Shown piece by piece: positions 1-64,000 of a stretch of DNA of 64,000 bases. The notes below the pieces were generated by a model that did no database searches, had not been told where the DNA came from, and saw only the letters and a program-made list of their open reading frames with translations. Source of the DNA: Ilex aquifolium (taxonomy: Eukaryota > Streptophyta > Magnoliopsida > Aquifoliales > Aquifoliaceae); assembly GCA_951799425.1 (NCBI GenBank), contig OX637391.1, positions 21,562,551 through 21,626,550 of the forward strand, written 5' to 3'. A program made the translations under genes and the position numbers. The stretch's first letter is position 1, and the number at the start of each line of letters is the position of its first letter.

Positions 1-1230
1 GAAATTCAATCCCAAATCAAGTGCATATGTTTTGCGTACAAATGAGTGAGTTGCACCGGGGTCAAATAATATTCGGGCCCAAGAATTATAAATAAGGACG
101 ATACCTTCCACAACGGCATTGGCAATGTCCTCCTCCGGCTGTGTCAAAGCAAATACTCGCCCTTGGTTGGCGCCGCCGGGAGCTTGAGCTTGTATTGGTC
201 GCTGCGGTGCAGGCCTCGGTGGTGGTGGGTGGGCTGCTGGTACCTGTCTGGCGGTCCGGATAGGCCCCTGAGGTGGAAAAACTGGGCAATGCATCCGAAG
301 ATGTCCCACACCTCCACATGCAAAGCAGGATCGTGGGGTAAAACCGGCTCTAGTCTGAGTGTCTCCCTCTCCTCGGGCTGTCAGAAGTCGCTGTCCCCCT
401 GTCTGGTCTGGGCGACGGTATGGTGTCGGTCTCTGTGCCCCACTAGTGCTAGCACTCGTCCGGATCGGACCTCCCCTCGAGAATCCCTGTCGTCGCTGGC
501 TATCCTCTATGTCTCTCTCTACCAGTGCAGCTCTGTCCACCAAGTCCCCAAAATCACGTATCCGGAGAGCCACCAACTTCTCCCTAATGACCGGCCTCAG
601 ACCCTGCTCGAAGCGCTTGGCCCTGTCGGCCTCAGTCGATATAAATCCCGTAGCATAACGGGAGAGCTCGTCGAATCGCCTCTCATACTCAGCCACGGTC
701 ATACTACCCTGTCGTAGTGCAAGGAAATCCGCCTTCATTCTGTCTCTGACCGATTCAGGGAAGTACTTATCTTGGAAAAGTTGATCGAACTCTTCCCAAG
801 TGAGTGTGTCGATGTCCCTTCTCCTCTTTATGGCATCCCACCAATAGTCGGCCTCCCCCTCAAACAGGTAGGTCGCCAAACCAACTCTCAACTCCTCGGC
901 AACTCCCATGCCGTCACAGATCTTCTTCACTCGGCGGATCCATCTATCCGCCTCCAAAGGGTTGGAGCTCCCTTGGAAGTTGGGTGGTCGTTGTCGTAAA
1001 AATTCCCGAAGAGCTATCATCCTTCGGTCTCCGTTCCCATTGCCCGGTACTTGAGCGAGAGGATGAGCTCCACCATTGTGGTTGTTGTTACCATTTTGGC
1101 TTTGTACCAAAGTGGTAAGCTCCCTCAAGCATTGGTAAATGCCTTGCATGGCATCCGGAGGTGGTGGTGGTGGTGGATTTGCTTGACCTCCACGGCCACG
1201 CCCACGTCCGCGTCCCCGTGTACCGTCCAT
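1..1230 (-). CDS. Gag and start of aspartic protease, element A (partial)
   Basis: The frame is open for 410 codons from the ATG at 1230-1228 to the left edge, with no stop. The protein starts with an Arg-Gly stretch (MDGTRGRGRGRGRG) and a Pro run. A retrotransposon gag core follows at about residues 95-240, with readable motifs WEEFDQLFQDKYFPE and RQGSMTVAEYERRF. A CCHC zinc knuckle (CFACGGVGHLRMHC) lies near residues 300-314. The protease begins near residue 385: the active-site segment reads FDPGATHSF with the catalytic Asp at 61-63, where family members usually have DSG or DTG. Gag packages element RNA into cytoplasmic particles. The ATG is the first one after the PBS leader. This is the least decayed retroelement frame in the window. 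Confidence 0.88.
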   Translation of the reverse strand, partial: MDGTRGRGRGRGRGGQANPPPPPPPDAMQGIYQCLRELTTLVQSQNGNNNHNGGAHPLAQVPGNGNGDRRMIALREFLRQRPPNFQGSSNPLEADRWIRRVKKICDGMGVAEELRVGLATYLFEGEADYWWDAIKRRRDIDTLTWEEFDQLFQDKYFPESVRDRMKADFLALRQGSMTVAEYERRFDELSRYATGFISTEADRAKRFEQGLRPVIREKLVALRIRDFGDLVDRAALVERDIEDSQRRQGFSRGGPIRTSASTSGAQRPTPYRRPDQTGGQRLLTARGEGDTQTRAGFTPRSCFACGGVGHLRMHCPVFPPQGPIRTARQVPAAHPPPPRPAPQRPIQAQAPGGANQGRVFALTQPEEDIANAVVEGIVLIYNSWARILFDPGATHSFVRKTYALDLGLNF

Positions 1231-1415
1231 CCTGCACATCAATCCACAATTTAGTTCCCTTGCTGTGCAAGATATAAACTAAAGTGATATGTAGGATGTC
1301 TGGATTTAAGCACAAGACATATACAAAATTTAACTTAACAATTTCCTTCACCCTAAACCTACATCTCTAGTGGTAATCCATAACCTACAGCTCCCATGTA
1401 AGACCTAAAGCCTAG

Positions 1416-1427
1416 GCTCTGATACCA
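1416..1427 (-). other. Primer binding site, element A
   Basis: On the minus strand this reads TGGTATCAGAGC, complementary to the 3' end of plant initiator tRNA-Met, where minus-strand DNA synthesis is primed. It lies four bases inside the LTR edge. Confidence 0.93.
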
Positions 1428-2110
1428 ACTTTGTAACACCCCAAAACACACCCTGGACGGCATTACATTCTAAAACATTCACATCATGAGAGCACTAAAA
1501 TAATCCATCAATAGATAAGACTTCATAAAGTCATCCATAAAATTTTTACAGCATTAACCCAAAAGAATAGGCCCATTTTGGCCTTTACATTCCAAAATCA
1601 ACTAATGTAGCACAACGGAAATAACAAAAGAAAACTAGGCTTTACAAGGTTCAAAATGAATATCCTAGTCTAGAACAAAAGAAAGTGTCGCTCTAGGCGT
1701 CCACCTCGGGATCCACACTCCCGTCCAGTGGAGTCTCCCAAGTAGCGGGCTCCTCGACCCCTACGTCCTCCTCTTGTAGGAAATCTGAAAAATGTTAGCG
1801 GTAGGGGGTGAGCACAAAGCTCTGTAGAAAAATTCTCTCAAACCCATACAAGGTTTAGAAAAGCATTCAAAACGGTCGGTCTCATTTCACAAATATCATA
1901 CATAACTTTTGAAGTAAAGCAGTGACATTTAATAGATCTCAAGTTTACGGAACAACAATAATTGAATGAGTAAATGAAACCACTATACATTTAGCAAAAC
2001 ATTTCCAAATATAATCCAGTCCTCCATTCACAATTTCCAACAATTCTTTCGGTAGGTGGCATACTTTAGGGTAACCTCCACCTCCCGTTTAGGTCATCTT
2101 TGATTCTCAA

Positions 2111-2325
2111 GCATCCTTACAAGGAACCTCTTGAGAATGAGTGAGCATCCTTACAAGGAACCTCTCACAATCATTACATGGCTTCCCAAGCATCCTTACA
2201 AGGAACCTCTTGGGAAGGGGGTGAGCATCCTTACAAGGAACCTCTCACAAATCACTTCATGGCTTCCCAAGCATCCTTACAAGGAACCTCTTGGGAAGGG
2301 GTGAGCATCCTTACAAGGAACCTCT
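2111..2325. repeat. Six hairpin-forming repeats inside LTR A
   Basis: GCATCCTTACAAGGAACCTC occurs six times, starting at 2111, 2145, 2190, 2225, 2271 and 2305, as three units of about 80 bp. The flanks of each copy pair with each other, alternately as TTCCCAAG/CTTGGGAA and GTGAG/CTCAC, and the core contains CCTTACAAGG. Each copy can therefore fold into a stem. Confidence 0.9.
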
Positions 2326-3036
2326 CACAATTGTGTATCACAAGAAACCCAACCAAGAATACAATCCCAATATTTATCTCCATTTACAATCATTTATCCA
2401 AAATCCCCAAATTTATGCATGTGACATTTTCCATAACAACCAAGAAAATACATGAGATCACAATAACATTATTTTGCTACTCAACTCAAAGCACTAAGGT
2501 TTTTGAAGTTCATAATAAAGAAAGCATTTAAGAAGAAATACATCACTCTCCCAAAAAAACTAGGGTTTTAAAACTAGAAAAGAGATTTCATGGGTATTAA
2601 ATCCTAACTTTGTTCAAAACATGCAATCTTTGCTAAAAAGCCTAAGAGATGATGATTACATAGCATATATATACCATTGATAGCCAAAACATACATATAT
2701 AAATACCCTAGTCTCAATGTAAGTGAGTGAGAGAAAACCCCTACCTTTTAAGCCAAGCTATAAATCCAAGACCCAACCTTCAAAACCTTCTTGTTCTCCT
2801 TCCTTTTCCTCTTAATTTCCTCCTCCTAGGGTTTCAAGAGATTTGGGTGAGATTGGGTGAAGAAGGGAAGAAAAGGAAATGGGTATAGAAGTGGAAATCT
2901 TGAGAAATCTAGGGTTTTGATCTTCAAGAATGGTGTAAATCTCCCTCTATATTTGTGTTTTTCTCTCCCTTTCTCTCTTTCTAAGGCTACCTAGGGTTTG
3001 GAGTGGTGAAATGGGACTTAGAGAGGTGTAGGGATG

Positions 3037-3044
3037 TATTTATA
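3037..3044 (-). promoter_or_regulatory. TATA box of LTR A
   Basis: The minus strand reads TATAAATA about 650 bp into the LTR, followed by a CT-rich tract. This fits the U3 promoter that would drive element transcription. Confidence 0.6.
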
Positions 3045-3096
3045 GTGGAAGAAATGGAGAAAGACCCGAAGTCGGATCGGGCTGGGATTTATCGGG

Positions 3097-3184
3097 CGTA
3101 CCGGTACGGTTGAGCTACTGGAGTCTTGCGTACCGGTACGATCCAGCTTCTGGAGTTCTGCATACCGGTACGCGTACCGGTACG
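3097..3184. repeat. CGTACCGGTACG palindrome array in LTR A
   Basis: Four copies of the 12-bp palindrome lie at 3097-3108, 3129-3140, 3161-3172 (one change, CATACCGGTACG) and 3173-3184. The first three start exactly 32 bp apart and the last two are back to back. Spacers resemble each other around the words CTGGAGT and TCCAGC. The array lies just upstream of the TATA box on the transcribed strand. Confidence 0.92.
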
Positions 3185-4736
3185 ATTTGACTTCCAGATT
3201 TTTGTTTCAACTTCCAATGCAGTTTTGACCCATTTAGAGGTCGAATTGGAAAATTTTCATGAGACATACTTTTGTAGCCCTAGATGTATACTATCTACTG
3301 TAGAAATTTCAGATCAATTGGAATTAAGGATAAAAAGTTATGGCCAAAACACTAAGTAGTGTTCAATACCCATTTTTACCCAAATTCTCGCTAAAGTGTA
3401 TTTTAACTCCGAGACACTTCCTAACTTCCAATACATCCATATTACCACTCCCAATGTTTTTCGACCTTCCGGATTCAATGGAATAATTAATTTGACCTAC
3501 AAACTTTTAGAAACTTGTCTAATCACCCTTTCCAAGTTTAAACATCTTCGACACGTAACTTCCCAAATCAAATGGTCTCCATAGCATTTATTCCTACGGT
3601 TTATTCTTATGTCACTACATATATCTACATCTTTACAACTATTATTTACTATATATATATCTCTATAAATATATAAAAGAAAATTCGGGGTGTTACACGT
3701 ACGCTCTTAAAATCTTGGAATCGAATACTGAACCATTCATGTCTAGCCTTCGGAAAGATAGTGGTCTTTTGGTGATCAAACCTGGCCTACATGAATGTGA
3801 CTACGAAGAAAAATCAACGACTTTGCGCGATTTTTAGGAGTTGCTGTGTTTTTATCCTTTATGGTATCTCCAAAATTTTCTGAATCAAGGTAAAGCTTGA
3901 CATCTAGAGCTTATGACATGTAGTTGTACCCCGAGATGTCTAGGCTAGGAAATTCCAATTTCATGATGTTGACCATTTTTGCAAAGCTATATGAAAACAA
4001 AATAATCGAGTTAGATAAATAAAATATGTTCATCAAATTGTTGTTATAAATAATGGTTTGATCATGTACATCGAGTATTTAATATTTTCATTTAATTCTA
4101 AGATCACTTAAAATTATTTGTTACTTTGATTATGTGAATAAATTTTTTGTAGAATATAAACAATTTTGAATATCCGATTATCCTACCCTAAACCGATTAA
4201 ACCAAAGAGAAACAGGCGGACATGTAGTGAGTTTGGTTTATGAGTGGATACAGACCAAGAACCCGGCTTACCCGAACCACTTGTCTATTAAAGCATCAAA
4301 ATCCTAAAATGACATCAGATTTCACACCTTAATTCTCTCTCTAGAAAGCTCCGCCTGATCTTCTCTCTCTCTAAAAACTCTTAACTTCATCTTCTAAATT
4401 CTCTATGGTTTTAGAAACAAATACTGTCTTTTGTTATCTCTTTTGTCTTCTCATCCTCTATCTAGTAATGATGTTCATTTTTCTTTATGTAATTATGCAT
4501 CACTGTGGCTGTGATTATTACAAATTTACTTGATGTAATCGTACCAGTTATAGTTTATTTGTATGTTTTATTTTCTCCCTTTTTTTTCAAGTTAGTAGTA
4601 ATCTCTTGTAATCTTATATTAGTAATATAGATCTCATTTATTTATGTTGATTTGCTATCAAATGACTCTATTTATAAATCTGCTAGAAGTATATCGATGC
4701 AAAAGTAGAATTTTCAAAAATTAGGAGACAAAACTA

Positions 4737-4860
4737 GTACTCATTATAAGATAAGGGGTCAAAGTATTATTCATCATAATATAAAAGGGTCAAAGTGTTA
4801 CTCATTAGAAGAGAAGGGGACTAAAATGTTACTCATCAAAAAATAAGGGGGTCAAAGCAT
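4737..4860. repeat. Tandem repeat, about 31 bp x 4
   Basis: Four degenerate units follow the pattern TTACTCAT, about ten A-rich bases, then AAGGGGTCAAAGT. Divergence between units is high, so the array is old. Confidence 0.65.
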
Positions 4861-5040
4861 AAAACCACGTATATTAGGTCACTGTTTTCAAGTTTATTAA
4901 ACGGGATCTATCTTGAAAACTAGGGATTGATTTCACAACATATTTAAAGTTAGTGGGATTGACCATCTCAATATATCTGAAACTTAAAATAAATTTGACG
5001 AAAAATAAATAAATAAATATGCATAAATATAATGAGAAAA

Positions 5041-5455
5041 ATGCTATAGGCATGAATTAATATTTGAAGTGTTGCTGGTACAAATTAATAATTTATGAGC
5101 TTCAGGCTCTATAAATTAAATTATGGTATTCTGTTATCATAATAATCTACAAACTTCAGGTTTGTAATTTATATTAGAATTTACAAACTTTAGGTTTGTA
5201 ATTTGTATGTCTTTTTCTAGTATAATAATATTTCTTTGTATTTCAGGTACTTAGATTTTTCTATTATGTTCTTTAGGAACATAATTTGTATAAAATTCTT
5301 TATGTACTATAGGTACACAATTTAGATGCTTCAGGCACTAATTAAATTATAATGACAATTTTAAAATAAACACACACACATGATGTTTTCTCATAACATG
5401 TATGGTGTTACATTAAAATTGGTTAATTCATATACCTGATTTTACCTTTCGGGTA
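5041..5455. repeat. Array of nine micro-hairpins with a constant loop
   Basis: Nine short inverted repeats lie at 5041-5053, 5091-5116, 5148-5166, 5181-5201, 5238-5250, 5263-5285, 5303-5317, 5324-5339 and 5443-5455. Their stems differ: ATGC, GAGC, TACAAAC, TTACAAAC, GTAT (one wobble pair), ATTATGTTC, TGTAC, TGC-type and TACC. Every loop is five bases of nearly one type: TTCAG (four), TTTAG (two), TATAG (two) or TTTCG (one). Stem bases change in step on both sides while the loop is kept. I know of no feature class that fits. Confidence 0.75.
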
Positions 5456-6790
5456 TAGAAAATAATTCAGCGCTGACTCAGTTGGTTAGCTTGTTATACT
5501 TAACAAAAATTTGTCAATATTTATAATCAATAATTTACTTTGTTATTTTAAAAAATTTGGACAGAATGTCCCTTAAAAACAAGGCCCCAAGAAAATATCA
5601 ACCTGTATAGATAATTACTATATGTTACAATCATAACCCAAATTCAAATACTGGACTTACCATCATGTCACAATCCAGGCTTAATATAAAAAAATATTTA
5701 GCCATCATAGCAATATAAACACAGGTATGTGCAGATACAGTCCATAACAAAAAATAGTACATAATCATATCAATTTTATGAAAGACAAAGTACAAAAATA
5801 TCAACTGACTAATACCTTGCCTATATTAATTTTTTAACATGTATACACAATTTTCATAACCAAACTATGACAACCATAAAAGAAGTAACATTTACAACCA
5901 CGAAATATGAATAACTTAGGTATGTAATAACCAAAACAAACACACAAATGACATAAAAAATACAACTTTATTCATCAAAGTGCCAAAACCCATAATCAAT
6001 TTTAATTGTCTTCTTCAACATCGCACATTAACACTGCATGTCACCAACTGCACAACGCGTGCATAAAAAAAAACCTAATCTTAGTAATTATAAGCGCCTC
6101 AATTGATAATACAATTCATTTGAATACCAAAATGGTTTTATTTGATGTAGGGGTATGGGGCTGCACAAAGCTGCTTTAATAGCAATAAAACAATTTTACG
6201 TGAGCTCTATGCACCAACTTAAAAAGAAATTTAAGTTGCCTTATGCACCAACTTAGTTACTGTTTGACAGTCAATGCTCGTTGTGCATCACATGGATCAT
6301 TTTCAAGTAACTTAAAAAATTAAAACTGAGAAATTTAGTCGTACACATACATCTACTTTGTGAACACTTACACATAGTAACCAATCCCACTCTTAGTACA
6401 TGTGAAACTCGGGAAAAAATTAAACTTTTTCTAAAAAAATGACAAAATGGTAATTTGTCACTATAATGCGGATTTAAAATACGTATTTCTCTAGAGCTCA
6501 GATGACGAAACAGACCTCATCATTGTATTCGTCTCGCGAAATCTAGTTGCCCTGTAAATTTTTGTCGAATTTCGAGATAGTCGGATTTTTCATGTTTTAC
6601 GAGACGACTGTGTCGAATGACCTCACAAAGGTCCTCAAAAATAGAAATTCTGAAATTTCCTTATAATTGAATTAAAGTTCAAATAAAATTAATTTGAACT
6701 TAAACCGGGATGAAATTAATCGTTTCAGGGCGAAAACAGACCCAGACAAGGAGGAGGCGTGTGGCGCAACGTGGACCAAGTGTTAAGGGT

Positions 6791-6797
6791 TATAAAT
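6791..6797 (+). promoter_or_regulatory. TATA box of solo LTR B
   Basis: TATAAAT lies about 390 bp into the LTR and is followed by a purine-rich leader. It is the likely old U3 promoter. Confidence 0.5.
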
Positions 6798-8443
6798 ATG
6801 AGCAAATGTCTGAATTTTAGGCAGAATTCTCTGCATTTTCTAGTGTGTAAACGTGTGAGGAAGAGAGGAGAAGAAAAACAAAAAATTTCAAGGCTTCTTC
6901 CTTCGATTCACGGAGTTCCGTCGGTCGGAATCATTCGGACCAAGAGTTAAAGTCGATCACATCGACGAGGGTGATGCAACCATACCAAGAACGAAGGATT
7001 TCACCGAAGATCCAAGAGGAGACTTTGGGGAAATCAAGAGTTTTGGGGCTTGGGAGGTGTTCTTGAAGTTCTACATTTCATCTCACGCTCCAAGAGGTAG
7101 AGTTCCTTCCTACTTTGGTTATTTACAACCTATGATGTCCATAGGAAATTACTAGGGGTATAGAACTACCTATGTCTTGTCTTTGTTATGGAAAATAGTC
7201 TATTGTTATGTAAAAGAGGAAATGGGTATAGAAATGGCTTGAATCAATTTCTAGCTTGAACTTGAGTTGTGTAATTTCTTGGAATTGGTATTACATGGGC
7301 ATGCTATGTGTTTATATTGTGCTCTTGTGAGTGAAGTGTGTTTTGGACATAAATTGTGTAATAACATGCTTGTTATGATTGTTGATATATGTTCATTGAT
7401 ATGTTGACAATGTGATGATTAATGGTGATTATATGCATGTGATATAAATTGCCATAGTACATGTTGATATGTGGAAATTGCTCGCTTGGCATGCATTGCA
7501 ATTTGGGCATAGAATTGACATCACATTCATGGGCATGAGTCATGAGTGTGGGTGTGTGTGTGCATGGTTGATCAACACCATACTTGGTGATTGATAAGTG
7601 GTCTCGGAAAGGTTGGATCGAAGATCCCCTTGAGTCGCATGGTTGTATGAAAAACTTGTATCGGGTATAGCAAGAAGGGATAGATCCCCCATCGGGTGCA
7701 AGGCCCAACCACATGGTTCATACACTTACCGGCGGTGAAATTCCAGAAAAGTGTAACGGTGTACGGAACAGGCGGTGAGACTCCGAGAATCCGATACCCA
7801 ACAAAGACACTTGATTTTGTTTTATAAAATACCCATTCAATGAGAATCATCCAACAATGATTTGGTTTATTAACAAATGATTTTACTTAAAACAATTATT
7901 GGATGGATTTTCGTCAATGACGAATTTACTTCACAAGTGCATTGCATTGTGTTGTGGGAGTCTGTAAGGACTCGGGGTTGAAGTTGCATGAGTGAGTTTC
8001 ATCTCAATTCATAGCATGACATGGAAATTCCTATCATGGAATTGCATTTCTTGATTGAAAAGAATGTTGCTCGTAAATTGTTGCATGTGAACATTCCATG
8101 TGCATCTAGATTGAGGAGTAGCATCTGTAGGAGATACTCTATTGAGTGTAGCTCACCCTATACGGGAAAACATTTCAGGTGCGAGGTACACACCGGTGGA
8201 TGACACTTACTCGGGGCCCCAAGGATGAAGAAAGGCCGATATGTGGCTTTACTTTGGGTTTTTGTAAACTAATTATGAAAAATTAGTTTTTGACATGTAA
8301 ATGTGTACAAGGATTGTAATAGAACTTGTACCAACTATGTTCGAGGTATAAATACATGTTGTATAAGTTTGGGATGATTGTAGAAAGGTTTGGAATGGAT
8401 TGGAAATGAAAAACAGGTGAAACAGGGAAAAACTGGGCACGGC

Positions 8444-8563
8444 GTACCGGTACAGTGTACCGGTACACTGTGGTTCAGCAGGTATAGCGTACTGATACGC
8501 TATACAGCGTACCGGTACAGCGCAGTCCAGCAGGCAAACCGTACCGGTACGCAGTACCGGTAC
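8444..8563. repeat. GTACCGGTAC palindrome array in solo LTR B
   Basis: Perfect GTACCGGTAC cores lie at 8444-8453, 8457-8466, 8509-8518, 8541-8550 and 8554-8563. A sixth, diverged unit at 8482-8505 has a perfect 10-bp stem around the loop CTGA. The spacers carry GTTCAGCAGG and GTCCAGCAGG. The array is about 280-400 bp from the LTR end, whereas the array in LTR A lies in the promoter-proximal part. Confidence 0.92.
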
Positions 8564-8851
8564 ACTTTCCAAAAATCAGAAAATTTTAAATTGTTTTGCC
8601 AAGCTTTTGGGCTATGAGTTCTTTCCCTCCAATGTTATAAATGGACCATAATAGAGTACCAATGGTGGTATATTGGGCCTCGGATGGGTCAATCAATCAA
8701 AAACATATAGACTTTATATTTTTTTAAAATCCCGGTGAAGGGGACGTGGTGCCGCGGTGTCGGGTTAACCGGCATCCACGGGTATTTTCGCGGGATGATG
8801 GGTGATCATGGGTTAATTACGAACCCCCGGTTTATGGGGTGTCATAGTACA

Positions 8852-10799
8852 AATTCCAAAACCTGACCAAGAAATTGAAAAAATGAAAGACATTGTGTAG
8901 TCCAACCATACTTGGACACTCCCAATTGAATCCAAATTAATTGTACCTAATAGCAATGGTTAAACAATAACAACATTCTCATTCTTTGATTAAACCAATC
9001 AAAAGATATTTGAAATGAACCACACAAGCCCCCAGGTTTAACCAAAGCTCAATTGAAATGAATCAAAACCTATTTAAAACAACCACTCTCAGTGCTTACA
9101 AAATCTACTTGGTTAAACCAATTCTAACTCATAATCCTTGCACTAATATTTATGTATCAACAAAAAATACAATCAAAAGAGGAAAATGCTAATAAAAAGA
9201 TTGAAAAACACCACTTTCAAGATTAAAACAACTTTAAAATCTTTCCTAATTTGGCAAGAAAGAAAGGCAAAAATTCCAAAATATAGCCAAATTTATTGGA
9301 CTTCTTTAATAAAGAGAAGTCCCTGAATAGTCTCCATAAACCAATCCAAAAGTACAACCATTTCTAGGAATTTGACCAATAATTTAGAAATTTCACAAAA
9401 CTTCATTTAAAATAACAAATTCAGCAATCTTTATGCTAACATGTCCTTTGTAAATTTTGATCCCAACCCTAATTAACAACTCTAATTAAAATAGATGTTT
9501 CTCCCTGCAATACAATCCAATAAAGTAGATTATTCCATATTACTCATTCTTAAGATCAAAATTTCAAAAAGATACAATTAGCGAAAACACTCTTTTTATA
9601 GATGCATAAGAGATAGAATCAGCAAAAAAAAAGAACTTATCAAAATAGATCTACCAAAGAAACATCATATATTTCTTATCGAAAAAATAAATCATATATT
9701 TTCTTATTTGTTTCTCTCATGGTGAAAGATATTTGGTCATATACGAAGCCATGCACCTCTAAAATAAGTAATTATTCGTATATTTTTTTTTTAATTTAAA
9801 TTACTTTTCATTGTTTAGCACAAAATTGTAGCTCAATGATAATAATCCTGAGCATGTGAGATTATTTATGCTCTTGGAAGTGAGATTATTAACGGTGAGA
9901 TGTATTATTTGGACGAAATTTTTTTTAACATATTGTTGAGCAACCCACTGTACCAAACCAATTTCACTATTACTGTTAGTTTATAGTTATAGAAAATTCC
10001 ACATTACCATTTTTTATTGTCAATTGGACTCCATACTATAATAACTTTGATTCATTCCTTGGACATATATCATATTAGGCTCAAGATTTTAAAGTTGTTT
10101 CAATTCAAGCAAAAAAAATGCAATTTCATATCTAATTCGTACAAAACTCGCATTCAAACTTAATCAAATCGAATTCAAACCAAGTTCACAAAATTTCAAT
10201 TCAATTCGATTACATATCCAATTCAAATTGAACCTAAAATTATAGTTGTTCACAAATCCAATTACATATCCAATACACATCAAATTAAAATTTCTTACAA
10301 ACCCCGCATTCAAAAATGGCATAATCAAACCAAGTTAAAAAATAGCATAATCAAACTAATCAAACCAAATTAAAATTAAAATCCAATTTGTCCAATGTGT
10401 GTGTGGGTTTTTTTCAGTGGATTGCGCAGAGAGGGAAGGGGGTGTGTGTATGTATTTGTGTTGTGTGTGTGTACGTGCGTGTGTTATGTGTGAGTGTGTT
10501 CGGTGTGTGTGTGTGTTTGTGTGATGGGTATTTTTTTAGGGGGTGGGTTGCGCAAAGAGGAAGAGGGGCTGTGTGTATGTGTGTGTGAATTTTTTCAGTG
10601 GGTTGGGCAGAGAGGGAAGAGAGATTGTGTGTGTATTTTTGAAGCTACAGGGTATGACTTAAGGATTTTCAATTTTTGGCATCAAAATATCAGGGCTCGA
10701 TTGTATTATATGCCTCATTTGTAAATTTGAACACAAAATCAATACAAATTTTGTTTGATGAGCCAAAATTTTGTACTGCCCTTTTGATCTCTAAATCCT
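8852..10799. other. AT-rich intergenic interval
   Basis: No coding frame is recognisable. The sequence is A/T-rich, with repeated words such as AATTCAAAC and ATCAAACCAA around 10100-10380, then a GT-rich minisatellite. It ends at the TSD of copia C. Confidence 0.7.
10388..10640. repeat. GT-rich minisatellite
   Basis: Runs of GTGTGT alternate with three copies of a module resembling TTTTTTCAGTGGATTGCGCA followed by GAGAGGGAAG, near 10405, 10530 and 10590. ORFs across it are simple-repeat translations. Confidence 0.8.
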
Positions 10800-10804
10800 C
10801 TATT

Positions 10805-11193
10805 TATTGAAATTTTTAAGAACAAAGTGCATAAACTTAAAGAGAGAAGAGATGAAGAAGAGATTCATTCTCATTCATTTCTTTTTGCTGTACATACATC
10901 TATATTTATACTAATTTCATGTGAGCAAGAAATTGCACACCAAACTTATTCATCTAAATGCTTTACACATAAGAGTAATTTTCCTAACTAACTACCAGCT
11001 TCCATATGCCTCAAGATTCTTCTAGTGAACTCTGCAAGATCCTTCTAGTGTGCTCTACGTGATCATGTTAAGTTGGAGAAGAGACTAAGCTGGAGATGGT
11101 GATCAGTAGAATCATCAACTGAGCTGGCTGAGTTGGTGGAAACTGAGCTGGAAGGTGCAGCTAAACCAATTGCATTCTTTGCAAATTTTAACA
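10805..11193 (-). repeat. 3' LTR of copia C
   Basis: 389 bp. On the minus strand it starts TGTTAAAATTTGC and ends with GAAATTTCAATA, giving inverted ends TGTTAAAATT/TATTGAAATT. It matches the LTR at 15453-15866. Confidence 0.95.
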
Positions 11194-13605
11194 TCCCCCC
11201 ACAAGATGGAGAGTATATATTACATACTCCCAACTTGAGAAGCAAAGAGTGAAAATTTGAAGATGTCAAGGCCTTTGTCATGATGTCTACAATTTGAGAA
11301 TGTGAAGGCATATAGACAGTGGAAATCATTTTTTCTTGTATCTTCTCTCGAATTAGATGACAGTCTAATTCAATGTACTTTGTTCTCTCATGCAATACAG
11401 GATTTGTTGCAATGTGGAGTGCTGATTGATTGTCACAATAAAGAATGGTTGGTGTATCATGAGGTATAGAAAGATCATTGAGCAGATTTTTAATCCAAGT
11501 GAGTTCACAGCAAGTTACAACCATTGATCTATACTCTACTTCAGCTGAACTTCTTGAGACTGTGGTTTGCTTCTTGGATTTTCATGAGACAAGTGACTGA
11601 CCAATGAAGACACAATAGCCAGTTGTAGATCTTCTTGTATCTGGACTTGAAGCCCAGTCGGAATCACAGTAAGTTGTTACCTGCAGGGATGTAGTGGAAG
11701 GAAAGAAAAGGCCCTGAGCTGGAGCCCTCTTGATGTATTTAAGTATTTTTTTCACAACATTAAGATGAAGAACACGAGGGGCTGCCATGAACTGGCTCAA
11801 CAATTTCACTGAATAAGAAATGTCAGGCCTTGTGATGGTTAAGTACAGTAGTCTTCCAATGGCTTTTCTATACAAAGATGGGTCACTCAGAAGTTCTCCA
11901 TCGTCTTTGGAAAGCTTGTTGTTCTGATCCATGGGCACCTTAGCAGGCTTGCACCCAATTAAACCAGAATCTGCAAGTATATCTAGTGCATATTTCCTTT
12001 GACATACATGTATTCCATGAGAAGTTCTGGCTACCTCTAGGCCAAGAAAGTATTTGAGAGTTCCCAAGTCTTTAATCTTGAATTGGGCACTTAGAAACTC
12101 CTTTAACTGTGAGATGGCATGTTTTTCATTGGAAGCAACTATAATATCATCCACATAAACTAATAATGCCATGAAAGAAGTGTCTATTTTCTTGACAAAT
12201 AAGATGTAATCTGAATGAGATTGATTAAATCCATAACTGAGTAAAGATGATAAAAACTTAGCATACCACTGTTTGGATGCTTGCTTAAGTCCATACAAAC
12301 TCTTCTTTAACTTTCAAACCTTGATTTCTCCTTTAACAGAATACCCAGGGGGTGGCTGCATATACAATTCCTCTTCTAGTTCCCCATGCAGAAATGCATT
12401 GTTCACATCGAATTGATGCAAAAACCAGCCCTTGACTGCAGCCAATGCTAGCAGAATTCTTACTGTTCCAAGCTTTACTACTGGAGAGAAGGTCTCGTGA
12501 TAGTCAAGTCCCTCTTGTTGAGTATACCCTTTTGCCACTAATCGAGCCTTATACCTCTCCACAGTTCCATCTGAATTATACTTTACTTTGTACACCCATT
12601 TTGAGCCAATAGGGTGTTTTCCTTTTGGCAAATCTATAAGTTCCCAAGTATTGTTATACTCCAAAGCTACAATTTCATTATCCATGGCTTTAGGTCATTC
12701 CAAAAATTTTACAGCCTCCTGATATGAATTGGGCTCATGATGATTTAGGATTCTTGTAGCAAAACTAGCATACTCATGTGAAAGTTTATCATATGACAAG
12801 AATGATGACAGGGAATAGAGATGACCTGAGTCCTTGGAGTTTGTTTGAGAAGAGTGAGGCACAATGACTTGATGACAGTAATAATCTTTCAAATACTCTG
12901 GTCTTTTTCTTGTTCTATCTGTCCTATGAAAAGGAGGATTGTTCTATCTTTCTGTAGGAACATAAATACAGGGAGAATTGATGTTGTCTGATGATGAAGA
13001 AGAAGATTCTTCTTGCTCAGGTTGTGAATTGGTGGATGAATGTGCATGATTGCTGGGAACTCTAAGGATACTAGAGGGTGATGAAGAAACATCAAGGAAG
13101 TGAGGTAGTGAAGAGTAACTTTGTGAAGATGACTGATCTGTCTTATAAGGAAAAATATTTTCATGGAATACAACATCCCTTGAATGAACTATTGAATGAG
13201 TTTCTAGATCCATTAACTTGAAACCTTTGACTCCAAAAGGATAGCCTAGAAATACATATTTTCTGGCTCTAGGATCAAGCTTATGTCTACTCTGTCTCAG
13301 TGTAGAAGCATAGCATAGGGAACCAAAAACCCTTAGATGTTTATATGTTGGTTTGGTTTTGAAGAGGAGTTGATATGGGGTTTGGTTCTGCAAGTTGGGT
13401 GAAGGAGTTCTGTTTATCAGATAGGCTGCAGTCAACACACAATTATTCCAAAAATCAATAGGAATTGCTGAATGAAACATGAGGGATCTGGCTACATTGA
13501 GAATATGCTGGTGTTTCCTTTCAACAACACCATTCTGTTGAGGGGTTTCTACATAACTTGTTTGATGAATAATTCCCTTATATCACAATGAATCAAGTCA
13601 AAAGG
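11063..13605 (-). pseudogene. Integrase 3' part, reverse transcriptase and RNase H of copia C
   Basis: One minus-strand frame reads from about 13600 to 11063, broken by stops at 12944-12946, 12695-12697, 12314-12316 and 11582-11584. Three of the four fit CAG-to-TAG or TGG-to-TGA changes. Order: the end of the integrase core ([10 protein letters not shown], carrying the catalytic Glu), the integrase C-terminal part ([17 protein letters not shown]), RT with [21 protein letters not shown] and LLVYVDDIIVASN (YVDD intact), then RNase H with DSDWASSPDTRRSTTGYC and [20 protein letters not shown]. The middle of the integrase core is missing: the preceding frame stops just after FDLIHCDI and the sequence resumes at [10 protein letters not shown], removing the second catalytic Asp. 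The frame reads through the PPT about 130 nt into the LTR. Confidence 0.93.
11194..11204 (-). other. Polypurine tract of copia C
   Basis: The minus strand reads TTGTGGGGGGA directly against the 3' LTR, as expected for plus-strand DNA priming. Confidence 0.85.
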
Positions 13606-14347
13606 TTTATGTGACTTATGTTCTCTATCAGAAAATGGAAGTCTATGAAATTTGGCCAATGGACAAACTGAACAGGGAATTTTGTCATTGATGAATTGAA
13701 CATTTGACAAATAATTTTTCAACAAAGCGAGCCTTGAATTTGAAAGATGGCCTAGTCTATAATGCCACAAATTATACTCAGACTGAGAACAAACTGAAGT
13801 TGAAATAGGAAACTGTTTACATGAGAGACCAGATAAAACTGTAAGAAATGTAGATGAGATTGGTGTCATCTTGAGCTGGTACAAGCCATTGTGAACTTCA
13901 CCCTTCCCAATCGTGCTCCAAGTGGAAAGGTCATGTATAAGACATTCATTAGCAAAAAATAGGAAGCAGCAATTGAGGTCTTGTGACAACTTTCCAGTTG
14001 ACAGAAGGTTGAACCTAAAAGATGGAATGCATAGCACATTTTGAGGGTAATGACACCATTGATTTTGATAGTCCCTGTGTGTGTTACCTCTGATAAATCA
14101 TCATTAGGAAATTTAACTTTGCAAGAAAGTTTGATAGGTGCAGAAGAATAAATGGAGGGCTGCAGATCATATGATCTGTTGCACCTGTATCTATTACCCA
14201 AGGAATTTGGGTGGTATCTAGAAGGGTGGTTTTAGAATTTGAAAAACAAGAAATAATAACAGTCATAGCAGTGGATTGAGTATCAATTTGATTACTCTGA
14301 ACTTGATTAGCAGAAGGATGCACAACTCTGATTTGAAGCAAGGCCAT
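13549..14347 (-). pseudogene. Protease and GAG-pre-integrase of copia C
   Basis: The protease active-site segment WVIDTGATDHM, with an intact DTG, lies near 14215-14180. The GAG-pre-integrase zinc-binding domain follows in another frame, recognised by LWHYRLGHLSNSRLALL and CSVCPLAKFHRLPFS. At least one frameshift separates the two, near 14090. The segment ends at the integrase-core deletion near 13605. Confidence 0.9.
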
Positions 14348-14459
14348 GAGATGCTAATATTGTTCCTGAGTGATTGCAGATTGTGATTCTGTCTGATGCT
14401 CTTGATTTACTGTGCTGGTTTGATTAGCTGATGGAGTAAAACCCTTGTTCTTGCTGTGC

Positions 14460-15436
14460 ATCTTGTGACTTGGTGGATATCCATGAAGCTTGGAGCATTT
14501 CTCAACAGAATGCCCAGTGATATTGTAGTGGGTGCAGAATGGCCTTTCTAACTCTGGATTTGCTTTAAAACATTTCTCTATTGAATGACCAGAGATCTTG
14601 CAGTGAGTGCAATAAGGTCTTTCTTTCTTCTGAGGACCAGAATACCGTTGTTTTCCTTGGTGATGTAATTAGTTCTTGCTGCTAATGCAAGAGAGTAAGT
14701 CACATTGACCCCAGAAGTGAATTGTTTTCATTTTTCCTCTTGCTGGACTAGAGCATAAACTTCACTCAATGCAGACAATGGTTTGATTAAAATGATATGT
14801 GCTTTAATGTTTGCAAAAGAGTCACTCATCCCATGAGGAATTTCATAATCCAATCCCTCTGTTGGTTTTTAAAAACAATTTTCATTTCTCCACATGTACA
14901 ATGTGGCAGGGATTCAAAATTTAAGAGTTCATCCAGTAATCCTTTGAGGTTTGAGAAGTATAAACTTACAAAATCTTCTCCTTGGGTGAGGGAATGGATT
15001 GCTTGCTTTAGCTCATAAATCCTTGGTCCATTATTTTGAGCAAACCTCTGTTCCAGTTCCACCCATAACTCTTGTGCAGTCTCAACATATACTACACTGT
15101 TTTTGATTTCCAAGGTCATTGCATTTTGAAGCCAAGTAACAACCATGTCATTACATTCAAGCCAAGCATCATCAAAGGATCATTGGGGTCTGTTGGCTTG
15201 CAAAGAGTACCATCGATGAAGGCCAATTTTCTTTTGATTCGAAGTGATCTTCGAACAGTTCGGGCCCAAGAATGATAGTTCTCTGCTGTGAGGAGGTGAT
15301 TGGTAAGGAGGGTACCTGGTCCATCATTTGGATTGAGGAGGTATGAGTTAGCATGGCCTTTTGGATTGGGATTGGTTGTAGCATTATCACTGCTGGAAGA
15401 GGAATTGTTGGGATTTGGAGGTGGTGTGGTAGCCAT
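14460..15436 (-). pseudogene. Gag of copia C
   Basis: Gag starts at the ATG at 15436, five bases inside the PBS, with an Asn/Pro/Ser-rich leader. The conserved gag segment includes LLTAENYHSWARTVRRSL. The frame shifts between about 15180 and 15130 and continues as MTLEIKNSVVYVETAQELW to 14826. Two CCHC knuckles follow in a further frame at about 14615-14565 (CTHCKISGHSIEKC, intact) and 14545-14490 (CTHYNITGHSVEKC, second Cys replaced by Tyr). The protein can no longer be made as one chain. Confidence 0.9.
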
Positions 15437-15440
15437 TACT

Positions 15441-15452
15441 GCTCTGATACCA
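15441..15452 (-). other. Primer binding site, copia C
   Basis: The minus strand reads TGGTATCAGAGC immediately after the 5' LTR: initiator tRNA-Met priming. Confidence 0.93.
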
Positions 15453-15866
15453 TATTGAAATTCTTAAGAACAAAGTGTAGAAACTTAAAAAGAGAAGAGA
15501 TGAAGAAGAGATTCATTAGAAGAGATGAAGAAGAGATTCATTCTCATTCATTTCTTTTTGCTGTACATACATCTATATTTATACTAATTTCAAGTGAGCA
15601 AGAAATTGCACGCTAAACTTATTCATCTAAATGCTTTACATATTAGAGTAATTTTCCTAACTAACTACCAACTTCCATATGCCTCAAGATTCTTCTAGTG
15701 AACTTTGCAAGATCCTTCTAGTGTGCTCTACGTGATCATGCTGAGCTGGAGAAGAGACTGAGCTGGAGATGGTGATCAGTAGAATCATCAGCTGAGCTAG
15801 CTGAGTTGGTGGAAACTGAGCTGGGAGGTGCAGCTGAACTAGCTGCATTCTTTGCAAATTTTAACA
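15453..15866 (-). repeat. 5' LTR of copia C
   Basis: 414 bp. It matches the 3' LTR except for substitutions and a 25-bp tandem duplication (AGAAGAGATGAAGAAGAGAT plus ATTCATT, about 15500-15550). The duplication accounts exactly for the 25-bp length difference. Confidence 0.95.
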
Positions 15867-15889
15867 CTATTGGACATTTAGAGAATCTT

Positions 15890-16253
15890 CTTGAGTGTGT
15901 GTGTGAATTTTTTTAGGGGGTTTTCGGTGGGTTGGCCAAAGATGGAAGAGAATGTGTGTTTTGGGTCTTGGGGGGTGGGTTCAGAAAGCAAAGAAGGGGA
16001 GTTTGGGGGGAGGGGGTGTGCAGAGGGGGAAGAAGGGTGGGGTATGGTCTGCGCATAAGGGGGGTTTGGGTTTTTTTTTTTTTGGGGGGGGGGGAAGGTT
16101 GCGTGAGAGATGTGATAGAGAGAGAAATGCTTGTGGCTGTGGTGGTGACTGTAGCAGTGATTGTGGCGATGACTGTAGCGGTGGATTGGCGGTGGCAACA
16201 GTGAAGCCCTTTGTTCGTTGGCGGTGGCTTTGATGGTGGTTTTGATTGGGGAT

Positions 16254-16301
<48 letters not shown>

Positions 16302-16460
16302 TGAAAAAAGGAAGGTAAAAAAAAAAAAAAGCAGGTGATGGAAGAGGGCTGTGGCCTGTGTGGCCATGCCGTCTCTCTGATAGTGGTGATGATGCTTGTG
16401 AGGTGACGGAGGTTGAGATGGTTTTGGGGGAAAAAATATATAGGGTATAAGATTCAATTT
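15890..16460. repeat. GT/G-rich low-complexity DNA and (AG)n microsatellite
   Basis: GTGTGTGTGT is followed by a module like that of the array at 10388-10640 (TTTTTTTAGGGGG then GGTGGGTTGG), G runs at 16080-16096, and (AG)n of about 21 units at 16257-16299. Long ORFs on both strands here are repeat translations. Confidence 0.8.
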
Positions 16461-19268
16461 CCCTTTTTTTTTATTAAATAGATTGACTATTATACCCCAG
16501 TCTTATCAAATTCACCACCATATTTGGTTTATAAATTACCCTTCATTTCATTCTAAGCAAAAAAATATACTTTTATATCAATTATTTTTACCACACATTA
16601 AAATATAAAATAAACATTATGAATATATTGTAACCACTAACGCCATATATTAATAGACAAATATTTCACTTTTATATTAATTATTCAGTTTGGCGCTACA
16701 ATTTCCTTGAGACACATGTATCACTTTTGTTTGAATAAAGAATGTGATTTCTTCCATTTGCAATTAAAAGATAAATTGGTCATCCTCCAAAGTATATATA
16801 TATATCCAACAGTAAGAATATGAAGAATGATGCTCAAGAAACACTTACAAGGCAGGCATCGCTAGAGACTTGAGATGACCTGAAGAAAGGGTATAAGTTT
16901 GGTTTTTGGCAAATCTGTCATTTTCCTCACTTATCCAGTATGTTTAAAAAATATCCCTGCCCCCTCATGGGTTTCATTTAACCCTCATAGACATGTTAAC
17001 TTTGACTTTTTAAATCGGGTCTGGATAAACCTGAGTAGGATTTTTCATCCATATTTTTGCTTACTAAACGTGGGATAAATGGGTCATACATATTTTTTTC
17101 TTCTATCCTTTTGGTGTTATCCCATTTTCATCTGCAATCCAAACATACTCTTTGTGTTTGGTAAGAGGAATATAAAGTAGGAAGAATTGATTTTTTTTTT
17201 TTATGTGTTTAGCAAGATAGAAAAAATATTTTTTTATTTTTAAAAAATATAAATAAATATTTTACCATTATATATATATATATATAAAATTAATGTATAC
17301 ATAAGATGTAATTGATAAATACGACATATGTATATATCAAATGATATATAGACAAATTTTAACACACATAATTAAAGTTTCTTACCAAATATGATATTTT
17401 ATCAATCCCTCAAACTTTCTATTTTTCCAACTTTTTATCCTTTCATTTTTCTATCATACCAAATGAAATATTAGTGTACTAGTTATAACCTGTGCCTGAA
17501 GGCACGATGAAACATAAAATTCAAGCGCCCAAAAAATCGATCCCACTATATTAATTTTTTTAACATGTGCATATTATCGTATATGGATAATGTTTAAAAT
17601 AAAAATTATGCTAAATTATAAATTAATTAAATATTAAATGATTGAACTTGTGATAGAAATGAATGATGCAATATTTTTAAGGGAAAAATATGTAGGTAGT
17701 AAAAATTCAAATTATTATATGTTTTATTATATATATTTTTATACATAAGCGTTCAAAATGCAAGACTCCCACCAAATTAGGACTCCTTTTACTTCACAAT
17801 CTTGGGCTCTCCAATTTGGGTCGGATTTAAAGTCGAACATTCTTCAATTCACTTTGGTTGCAATTGCCATTCAGATTGATTAAAGGAAATTCTGCTGGTT
17901 TTAGATCGATATTGCTATTGATCTACAGCAATGATGATCTCTCTATCTTCTCTCCTAAACCCATCATGACCACCAGGTATATACTCTCTCTCTCTGTCTC
18001 TCTCTCTCCATCACGTATTTATATATGGCTGCTTCTTGGAGATTCTATCATGCTTATAATATGTTCTTGCTCTTAAATTAATGTTGTAAGTGCCTTAAAT
18101 ATGGCACTGATTTTATAGTAAACGATGCATAAGTAGTTTGTGTGGGTTCATGGATTTTATGGATGGGGAAATATTATATTGAATAGTAGTGAAATCTACT
18201 ATAGCTACTGTGCTTGAAATTTCTTGGTATGCAATCCTCATCTACCATTGAAGTAAGTTGTATTATAGGACCAAAAAGGAAGTTTTGCCGTAAAAATAAA
18301 ATTTAAACCGATTAAAAAGCTACCTCATTTGTTACAGCAACTTAAATTTGAGGCATCAAAAATATAATGCCTCTTTGAAAATTTGTAGGACTGTGATTGG
18401 TTTGTTTACCTTGCAATTGGCATTGCTTTGTCAATTTTGATGGAATATGGAACGGGTTAGCAGTGAAAACGAGTCGAGCCAAGCCAAGCTGAGTAATTTG
18501 TTCCTTAGGCTCAAATCACATGAGTTTTGGTCACTGATGCAGGACCTGTTTGTTTTAGCACACAAGATTGTCAAAAGTTGATCTAAGGGTCGACTATTGC
18601 TATAGGACAGGGTTGGTCTTGCAGGGTAGGATTTTAGGGGTTTAAAGAATGCTTGATTGTCTATTTGCAAATAATTACTTTCAAAAAACAGAAGAAAGAA
18701 AGAAAAACTGAGGAATTGCTGCTAAGTCGCTTAGCTATCTTTGCATCGTACAATCTTTCCCAAAGTTATAGAAATTTCTCCATAACCGAACCCATTCTAC
18801 TGAGTTCTATAAGCTTATAGTCCTTCAAATATGTGTTAATAATAGTCCCTCAAGTATGCACTTAAGATCACTTGGTCCTTCAAACTACCATTTTCATCTC
18901 TAAAGTTCGTGATTAACTTTAAATAGTCAAATTGATGAAGAACAATTTTAATAGATAATAGAAATTTGCATGTGTCTTACATGAGAGGAGTTGAGGAGCA
19001 TTTGATGTGGGGGGAACAGAACGGTCAAACACATCTACTCTCTTAGGTCAAGTTTGATCCGTCGATCCTCCCTCTCTCCCTCTTGCTAATTGACCACCAT
19101 CTTTTTTTATTCACTTCTACTTGTTTTGCTTCTTCTTCTTCTTATGTCGTCTTTCGCTTTATCTCTTTCTTTCTCACTCTCCCTCTTTTTCTCTTAATTT
19201 CTCTCTTGAAAAGCCCATCAACTTTCTTTTGCTATACATAAGTACATCATGTTATGTGAAATGGATAT
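16461..19268. other. AT-rich intergenic interval
   Basis: No gene is recognisable. It includes a (TA)n tract near 17270, a Helitron-type 3' end at 17479-17505 (listed separately), a (TC)n tract near 17985 and T/C-rich DNA at 19040-19200, before the LTR of copia D. Confidence 0.65.
17479..17505 (-). mobile_element. Helitron 3' terminus
   Basis: On the minus strand a short hairpin (GTGCC, loop TTCA, GGCAC; plus-strand 17492-17505) is followed after nine bases by CTAG (17482-17479) and then T. This is the terminal layout of plant Helitrons, which insert between A and T and end in CTRR after a hairpin. The body would extend to higher coordinates. I could not identify the 5' TC end or any Rep/helicase frame, so a non-autonomous element is likely. 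Confidence 0.55.
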
Positions 19269-19457
19269 TGTTAGAGTTCTTGTGTTCTATATTAGACTTA
19301 AGTTAATTAGTGTAGGGTAACATTGTAATTACCCTAATGTTACTCAGTTATAAATAAGAAAGTGTAGAACAACCTAGCCCATGCACAAATTATTCCCTCT
19401 CTCTTTTTTCTCTTTTTCTTTGTCTTTCCCAAACCCTAATTTTATTATGACTTTAAC
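19269..19457 (+). repeat. 5' LTR of copia D
   Basis: It starts TGTTAGAGTTC, contains ATAAATAAG after a TATA-like stretch, and ends GACTTTAAC just before the PBS. The length of about 189 bp is small, as in several plant copia families. Confidence 0.75.
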
Positions 19458-19458
19458 T

Positions 19459-19470
19459 TGGTATCAGAGC
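19459..19470 (+). other. Primer binding site, copia D
   Basis: TGGTATCAGAGC, complementary to initiator tRNA-Met, directly follows the LTR. Confidence 0.9.
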
Positions 19471-19734
19471 GATGATTCGTGACCAAATATCATCAGAAAA
19501 CACAGGAGAGGAGGCTAAGATTTTCTTTCCAACGCTGATGTCGTGCTCGTCAGCAGGATGTTAGCACTTCTCGGTCGTCGGAGTACACCTGCTGGTTCGG
19601 AATTTGGTGTTGGTAATTGTGGTCATTTTTTCAAAAATTTTTGAAGTCATCTTCCTAGAGTTTGCTATTTTTGAATGATTTTTATGTGTTGTTTCGGGAG
19701 GGAAACTCGATGTACATCTTCCCTCACGATTATA

Positions 19735-21245
19735 CACGTGGAGACCAAGACACTTAACCTAGAGGGGGGTGAATAGGTTTTTCAATTTTAGCCTAAATTA
19801 ATTACAAATTAAAACTTATGTCTACCTTAATTACCTACTCTCAATCGTATGTGAAAATTAACGATGAGAACCCTTTTAATCACTAACAACCCTTAACACC
19901 CATGACGATTGATTAAATTAATATGCAATTAATTCACTCAAATCAATTTTATGGCGATTCCAAATTCTATAAACCTAATTTGCACAACTATGGATGATGT
20001 GATATCAAGCAATCAAAATATCAAATACATAGTGTACGTGTGTGCTCACAATTGTAAGTCTATACAATAAATAATAAGAGACACAAGCAATTTGATGACG
20101 CGAAAAACCCTCGAAAAAAATTGAGGGAACCACTTGGGGTTTCCCAAAACCTAATCCACTGCACGTCAAGTTAACATACGAGTACTCGAGTCTTATACCT
20201 CAACCAATACCCATGGCTAGATGCTCCTTTCTTTGCTATGTCTTTTTGCCGAAACTCCCTCTTCGACGTTTGGTGTAGCTTCACTTGGACCTCCTCGCCG
20301 CACGGTTCGTCTAGGTCTCGAGTGATTATGAGCACGCTAACAATCCTCGGTATGCATACACCAATGAGTTTGTTCATCAACAAGCTCTCCTACTCCATGT
20401 TGTGAGGATGGAAAGAATAACTAGTGGTAGCCTTGAGATTCTTAGGGATTTTAGTTATGGTGGAAGCTCTAAAGGTTGAAAGATAGATTTTTTCTTCAAA
20501 AATCTTTCTAAAAGCTCTCTCAAGGCTTGATCTAGATGTGAGAAAGGCACTCCCTATTTATAAGTTCGGAATAAAGATAGTGTTAGTAAATAAAAAAACT
20601 TAGATTTGCGAACGACCGCTCAATCGGTGGGAGAGTGGTCATAGGGCGGTTGTTGTTGAAGTGATAGCTGCATTTCAAACGCGACTAAGGCAAGCACCAC
20701 TCGAGCGACCATGGGCACTGCTCGAGTGAGCTCATAGAGTGAACTCAGTATTGCCTTCCTTAGCTTTTTCTCTTAAGTTATCAAGAGATTGCTCTAGCGA
20801 ATGCTAGCGAGTATAGGGCGGTCCCTACAAATTTTTTAAGTTTAAAACCATGCAAAACTTATGTTCTTGAGCACTAAAGGGTGTCGCTTGAAAAGGAGTC
20901 CGATTGTGCTCAAACTATATTTTCAAAACAAAAAATTGGTTTAAAATTTTTTTTCTTTAAAAATCTCTAGGAGTCATAATCGGATCCCTTCCGATTCCAT
21001 TTTTCATCATAATCATTCTAAGTTAAAAATAACTAAGGGGTCATCTTAGGTGTGTAAGTTATTACTTTTGTCATAAGCATGAAGGTGCATCCAGAAGTTG
21101 AATGATATATGTTTGACGCTTGATCTCCTCACTTCAATGTTACTTTCGGATCATGAACTTGATAGCATCATGATTATGGAAGTGGTTAAGATTTTACAAT
21201 GGACTCCACGAAATTAGCCAATTACAAAACATGATATAATATTGT
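19735..21245. repeat. Interspersed repeat inserted in the leader of copia D
   Basis: The leader of D is interrupted by about 1.5 kb starting near CACTTAACCTAGAGGGGGGT, a word common in plant retroelement-derived repeats, and containing GGGTTTCCCAAAACC. The ORF at 20171-20383 is not recognisable. I could not define its ends or a TSD. Confidence 0.4.
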
Positions 21246-21729
21246 GAAAATAGGGTCTGAATTTTAGATCTGTTGATTCTAGCTTTTGTAACTGGTTTTG
21301 ATGCTTCAAATCCTATTTGAGGGGTGAGACTAGAAGATTGGAGGGTGTCTTGGAGTTGCCCAGTTAGATTTTGGGTACTTTTTGATGTTTCTTTCTCCTA
21401 GTGGTTGTCGACAATGACCTTTCCCACCTGGAGTCACTGTTTTGGAGTTGTTTCTGGTCCCTTCCGACTCTTAAGTGTGTTATGGGCAGATTTGGGTTGT
21501 GGGTAATTTGTTTCTGGTATTTTTGGGTAAACCTTGGTTGATCTTGATCTGTTGCACGTGGTTGTATTTTTGGTGGGATTGTGGGTATGGTTGATTGTGA
21601 TTGTGGTTGTTTGTTAAATAACAGTTTATTTCACTCTACCATTGTCTCGTTAGTTGTGGTATCTCTGTGGTAAATCCGAAAGATGTGAAGAATACTTCAG
21701 TTGGTGATCACGCCAGATAGGTTCATTTT

Positions 21730-22464
21730 GTGGATGATCAAATTCGACAGATTATTTCTGTCAAATTGAATAGGACTAACTACCACTCTTGGTCCCATAC
21801 CATGAAAAATTTTCTACATGCCAAAAAGAAAATTAAGTATTTAACTGAAGTTTCCCCCGTAGGGAATCTAAAAGTTTTGAAGATTGGTGGAGTTATGAAC
21901 TTTTTGAGCGTATGTTTACTACCATGCAAGACAATAAATCCTTGACTAAACATTATGACACTTTGAAAGGATTGTGGGAGGAATTTTTGTTGTATAAGCC
22001 ATTGAGTGTAGATCTGGAGGCTCAGAGGCGACACCATGACGAGTTTCAAGTCACACTATTTTTGCCAAGCCTTAATTCTGTGTATGGTGTGTTTAAGGAT
22101 AAGATTTTGGTTATTGAGAAGCTTTCGACCATTGCCAATGTTTATTCTCACCTTTAGCGGGCTTCTCTTACTCTTGGCATTCCTTTAGCTTCATAGAAGT
22201 CTTCTGCCTTAATTTCTAGTAATGATAGTCGTGGTGTGTTTCCCGGGAGGACTAAGTGGTAGTCGTGGTGGTGGTTGTCATCCAGCCTCAGGTGGTAATC
22301 GTGGTGATAGGGGCACTGGTTGCGAAGGTTGTAACAATCGTTCCGAGTGGAAGTATTCTTATTGTGGAGCTGATGAACATACCGAAGATTATTGTTGGGA
22401 TAAATATGGAAGACCATCTTATGCTAATCAGGTTTTTGATGACCCGATTTTTTCTGTATGTCAG
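21730..22464 (+). pseudogene. Gag of copia D
   Basis: The gag N-terminal segment is recognised by VKLNRTNYHSWSHTMKNFL. After a frameshift near 21900 it continues with LTKHYDTLKGLWEEFL and LFLPSLNSVYGVFKDKIL. A degraded zinc knuckle lies at about 22350-22398 and reads YSYCGADEHTEDYC, where the first Cys is Tyr. Several stops and frame changes occur. The frame ends where the AT-rich insert begins. Confidence 0.82.
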
Positions 22465-23105
22465 CCTAAGAAACACATATACGGACATGTGATACGGATA
22501 CAACACGATACAGACACGACATTTCTCAAAAAAGTAGAAGACCGATACATTTGAGACATGCTATAGATAATTATATTTTATATATGAAATCATATATTTT
22601 ATCACAAATATAGTGATAATGATATATTATTCATAGAAAATTCAGTACTTCATGATAAAGAAATGTAATGTCTAGTCATTTAGTGTGAATTTTTAGACTA
22701 ACATCATAATAGTCAATAATCATCAATTTTTTCGTAGACGTATACTAAACATATATAATTTAAATGATTGCTCTCATTTTTTCAATTACTCTTTTTTAAA
22801 TCTTTAATGTATATTTTGCTTTCGTTATTATATTTTGAATACAACTTTAACATGTGTAGTTTTTGTAATTATATGTTCTCTCATAGGATATGATATTTAG
22901 TAGTCAAATTTTTAAGTTTTGTTAATTACATGTCAACACATGTTTATTATTTAGTAGTAGACCTGTCAGACACGTCACCAAAGAAGTGTTGGACACGTGT
23001 CTAAAATTAAAATTTGATCATTTAATTATAAACACGGATAAAAAAGTATCGGATACTTGTTCGAGCGTGTCTGGAGAGAGTCTGTGTCTGACACGATTCC
23101 CACAG
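22465..23105. repeat. AT-rich MITE-like insert in copia D
   Basis: This interval interrupts D between gag and protease. Its ends are GC-richer and carry related words, GATACGGATAC and CGATACAGACACGAC on the left, AGTATCGGATACTTG and GTGTCTGACACGATTC on the right, around an AT-rich middle. This suggests a non-autonomous DNA element, but I could not fix exact inverted ends or a TSD. Confidence 0.45.
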
Positions 23106-23800
23106 GATATGCCACCTTCTTGGGAGTGTCTGTGCTTTATAGATCTCAGTCATCAACCGGTGGACATGCTACATCTACATATGGCTTTCCTAATGATCTT
23201 ACTTCTCAGCTCAGCTAGCTCAGGCATAGTAGTTCTCTTTACTCTCTCCCCATTTGCCTACTTTAGCTGTCAGTTTAGCCAATGTAGGTAATTTTGCATA
23301 TGTGGTAGCCCAATCTGCTTCACCAATACCATCATGGATTATTGAGTCGGAAGCTAGTGCCCACATGTCTGGTATTTCCTCCTTGTTCTCTAACTTTGAT
23401 TTTTCTAACTCTTGTATTGTGTTAGCTATTAGTTCTTTTAGACCCAGTACGTAGGACTAATGATCTCCATCCTGCTGAATTTATGTCATTACAATTCGGT
23501 TTATTGTCTTTATTTTCTCATTTAACCAAGTCAGTGAAATTTTCTCCATCTTTCGTTTTTTTAGGACCTTTGGACGAAAAAGATGATTGGTTTGTGGCAT
23601 GTGCAGAATGAACTTTACTATTTAGATTCTAAAGCAGCAGTTCCTGCTTTGAGTGCAGCATTGTCTCCCCTCTAATAGCATTTTCGATTGGATTATCCAT
23701 AATTGCAAAATTTTATTAAGTCAGTACTAGTTTGAGTCCTTCAGTTATATTAGAATGTGAGGCTTGTTAATTAGGCAAGCATAACTGTAGTAGTTTTCCT
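23106..23800 (+). pseudogene. Protease and GAG-pre-integrase of copia D
   Basis: The protease segment reads SWIIESEASAHMSG at about 23332-23373. Family members have D-S-G-A-S-D-H-M here, so both the catalytic Asp (now Glu) and the Gly (now Glu) are lost. Downstream, scattered fragments with many stops correspond to the GAG-pre-integrase region, up to about 23800. Confidence 0.75.
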
Positions 23801-23809
23801 GCTAGTAGT

Positions 23810-24439
23810 ATGAGTAGTCAGTCTAGTCCTATTGTTATTGTTCATTCTGACATTTGGGACCTTTTAAGAATAAAAAGTATTTATGGATTTCATTATTTTG
23901 TGATCTTTGTTGATGATTATTCTCGTATGACTTGGTTGTTTTGTATGAAGGATTGTTCTGAATTGCCAAAATTTTTTCTTACCTTTTATAATGAAATCCT
24001 TGCACAGTTTGATGCATGTACTAAGATTTGTTCTGATAATGCCCTTGAGTATGTACAATCTTTTATGTATACATTTTGTATTGATCATGGTATTATTCAT
24101 CATACTACATGTTCACATACATCCCAACAAAATGGTGTTACAGAACGAAAACATCGTCATTTATTGCATGTTGCTCGTATAATCATGTTTAACATGCATG
24201 TACCCAAGCCTTATTGGACAAATGTTTTTCTCATTACAGTGTATCTTATTAATCGGATGCCTTCCCCTGTCTTAGGTAATAAATCTCCAATTTCCTTGCA
24301 TTATCCTTATACATCACCCTTTGGTCTAACTGCTCATGCCTTTGGGTGTATTGTATTTGTTCACCTTCTTGGTTCGGGTCGGGATAAACTTTTCTCTGGC
24401 TCGGTTAATTGTGTCTTTCTAGGATACTTTCGTACTTAA
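23810..24439 (+). pseudogene. Integrase of copia D
   Basis: An unbroken 209-codon stretch of integrase. All three catalytic acidic residues are in place: Asp in IVHSDIWDL, Asp in CSDNALEYVQS and Glu in QQNGVTERKHRH. It continues through YLINRMPSPVLGNKSPISL to the FLGY motif at the end of the domain. After 24439 the linker toward RT is broken by many stops. It resembles the integrase of copia G. Confidence 0.9.
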
Positions 24440-25017
24440 AAAAGTTACTGCTGTTATAACCTTACCTCTCACAGTATAATGTTAGTGCCGATTTCACCTT
24501 TTTTGAGTCATCTTTGTTTTTTCTTTTTTTTTTTCTGCTTCACGAACTACCCTTTCCTTATATCTAATCTCTACTACTTAGGGGGAGCTCATGTTGCCTC
24601 TTATCCCAGATTGTGTATCTTCTTTCTCTCCGGCTTCTGACCCTCCATTACATGTTTATTGTCATTCCACGGACAGACAGGTTGTTCCATATTCTCCAAC
24701 TCCCGGCCAATGTTTGATTCTACTCATGTCCTTCCTCCTGAGCTGCCCACTTTATTATCCTTTTTTGATTTGCCTATTGCATTGTGGAAAGGCACTCGTA
24801 TTTGTAGTCAACATTCAATTTCTAATTTTATCTCTTTTTATCGACTTTCCTCATCATTCGTTGTTTTACTTGTTCCTAGTTCTTTTTCCTCTGTATTTCT
24901 TCCTAGCTATTTGTAGCAGGCATTAACATCTCCTGGATGAAACTGGCTATGGATGAGAAAATTAAGGCATTTGATTAAAATCATATGGATCTCACTTCTC
25001 TTCCATCTGGTAAGTAG

Positions 25018-26441
25018 CCAAGGATCGAAATATCGTTTCGAAGTACTATTTCGGTCAGCTAAAAAATGGAAATATTTCGGAAACGTTTTGGAAACACAAT
25101 GGAAACGCAGAAAATATGAAAACACGTGAAAACACAAATACAATTCATTTATTTATAAAGATAAGCTAAATAATTGATTAATTCAACATATTTATTAGGT
25201 TAACATCCATTTATACAAGAATAAATTTAAATTGGAGGAAAAAAAAGGCTTGACATGAGGCGGAAATCACTTAAATTAGTTTCAAACACTTAATTTTCAT
25301 CAAGTAAACATATTTTTATATAATGTTAAGATCTTATAATAATCATGAAATGCTAATAAGTACATACTTACATGGCTACATCCATCCCCAGTAGAGTGTC
25401 GAGCAGACTCATACATCGGTGTAGGCTCTGGGTAGTTACTTAGAGGAACTCTATATGTGGCATAAATATGATGACAATAGTTACTCCAACTCATATTATT
25501 ACGATAATATGAATTATACTCTCTCCCAAACCTCTGATAGTCTGCAACACTACATCCAATCTGTTGGGAAACGAATGCACTAGTCCTTGGCCAACCTTCA
25601 TCTTGTCTAATGGGGAGGATGTCTAGGAGTCATGGCTAGATCCATAACCGTATGTTGAGGATCCATATTCGTATTCTCGTGTGTCATACCCCGATCCATA
25701 ATTATATGAGGGAATGCCATATCCAGAACCATAACTATATGAAGACGACGAACCATAATTGTGGTGTTCACTTCCACTTCCACTTCCACTTATACTCATA
25801 GTAGAAAAACCATCATTAATCATATCAGCTCCATGCCTAATAGCATCCATACCATGTGGAGTGATCAGATTTTGAGTACGCTCACGTTGACGATCTCGAC
25901 TTGATTTTGAGCATCGTTCATTTTGAAGCATTCGTCGAGAGCCATGATCTTCATCTTGTGTAGCATGTGTAAATCCTTCCTCTATAGGGAATACAGTTCC
26001 ATATGGACTTTGGCTCCCGTATCTCCTTCGCCACCACCTCCATTGCCACCACCTCCATCGCCTCCATGTCCAAGGTTATCACCACCTCCGTTGTCACCAT
26101 CTCCGCTACCACCACCACCACCACTATCTTCATCATCATCTTCACCACCATCATCATTGCTACCATCGCCATTATGATCATCCTCAGTACTACTAGTGAT
26201 AGTGATAGGTTGCTTACGTTTTGGTGGACCTCTCATTAGTCTGTCAAACTCTTCATCATCCATTACTTTACTTAATCTTCTCAACTTATTTTGGATCTTG
26301 ATTTTTGTGGTGGCACAACACCTTGAATTAAGCCTACGCCTCCATCGTCATCGGAAAAACGATTTGCCCACGTTGCCGGAAAAGTATTTGGTCCTGTTGG
26401 TTGCCCATCATCATCAAGTTCATCTAAAAGTGCATCACTAG
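25018..26441 (-). mobile_element. DNA-transposon-like remnant, possibly hAT-type
   Basis: Copia D ends near 25014 and new sequence begins with ATCGAAATATCG and repeated GGAAAC words that look subterminal. On the minus strand three protein segments follow in changing frames: SDALLDELDDDGQPTGPNTF (about 26440-26380), an acidic/Gly-rich segment containing MDDEEFDRLMRGPPKRKQ (26284-25982), and a Ser/Gly/Tyr-rich tail (25931-25623, for example YGSGYGIPSYNYGSGYD). A further segment containing FVSQQIGCSVADYQRFGREY lies at about 25600-25300. Acidic then Ser/Gly/Tyr-rich tails occur at the C-termini of some plant hAT transposases. The assignment is an inference: no catalytic or dimerisation motif is present. 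Confidence 0.4.
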
Positions 26442-26600
26442 TGATGATGCACAAAATAGTATTATGCAAGATCAACAGTCGAGTGTGTGATAAAGTGTAA
26501 TTAATGGACAATTAATAGAGCAATCAATGACAATAATGTAAATATCGGGTCAATACGCAGATATATAATGGTTCGGTCAACACGCAGATATCCATTTATT
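26442..26600 (-). repeat. Fragment of a Tat-type LTR
   Basis: The 3' end of an LTR in minus orientation. It matches the end of the Tat-L LTR (60958 onwards), sharing GATGATGCACAAA, GCAAGATCAACAGTCGAGT, GTAATTAATGGACAAT and AGCAATCAATGACA in the same order. The match fades near 26600; the U3 part is missing. Confidence 0.8.
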
Positions 26601-26893
26601 GGAGGTTGGTTGGTAAGTTGATTTGTCTTACAACCATTTGTTCCAAGTTGGGATTATACGATACATATAGTCCAGTTTGAGGGGGAGTGTTGAGAGTATT
26701 ACTATAGTATTATTAGGGTTCACACTTATTATAATATGTATACCACACAGAGGGTATACTTGTCTTTTGCATGTTTGTTCAGTAACTATAAATACAAGTT
26801 GATAATGAGAGGTAGGGAAAGTTAAACCCTCTGTTTGCGTCTCCCATATTGTGTTAAGTTTGCCGCTACTCTAAACTTATCATGGTATCAGAC
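26601..26893 (+). mobile_element. Copia E remnant: pol 3' tip, PPT, LTR and PBS
   Basis: The pol terminus (ICSKLGLYDTYSP in a frame ending at 26679) and a PPT (GAGGGGGAG) precede a 195-bp LTR at 26688-26882, which starts TGTTGAGAGTATTA and ends CTTATCA. Immediately after it comes TGGTATCAGAC (26883-26893), an 11-base match to a PBS except for one base. The pol tip and LTR start resemble those of copia G. A single LTR with pol on one side and a PBS on the other is not a normal solo LTR. Confidence 0.75.
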
Positions 26894-28017
26894 TGATAAG
26901 TAGAAAAGACGCTAGACGAACCAGTCAAATACAATAACAAAAAATAGTGGCCTCAAAACGAGTGGATATCTTAGTACTGGAAATTGGCTAGCCTCAACTA
27001 AAACTTTGTGGAAATTGGCATGAGGAGTGATACATGATGTTCATTGTATTTCTTCTAGGCAATGGTAACAGTGTTGGGCAGGAGGTTGTAGGTTTCAAAA
27101 AGGAGAGCAACCACTTTTGGAGTAGTGTCAAAAATTAAGTCTATTCTGAGTCGACCCCTCTCAATATCCCTGATTATGAGAGACAATATGAGGTAATTCT
27201 TCTGGGAATTTACAACCAAACATTTGGTATATTGATTTCACTTTTGCATACATTGCTTTCTTTTACAAAAAAATGATGCTTTTGTGTATTCAATATTGAT
27301 TAGATATGCTATGATGTAGTCTGAATTCCAGTGTTCCATATGTGAATTTGTTATCTAGATTGGTTGCACGCCAAGCTTTCTTGAATGATTTAGATCAAGT
27401 AGTCTCTAAATATTCATTCACATTCTCATTTTTAATCAAAAATTGGGTTCATAGGTACACTTAATCATTCCCATGATCGCTTTGTACAATTTAGTATTTC
27501 ACAGGAAACCTCAAGGTTATATGTATCTTCAGTGGTTATACCCCCTCATCAACGGGTTTAAGTACAATTTAATTTATAAGTACCATTGAATGTAAAAGAT
27601 TTTGTTAACCTCATGCAGGGTTGATGTTGTTGTGGCGACCATGTGGGCCCTACTGTTTTCCATGCTTGTGGTATCATCATGTGTAACGCTCTACTTTCGG
27701 ACGTTTCTGGCTTTCTGTCATTGTTGTATGCCTAGGTATCTTGCTTCAAATACGCCTGAGAATTTCTAGGCAGGCTCTTGCAAGGAAGAGGGAGGGAAGA
27801 TTGTTGTTACTATACCCTTGTCCATGTGAACATCCTTTACCAACCATAAAAGTGCTCAACTATAATTTGACCAACATGCATATTTTTCACTATCGGTGCA
27901 AAGGGATTCAAGTCTGATTTTTAAGTACTTAAGAGCGCTGATCGTGTTGAACAAGGACACTTGATACCTCTGCTATGACAGATGGTATGGTTCTTTGATC
28001 TTCATGACCTATATGCA
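26894..28017 (+). other. Unassigned interval with exon-like segments
   Basis: Two stretches look like exons bounded by AG and GT. One is 27058-27191 (tail reads STPLNIPDYERQYE, with one in-frame TAA). The other is 27619-27735 and would encode a hydrophobic, membrane-like stretch (VVVATMWALLFSML). They may be leftovers of a host gene into which copia F inserted, but I recognise no family and the reading phases do not join simply. Confidence 0.3.
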
Positions 28018-28022
28018 AAAGC

Positions 28023-28680
28023 TGTAAGTTTGTAAACCCAATTTATTGGGTAGTTTTGGTTTTTCATTTTGAGTTATTTTTATTATTTATGAGTTGTTTG
28101 TCCTTAGTTGCAATTAGGTTATTTTAATAATTTTTGATTGGTGTCAAGAGGGGCAGCGACTGGATTCTTTTTTTCTTGGCTTTAGAAATCTGAAGGGGCA
28201 GCCATTTGTGTCTGTGAAGGGCTGCCCAGCTGAGTGAGTTTTGGCTAGGAAACAAGAGATAGAAGCTATGGAATTGCAGACTTTAAAAGGTCGATTTTGC
28301 TGAAGAAAAACACAATATAAGAGGCTTGGGCAGCTGCTTGAAAAACAGAAGGGCATTAGCTGAAAAACAGAGAGACAAGCAGAGAGTTTTCTATAGAGGA
28401 AAAACTGTGTTTGCTGGGAAGAAAAGGCAGTAGGTGCCGACTGGAGCAGCAGCCCCATACGTGAGTTTTGATGGCAATCAATTTCTTTGTTTTGCTGAAA
28501 ATTTACCAGATGAGTTTTACTTTTGTATTTGCTTGATGTTATATTGATTTTGATGAAATAGAGTTCATTTTTGGGGAGTTATATGTGTTGCATGCAAGCA
28601 AATTTTTGCCACTGTTTTGGTTTGCATTTGTTCTTGTTCCTTGAGTATTTGGTGAGATTACTGCTATTTTATACCCAACA
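28023..28680 (+). repeat. 5' LTR of copia F
   Basis: 658 bp, starting TGTAAGTTTGTAAACCC and ending TATACCCAACA, followed by AATC and the PBS. It aligns along its length with the 3' LTR (37688-38353), with substitutions and small indels. The minus-strand ORF inside it is fortuitous and recurs in the other LTR. Confidence 0.95.
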
Positions 28681-28684
28681 AATC

Positions 28685-28696
28685 TGGTATCAGAGC
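28685..28696 (+). other. Primer binding site, copia F
   Basis: TGGTATCAGAGC four bases after the LTR: initiator tRNA-Met priming. Confidence 0.93.
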
Positions 28697-28775
28697 TAGG
28701 GCTTTTAATTTTTCATTTGGATTGAAGTTAGAGTTTAGAATTTGGGGTTTTTTATTGTGGTGTTCTTGAAAGGTT

Positions 28776-29780
28776 ATGACAACATTGGGTAATGTACTTT
28801 AACCCCAATTTCCCAAATGTAAAGGCAATTATGGGAATTAGAGTATTCAAATCAAAATGTTGTTACAATTACAAGATCTTTGGAAAATTATTGAAAACGG
28901 TTACAATGAGCTGACTACGGAAGAAAAGTAAGTTTTGAATGACACCCAAAAGAGCGTGCTTAAGGAATTGAGAAAGAAAGATAAAAAGGCTTTGTTTATC
29001 TCAAGAACATATATAGAGGCATTGATAAGACAATTAGAGTTTGTCTTCAAGTTTTTGCAAAGTGAATTTGAAGGGTTGAATATGAATGGAACCCAAACTA
29101 TTTCAGAGTACTTTTCACGAACTTTGGTGATTGTGAATCAAATGAGAAGGTATGACGAAATTATTGATGATGTCCGGGTTATGGAAAAAATACTACGATC
29201 CTTAACTCCAAAATTTGGGCATGTCGTTGTAGCCGTTGAGCAATCCATGGATTTAAAAACTACAGATGTTGATAAATTGATGACAATATTGAAAATACAT
29301 GAGCAACAGATTAATAAGAGGACTTCAAGTTCTATTGAACAATCTATCTATTCCAAGCTTTCTTTGAAAGATGAAAAAACAGAATTTTAAGGTAGTACAT
29401 CTCAAAGAGGAAGAGGTTATGGAATGCGAGGTAGAGGTTATGAAAATCGAGGAAAAGGCTACGAAGGTCGTGGAAGAGGTTATGCTAATAGAGGTAGAGG
29501 AGGAAGAGACCAATTAACTAGTGAGGCAAGAAATCAAAATTCTTATGCTTCAAGAGGTAGAGTAAGAGTAAGAGCAAGAGCAAGAGCAAGAGGCAACTAC
29601 AAGAATCAAGGGTGCGACAAGAGAAATGTGGAATTCTACAATTGTCACAAGTACGAGCATTATAGTAATGAGTGTTGGGCAAATGCAAATAAAGGTGTTG
29701 ATGAGCAAGTGAATTATGGTGAGAAAGAAAATAATGAAGCCGGATCTACTTTGTTGTTGGCCTACGATGGATTCGAGTAA
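28776..29780 (+). pseudogene. Gag of copia F
   Basis: Gag begins at the ATG at 28776. The N-terminal part to about 28930 is broken by stops. The core is open at 28935-29390, with FEGLNMNGTQTISEYFSRTL and RSLTPKFGHVVVAVEQS. After a TAA at 29388 (a CAA-to-TAA change would explain it) the same frame continues through an Arg/Gly-rich basic tail (RGRGYENRGKGYEGRGRGY) to a knuckle at about 29634-29676 reading FYNCHKYEHYSNEC, in which the first Cys has become Phe. Another TAA at 29778 precedes protease in the same frame. Confidence 0.9.
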
Positions 29781-30368
29781 GATAATGGGAACCTGTGGTT
29801 TCTTGATTCTGGGGTAAGCAACCATATGTGTGGCAAGAAGCATATGTTTCTAGAGCTTGATGAAGTGGCGCAAGACAAAGTTACTTTTGACGACTCCTCC
29901 AACATTATTCCAGTGAAAGGCAAATGTAAAATTCTTCTCATGATTTTATTTTCGATATCTATTATGTGTCGGATATGAAGAATAACATTTTGAGTTTGAG
30001 TCAACTTTTAGAAAAGGGTTATGATATTAGCATGAAAAATCTTTACCGTACAATATGAAGTTATAAGATGTTTGGAAGTTATTGTTAAAGATGATTCTTG
30101 ATTGTGGCACTTGAGATTTGGATATCTTAATTTTGGTGGCTTGAGACTTTTGTATAGCAAGAAAATGGTAAAAGGTCTACCCTACATAGATCATCCAAAT
30201 GAATTACATGAAGGTTTTATTCTTGGTAAGCATCATAGATTGAACTTCTCAATAGAAGTGAAGTGGAGAGCATCACGACCCTTGGAGCTTGTGTACACCG
30301 ATGTATGTGGTGCCTTGAAGTCGACGTCAAATGGTAATAATCGTTACTTTCTTACTTTTATTGATGGC
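29781..30368 (+). pseudogene. Protease, GAG-pre-integrase and integrase start of copia F
   Basis: The protease motif is NLWFLDSGVSNHMCG at about 29790-29834, with Asp-Ser-Gly intact. GAG-pre-integrase follows (LWHLRFGYLNFGGL, 30101 onwards), then the integrase core start (LELVYTDVCGALKS, carrying the first catalytic Asp, and NRYFLTFIDG). The frame is cut at 30368 by the LTR of copia G. The gene resumes at 34975. Confidence 0.9.
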
Positions 30369-30535
30369 TGTTAAGAGTATTAGAGTAGTATGTGTAAATT
30401 GTTAATAGTAAGAGGGTGTATGTGTAATTCTTATTATTGTGAGTTAAGTATAAATACAAGTGATGTATGAGAGCTAGGTTAAGTTTTAACCTCTCTCTTT
30501 CTCTCTAATATTATGTTAATCCTCTATACTTAACA
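30369..30535 (+). repeat. 5' LTR of copia G
   Basis: 167 bp, TGTTAAGAGTATTAG to CTATACTTAACA, with TATAAATACAAG inside as a likely TATA region. It abuts the PBS. Confidence 0.95.
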
Positions 30536-30547
30536 TGGTATCAGAGC
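30536..30547 (+). other. Primer binding site, copia G
   Basis: TGGTATCAGAGC directly after the LTR. Confidence 0.93.
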
Positions 30548-31500
30548 AATTACGATCATAAATATATTCTGAATAATCGTGGTGGTGGTATATGTAATTG
30601 TGGTTCTCTGTATTGTGGTGGCTCTCTCTGTGTTGTGGTTGATCTCTGTGGTGGATCTCTCTGTTCGTTGATCTCTGTGTTGTGGTGGTGTGGTACTGTC
30701 GTTCGTCGTTGTCTTGGTTATTCGCCGACGTCGTTTGTTGTTCGTCTTGGTGGTCGAGCTGTGGTGCTGTGGTCGTGGTGGTGGTGTGACTGTGGTGTCA
30801 TGGTGGTGTGACTCTGGTCGTCGAAGCCATCGCCGTTTGTTGCCGTTCGTCATCGTCGTGGTGTGGCTGGTGTGGTGGACTGTCGTTCGTCGTTGTGGTG
30901 AGGCGCAGTCGAAGACTAGGGTTCACTGGAACCCTAATCAACGAAGAAGACAGGGTCCAGACCCGAGGAAAGGTCCAGACCCGAGAGTCCACAGATTTAA
31001 ATTATTTTAAGTCCAACCCACTTTGGTTTGGCCCAATCACCTGGTCCAGCCCAATCAGATTGGGTCCAATCCACGGTCCAGACTAGACCGGATCAATCCC
31101 GGCTTGGTCCCGGTCCGGTTCCGGTTCAGCTAGTTTCAGACTGGTTCATTCAGGTGTTGCTCCGGTTCAGCGGTCCAGTAAGTCTCTGTGGTCCGGTTCA
31201 TCTAATTTTGCACCGGTTCATACCGGTTTAATCAGTTTTCACTCCGGTTCAGCGGTCCAGAGGGCTCTGCAGGTCCGGTTCAGCGGTCCAGTCCGGTTTT
31301 TCAGCCCGGTTCAGTGGTCCAGCAGCTTCCTTTCCTCCGGTTCTGCGTTCCAGTAGCCTTAACAGGCCTGGTTCAGTATCCCAGCACCCTCAGAATTTTC
31401 AATTTCAGCCTTCAGTGCCTCAATTTTCTGCTTCACATCAGGCTGGCTTGATATTCAGCCACTATTTTTGGTCCGGTTCAGGCACCTAGTACATTGTTCA
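30548..31500 (+). other. Leader of copia G with CCGGTTCAG repeats in place of gag
   Basis: Gag would normally start within about 100 bp of the PBS. Here the sequence is GT-rich (30570-30900) and then carries many copies of CCGGTTCAG and GGTCCAG between about 31090 and 31480. ORFs across it are low-complexity and match no gag motif. Confidence 0.75.
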
Positions 31501-31504
31501 AGTT

Positions 31505-34500
31505 TTGTCCAGTGTTCAGAGACCTATTTGCTGCATTGTTATGGAACCCAAGCAAGACACTGGGTCGGTTACTATTACACGAGATGAGTATGATCAACTC
31601 CTGTCCCAGCAACAAGCTGTCCCATCTTTCTCTACTGCTACTTTTGCCCAGTCAGGTATTGCGTCCACTTGTTTGTTGTCCTCCACTCGCAGTCCCTGGA
31701 TTATAGACTCTGGTGCTTCTGACCACATGACTGGTGCGTCTGGTATTTTTTCTACTTATCAGTCTGCTACTTCCACACGTAGTGTTACTCTTGCTAATGG
31801 TACTTGTTCTAAAGTTTCAGGTCTGGGGACTACTCAATTGAGTCCTGATATATCCCTATCTTCCGTGTTATTTGTTCCTCAGTTTCCTTTTAGTTTACTT
31901 TCCATTAGTAAGATTACCCGGTCTCTCAATTGTTCTGTAACCTTTTATCCCTCTTATTGTGTCTTTCAGGATCTCAAGACGAAGAGGAAGATTGGTACGG
32001 GGCATGAAGCTGGTGGCCTATATTACTTTGACTTTGATTCACCTACTCGAGCTCTATAGACCTCGTTGTCTCCTTTTCAATGGCACTGTCGTCTTGGACA
32101 TCCCTCTCTCCAGAATCTGAAGCGCCAAGTTCCCAGTCTTAGTGGTGTGTCATCTTTGTCTTGTGAAGCTTGTCAACTTAGTAAGCATCACCGTGTATCA
32201 TTTCAGTCTCGAGTCAATAATCGTGTGTCTAGTCCATTTGAGTTGGTACATTCTGATGTATGGGGTCCAATAAAGAATATTTCATCTAATAAATATCCTT
32301 ATTTTGTGACATTTGTGGATGACTATTCTCGTGTGACTTGGTTGTTTTTGATGAAAGCTCGGTCTGAATTATTCCCTATATTTGAGACATTTCGTAAAGA
32401 AATAAAAACTCAGTATGGTTGTCGTATACGTATTTTACGTTCTGATAATGCTCGGGAATATGAATCTGATCATTTTTCAGCTTATCTTAGTAAAACTGGC
32501 ATTATTCATTAGACTTCTTGTGCTTACACATCTCCACAGAACGGTGTTGCTGAACGCAAAACTGTCATTTGTTGGAAGTCACCCGTGCCCTGTTATTCCA
32601 GATGAATATTCCCCGATATTTTTGGAGTGATGCTGTTCTTACTGCTTGTCATCTTATTAACCGTATGCCATCCTCTGTGTTAAATGGGCAAAGTCCATAT
32701 TCTATCTTTTTTCCTAGTAAGCCCTTATTTTCCTTACCACCTAAGGTTTTTGGCTGTGTCTGTTATGTTCACAATTTGGGTCCTGGGTTTGATAAACTTG
32801 ACCCTCGAGTTACCAAATATGTATTTCTTGGTTATTCCCGCACACAGAAGGGGTATCGTTGCTACAGTCCTTCTCTGCGACGATACTTTACTAGTGCCGA
32901 TGTCACGTTTGAGGAATCTGTTCCATATTTTTCAGCACCTTCTCAGCCTTTGGATCTGGACTTTGGGTCATCTCCTGTACCACCATGTACTTCAGATATT
33001 CCGTTGCCCACTGTGTTGCCATCTACTTTACCTCTCTGTGTCTACTCTCGCCGTCCTCGCCCATCGACTGAGGTGCCCGTACCGTCTTCCTTGCCGTTTG
33101 CTGATCCTGGTCCATCAGGTAATTTAGACTCTCTACCTATTGCTCTTCGAAAAGGTACTCGTTCGTGTGTTACTAATCATCCCATTGCTCATTTTGTTTC
33201 ATATGATGCCTTATCTCCTGTCTTCTCTTGTTTTACCTCTCAATTATCTACTATATCTATTCCTAAGCGTTTACAGGATGCATTATCTGATTCGGGTTGG
33301 AGGAAAGCTATGGAGGATGAGATGGATGCCTTACATCATAATGGGACTTGAGATCTCGTTCCTTTACCTCTTGGTAAACGAACTGTTGGTTGTCGTTGGG
33401 TGTATACTGTTAAGTTTCATCCGGATGGTTCTGTGGAGCGTCTCAAAGCTCGGCTTGTTGCAAAGGGCTTTACTCAGACTTATAGTGTTGATTATGAGGA
33501 GATTTTCTCTCCTGTTGCTAAAATTTCCTCTGTTCGTATCTTGATTTCTTTGGCTGCTAATCTTGATTGGCCCTTGTTTCAGTTAGACGTCAAGAATGCC
33601 TTCTTACATGGTGACTTGGTTGAAGAGGTATATATGGAGCAGCCACCTGGGTTTACTGCTCAGGGGGAGTATAGTAAGAGTGTATGTCGGTTAAAGAAAT
33701 CTTTGTATGGTTTGAAGCAGTCACCAAGGGCATGGTTTGCTAAGTTTTCAGATGCAGTTTTGGAGTTTGGTCTTCTTCGATGTCAGACAGATCATTCTGT
33801 GTTTCATAGACAGACAGATGCTGGATATGTGCTATTGGTAGTCTATGTAGATGATATTGTGATTACTGGAAATGATTCTGAGGGGATTGCCAAGTTAAAA
33901 GTATTCTTGCAGGATCGATTTCATACTAAGGATTTGGGAAAACTCAGGTATTTCTTGGGTATTGAAGTGGCTCGATCTAAACAAGGTATTTGTTTATCCC
34001 AGAGGAAATATGTGCTTGACATGCTAGAGGAAGCAGGTTTGCTGGGTGGCAGGCCTATTGATGTTCCTATGGATTCGAATCAGAAACTATTGATGGATGA
34101 TGGTGCACTGTTTGAGAATCCGGGTCGGTATCGCAGATTGGTTGGGAAGCTCAATTATCTCACTATTACTCGACCGGATATTTCTTATGCAGTCAGTATA
34201 GTAAGTCAATTTATGGGGTGTCCTAGAGTACCACATTGGGAGGCAGTTACTCGTATTCTGCGATATCTCAAACGAGCTCCTAGACTTGGATTGTTATATC
34301 GAGCTAATGGACATCTTAGAGTGGAAGGTTTCTCAGATGCTGATTGAGCTGACTCTCCTTCTGATCGGAGATCAACCACTGGTTATTGTACTTTCTTAGG
34401 AGGTAACGTTGTCTCATGGAAAAGTAAGAAACAATCTGTGGTAGCGAGATCCAGTGCTGAAGCTGAGTATAGGGCAATGACACATACGACGAGTGAGTTG

Positions 34501-34800
34501 ACTTGGTTACTACACTTCCTCCAGGAAATTGGGTTTCCAGTTCAACTTCCTTTACAGTTGTTCTGTGACAACCAGGCAGCTATTCATATTGCTGCCAATC
34601 CGGTGTTTCACGAGAGAACCAAACATATTGAGGTTGATTGTCACTTTATTCGGGACAAGATAGTAGCTGGGGAGATTACAACTCCATTTGTGAAATCTGA
34701 AGATCAGCTTGCAGATATGTTTACCAAAGTATTGAGTCGTACACGTCTTACAGCGATTTGTTCCAAGCTTGGATTACATGATATATATAGTCCAGCTTGA
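31505..34800 (+). pseudogene. Pol of copia G: protease, integrase, RT, RNase H
   Basis: Pol reads nearly end to end. Protease: SPWIIDSGASDHMTG (about 31696-31740, intact). GAG-pre-integrase: WHCRLGHPSLQNLKRQ. Integrase: ELVHSDVWGP, RSDNAREYESD and SPQNGVAERK supply the three catalytic residues, then [38 protein letters not shown] and LLVVYVDDIVITGN (YVDD intact). RNase H: RSSAEAEYRAM and FCDNQAAIHIAANPVFHERT. Stops lie at 32057, 32510 (CAG to TAG), 33349 and 34345 (TGG to TGA), and one single-base frameshift lies near 32558. The end, SKLGLHDIYSPA, abuts the PPT. These few lesions fit the small LTR divergence. Confidence 0.94.
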
Positions 34801-34807
34801 GGGGGAG
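34799..34807 (+). other. Polypurine tract of copia G
   Basis: GAGGGGGAG directly before the 3' LTR. Confidence 0.85.
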
Positions 34808-34974
34808 TGTTAAGAGTATTAGAGTAGTATGTGTAAATTGTTAATAGTAAGAGGGTGCATGTGTAATTCTTATTATTGTGAGTTAACTATAAATACAAGT
34901 AATGTATGAGAGCTATGTTAAGTTTTAACCTCTCTCTTTCTCTCTAATATTATGTTAATCCTCTACACTTAACA
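34808..34974 (+). repeat. 3' LTR of copia G
   Basis: 167 bp, matching the 5' LTR at all but five positions by eye. Confidence 0.95.
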
Positions 34975-35760
34975 ATGACTATAATTGAAAGACTTGGGTT
35001 TGTTTTCTAAAGAGGAAGTCCAAAGTGTTTGAAATTTTTAAAGAGTTTAAGAATCTTATTGAGAATCAAAGTGGTTATTTTATCAGCTGGTTAAGATCCG
35101 ATCAAGGTGGTGAGTATAGTTCCAATTTCTTTGAAGAATATTGCAAGAAGCATAGGATTGTGCATCAATTGACGCTAAGCTACACACTTCAATTGAATGG
35201 AGTTGCAGAAAGAAAGAATAGGATTATTCTAGATATAGCACGAAACATGTTGAAAGAATAAAGATTGCCAAGAGAATTTGGGGCCGAAGCTATTGCATGT
35301 GCCGTTTACTTGTTGAATTGATGTCCAACCAAGAGTGTTCGTTTCAAGACACCGGAGGAAGCTTGGTGTTCTTTCAAGCCTAGTAGTTCACCTTAGAATT
35401 TTTGGATGTATTAAATATGCTAAGATTCCCGAAGCAAGGAGAATTAAGCTTGATGAGAAGGGTGAAAAGTGCTTCTTTCTTTGGTACGGTGATAGAACAA
35501 TGGGATACAAGCTATATAATCCCATTACCAAGAAAGTTATCATGACTAGAGATGTTATTTTTGAGGAGGAAGACATATGAGATTGGAAAGAAAATTTTTC
35601 AGCCACTGAAATGGATCTTTTCCTTGAAGAAGAAGAGTTAGAAGAACCAAGAGACGTTCAAAAAGAGCCACAAACACCTCCACATAGATCCCCCTCACCT
35701 TCTATGAGTGAATCATCATCTTCATCATCGGATGCTAGTTCAAGTTAAAGATCAAGAAAG
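34975..35760 (+). pseudogene. Integrase of copia F, second part
   Basis: The F frame resumes with a DDYN segment and a TGA at 34986 (CGA to TGA would explain it). The second catalytic Asp lies in WLRSDQGGEYSS, the Glu in LNGVAERKNRIIL (usual form QQNGVAERKN). The C-terminal part follows with RIFGCIKYAKIPEARRIKLD and TMGYKLYNPITKKVIMTRDV. Stops interrupt at 35259 and 35317, and a frame shift lies near 35330. An acidic/Ser-rich linker follows to about 35760. Confidence 0.92.
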
Positions 35761-35867
35761 ATGAGAAGTTTGCAAGAGATTTATGAAGTTACGGAAGTTG
35801 CTGAAGGTAACTTCAATTTTTTTTGTTTTTTCATGGCTTGTGATCCTTTGTGTTTTAATGAAGTCCA

Positions 35868-37687
35868 AAGATGCAAGCAAGGTTAGTTGCTAAAGGCTAT
35901 AAGCAAAGGGTCAGAATTGATTATGGCGAGAGATTTGCTTCCGTTGCTAGGTTGATGATCTCTTTGGCAGCACAAAACAAGTGGAAGATTTACCAACTAG
36001 ATGTAAAATCGACATTCTTGAATGGATTTCTTGAAGAAGGGATTTATGTAGAACAACTTTTGGGATATGTAAAAAACGGACACAAAGATGAAGTTTACAA
36101 GTTAACAAAGGCTCTTTATGGGTTAAAGCAAGCACCGCACGCGTGAAATGCTAGAATTAACAAGAATTTTCATTCAAATGATTTTCAAAGTGTCCTTATA
36201 AGCATGCTTTGTATATGAAGATGAAAGAAAATGGAAGTATGTTACTTGTGTGTCTTTATGTTTTTGACTTGATCTTCAGGGGCAATGATCCAACGATGTG
36301 TGGTGAATTCAAGAGAAGTATGATTAAGGAGTTTGAAATGACCAATATTAGCTTGATGTCTCATTTCCTTGGCATTGGGGTTGAGCAAAATGAAGACAAT
36401 TTTTATTTGTCAAAGTGGCTATGCAAAGGAGATTTTGAAGAGGTTTAAAATGGAAGTATGTAACCCGGTGAACACTCCCGTGGAAAGTGGATTGGAATTG
36501 AAGAAGAACATTAGTGGTGGAAATATTGATCCAACTTATTTTGAAAGTTTAGTTGAAAGTCTAAGGTACCTTACTTGCACAAGGCCGAAAATTCTTTATG
36601 GAGTTGGATTGATTAGTAGGTACATGGAAATGCCGGATCAACACACATGTTAATGCGGCAAAAGAGGATTCTATGCTACATTAAAGGTACTCTAAACGAT
36701 GGCTTGTTTTATTATTGCACTAACGATTTTAGACTTGTTGGTTATTTGGATAGTGATTGGAGAAGAGACTTAGATGAAAGGAAAAGTACCTCGGGTTATT
36801 GTTTTTTCATGAAAGATATAGTTTTTATTCGGTCATCCAAGAAGCAAGCAATTGTTACTTTGTCTACATATGAAGCGGAGTATAGCGGCAAATTCTACAA
36901 TGTGTCGTGTCATTTGGTTGCGGTACTTATTGAATTATTTGGGATTTCCCCAAGAGAGTCCCACGGAGATACTTGTTTATCATTGATTGACAATGGTGTT
37001 GGTGAAGAACCCTGTGTTCCATGAAAGGAGTAAACACATTGTCACGCGCTACTATTTCTTTAGAGAGCATGTGAAGAATGAAGAAGTAGAGTTGGTGCAT
37101 TGCAAGACAGAGTAAATCGGGCATCAAGGACGAAAAAGCCAGGCGAACCCAGTCCTATGCGCTGCAAAGGAGGATACTATAGCTAATAGCAGAAGCTCAA
37201 GAACTCCATTTTATCATACATATTAGACCCGATAGACGATGCAAATGATATTACAATCGTCATCTATTACCTTCAAAAGCACAAAGGCAACTGAGAATCC
37301 TCAAAAAGAAGAAGTTAGGCGAGTACCTCTAGCAGGGGTCTCTTCCCTCACAAGGAGGGCCCTAGAGGGAAGAAAGAGAGATTCTATACTGCATGCCCCT
37401 AGTTAGAACTGATCGATATAATCCATTCTAATAAAGCCTAACTTGTTCTACACCTAGCAAGAGTAGTTACTTGCCTTTAGTGCTTCTAGACGAAGAGCGG
37501 AAGAGAGAGCAAGAGCTGCAACCGATTTTGCTATTATGCATTGCAGCTGCCGCTGCTGCTGTCTGCTCTTAGCTTCACAAGATCAAGTTGCCGAGATTTT
37601 TACAAAGCCATTGAAGCATGATGTGTTTGGAAGATTGAAGATGATGCTAGGAATGAGAACTCAAGGAAACTGGGTTTAAGGGGGGAT
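35868..37687 (+). pseudogene. RT and RNase H of copia F
   Basis: RT starts abruptly at [11 protein letters not shown], so the upstream segment that normally carries WELV...KWVYK is deleted. It continues with LDVKSTFLNGFLEE and YGLKQAPHA. The active-site segment reads LLVCLYVFDLIFRGN: the first Asp of YVDD is Phe, which would abolish catalysis. RNase H follows with LDSDWRRDLDERKSTSGYC and a degraded SAEAEY (STYEAEYSG). The frame is cut at 37111 by a 467-bp foreign insert and resumes at 37579 (DQVAEIFTKPLKHDVFGRL-type end), ending at the PPT AAGGGGGGAT (37678-37687). Confidence 0.9.
37112..37578. other. Foreign insert in the RNase H tail of copia F
   Basis: The copia frame is intact up to TGCAAGACAGA and resumes with AGATCAAGTTGCC, so 467 bp were added. 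The insert is GC-richer than the neighbourhood, has no LTR, inverted ends or clear TSD, and has no copia homology that I can see. Words such as GGGGTCTCTTCCCTCAC and GAAGTTAGGCGAGTACC have the look of plant mitochondrial DNA. Organelle origin is an inference from composition and the blunt join. Confidence 0.5.
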
Positions 37688-38353
37688 TGTTAGTTTGTAA
37701 ACCCAATTTATTGTGTAGTTTTGGTTTTCCAGTTTTTGGGTTGTTTTTATTATTTATGAGTTTGTTTGTCCTTAGTTGCAATAAGGTTATTTTAGTGTTT
37801 TTTGATTGGTGTCAAGGGGGGCAGCCACTGGATTCTTTTTTTTTCTTGGCTTTAGAAATCTGAAGGGGCAACCACTTGGGTCTGTGAAGGGCTGCCCAGC
37901 TGAGTCAGTTTTGGCTAGAAAACAAGAGATAGAAGCTATGGAATTGTAGGCTTTAAAAGGTCTATTTTGCTGAAGAAAAACAGAATATAAGAGGCTTGGG
38001 CAGCTGCTTGAAAAACAGAAAGGCAGTAGCTGAAAAACAGAGAGAGAAGCAGAGAGTTTTCTGTAGAGGAAAAACTGTGTTTGCTGGGAAGAAAAGGCAA
38101 TAGGTGCCGACTGGAGCAGCAGCTCCATACGTGAGTTTTGACGGCAGCCAATTTCTTTGTTTTGCTGAAAATTTACCAGATGAGTTTTGCTTTTGTATTT
38201 GCTTGGTGTTATATTGAATTTTTTATGAATAGAGAGCATTTTTTGGAGAGTTACATGTGATGCATGCAAACAGATTTTCTGCCACTGTTTTGGTTTGTAT
38301 TTGTTCTTGTTCCTTGAGTATTTGGTGAGATTATTGCAATTTTATACCCAACA
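37688..38353 (+). repeat. 3' LTR of copia F
   Basis: 666 bp, starting TGTTAGTTTGTAAACCC and ending TATACCCAACA, followed by the TSD aaagc. It pairs with 28023-28680. Confidence 0.95.
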
Positions 38354-39123
38354 AAAGCCATGACGATTTTTCATACAATTTGTTGCCTTCACATGTAAAA
38401 GGTATGCTTACTGTTAATATATTCTCTATTGTGCTTGTGATTCTCGAACTGTTAATATTTTCTCTATTTTTTTTGTGAATTTCACTTTTTTGAAGAAACA
38501 TTGAAAAATAACTTGTGAGATGTTTTTACTCTTAACATTTGAGAGACCAGGTGCGTACACATAGCAAATTGAATAAGAAAACTATGCCACGAATTAGGAC
38601 ACCCAGCTTCGTAACATATGCCAAGAATTGTATCACTTCGTAACATATGTCAAGAATTAGGGCACCCAGTTTAAGCGAGACCACACCAAGTAATGGCCTT
38701 GTAGATTCTAAAGAAAAGAAAATTTAGGAATTTATGGTTTCGTAAAGTTTTTTATGGGTAGAACTTATGTGTAAATTTGCTTTACGATCAGTATATGCGC
38801 GAACATTATATTGGATAATCTAATTATATTTGCAGCTTTTAAGAATACCTTTTGGCATATAACTGAAACAGTAAGGATCTTAGTTTCTTTCCTTATGGTT
38901 CTTTCAAGTTGTGGAGTCTTTGGTTTTTCCTGCAGTTGTCTCTCTCTCTCTCTCTCTGTGTTGATTATGTGAGTAATTTTTTTCCCAATTCACCCCGTAC
39001 ACTGGGCTCACTACAATCCCCAAAATCCATATTGCTCCTAGATGTGCTCTACTCCTGTGCCTGTCCACAGGGCAGGGCATGGCAGGTCAGCAGGACATAC
39101 CACTAGGCCATTTTAAGTCCGTG

Positions 39124-39205
39124 CACTACAAGAAATTAATGATACACTTGGCCAGTAAAGACTTATATTTTCATAAATTGTTGGCGTTTATGCTAAACGT
39201 CGGCA
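39124..39205 (+). mobile_element. CACTA (En/Spm) transposon terminus
   Basis: CACTACAAGAAAT at 39124 is the standard CACTA end, preceded by GTG as a possible 3-bp TSD half. It is followed by CGTTTATGCTAAACG, a subterminal-type inverted repeat. I found no matching TTTCTTGTAGTG end downstream and no TNP transposase, so this is one end only. Confidence 0.55.
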
Positions 39206-41039
39206 CAATTGAAATTCTCTTACATTCCCTCCACTGATTTCACCATAAAAGATTTTTACCCAGTAATTCCCAATGGGTCTAGTCTCCTACACTCATCAAA
39301 GCCCTAGCTTCCCCCAATTCTCTTCCTTTGTCTGCCTCTGGTCATCTTCCTCTCGCTGCCTCCGTTCGCTTTCCTCTCTCTGTCTCCGTTCAACACTTCA
39401 CCGAAGCCCTAGCCTCCAACAAATTAGGGCAACCACCAATTGTCATTCACAAAGATCGTCGCTGGCAAAGATCGTCCTTCACTGCGACAACCGATTGTAC
39501 TTCGATCCTCCATTGACGAGATTTGTCGTTCTTTGGCCTCTCCACCGATTGTCCATCACACCGATAATCCTTCGATCTTTGATTCGAAAGAACTGTATAG
39601 CATGGAGCTTACACACGCCATTCCACTCTTTCTGTCTTCCAGTGAGTCCATCTCTCTCTCTCTCTACTATCAAGTCCTTAATAATTAGACTTCAGTTTGT
39701 TTTCTTGAGCTTTGGCTAAGCTGCTACTTGTTTTTTTCAGCTTTCAATTTCAGAAAAAAGTTCAAAATGCTTAGCTGGTATCTGAGGTTGAATCCATTAA
39801 TCTGATAAGCTGAATTTCTCTCTCTGCCTTGCCATTTTCGACTCTTGTCAGCTTGATTAAGGTTGAATCCATTAGTTTCTGTGGTTGCGACAAAGCTGAG
39901 TAAGCTGATTTGCAGTCTTTGATGCTAGTAAGTTTCTCTCTGTATTTCTCAATAAACAATTCTTTTAAATACCTCATATGAAGCAAGTGTATGAATATTC
40001 AATAAACACCCTTGATAATTTATGACCTACTGCTTTTTTCTTCATCAAATGCAGTCTTCAGGCGGTGGAAATTCAGCATTACCAAAAGAAAGCAAAAAAT
40101 TGCATGTTATCAACCGTGGGGTGAGTTTTATAGAATGTATCTGTATACTACTCTGTTATGAGTTCTAAATCCATTACACTCTGTATGAAATTTAAAGTTA
40201 TTGTGTTAGTTCATCTTAGTGTAGATAGATAATTAATTAATGTCATGCTAGCGCTTGTCGTTCCTGACATTTTTTGGTAGTCAAGCAATTAGCTTAATTG
40301 TCGTTCCCACTATGAAATAATTAATGTCATGCTATTAGTAATAAAACCAATACACTTAGATTGAAACCAATAAACTTAGATTGAAGAGGTAGGCAAGTGT
40401 TATTAGTAATATTTTCCCCTGTTTTTGTCCTTGTGCCTTCTTTCTCAATGCAGGTTGGTGAATACCAAGGTGCATACAAGGTTAGACTTTCTCTCTCTCT
40501 CTCGCCACCGCCAAACGTTGCGAATGAGTTCTCGGATCCAATAGCCAGCACTCCATCTCCAAGGTCAGATTTCACTCCATCTCCATCTAGCTCTCTCTGT
40601 ACCTCTAAGCGCTAGATCTATGTATATATATTGTTTGTATATATATACATATATAGCTATAGATCTATGCATATATTGTTATATTTGGTTAGACAAAGGT
40701 TGAGTAAGGTGTTTTGGTGAAGTGCTCCCCAGCTGGTTGTGATGATTGTGCTGCTGTGAAATGCTGAAGGGAATGGAGGTTTGGGCAGCTTCCTGGTCTA
40801 TGCTAAGACAAGGTTGCTGCAATTGAAGATGCAATTTCTAGCTTTGGGAATTAAATTCTTTGATTCTTTGATTGTTTTTGGAATTCGAATATTGTTAAAG
40901 GCAAGGTTGTTTGTCTTTCCTTTCATGAAATAAAGTGTTGATTTGGAAAATTTTTTTTGTTATATTTGGTTAGATTTGTGTGTGAATATGTGTTTGAGTG
41001 TGTATGTATGTGTGTGTGTGAGAGAGAGACAGCGAGAGA

Positions 41040-41300
41040 GGGAGAGAGATGGGTTTCAGGGGGTATGGGGGGTGGGTTTCAAGGGTTTGGGGGTGGGTTT
41101 CAGGGGTTTCGAGGGGTGGTGGGTGATGGGTTTTCGGGGGTGTTGAGTGGTTGTTGGTGGGGGTGGGTTTTCGGGGGTGGTGGGTGGTGGATTGCTGGGG
41201 GTTGGGGGTGGGTTTTTGGTGGACTTGGGTGGTTATTGCTGGTGGGTTTAGGTGGTTATTGCTGGTGGGTTTAGGTGGTGTTGGGTGGTGGGTTTTGGGT
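41040..41300 (+). repeat. G-rich GGGTTTCGGGG-type minisatellite
   Basis: Repeated GGTGGGTTT and TTTCGGGGGTG words with many G3-G5 runs on the plus strand. It could form G-quadruplexes. ORFs on both strands (Gly/Trp-rich or Pro/Thr-rich) are repeat translations. Confidence 0.75.
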
Positions 41301-41564
41301 AAAAAACCAAACATGCTTTTTATTTTTGTTTTCATAATTTTTTAAATATAAATGACTACTGAACATGTTTTATATTTTTTATTTTTTATCACAGAAAAAC
41401 AAAAACTAGTTTTATTTTTTTTTATAAAAAAAACATAAAAACGAAAACGTTATCAAATGTATCTTTAGTCAACTGATATGCTAGATTTAATTCAATCAAC
41501 TGATATGCTGGATTTGGAGACATTGACTTCTATGTAGATGCGATACGCAGGCGTCAGAGAAGGG

Positions 41565-41880
41565 GGAGAAGTATGGGGATGGTGATGAAGGAGGTAGATG
41601 GCGATCTTGCTCTGTTGCGCCGCAATGAAAATCAAAAGAACGATCTTCTTATCCGTAACCCCGACGTGTTAAATGATCCATCAGGTATGAATTTCTATTC
41701 AATCGGTTTCAAAGTTCGAGTCATCAGCTTTTCTCTTGGATTGATTTTTTTTGAATCTGCATCGATGGATTGCCAATATACTTACATTGGTGCAGGATCG
41801 AAGCCTGACCACTCTTTTGTGATGAGGGCAACTTCTACAGATCCTGGTCACAATATACTACGAATAAAGGAAACACCCAA
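41565..41880 (+). pseudogene. Two-exon fragment resembling a plant Ser/Pro-rich basic protein
   Basis: Exon-like segment 1 (to about 41683) reads KEVDGDLALLRRNENQKND then LNDPS. A GT...AG gap follows (about 41684-41796), and segment 2 begins GSKPDHSFVMRATST. The order, a KE-x-DLAL start, a charged stretch, then GSKP, resembles the N-terminus of plant basic proline-rich proteins (the At2g40070-like family). Nothing downstream continues the family. It may be a captured or duplicated fragment near the CACTA end. The homology is from memory and weak. Confidence 0.3.
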
Positions 41881-43841
41881 AAAAGAATATACTTACATTT
41901 ACTGGTGGAATTTTGTAATGTCATCTTTGAATGCATTTCTCTGCATGAGTATGTTATTGCTTCTGCCCCAGTGTAATTCTGTATATTGATTCTGCCCCAT
42001 TTGAATGCATGTCTCTGCATGTGTGTTTTATGTTTCGTATTTGGTTGGAATAATTTTTCATTGATGAATAAATCTGCTCTGCATATGCGTAACTAATGTC
42101 TATTTAAAAGAATAGTTTCAGGTAACTAAAATAGAGTTTTATTGAACTCTGTAATGGGTTTGGGAATATATTGTGATTCACCAGTAGTAACTTCAGAATT
42201 TCGGTTAATTTGATTCCCTGTTGTTGGTAATTTAATTGTTAGATGTTAATATTTAATGGTTAGTTATTCCCATCTTTAATGGTTGGTGGATTTGAATTGG
42301 ATATTTTTTTGAATGTATTGCATGTTTTATATTTGATTTTAGTGCACAGGTCTATTGAATTGAACTACGCAAAAAAAAAAAAATAAATAAATAAATTGCT
42401 GGTGTTTAAATAAATGCCAGAAATAGTAATACCTGAAAGCTGTAAAGATTAATAAGATGTAAAATAGATGATTCAAATCCTAGGACGGAAGGAAGAGAAA
42501 TGGATACTCTGATTTGAAGTGAATTGTCAGAAGACTAAGAATTCCATACTTGGCCTCATAGATACCAGATATGTTGGTTATTGCTGCCACTACTGTAGGA
42601 TATTTTTTTATTAGAGAACTGAAATTGTATTTACTACAGAATTTTTTATTTTCTTTAAACTTCCTCTTTTTCTTGCTTTTAGTTCATTAGGTACTATATC
42701 CTGCCGGTCCAGCCTTTGCATCCATTGCCTATTTGTATTGTTCATTCTAGAAACACTTCTGCTGTCATGGTCCCCCATGGGACCATTTTTCTATTTGCTC
42801 GTGATGTAAAATATATGAAATTGAGAAAGAATATGTTCATTGTAATGGGTAGTATATGAGTGACATAATTGCTCTAGTTAAAGGGTATACGGTCCTCCAA
42901 CTCATGCCTTAAAAGACATTCTGGGGGGACTATCATCTTGTCCTTTTGATAGTTAGACATCAATGGAGAATTTTCATACACTGCTGCTGTATATTCTGTA
43001 TTGCTTTCGTCAAATCTTTTGTTTCTAAGCTGTGGCTTTGCAGTTACAAAGTAGATAATTGCTGTTCTTGTTTACCGAATTGCGTTTCCAGCTGTTTGCT
43101 TGTTTTAGCCCTTTATATCTAATTTGATAGAGTTTTGAATATGGCTGGAGGTTAGGCTGTTTTGTTGCTACCAACTTCTTTGTTTGTAGTCTAGTAGATT
43201 TACATGTTCTAGTGAATCTAAAATCGGGTTTTGTGTTTAGCAATAGAAAGAGGTGAGGTTCTGTTTTCTTACCCGAGAATATTTACTAGAGTAAGCCTCG
43301 AAAGGCATACGAGTGCGCCTGTCGTGCTTGATACAGTTACTGTGCATATATGCATTCAGGTCTACAATTTTATGTACCTTAATGCACAACTATAAGATGT
43401 CTATAATGTATGCTTGGAAGCCCCGCAAAGGGTTTTGGCTTCTCATTGGACTGGCAATGGTTAGAGCAGTATATCTATAAACTATATACCAAGAGAATTA
43501 CTTTAAGTGAATTACATATTTAGTACTATCACTTAATTTTTATTTATTATAATTGCCCATTTGACCTCATCCTCTCAAGCACTATTCCTGAGCAGGAAAT
43601 TTTATTTCTTAATCACGAACATGCGGAAAGTGTCCCAAGGGGTATTCCGAGAATGGGCAGAAAAGTTTTGAAGATGTGTCGAAAAGTATCACCTTCTTAG
43701 ACATATCCGTGTTTCTTAGTTATAAATCAAAGGGTAGTAAATACATGAAATTAATTTTGCTACCTCCCTTCCCTTCCTAGCTATAACATTTGCTAGCAAC
43801 TACAAATATTGTCACTTAACTGATGTAGTTAGTGCTCGTTG

Positions 43842-44961
43842 CAGGGCCGGGCCAACTGTATTAAAAAATAAGCGTGGGCTTTAGGCCCCAAATTTTTAAA
43901 AGGTCCCATAAGCTATGAAGCACGGATACTTCGTTGAGGTCAGCGTATCCGTATCGGATATTTTATCGGATACGATACTCGTCGGATACTCGATGATACG
44001 TATCGGATACACCTCCTATGTATCGGATAATAATTAAATATTAGAATACTTCACGGATACTTTTGTGTTCAAGTAATATATATAATTTTTGAGTTGAATT
44101 TTTAACATTTCCTTTCGAATTCACATACCATACAATACATTTACAAAAATTCATACTACTTCAAAGGCACATGAGTATTTTTTAAGTATTATTTACAATT
44201 GCATATTAAAAGAGTATAAAATAAATCTATTACATTATAATTTTAGCAAAAATTACTTCTAAATAAACCGACTCGGTAAATGTTAGCTTTGATTCTTTAA
44301 TTAATCACTTCACGTTGTGAATATACTATAGTGATACGATATATATTTTCTTCAAACTAAAAATAATTACAAATTTTCTTTATTGTGTTAAAGAACTACC
44401 AAAATATATAAGTATTATGCTGATTGAAAATAATAAAAATATTAAAAATATTTTATTATAGTCATATTTTGACCGTACCCGTATCCTTCTTTTTTAGATT
44501 TTGTCGTATCGTCGTATCGGTATCGTATCGTACCCGTATCCCGTATCCGTATCCGTATCCGTGCTTCATAGCCCATAAGTTTAGGTACATAACTTGTCCA
44601 TATAAAAAATTTAAATCCATGAAAATCTTATGCCTTACAAAAAGGCCCCAAAAAATTTAAGCCCAATTAAAAAATTATAATTTCAATAATTTGGTCCTAC
44701 AATTCAATCCATAACATTAGAAACTCAAAAATAAAAAATTTAAAAAACAAATAAAAAAATATTTAAAAATAAACTAATATTTACTCACATCAATTCTCTC
44801 TCTCTCTCTTTCTTAAAAAACAAAAACAAAGTATCACATCCTCTTCTCTCACTTAAAAAAAATTAAAAATATTTTTTGATTTTTTAAAAATAATACTAAA
44901 AATAAAAAAATCTCATTTAATATTACCGTTTTAAGCCTCAAATTACCTTGAACTGCCCTTG
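43842..44961. mobile_element. Non-autonomous hAT element H, 1120 bp
   Basis: The ends are imperfect inverted repeats: CAGGGCCGGGCC at the start and, reverse-complemented, CAAGGGCAGTTC at the end. A perfect 8-bp TSD, gctcgttg, lies at 43834-43841 and 44962-44969, which is the hAT hallmark. No transposase frame is present. 659 bp of its length is a second element nested inside. Confidence 0.9.
43913..44571. mobile_element. MITE I nested in hAT H, 659 bp
   Basis: Perfect 17-bp inverted ends (CTATGAAGCACGGATAC and its complement) are flanked by a perfect 8-bp TSD, cccataag, at 43905-43912 and 44572-44579. Subterminal regions are full of GTATCGGATAC and CGTATCCGTATC words around an AT-rich core. 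The 8-bp TSD points to hAT mobilisation, though the ends do not start with CA. Confidence 0.92.
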
Positions 44962-47900
44962 GCTCGTTGTAATTCTGGTCATAAGTTTTCTTCCAAGCAT
45001 CTCCGATCACAGCTCTGCCCCCTGATATAGTGACATCAGCTTTGGTAGGAGGAAGTGTAGTACATCAAACCTTTTTCTTGCATGTAATGCCAAGGTTCTG
45101 TAGAATCTTAGTTCTCTCCCTTCTTTTATTAAAGTTCTCTCTCTGCTTTGATTATAATTATTTATTATCCAAGAGAAAAAAAGCATAGGGTATTGTGTCA
45201 GATTTGAAGGTAACATTATATAAAATACTCCTTGTGCTCCATCATGTAAAAGGCACTCTCTAGCTTAATGACGATTTCACGTTGTACCTTAATGAAGTTT
45301 TAGTTGGTGATTGATCCTTAAAATGACAGTATAGTGCATTAAGTTTCTGGCACTGCAGGGTGTATGAACGGTCTGATTTATTCTGGTTCAACTCTCACGG
45401 TCATACATCGTTATCTTTGAGGGCAAATTAACAAAAAAGAAAAACACTACTCAAGTAAAGTCCCCTCAATATGATGCTCCCACCATACTTCTTTGGCCTA
45501 GTTGTCACAAAATGACTAGAGACATCTTCCTTTAAGCCGAATAGACGAAGCAGTACTCAGTTAAACTAGCATGGAAGGCCGAAATTCTCGCCCAATCAAT
45601 GTTCCACTAAGTCTAAACTAATGTTAATCTCTACTAACTTTTAGATTATATCTGCTTAAGGCCATCATGGAAAACCTTTAATAGCTGTAGTAAATAGGGT
45701 TTAGGGGTAACATTCATTATGATCATGACATGTTAATCTGCATTATTAGCCTAATAGCTGATGTGACATAGCTGAAAGCAATAATTAGTGAGCCTTTATC
45801 AGTATATACCATCCCAGGGTTTAAAGTCTAGGTTGGTTTCATTGTTTGTTTTCTAATCCTTGGCTCTCACATGCCTTCTCCTTTCTTTATCGAGCCAAAG
45901 GGAGATAAACGTAGATACTGTTTGGATGGTAGGATAAAGAGATTTGAACGCATGTTGTTTTAGATATAATTAAAATTTCATCTAATCTAGTTACCTTATG
46001 TTTGGGGAGAAAAAAAGTAAATGAAAAATCTCATTCTGATTTTATCCCGATCGATATGAATATTGACTTTTAGCCTATGTTAATGGATTAAATATAACTT
46101 ACGAGAAGGGTGGGTTAAAAATCACTTATATGGACAACTTATTCAATTATTACATTGGCTTTGACATGGAATTCAATTAGATACGATAAATGAGTATATG
46201 GTAAAATATTTAATAGTAAGGGTCTACTAGTATGAATCAGTCGGGCTAATCGGTGACTTCCCCAAAATAATCTAACAAGACAAACAAGGGCTTGAAGGGG
46301 AGTAAACCATAAACCTTAAGCCAACGGAAGTGGTTGAATGACATTAGTTTGGATGGACAAGGCTATAATCTTATCCCTTTAGGGACGTATTTGGCTAGCA
46401 AAGGCAGATTTGATAGGATTGAAATTTCAAATTCTAACCCTATCCAAACCAATCCATTTGTAGCTGGCTACATGCGGGGAAATCAACTCATTCTTTATCC
46501 AAATTTTCATTTGGCTATTACTTTTATTCTAAGTGTGGGTCCCATGTACCAACTCACAATAATTTACTTTACTTTGACATGAATTTACCATTACACCCTT
46601 TAATATAGTCCAATCCTTTCATGTTTGTTTTGGCAAGATTAGTTTGCCACTTGAAATTAATATTGAAATATTTTTAATGTAAATTATTTAATAAAATATG
46701 TTTTTTGGCATTCTACAAATTGTTCCCTCTAACCTAAAATCTGATAACGAGCACAACTCCATCCTAGTTTTTTCACCTTTTTAGAAGAGGGAATTATATT
46801 TTTAATCATTTCTTTTGGTCCTTTTAAATTTTAAGTACAACGTTCATTGGCAGAAAAATAAAAAATTTGACCATAAATACAGTCGATCTCAACTCAATAT
46901 CATATTCATGTCGCTTGGTTAGTTTCGGTTCTTGAACCCAAATGCAATGTTTCAAGGTTGCAGAGTTGGATAAGAAGAAGAGATGACACTCTTTTAGTCA
47001 AAAGAGTTTTTAACCCTAATTTTTACTGTTGAGGAGCAGCATGGTAAATTTTCCTTCAATTCTATCGATAGAAAAATCCCACTAGATCTATGCCACACGA
47101 CCCGTGGATTTAAACTATCCAACTCAGAGGGGATAAATCGGGTTACTTACTACGACTGAGTTATTAAAGCCCAACGATTATCCTCTGCTAACTTTTGGAT
47201 CCAAAGTTGGGATATATGAAGCCCCGAACTTTTTAACCCAATCCACCGTTGTCTTCCCAAACAAACATACCCTTAAAGTCGATTATTCAAACAAGCAGAG
47301 GGTTGCTCAACATATTGATCTTTGATGAAGGATAATCGCGCAAACCTAATTTGTTCAAATCGTCACATGTGAATTTTATTGATAAAACCGTGGTTCTTCG
47401 AATAAAATCATTTATATTAATCGGCATTAGGCTACCAAATAAAATTTCACTAGCTAACCACACCACTGGGTGGTTGGTCTTAATGCCAAGTCTATCTCTA
47501 CCGTCATCTTAACGTTGTCGTTGCCTGCAAAATAAGTTTAAAAAGTTGACTTTTATAAAACATGTAAGAAAAAATGCTTTTTATTCTATTAATAAAGTGC
47601 ACTATTTGCAATCAAACTAAAGTGCACATTTCAAAGTGTCATCCTTAGGTGTCAGCTGGATTGTCATTCTTACATAATCCTCAGCACTGTCTAACCTAAA
47701 CTTGGCAATAGTTTCTTTCTTCTTTTTCTTATTTTTTTTTTGCCAAAACTTGCCAATAGATTGATTCAGAGCTAACTTGGGAGATGCTTTCCTTTACTAT
47801 GGCAGCATGACCCTTAAAACAGCAACAACATCATCTTTAGAGGTCGACCAAAATTCAAAACACTGCTTAAATAAATGGATTTATCTACAGAATTGGTCAA

Positions 47901-49939
47901 CCATTGCAGTTCAATGATATCGTTTGGCTTCACAGTGCCTGGAATTCTCTGGGCATCTTGCGGCCACGTTTTGCGAAACAACGCGTGCGCAATGATTGTC
48001 AATACCCTATTGCCTCTAAAATCATGTTGTGGATGGCCAAAGGAGGCAGAGTGCTGACACAATTATTCTGCTTCTCACTTTTACTACTGCTTTCTCACCT
48101 AAGTTTAGCTTTATTTTTGGCACGTCGAAGTAGAATTAGCTTTATTATAATTTAAGTGTCATGTATTAGAATTATAAGATTGGCATCTTCACACGTAGGG
48201 ATAGACTTATATACTTCATGCATAAGCAAATACACTTTTTCATAGAAATGAAACTTTTGAAGTATTGGATTTAATAAAGGTGTCCCCCCTCCCTTGACTT
48301 TGTGGTCTCAAGAACACTAGTTTTAAGAATGAGTGATTATCTTTTTCCGACACTTACTGACCAACATGAGAGTGGACAACTAACGCTTTCCACTTATTGA
48401 ACAGGGTTCTATGGTTGGTCCGTGCCCCCTGGATGCTGAAGGCATTCTTGGGGTGATCTCGTAGTTCATACGGGTAGAGATGATGGGGTCGGTCCATGAA
48501 TTTTCCTTTTTTTTGCCTAATTTTGCTCAAAAAGTTGAAGGAAGATATTCAAAATTATTTTTTCGATAACATCTCATTTTTTAACCAATAAATATTTCAC
48601 TTAACTTCACTATTTTCATGGTAATAGCTACGAATGAATCGGCCAAAGATATATAACTATCTTTGTCATTTGAACATTCCGTAGGTTATCCTCGTAGCTT
48701 ATCCTGATGTAACAGAAGCCAAAGTGCACACGTATATAGACTTTTCCATACAGACAGACCTTTCATTAATGTTGGAGATCACAGATTTGAGTGGTATGGG
48801 AATCTGCCGGCCTAACAAAGCGATAAGAATAAAAAAATCTTCTTTCAATCAGAGAGAAATAGCAGCCTTCTTCTTGAAAGCTTCCTTTCATGGTCAACAA
48901 GAATACGGCCAAATCTCTCTCTGTCTCTCTCTCTCTCCAAATAAAAAAAAACACACACAGAGAGAATTCTCTCAAAGGCTATTTTACCTTTTGGTGCTTT
49001 TTTCCCATAGTTGCATGAAGGAAGATAGACTATTTGAAGCAGGACATGTATGAGACATTTATTAATCGAATTGCAACATCCACAGTGGCTTCACACAACT
49101 GTAGTGGTTAAGAGTTGCGAATGAATGCATTTTTATTCATACTATTAGTCATACATGCTTGTATATTTGAGACTTCTCGACTGCTTGGCTTTAAATTAAG
49201 GGAAGCAAAGATGGTGTTTCTGACATCTTCTATAGTGTATGTCTTTCTCTCATTGCTCAAAATTGATTGTCCGTGTCTCAAATTAGTATGAAGTGAGAGG
49301 CAACTATATTGAAACCTTAACGTAGTCCCTCCTTCTAGTTCTGTTGAATTTTTTGACTCGATAGCATCACGTGACCGACATTTGATCAGACCAGTAAGAT
49401 ATTTGCTAAATCATCACTCTTTATGCAAGAGTTATAATTAAGGTATCAATATAATAAGCAGTGAAATATTTTCATACAAATTCTTCTACTGTGTTTCCAT
49501 CTTCTCCTTTTTTTTCCCTACATCTTATACTCCATATCGATCTTTCTGATCTCCTCTGCAGAGACTATGATAATGCAGATCAATATTATTTTCCTCACTA
49601 CTTGTCTGCTTTAGAGATAACTTGGCCTGGAAATAACACGACACTATGATTGTCTCCAATAAAAATGCTGAAAAAATCTGAATAACTTCCTCTACACAAC
49701 CATGCTTTATTTGATTATATAACACACGCCTATTACCTCCTCCTTTACAACCCTAATGCATCCAGACAGATTAGTTTCATTTGTTGTATTGAATGAGTAT
49801 ATTTTGTAGGCTACGAAAGTTACTTAAAAATAAAAATAAGGTAAACTTTATAATAAAATAAGGTTACTAGTTAATCTTGTGAGATTATTATTGTTTGAGA
49901 TCAATCCTACTATTTTGAAGGTCTCTTTATTTTTGTAAC

Positions 49940-50710
49940 ACGATGATCCCTAATATTTGTCATCTCTTTAAGGTTTTGTCCCCCTGGTTAACCAAATGGA
50001 ACTTCTTAATTTTTAACTTAATTTGTATTCGGATGTGACATTCGTATAGGTGATGCATGATATTTATTTTAAATTTCATGCTCCACTCATTGATTATAGT
50101 GTTCTAAACTTTGCAACATGATGATCCTTACTATTTGTCACCTTTTAAAATATTGGCCACCAATTTAACCAAATAGAGTCTCCTAATATTGATAATCCTT
50201 AACTTCGTATTGGATGTCACATTCACAAAGATTTCTCTTCATTTTGGGAAATAGATTTCTTTTGATGTGTAATTTGACCTAACTTACAATATAATTATCT
50301 TATTTTGTTGTATATTTGATACGATATCAAACTTGATGTCATATCCCTTCCCAAAATCTTAACTCAAATTCCACCAAAAAAAAAAAAAGAAGTGAATACG
50401 AGAAATTATAAATGACAAAACAAAAGTATGATGGAGATCAAGAGATGTTGCATAATGGGACCAAGGCTTTTACTTTGATAGTTCTTCTTAGTTACTGTAT
50501 TATTATTGATATCTCTTTATTTTGCAGTCAATTCGATGTGATATCAAACTCGGTGTTATATTTCTTTCGAGAATCTTAAATCAAATTCAACCAAAAAAAG
50601 AACAGAAAAAGGGATAATGAGAATTATAAATGACAAAACAAAATTATGATTGAGATCAAGAGATGTTGCATTATGAAGACCAAGACCTCTACTTTGATCT
50701 GTCTTCTCAG
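49940..50710. repeat. Two imperfect direct duplications
   Basis: Segments at about 49943-50046 and 50121-50225 share ATGATCC, TATTTGTCA, TTAACCAAAT and TGTCACATTC-like words in order. Segments at about 50318-50490 and 50531-50710 share GATATCAAACT, AGAATTATAAATGACAAAAC and GAGATCAAGAGATGTTGCAT in order, offset by about 213 bp. Confidence 0.8.
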
Positions 50711-51512
50711 TAAAGGCCAAGGCCGTTACTGTAGTAGAATCCAGTCTGTTTGTCTCATTCAAGATCTTAGGCTTGACTTTTTGTAGCTGTTTGTTGCCAA
50801 ACAAATCCCAGTCTAATCAAATCGGGTTGTAAATGCCATCCATCGCTGTGGTCTACACCAAAGTACGCAGTTGGTTTGGCATTAAATTTTCTCATCTGTC
50901 TCATCCACACGTGTGGCCAGGACACTTGGGAAGCACTGCATATTAAAAGGGCCTGAATGGCAGCAATGATTGGGTAGGCCACATGCTCATCTCAAAAGGG
51001 CCACCCACACGAGGGGTTAGATGTGGCTTCCAATTGGTTGGTCATGGCTTTGCAGATTGAAATGGGCCAGGTGGGCACCTTCTTGGCCCTTTTTTTTTTG
51101 TTTTTTTTTGGGATATTTGTGGACCAGTACACTTTTAATAATTTATTTGTCAAAAAGTTCAATCACCAAATTATTTTGTTAAGAAGTACATTTCGGATTA
51201 AAAGGGCTCTAATACCCTTAACAAAATCAATTCATTAACTGAGTTGCTATTTCAACAGAGTTTCATTCAAACTCCTTCAAACACGGAATGCTCATGCAAG
51301 TTTCAAAGGGAAAACTTTTAAATTGATGCAATACTTTCCATAAAAATATGCAACCGAAATTTTTTCCGTGAAAAAAAGGCAACTATTTAGATTTTAAGAG
51401 CAACTATTTTCTTATATTAAAATGTTATGATTTTCCTAAAAAGTTCTTACTTATTAACCCCCAAATCCCTAAAAAATTCAAAAACCTCATGAATTTGGGT
51501 TCGTAAACAAAA

Positions 51513-51706
51513 GAGTGACATAATTAAGAAATAGCGTGACATCAAAAAAAGACATCAAATAGTGAATTCACACATTAAAAAGTGACATAATTAAAAAATA
51601 GTGTGACATACTTAAAAAAATAATGTGACATCAAAGAGTTATATAATTTTAAAAATAATGTGACATCAAAGGGTGACATAATTTTAAAAATAGTGTGACA
51701 TCAAAT
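51513..51706. repeat. GTGACATAATT/GTGTGACATCAAA tandem array
   Basis: A unit of about 32-36 bp, GTGACATAATTAAAAAATA then GTGTGACATCAAA, recurs about five times with small changes. Confidence 0.8.
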
Positions 51707-52613
51707 ACAAGAAAATTGATGATCCTTCTTGTAGAAGACCGATAATGGGTATCGGTGGCTATTTGAAAAATATGAATATGAAAAATGAAGATATGAAAAA
51801 TAAGATATGAAAAAGAATGATTACAGTTTGAATCAATATACAACAGAAACGTTAACTGCCAAATATATTTTTGTAATCTTTTTAAAATTCAAATGATTAA
51901 TTGCCCATTAAAATAGGAAACCACTCAGTCAATAAAAACAAAATCAAAAAAAGAAAAGAAGGAAACTACTAGATATTGCATAAAATAAGTAAAGACATTT
52001 AGGTACTACTAAAATTTTAAAAATTGAAAAAATGTACTTAGCCACCAATTGTTTTATAAAATGATACTTACTAACTTAAAAGTTTGGGCGATAGAATTTT
52101 CCAGGAATTTTTTCAAAAAAATATACCTCCCCACAAATTTCCCCCCCTTTTTTTTTGTCTAAGTAACATAGCTTATAACCAAAGAAAGTAGTCAATCTTC
52201 CTACTTTAACGATTAAGATCTCATTTCTTTCTCTACGTTTGAGGGCAGGATGATAGGGTGGTGGGTTGGATTATGGTATTGAAAAGTAATTTTTTTGATA
52301 TTACATATTTTTATTATGTTTAATTATAAAATAGCGCGTGTTATGTTTTATAGTTATAATATTTTCTTTGATACCACTGTTTACAAATAACTCAAATTAA
52401 GGCCGTGGGTCGAAAATTATTTTTTCATATTGATGTAGATCGTATAATAGTACAATACTTGAATCGATGGGATCGATGTCGAGGTGGTTCGGACCGGTCA
52501 AATGGGTTGATTTTTTCAGAGGCACTTTCACATACATGGGTTTCTAAACACCTATGTCAAGTCAGAAACGGCGGGACAAAATGAACTCATAGCACCCCTA
52601 ACAAGGGATGCAA

Positions 52614-53151
52614 TGACCCAGGGCAGATTCCAGACAAATTCCTTCTTTTAGAGCCTGAAAAGGGCGTTTTTGCCGTTTTTGGTAATAATTTGTAGTTGAA
52701 TAACATTACCGTCTAAAGTTAGAATTGATCACCGTTGGTTCAGCCTTAATCCGGGTGAATAGTAGTTTTTAGTAGTATAATTAGTTTGGAAATTTCTTTT
52801 ATTTGGCAAAATCTGTATTAATGGCCTAATTACGTAATTAACGATAATTAGGTTACGTTTGGTTATTTCCTAATTAGTTTTAGGCTTTCATCACTATTTA
52901 TACCCTTATAAGCCTTAGGGCTAAGTAGTTGTTGATTGATTTATACAATTGAGAGTTTATTTCTTTTCTTCCCAATTCTTCTGGTATTCTTTGTGAATCA
53001 ACAGATCAATTGAAGCCTTTAGGTTGGTATTCTTTGTGAATCAACAGCTCTAGAGTAAGATTCTAATCCGGTATTTGTGTGCAAATCAACGGTTTAGTTT
53101 CACTATCCCCTTTCATTCATTATCCATCCTTATTTTACCCGCTTCCCTGCA
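52614..53151 (+). repeat. LTR1 of array J
   Basis: 538 bp, TGACCCAGGGCAGATT to CGCTTCCCTGCA. A degenerate PBS (TGGTATTATAGC) lies at 53157-53168. Confidence 0.88.
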
Positions 53152-53188
53152 TTAGTTGGTATTATAGCCAGGTTACGTTCTTGTCACC

Positions 53189-54200
53189 ATGCTGCCTAGA
53201 AGAAGACTTGTGGAGGATATCTATGAACTCGAGTCCAATGCGAGATACGTGAGAATGCAACAACAATTTGAATCGCTAGCCCAATAGTTGGCAGCCCTGA
53301 CTGCCTTTGTTCAACAACAAGCACAACCGCAACAACAACCCCATAATCCATGATGGGTGGAGGAGGAAACAGAGAGTTTGGTGGACGATGATGACAATCC
53401 ATTCGCTAGGTATCCACCCAGAGGTAGGGAGAGACGAGCCACCATGCCAGAGACCGATGCCCGACGATGGGAGTTTGGAATGACGATTGAACTGCTGGAT
53501 TTCCAAGGCAATCTACAACCTGAAGAATTCCATGATTGAGTTTATGCTGTTGAGGAAGTTTTGGAGTTTAAACAAGTGCCTGAGAATAAGAAAGTTCCAT
53601 TGGTGGCAATGAGATTTCGCGGAGGAACCGTTGTGTGGTGGTAGCACTCTAAGAAAACTAGTCAAATGCAAGGGAAGAAGAAGATAGACACGTGAGACAA
53701 ACTAAAGAAGCATATGCGAGAGGCCTTTCTACCCCATAATTACACGCGAGCTATGTATCAAAGTTTGCAGAATCTACCGCAAGGTCATTGTTTCGTGAAT
53801 GAATATACTACTGTATTTTATCAATTATTTGTATGCAATGATCTGACTGAGACGGAGGACCAATTGGTTTCCTGTTATAGTGGAGGCTTGCGACCCCAAA
53901 TTCAGGATACCTTGAACCTGTTTGACCCCTACTCCATTTCTGAGGCCTTTCAGCGGGCCATTCAATTAGGGAAACAGTTGAGTCGGAGAGTTGGGGAAAA
54001 CAGTAACTGGCCTGGGAGTATTGGTTATGGTATGGGAGGAGACAACTTGGCACCTCCTAATCGTGAAGTGCCAAGTTGTCCATAAATATGAAGTGTTTCA
54101 AGTGTGACGAAAAGGGCCATCGGATGACGGACAGCAGGAAGGGGGACAAGCCTGGGAAGAACTTGTTCATGGAGGGAGAGGATGTCCAAGGGGGAACCCT
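53189..54200 (+). pseudogene. Gag of array J, first copy
   Basis: The frame starts at the ATG at 53189 (MLPRRRLVEDIYELES) and stays in one frame to 54085, broken by stops at 53285, 53351, 53537, about 53642 and about 53693. Most fit CAG-to-TAG, CGA-to-TGA or TGG-to-TGA. The gag core includes LLDFQGNLQPEEF and EEVLEFKQVPENKKVPLVAM. A knuckle at about 54090-54132 reads CFKCDEKGHRMTDS, with the last Cys replaced by Ser. Confidence 0.9.
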
Positions 54201-54353
54201 ATATAGAGTATGATGCGACTGAAGATGGCAATTGTCCAGAAGAATAGGTAGGAGGAGATGTGGGACCACTGTTAGTCGTTCAACGAGCATGCCTAGCCCC
54301 TTGAGTTGAGGAGGGGGAAGAGTGGTTAAAAAAAATAATATCTTTCATTCTAT

Positions 54354-54720
54354 TTGCACCATAGGCGGGAAAGTCTATCGCTAATTATTGATTCAGGCAA
54401 CTGTGAGAACGTGGTGACAGAGGATGTTGTCCATAAATTAGGGCTATCCACAGAGCATCACCCCAAACCTTACAAGTTGGCTTGGCTCAAGAAGAGCAAT
54501 GAGGTAACTATTTCTAAACGATGTTTAGTAACCTTCTCTATTGGGTCGAAGTATAGGGATAAGGTATGGTGCGATGTGATTACTATGGATGCGTGTCACC
54601 TCCTGCTGGGGATGCCATAACATTCTAATCAATTTGTCAGACACGATGGGAGGAAAAAAACTTACACTTTTATGTTTGATAATGTTAAAATTATCTTGCT
54701 GCCCAGTATGGATCTTTCCC
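54354..54720 (+). pseudogene. Protease of array J
   Basis: LIIDSGNCENVV carries the Asp-Ser-Gly active site, followed by HPKPYKLAWLKKSNEV and CDVITMDACHLLLGMP, as in chromovirus-type proteases. A stop at 54618 interrupts, with degraded homology after it. Confidence 0.88.
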
Positions 54721-54899
54721 CAAAACCATCAGCTAGGGAAACCTTTACTTTGTTGTCAATGACACAGTTCGAAGAGGAGATGTTGGTATGAAGAGGAGTT
54801 GTTGTGTTGGTTTGCAAGAAGTAGACTGGTGGAGTTTCTGTCCCTGAAACCCTTTTTAACCCCTGCTTGAGGAGTTTAAGGATGTGTTCCTAGACGATC

Positions 54900-55865
54900 T
54901 ACCAGATGAGCTACCACTATTGCATGATATTCAACATCAGATTGATTGGGTTCCCAAGGCTAATTTGTCGAACAAACCAAATTACCCTTAAGAAGCATGA
55001 GGAGCTTCGAAGGGAAGTAGAGGAGCTATTGGGCAAGGGGCATATTATGGAGAGTCATAGTCCTTGTGTAGTACAACATATTATGGAGAGTCCTAGTCCT
55101 TGTGTAGTACTGGCCTTGCTCACACCCAAGAAAGATGGTACATGGAGGATGTATATGGATAGCCAGGCAATTAATATGATCACTGTTCATTATAGGTTCC
55201 TAATTCCTAGATTGGAGGATTTGTTGGATCAGTTGAGTGGAGCTAAGGTTTTCACCAAAGTCGACCTAAAGAGTGGGTACCATTAGATCCGGATTCGACC
55301 CGGACATGAGTGGAAGACAACATTTAAGATGCGTGAGGGGTTGTATGAATGGCTTGTCATGCCATTTGGCCTTTCTAATGTTCCTAGTACGTTCATGAGT
55401 GTCATGAATGAGATCCTTCGTCCGTTCATTGGCAACTTTCTCGTCATTTATTTCGATGATATTCTTATCTATAGTGCCACTAAAGAGTTACATATTGAGC
55501 ATCTGTGGGAGGTCCTTTCAGTTTTACGACGAGAAAAGCTTTTCGGTTCCCTCAAGAAGTGTTCATTTATAACTGATAGTGTCTTGTTTTTGGGCTACAT
55601 GATCTCCAAGGATGGGATTTTAGTGGACCAGTCCAAGGTGCAGGCAATAACGCAGTGCCCACTACCTACCACACTATTTGAGGTACGTAGCTTTCATGGT
55701 CTTGTGTCCTTTTATCGGAGTTTCATTCCTCATTCACAATCATGACGCATATTACGAACTGTATGTGACATAAGAAGTTCAGTTGGACGGATAAAGCCAC
55801 ATAAGCTTTTTGCTTAATTAAGCAGAAGCTGACTACTGCTCCCGTTTTGATTTTACCAGATTTTG
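54900..55865 (+). pseudogene. Reverse transcriptase of array J
   Basis: RT motifs in order: [55 protein letters not shown] (catalytic FDD intact) and [15 protein letters not shown] 36-bp tandem duplication (55041-55076 and 55077-55112) adds 12 residues ([12 protein letters not shown] and [12 protein letters not shown]). A stop lies at 55287 (Q expected) and another at 55743. RNase H starts (FSWTDKAT) and then is cut by a deletion near 55865. Confidence 0.93.
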
Positions 55866-56597
55866 GCTTCGTGTGGGCGTAGTTTGTGGAGGCTGGCCAA
55901 CACGAAGTTGGAGTTTAATAGCCCCTATCATCCTCAGACTGATGGCCAGTCTAAAGTAATCAACTGTTCAGTGGGTAACTTATTGTGCAGTTTGGTGGGT
56001 GATCATGTGATGAGTTGGGATCAGAAGATCTATCAAGCAGAGTTTGCTTTTAATCGTTCGTTCATTCGTAGTACGGGTTTTAGACCTTTTCAGATCATTA
56101 TGGTGATAACCCAAGATCACCCCTTGATTTAATTCCAGTCCCTAATTTGAAGAAGGTCCATGGCAAATCTGAGGATTTCATTCAGCAGCTGAAGGAGGTG
56201 CACCAGTCTACTCATCATAAGCTTCTTGACTCCTTCTCCAAGTAGAAGAAGTCGCTGATAAGCACTGTCGTTTAGTGGAGTTCGAGGTTGGGGATTTTGT
56301 TTGGGCCATTCTTACTAAAGATCGATTCTTAGTTGGTGAATACGACAAGCTCTCAGCGCAAAAAATTGGACCACTGGAGATAGTGGAAAAAATAAACCTG
56401 AATGCCTATAGGTTGAAGCTTCCTAGTCACGTTCACACTTCAAATGTCTTCAATGTCAAACACCTTGTTCCTTATCGTGGAGATAACTCTGAACACGAGC
56501 TTGAGAATTTGAGGGTGAATTCTTCTGAAGATGGAAAGGATGATGCAGATCGTATAGTAGCACAATGAACTCATCGCACCTCTAACAAGGAATGCGA
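55866..56597 (+). pseudogene. Integrase 3' part and pol tail of array J
   Basis: After the deletion, which removed RNase H, the zinc-binding domain and the first catalytic residues, the sequence resumes at KLEFNSPYHPQTDGQSKV and ICSVGNLL-type motifs, carrying the last part of the core. The C-terminal part (56275-56568) is open: VGDFVWAILTKDRF, KLPSHVHTSNVFNVKHLVPY. Compared with 52430-52613, about 130 bp are missing after the final DADRIVAQ. Confidence 0.9.
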
Positions 56598-57135
56598 TAA
56601 CCTAGTGCGGATTTTGGAAAAATTCCTTCATTTAGGGCCTGAAAATGGCGTTTTTGCCATTTTTGACAATATTTTGTAGTTGAATAACTTCACTGTCTAA
56701 ATGTAGAATTGATCACCGTCAATTCTGCCTTATTCTGGGTGATTAGTAGTTTTTAGCAGTATAATTAGTTTGGAAATTTTCTTTTTTTGATAAAATTTGT
56801 ATTAATGGCCTAATTACGTAATTAACGATAATTAGGTCACATTTTGTTATATCCAATTTAGTTTTAGGGTTTCAGCACTATTTATACCCTTATAAGCCTT
56901 AGGGCTAAGCAGTTTTTGATTGATTAACACAATTGAGAGTTTGTCTCTTTTCTTCCCAATTCTTCTGGTATTCTTTGTAAATCAACAGATCAATTGAAAA
57001 ATTTAGGCTGGTATTCTTTGTGAATCAACAACTCTAGAGTAGGATTCTAATTCGGTATTTGTGCGCAAATCAACTGTTTAGTTTCACTATCCCTATTCAT
57101 TCATTATCCACCCATATTATACCCGCTTCCCTGCA
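56598..57135 (+). repeat. LTR2 of array J
   Basis: 538 bp, TAACCTAGTGCGGATT to CGCTTCCCTGCA, followed by TCAGT and the PBS TGGTATCAGGGC (57141-57152). Confidence 0.88.
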
Positions 57136-57172
57136 TCAGTTGGTATCAGGGCCAAGTTACGTTCTTGTCATC

Positions 57173-57596
57173 ATGCCTCTTAGAAGAAGACATGTGGAGG
57201 ATATCTATGAAGCTGAGTCCAACGCGAGAGACACGAGAATGCAACAACAATTTGATTCGCGAGCCCAACAGTTGGAAGCCTTGACTACCTTTGTTCAACA
57301 AGCACAATCGCATCAATAACCCCATAATCCACGATAGGTGGAGGAGGAAACAAAGAGTTAATTTGGTGGATGATGATGACAATCATTTCGCTAGGTATCC
57401 ACCCAGAGGTATGAAGAGACGAACCACCAAGCCAAAGACCGATTCCCAGCGATGGGAGTCTGGATTGAAGATTCAATTGCTGGATTTCCAAGGTAGTCTA
57501 CAACCTAAAGAATTCCTTGATTGGGTTTATGCTGTTGAGGAAGTTTTGGAGTTCAAAGAAGTATCTAAGAATAAGAAAGTTCCATTGGTGGCGCGA
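57173..57596 (+). pseudogene. Truncated second gag of array J
   Basis: The same gag start (MPLRRRHVEDIYEAESNARD) continues to KKVPLVA and then breaks at 57592, directly into LTR3. Stops at 57316 and about 57334 and a frame change near 57350 are present. The break falls at the same gag codon where copy one reads VPLVAMRF, so everything from mid-gag to the next LTR was deleted. Confidence 0.9.
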
Positions 57597-58129
57597 TGAC
57601 CTAGGGCGGATTTCGGGCAAATTCTTTCGTTTAGTGCCTGAAAAGGGTGTTTTTGCCATATTTGATAATATTTTGTAATTGAATTACTTCACCGTCAAAA
57701 GTCAGAATTGATCGCCGTCAGTTCTACCTTAATTCGGGTGATTAGTAGTTTTTAGAAGTATAATTATTTTGAAAATTTTCTTTTTTGGAAAAATCTATAT
57801 TAATGGCCTAATTACGTAATTAACGATAATTAGGTCACGTTTGGTTATTTCCTAATTAGTTTTAGGGTTTAAGCACTATTTATACCCTTGTAAGCCTTAG
57901 GGCTAAACAGTTTTTAATTGATTAATACAATTGAGAGTTTGTCTCTTTTCTCCCCAATTCTTCTGGTATTCTTTGTGAATAGGTCAATTGAAGCCTTTAG
58001 ACTGGTTTTCTTTGTGAATCAACAGCTCTAGAGTAGGATTCTAATCCGGTATTTGTGTGCAAATCAGCAATTTAGTTTCACTATCCCTTTTCTTTCATTA
58101 TCCACCCTTATTATACCCGCTTCCCTGTA
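57597..58129 (+). repeat. LTR3 of array J
   Basis: 533 bp, TGACCTAGGGCGGATT to CGCTTCCCTGTA. It matches LTR1 and LTR2 along its length. Confidence 0.88.
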
Positions 58130-58436
58130 TCACATGTAGTACTTAAAAATTAAATTCCCTACCATAGCCTTATTCTAAGTTGGTCCAAGGATGAGTACAC
58201 GGACAAAGGGAAGTAATATACTCACATTTGGCTATATTTTTTTCCTGTAATACTAATTTTTTAAAATTAGTTAGCCATGGAGTAAAATTTAACTCCATTT
58301 TACTCATTTTGTCAACTTTGCTCATCCAGCTTAGTTATGTTCATCATGTTCAACTCAACTTTGTTTAGCTCTTTATTTCAATCTAATCCTGCCCACTAAA
58401 AAATGTTCAAATGCTCTTTACTTCAATCTACTTAGG

Positions 58437-58623
58437 TCCCAGCGGTTTCCTATCCGGAGGATAGTCAGACCTTACTCCTACTCTTCCTAAAGATCAGGTG
58501 ATTGTTGCTAACCCCGAGCTGCCTGGAGATGCTGGAGTGGCAAGTCAGGCTTTAATTGCTAACCCCGAGATGCCTGGAGATGCTGAAGTGGCAGGGATTC
58601 ATGAAAAACCACTACTCATGTAG
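58437..58623 (+). pseudogene. Tail of the antisense gene of Tat K
   Basis: After a plausible splice acceptor (CAATCTACTTAG) a plus-strand frame runs to a TAG at 58621. It carries one early in-frame TAG and then two copies of a repeat, VANPELPGDAGVA and IANPEMPGDAEVA, and ends GIHEKPLLM. It lies beyond the integrase end of the minus-strand pol of K, which is where the tail of an antisense gene between pol and the 3' LTR should be. I assign it to the same gene family as 62106-64000 by position; the two segments do not overlap in content, so this is an inference. Confidence 0.45.
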
Positions 58624-58915
58624 CGGATGCTTAGCCTTCCAACTTTGAGCCCTGTAGCTTTATCAAACATTTAGTTCTATAATAGCCTTAGGTTTTGAAA
58701 CTCATCCTATGTAACCTTTCTTCTGAGTTTGAATGATAATTGACTTTTAAGAAGCCTTTTTGTCTTTTATAGATCTTTTTTGTATGCCTCCTTCCCTGCC
58801 CCTTACTTCAAGAGGGATATTTAGTCTTCTAGAAACAGTTTATTTCAGAACTCCTGTTTGTGAGGCCAATTTTGAGGTCTGCGTGTCCCCCCAGACTTGG
58901 CTTTATAGAACATTT

Positions 58916-59062
58916 TTGAGCTTGAAAAGCTCTTTTCATGAACTGAAAGGCTCATCATTTGTTTATGACTTGAAGAACTCATCTTATATTTATGAGCTAA
59001 AGCGCTCATCGTTTATTTGTGAGCTTTGAAACTCATCCTTTATTTATGAGCTGAAGAGCTTA
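58916..59062. repeat. About 30-bp tandem repeat at the integrase end of Tat K
   Basis: Four to five units of the form TTTATGAGCTNAAGNGCTCATC are joined to the 3' end of the integrase coding region. Each contains a small inverted repeat of GAGC and GCTC. Confidence 0.75.
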
Positions 59063-60030
59063 CCCTTGTGACCATGTACGAGCCTTCCCAGTTGGGTCCC
59101 AGCTTCCCATGTGTAGGGTCCTTCCTAGCCAGGAGGAGCTTCTTTAGGACAATATCTCCTACTTTGAAGCTTCTTTGCTTAACCCTCCTGTTGTAGTACC
59201 GTGCTCTCTTCCTCTGATAATCTGCAATGCATTACAAGGAGCTATTCCTCTTCTCATCTAACAGGCCGATACTAACGAGTAACAATCTGTCATTTCATTT
59301 TGGATCGCGAGTTCTATCCTTGGAGATAGAGCGCTTATTTTGATAGGAACCACTGCCTCAGTGCCATAGGTAAGAGCAAAAAGCATCACGTTCATGACTA
59401 TAGGCCCATAATATCCCTAGAAAATGCTCTACCCATTGGCTCTTTGAAGCTTCGTGTTTGGTTTTTAGAGCTGCTTTGATAGTTTAGATGGTGACTTCCG
59501 CTTGCTGGTTGGACTGTAAATGGGTTGTTGCAGAGAAATAGTTCTTTATACCAAGCTCGGCACAAAACCCTTTGAATGTCAAATTCTCGAATTGCCTCCC
59601 ATTGTCTGAGACGAGGGCCTTTGGAATCCTAAACCTATAAATTATAGATTTCCAAACAAAGTTTCAGATTTTCTACTTTATGATCCTCGCAACAGGCTCC
59701 ACCTCGGCCTACTTAGTGAAATAATTGACCCTAATTATGACAAACTTGCATTGCACTGTGCTAATTGGGAGTGGTCCAAGTATATCCAATCCCTATTGCC
59801 AGAAAGGCCAAGGGCTTACCACCGTGGTGAGCAACTTTGCCAGACAGTACGTGATGTTTGCATGGAATTGATAGACCTTGCATTTCTTGGCTAGCTCCCT
59901 TACGTCCTTGACTATTGTAGGCCACCAATAACCATGCCTCAGTACCCTGTAGGCTAAGGTTCCAGCTCTGAGGTGGTTTCCACAAATGCCCTCATGAATA
60001 TCCCTTAGGATATAGTTTGATTCGTCTTCT
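59063..60030 (-). pseudogene. Integrase of Tat K
   Basis: The H2C2 region reads DIHEGICGNHLRAGTLAYRV then HGYWWPTIVKDV. The core start reads GLDILGPLP, with VNYFTK following, and PKALVSDNGRQFENLTF carries a catalytic Asp. The C-terminal end is GDIVLKKLLLARKDP then KLGPNWEG. Several stops interrupt the frame (for example TGG to TAG near 59795 and 59715). Catalysis is not possible from this copy. Confidence 0.88.
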
Positions 60031-60329
60031 CTGATGCACCCCAGGAGAGGTGAAGAGAAGCCTCCTTATACAACTTCCCTTAGATGAGGGTGAATTTGGA
60101 TGACCTAGTTCTTAACTTCGCTTTTTTTTTAGAACTACAGGTAGAGTTCCATTTTGTGAATAACCTAGGATTGGGTCCATCTAGATCAGTTGTGTGCTAA
60201 CGGGGAGAACTTCTTCTGGTTCAGAACTTACTGAAGGCTTAGTTAGGTGTTCAATTGGGATAAATTAGTCTAGAATTTCTTGGGAAGCGGTGGCTAGCTT
60301 GGTTAGAGCATCTGCCTAGGAATTCTCTA

Positions 60330-60957
60330 CTCAAGAATTTGTATGATCTCCTCGATCTACCTTACCACCAGTTGTGAGTCACTATGTATTATGAGCTATT
60401 CTACTTCCATAGAATGAGCTAAATTGAGTACGAAAATCATTGTTTCATACTCTACTTCGTTGTTTGAAGCCTTAAAGTTGAACTTGAGGGCGTACTCCAA
60501 GTCTATTTCATCTGGTGAGGTCAGTTTCAATCCAGCTCTGCTACCTTGTGCGGTAGAAGACCTGTCAATCAAGAGTTTTCATGTCAGGAGGTCGGGGACG
60601 AGGTGGGTTGAGTCATGAGGCGCCTCATGTCATGCGGGAATGGTGAATTCTACAATAAAATTGGCTAAAACCTGCCCCTTAATGGTGTTTCTGGGCTTAT
60701 ATTTTATGTCAAACTTGTTGAGCTCGATTGTCCATTTTACTAATCTTCTTGACGACTCGGGCTTGTGTAAGATTTGCTTCATTGGTTGATCCATGGGGAT
60801 CTCTGTCTTATGAGCTTGGAAATAAGGCATGAGCTTTATCGTTGCTGTTACTAGGGCTAGAACTAGCTTCTCTATCTTTAGGTACGCCTACTCTGCCTCC
60901 CTCAGAGTTCTGTTGCAGTAATAGACTAGCTGCTGAGCTTTGTCTTGTTCCATTTGA
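60330..60957 (-). pseudogene. RNase H and archaeal-type RNase H of Tat K
   Basis: The element RNase H tail reads KIEKLVLALVTATIKLMPYF, LHKPESSRRLVKWTIELN and KGQVLANFIVEF. After a short gap a second domain reads WKLLIDRSSTAQGSRAGL and FKASNNEVEYETMI, the archaeal-type RNase H found in Tat elements; its usual Asp-Gly is Asp-Arg here. Stops occur between and within the domains. The 5' side is cut by Tat L at 60957. Confidence 0.88.
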
Positions 60958-61547
60958 TGATGCACAAATTGGTCTCGTGCAAGATCAACAGTCGAGTATG
61001 TGAAGATGTGTAATTAATGGACAATACATAAAGCAATCAATGACAGTAATGTAAATATTAAGTCAACACACAAATATATAGTGGTTTGATCCGGGTGACC
61101 TACTCCACTCTCGAAAACGGCAACGGTGGCCGTGACTCTTTATTGATGAATATAGTAAAAGAGAGAAATGGCTCCGAGAGAGGTGTGCTCCGAGAAAGGT
61201 ACAATAGCTAGGAGAGAGAAGCTATGTGTAGAGAGGTGTAGTGAGTTACCAAGGTGTGTCCTCTCATGTGGAGAGGGCTTACAATTTATAGGTATGGAGA
61301 GGCGGTGACGTGAAGGAGAGGGCACTACTTCTTTGGGGAGGATAGTTACAAATGGTAAGTACAATTAATGTAGGATTGATCTTCCTGAGTGCGTATTCCG
61401 ATAACCTCTCTCCCATGTGCTCTTATCCATTTGAGCTCCTTGGATCTTGGACTGGGTCGGATTGATAAAGTGGGCTTGGGCTGTCTTTTAGCTGACTTGG
61501 GCTTGGTTGATTTATTGGGCCTGACCCAGTTGGTTTTGGGCTCATCA
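60958..61547 (-). repeat. 3' LTR of Tat L (590 bp)
   Basis: On the minus strand it starts TGATGAGCCC and ends TTTGTGCATCA. It has a TATA box (61291-61284, CTATAAATTG context) and a polyadenylation signal AATAAA (61144-61139). Its 3' third recurs at 26442-26600. Flanking words tttga (60953-60957) and tttgg (61548-61552) are similar, but the second is part of the PPT. Confidence 0.82.
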
Positions 61548-61567
61548 TTTGGCCCCCATGCCCCAAG
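61548..61567 (-). other. Polypurine tract of Tat L
   Basis: The minus strand reads CTTGGGGCATGGGGGCCAAA directly before the LTR start TGATGAG. Confidence 0.65.
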
Positions 61568-61805
61568 CCTTCGACTGTTTGCGAGAGAATGGGGTTAAGG
61601 GCATGATCTTCTTCTTCACTTGGATGAGCAGAAGTTTTCTTGTTCTCCATGGCGAGGCTTCTCCTAGAAGCCATTCTCTTTTCCTTGGGAGCTTCTTCTA
61701 GAAGCCCTTCTTTTTTCCTTATAAGCTTCTTCTAGAGGCCATTTTCTTCAAATCTTCTCTTCCCTAAACCAGAGCAAGATTATAAAAAATAGGAGCTCGA
61801 AGGAG

Positions 61806-62260
61806 GTGAGCGTGGGTGGCGCCCAAGGTGGAGAGGGCGAGACCCATGGCTTAGGCGGTGCCAAGGGAGGTGCCCAAGGTGGAGGGGGCGAGACCCAAGG
61901 CTCGGTCAACAATGTTGTAGGCGCCCATGGTAGAGGGGGCGAGACCCATCGTCTAGGTGGCATCATGGGAGGCGCCCAAGGTGGAGAGGGTGACACCCAA
62001 GCCTCATTCGGCGCCATTGGAGGTGCCCAAGGTAGAGGGGGCAGCGCCCAGGTCTTGGCCAGTGCCTGATGTGGAGAGGGCAGCACCCATGCTTCATTCG
62101 GTTCCATGGGAGGCGCCCAAGGTGGAGGGGGCGACGCCTACGCCTTATTCATCTCCATTGGAGGTACCCAAGGTGGAGAGGGCGGCGCCCAAGACCCGAG
62201 TGGCACCATAGGAGGTGTCCAAGGCGGAGAGTGCGGCGCTGGCGGTTCCTTAGGCACTCG
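61806..62260. repeat. 51-bp minisatellite, open in both directions
   Basis: About nine units of 48-54 bp, core GGAGGCGCCCAAGGTGGAG. The plus strand encodes a 17-residue Gly-rich repeat (GGAQGGEGETHGLGGAK type) with one stop at 62067; the minus strand is open from 62107 to 61748 as a Pro/Trp-rich repeat (PWAPPxxPxxAWVSPSP). Confidence 0.88.
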
Positions 62261-64000
62261 GGGTGATGGCTTTGACGACAAAAGGGGAGATGAGGTGTTA
62301 GGCGATCCCCTGAAGCATGTGGGTAAACCCAGCGGTACCTTTGGACGCCTGGGTTACGCGAGGAAGTGGCTAGACAGATATTTGAACATACCGAGTTCTC
62401 GAGGTATGTTATCTAGTGCTCATATTTAACCCTTTGTTGGCATGGGTATTTTCTTAGTACTGGCTTGATTTTGTTTAGGCAGGCGCCCATTCTGACGAGC
62501 GGGAGACTACTCAGGACATCGAGCGGGGCGTGGAGAGTGCTGGAGATAGTGGCTCAAAGGTAGCCTCAATATTTAGCTCCAATGATTGTGACAAGGACAT
62601 GGCTGGTATAGTGTCTTCGTACCACATTCCTCCCATTGTAATGTGTCGTCGCGCGGAGGGGGACGAGTCAGCGTGTTGTCACTCTTCCGGCGAGATTGTC
62701 CTTTATGAGGATATCCTGGAAGCGGGCTTGACGCTCCCAATCCCTAGGCCCATATGTCGAGTTCTGGGGCATCTGTCGTTGGCTTCTGGGAGACTAGTTC
62801 CCAACGGGTGGAGGATGATTCTGGCGTTCTTCTCATTATGGCGGCTGGTTCACAGTGCTGACGTCCCTCCCCCTTCGAGGAGTTCTTGGCCACTTATGTG
62901 CTAGTGGAAAATCCCACTCCTCATCAGGGGTGGTACCGCTTTGCTCCGAGGTTAGGTAAGTTCATTACTGGGCTTCCTTCGAATTGTCATAGCTGGAAGG
63001 CTAAGTTCTTCTTTGTTGGAGGCGAGTGGGCCACCGAGAGTGATCGTGACCTAGTGCCTTCAAGGTAGGACACTACTCCCAAGACCAAGATAGGTAAGGA
63101 CTCCACTTTTGGTTTTACTTTTAGTTGTCACATATTCGTTTTTACTATGCAATTGGCTTCTTTTGCAGCTTCATCGGCATTGTCCTCGGAGCAAGAGGGT
63201 AGACTCTAGATGGTGCGTGATTATCTGTTCAAGGAGTTCTCAGGGATCATGTCTGCGTCGGGTCATTCCAAAGCTTCTTCCAAGCCGAAGAGGAAAGGTA
63301 TTTAATCTTTCCAAGGAGCTCTTTATGGTTACATCATTGTGGGCTTTTCATTTTACACCGATTCTGCAGGTACCTCTATTGACAGAGCGGTGGTGGAGGC
63401 TGCTTCCAGGGTGGCACCTTCTCCTTTTTCTTCTAAGAGGGCGAAGCCTGATACCCCCAATACTTCTCAATTGGGGTCCACTGGTTAGGCTAGTCACCGA
63501 GGGGGGAACTTGGTGATCCCCCCCTCCCGTTCTTCTCCGATTGATGTTCCTTCACCCCCTAGAGTTAGTCCCAGTACTGTAGTGGGGGCTGAGGCTCCGG
63601 TGTGGTCTCCTACTAGAACGGAGACTCCGCCTAGCCATCCTGCTTCGGGCAATATTTCAGTATCCATGTTGCAGGACGTGAAACTGGCCAAGGAATGGCT
63701 TTGGGGGTTTGTGACTCGTGCGGAGGTTGAGGAGGTTGCCTCTCGAGGTCCGGAGGGTATTGTTGATGCTGCCATGGAGGGCTTTGCTTTGGTATGTCCT
63801 GCATTTTTCTTTGGTTTTGTACTTGACTTTTCTCCTTTATACTCTGCTTTTTGACTTTCGAGTGCCTGCAGGTGGCTGCTACTTTTCCCTGCTTGGTCTT
63901 GAGTACGTTGAAGATCAGGGAAGCTCTTGATGGTCACGCAGCGGAGAGGCAGACACACAAGGCTGTTGAAGAGAAGTTGGGGCTCGAGCGGCAGGCGTGG
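62106..64000 (+). pseudogene. Antisense spliced gene of Tat L (gypsy-type transposon domain plus coiled coil)
   Basis: Plus-strand exons can be read between GT-AG gaps: 62106-62403, 62483-63064, about 63169-63297, 63370-63791 and 63872 to the edge. Introns are 72-105 bp. Exon 2 carries a domain ending PNGWRMILAFFSLWRLVHSAD, FEEFLATYVLVENP, GWYRFAPRLGKFITGLPS and WKAKFFFVGGEW, which matches the plant putative gypsy type transposon domain (Pfam Transposase_28). Exons 4 and 5 read LAKEWLWGFVTRAEVEEVAS and TLKIREALDGHAAERQTHKA, a likely coiled coil. Lesions: a one-base frameshift in a C run near 62870, TAG near 63208 and TAG at 63486. The exon 2 to 3 joint does not keep phase. Function of these proteins is unknown. 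Confidence 0.7.

Follow-up and report, generated by a model that had tools for sequence, protein, structure and literature searches.

An antisense TRP28 gene with predicted introns in a putative pol-less derivative of a Retand-type retrotransposon family of Ilex aquifolium

Introduction

How a gene can keep introns inside an element that is copied through RNA is the question raised by the right-hand end of a 64,000-nucleotide stretch of Ilex aquifolium DNA (contig OX637391.1; hereafter the window). An earlier note, made from the letters alone, had described there a plus-strand, intron-containing gene with a transposon domain and a C-terminal coiled coil, beginning at 62106 and lying antisense in a Tat retrotransposon whose pol was placed beyond the window. 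It had also suggested that antisense polarity protects the introns.

The antisense arrangement itself is already published for Retand elements (PMC11963269, PMC7264820), although it had been offered in part as unsettled. Vicient 2025, a survey that sought elements by their reverse transcriptase (RT), reported that 97% of recently active Retand clusters have an antisense TRP28 (63 Retand clusters, five with TRP28 only in ORFs <600 nt), and further described tandem arrays in about half of Retand elements, a predicted DNA binding for TRP28, LTRs of 315-1,194 bp and interiors of 7,380-12,869 bp (PMC11963269). Neumann 2019 found Transposase_28 in 23% of Retand elements and, in the portion available, named introns for Ogre only (PMC6317226). 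For maize Grande, Vicient and Casacuberta 2020 described a nuclear antisense protein and an upstream promoter, and urged attention to antisense and spliced transcripts (PMC7264820). Ogre and EVADE are named as plant LTR elements with introns (PMC12786077), and HBZ of HTLV-1 is a spliced antisense retroviral gene (PMC12313066). The word "intron" has 0 occurrences in the available text of each of PMC11963269 and PMC7264820, and among the matches listed no introns in antisense Retand TRP28 genes are in print.

Results

Layout and insertion site of element L

The gene was found to lie antisense within an LTR-bounded element, here termed element L, as had been claimed. The 3′ LTR occupies 60955..61547 on the minus strand (593 bp, ends TGATGA...TCATCA), and the 5′ LTR, of 591 bp and in the same orientation, lies to the right of the window at L010:2857-3447 (window-equivalent 66857-67447). 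The two LTRs align over their whole length with 88.6% identity, gaps included, and differ at 39 of 577 sites (K2P 0.071). The five-base flanks, CCATT and CCCTT, match at four positions. With its LTR pair and this near target-site duplication (4/5 bases), L qualifies as a complete insertion. The interior measures 5,309 bp. On the minus strand, gag follows the 5′ LTR; there is no pol, and next come the antisense TRP28 gene, the tandem array and the 3′ LTR. The gag frames (minus strand, approximately L010:1237-2610) matched PF03732 at 16.1 bits, below the cut-off.

The pol of element L had been expected within about 4 kb to the right of position 64000. This expectation was rejected, since gag and no pol was found there. 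RT, RNase H, second RNase H and integrase probes taken from a neighboring element (K, below), which a very different pol could escape, gave no match in the 5,309-bp interior. The earlier note had made a minus-strand pol in the next kilobases the test of its reading. Taken literally, that test goes against the reading, as the element holds no such pol. The second LTR, the gag frames and the pol-bearing relatives described below nevertheless uphold the locus as a retroelement, one whose pol has been lost.

Just inward of the 3′ LTR lies a G-rich, polypurine-tract-like stretch (61548..61564, minus strand), which has pyrimidine interruptions and is suggestive only. Between the LTR and the array, a scan with three TATA forms gave a sole match, TATAAAA at 61781..61787 on the plus strand, which by its motif is a candidate promoter element of the antisense gene. 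The array (61814..62273, plus strand) is built of about nine units of 51 bp, one of them shortened to 39 bp. Six units were compared, setting aside the 39-bp one, that at 62070 and the divergent final one; variable columns numbered 10, 10 and 11, of 17 each, at the three codon positions. With no codon-position bias seen, a constrained protein encoded by the array was not supported. The start at 62106 sits within this array and is therefore unsupported as well.

The DNA on either side of the LTR pair belongs to one older minus-strand Tat-type pol, element K, indicating that L inserted into K. The left part of K lies at 59040..60954 (minus strand; integrase and RNase H, by PF17921 and PF17917), where its RNase H frame, with one stop, reaches the LTR edge (60954). 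RT and the beginning of RNase H make up the remainder, which follows directly past the 5′ LTR of L at L010:3448-3856, and the PF17919 and PF00078 matches in this right-hand part were both below cut-off. Further minus-strand gag-like frames at L010:7285-8082 (PF03732, 14.3 bits, below cut-off) are probably the gag of K. Just beyond the integrase end of K, where Retand elements often have arrays, is a 27-bp tandem array (58938-59067), at which tblastn within the window found no TRP28 remnant.

Two other retroelement remains were noted in the window. An isolated 137-bp LTR end from the family of element L (26442-26578; 84%) begins exactly at the LTR terminus. A compound plus-strand gypsy element at 52577-58132 holds three related repeats of approximately 540 bp (52610-53152, 56594-57138 and 57593-58132; 87-88% identical), with pol-like frames ahead of the second repeat and a gag-like frame between the second and third.

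The TRP28 gene in the window

The gene lies on the plus strand, antisense to the gag of element L. A profile search gave a match to TRP28 (Transposase_28, PF04195, profile positions 1-47 of 69) at 27.3 bits against a gathering cut-off of 26.2, a margin of only 1.1 bits. The score was 27.4 bits once the second domain part was joined by X. The part of exon 1 beyond the array (62274..62403) is followed on the same strand by exon 2 with the Transposase_28 domain (62483..63093), exon 3 with a basic end (63169..63297), exon 4 with a proline/serine-rich linker (63370..63791), to which a profile search matched no Pfam family, and the start of exon 5 (63872..64000), which continues past the window. Four GT-AG introns were predicted between these exons, at 62404-62482 (79 bp), 63094-63168 (75 bp), 63298-63369 (72 bp) and 63792-63871 (80 bp), all on the plus strand and all joining neighboring open frames in phase.

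With the 150 bases beyond the window included, the C-terminal end was predicted to form a single helix of 88 residues (93-residue model from a single sequence, mean pLDDT 91.5), which is compatible with the proposed coiled coil. The domain is broken across two frames near 62,870, and in-frame stops occur at 63066 in exon 2, 63207 in exon 3 and 63486 in exon 4, with another at 62067 in the array. The window copy of the TRP28 gene is a pseudogene. Of the earlier description, the domain and the predicted introns stand, in a copy whose broken state the note had missed. No second TRP28 copy was found inside the window by tblastn, the remaining matches all having E >= 0.93.

Related copies and the missing pol

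A search of the 800-Mb genome of the same plant gave at least 90 matches at E up to 0.001, a lower bound drawn from 40 scored of 1042 candidates. Two subfamilies were distinguished. Subfamily A, the window's kind, is 85-91% identical and was read at nine loci on eight contigs; subfamily B is about 80% identical to the window copy. The alignment holds 26 copies and the window (7 A, or 8 with the window, and 19 B) and leaves aside two shorter A loci, L028 (= L038) and L039, together with the other places of lower score. The 10-kb surroundings were read for 20 copies, 9 of A and 11 of B. Among the contigs of other genomes, 585 pattern stretches yielded no confirmed relative. The only locus from viral contigs (L001) was rejected as an outside relative; its match spans 13 residues and lies, judging by its ORFs, within a bacteriophage, these being presumably portal- and terminase-like.

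In subfamily A, element K probes found no pol between TRP28 and gag in any of the nine loci. Gag is present in seven of the nine (L037 and L039 are without it), and one pol-less junction is common to 7/9. At L038, weak RNase H and clearer integrase matches occur about 6 kb past its gag. In subfamily B, the same probes placed RT and RNase H on the minus strand, downstream of TRP28, in 7/11 loci, and a second RNase H (aRH, the probe being assigned by its motif) and integrase in 6 of these 7. Gag was in view beyond the pol region in 5/11, and in four B loci (L043, L044, L046 and L047) neither RT nor RNase H was seen on the minus strand where expected. Subfamily B has the order of a full Retand element, in which antisense TRP28 is followed, on the opposite strand, by integrase, RNase H, RT and gag. 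The position of the gene antisense to a Tat-type pol is therefore borne out in these relatives, not in L, and a Tat-type pol with a second RNase H is likewise present in B and lacking from L itself.

Three A loci have an LTR pair 6-7 kb apart, the second LTR being partial in one. In two of the A copies with both LTRs, other than L, the flanks were read and match in 4/5 bases each, and these near-matching flanks of their own mark L and the two copies as separate insertions. The four A elements with compared LTRs are old (divergence 0.071-0.097). As the A loci without pol have a junction in common and B loci carry pol, the best reading of subfamily A, from this comparison of loci, is a deletion derivative that lacked pol as it spread. 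It is very improbable that A was never a mobile family, its members arising by separate losses of pol or from one insertion spread by segmental duplication. The small number of A loci read (nine) and the age of the four elements with compared LTRs would suit such an origin; an identical junction in 7/9 loci, their distribution over eight contigs and the near-matching flanks particular to each of three elements would not.

Locus L039 differs from the other A loci in that its LTR pair encloses a short segment with no more of the TRP28 gene than its start (L039:62-2997, with TRP28 set on the plus strand); it may be a still smaller derivative or the product of a later deletion. Past the TRP28 gene, subfamily A also shows a multiplied repeat of approximately 118 bp (L010:164-751), a unit length that is not a multiple of three, and B loci show fewer and shorter matches to it.

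Selection on the reading frame

Sites at which A and B have different bases, each at >=75%, were counted as near-fixed differences by codon position in the 27 copies, skipping 62863-62877 around the frame break. Such differences occurred at 13/451, 11/453 and 39/453 sites of codon positions 1, 2 and 3, so that position 3 holds 39 of 63 (binomial p 3e-06). This gathering at the third position supports the exon frames as real coding sequence. The signal comes mostly from exon 2 (9, 9 and 29 at the three positions, its two parts E2a and E2b summed). Exon 1 gave 3, 1 and 4, weak when taken alone, and exons 3-5 gave 8 differences, 6 at position 3 (exon 3: 0, 0, 2; exon 4: 1, 1, 2; exon 5: 0, 0, 2). 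Change in the introns (13/289) was not significantly higher than at positions 1 and 2 (24/904; p 0.17), and gap lengths gave no coding signal, being divisible by three in 6/52 exon runs and 7/76 intron runs.

Within subfamily B, variability at positions 1, 2 and 3 was 0.137, 0.124 and 0.176 (introns 0.148). Within subfamily A it was 0.115, 0.098 and 0.114 (introns 0.084), without codon bias. From these substitution patterns, the TRP28 protein appears to be selected in the family and not visibly so within subfamily A. Given that no codon-position constraint is seen within A, retention of the gene there looks passive.

The same figures bear on a function of the antisense transcript itself, which Vicient and Casacuberta 2020 put forward as possible (PMC7264820). 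The transcript would pair with the genomic RNA and feed silencing or hinder packaging, and the protein would be secondary. Retention of the stretch in subfamily A, where the reading frame is unconstrained, is what such a function would predict. The excess of change at third positions, both between the subfamilies and inside B, points instead to selection on the protein in the family, and 97% of recently active Retand clusters retain TRP28 (PMC11963269). A primary role of the RNA is thus considered unlikely.

The four introns

The introns stand out by composition. Their GC content is 35-39%, against 50-62% in the exons; all 207 T-rich 75-bp windows (T >= 40%) overlap an intron, as do 602 of 2113 windows overall, and 193/194 of the 75-bp windows with GC <= 40% do so. 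When the intron set was shifted around the region, 9/1884 rotations matched its T content and none had all four stretches at 42% T. The best splice pair scored 13.5 on the plus strand and 3.1 on the minus strand, the genomic-RNA strand of L (introns of 65-150 bp), the latter being low also because A-rich stretches there score low.

Choices among rival donors and acceptors were decided from the frames. Donor 63065, which outscores 63094, was rejected as leaving the frame with exon 3, the pair 62956-63021 as cutting into exon 2, and acceptor 62478 as out of frame.

Counting an intron as kept when at least half its columns are filled in a spanning aligned copy, introns 1 to 4 were kept in 25/25, 27/27, 27/27 and 26/26 spanning copies. 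The majority dinucleotide at donors and acceptors was kept in 84-100% of copies (mean 0.909). As 100/274 other intron dinucleotides were kept at or above this value, no clear extra constraint falls on the splice sites.

That the T-rich stretches are not introns, and that separate open frames or an intronless gene have GT-AG pairs by chance, is accordingly to be weighed. Splice-site scores by themselves are weak, equally good sets of pairs occurring in 14/200 shuffles and 8/102 other strand-windows, and conservation of the splice dinucleotides does not clearly exceed that of other intron dinucleotides. Chance would, however, have to explain why all four pairs link adjacent frames in phase and coincide with all the T-rich windows, why change in exon 2 falls at third positions, and why the frames flanking each intron are those that link in phase. 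This explanation is held to be improbable, and splicing of the four introns is inferred.

Subfamilies A and B are about 20% apart, their copies include separate insertions, and the introns are kept in all spanning copies. Together these observations indicate that the introns of the antisense TRP28 gene have come through repeated rounds of copying via RNA. The polarity argument of the earlier note gains support accordingly, in that the introns are in every spanning copy and the genomic-RNA strand offers no comparable splice pair.

Discussion

The evidence makes it highly likely that element L is a non-autonomous gag and TRP28 derivative of a Retand-type family, its introns kept by antisense polarity, which spread with its relatives' enzymes. 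By its sequence L is classed as a derivative of that family and not as a complete member. The earlier observation is partly confirmed by these results, and the earlier interpretation partly supported.

The proposed course of events begins with a Retand-type family (Tat clade, Ty3/gypsy) as the source of L. Pol would have been lost once, and the derivative would then have spread using enzymes supplied in trans by pol-bearing relatives. An antisense message would start from a promoter between the LTR and the gene, for which the TATA-like box at 61781 is a candidate, and would be spliced at four small introns. Since the genomic RNA holds no more than their complement, copying would leave the introns in place. 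The predicted product has a TRP28 domain, a basic and proline/serine-rich linker and a long C-terminal helix, and would most likely be a nuclear DNA-associated regulator that tunes the element via DNA or chromatin. In the family the gene would be selected as a protein-coding, multi-exon gene on the strand opposite to the element's own, and in present-day subfamily A it would be carried along passively.

Retand elements as described in PMC11963269 resemble L in having an antisense TRP28 (PF04195) between the coding region and the 3′ LTR, with a tandem array there, and the LTRs of L (593 and 591 bp) fall inside their 315-1,194 bp range. Subfamily B shows their whole order, whereas L is without pol altogether and its interior of 5,309 bp lies below their 7,380-12,869 bp, a shortfall attributed to the missing pol. 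As that survey searched by RT, pol-less elements like L would go unfound by it. The gene of L also resembles maize Grande gene23, an antisense accessory gene of a Tat-clade element with an upstream promoter and a nuclear protein; this likeness is one of description (PMC7264820).

For introns kept by antisense polarity, HTLV-1 HBZ is a precedent by analogy, since it too is spliced and antisense inside a retroelement; it differs in that its protein is unrelated and its promoter lies in the 3′ LTR (PMC12313066). Ogre and EVADE share with L the presence of introns in plant LTR retrotransposons, but theirs lie on the genomic-RNA strand and those of L on the opposite one (PMC12786077, PMC6317226).

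Maize Zeon-1 (with Cinful-1) and rice Dasheng (with RIRE2) are likewise pol-less partners of Retand-type elements, and L resembles them as a non-autonomous derivative spreading alongside relatives that carry pol.

It is probable, at a lower level of confidence than the classification of L, that Retand families of this plant have an antisense TRP28 gene of several exons in two subfamilies some 20% apart, that its introns passed through RNA copying repeatedly since they are invisible on the genomic RNA, and that a derivative without pol spread with gag and this gene retained. If so, a survey based on RT and on counts of single open frames would overlook such elements and record too few of these genes. 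Almost all recently active Retand elements have an antisense TRP28 gene and, if these genes are multi-exon, their protein has so far been read incompletely. Persistence of introns through RNA copying would point to a processed message made from the antisense strand itself. The derivative without pol would provide a natural comparison of the TRP28 gene with and without pol, selected in the family and apparently not within the derivative.
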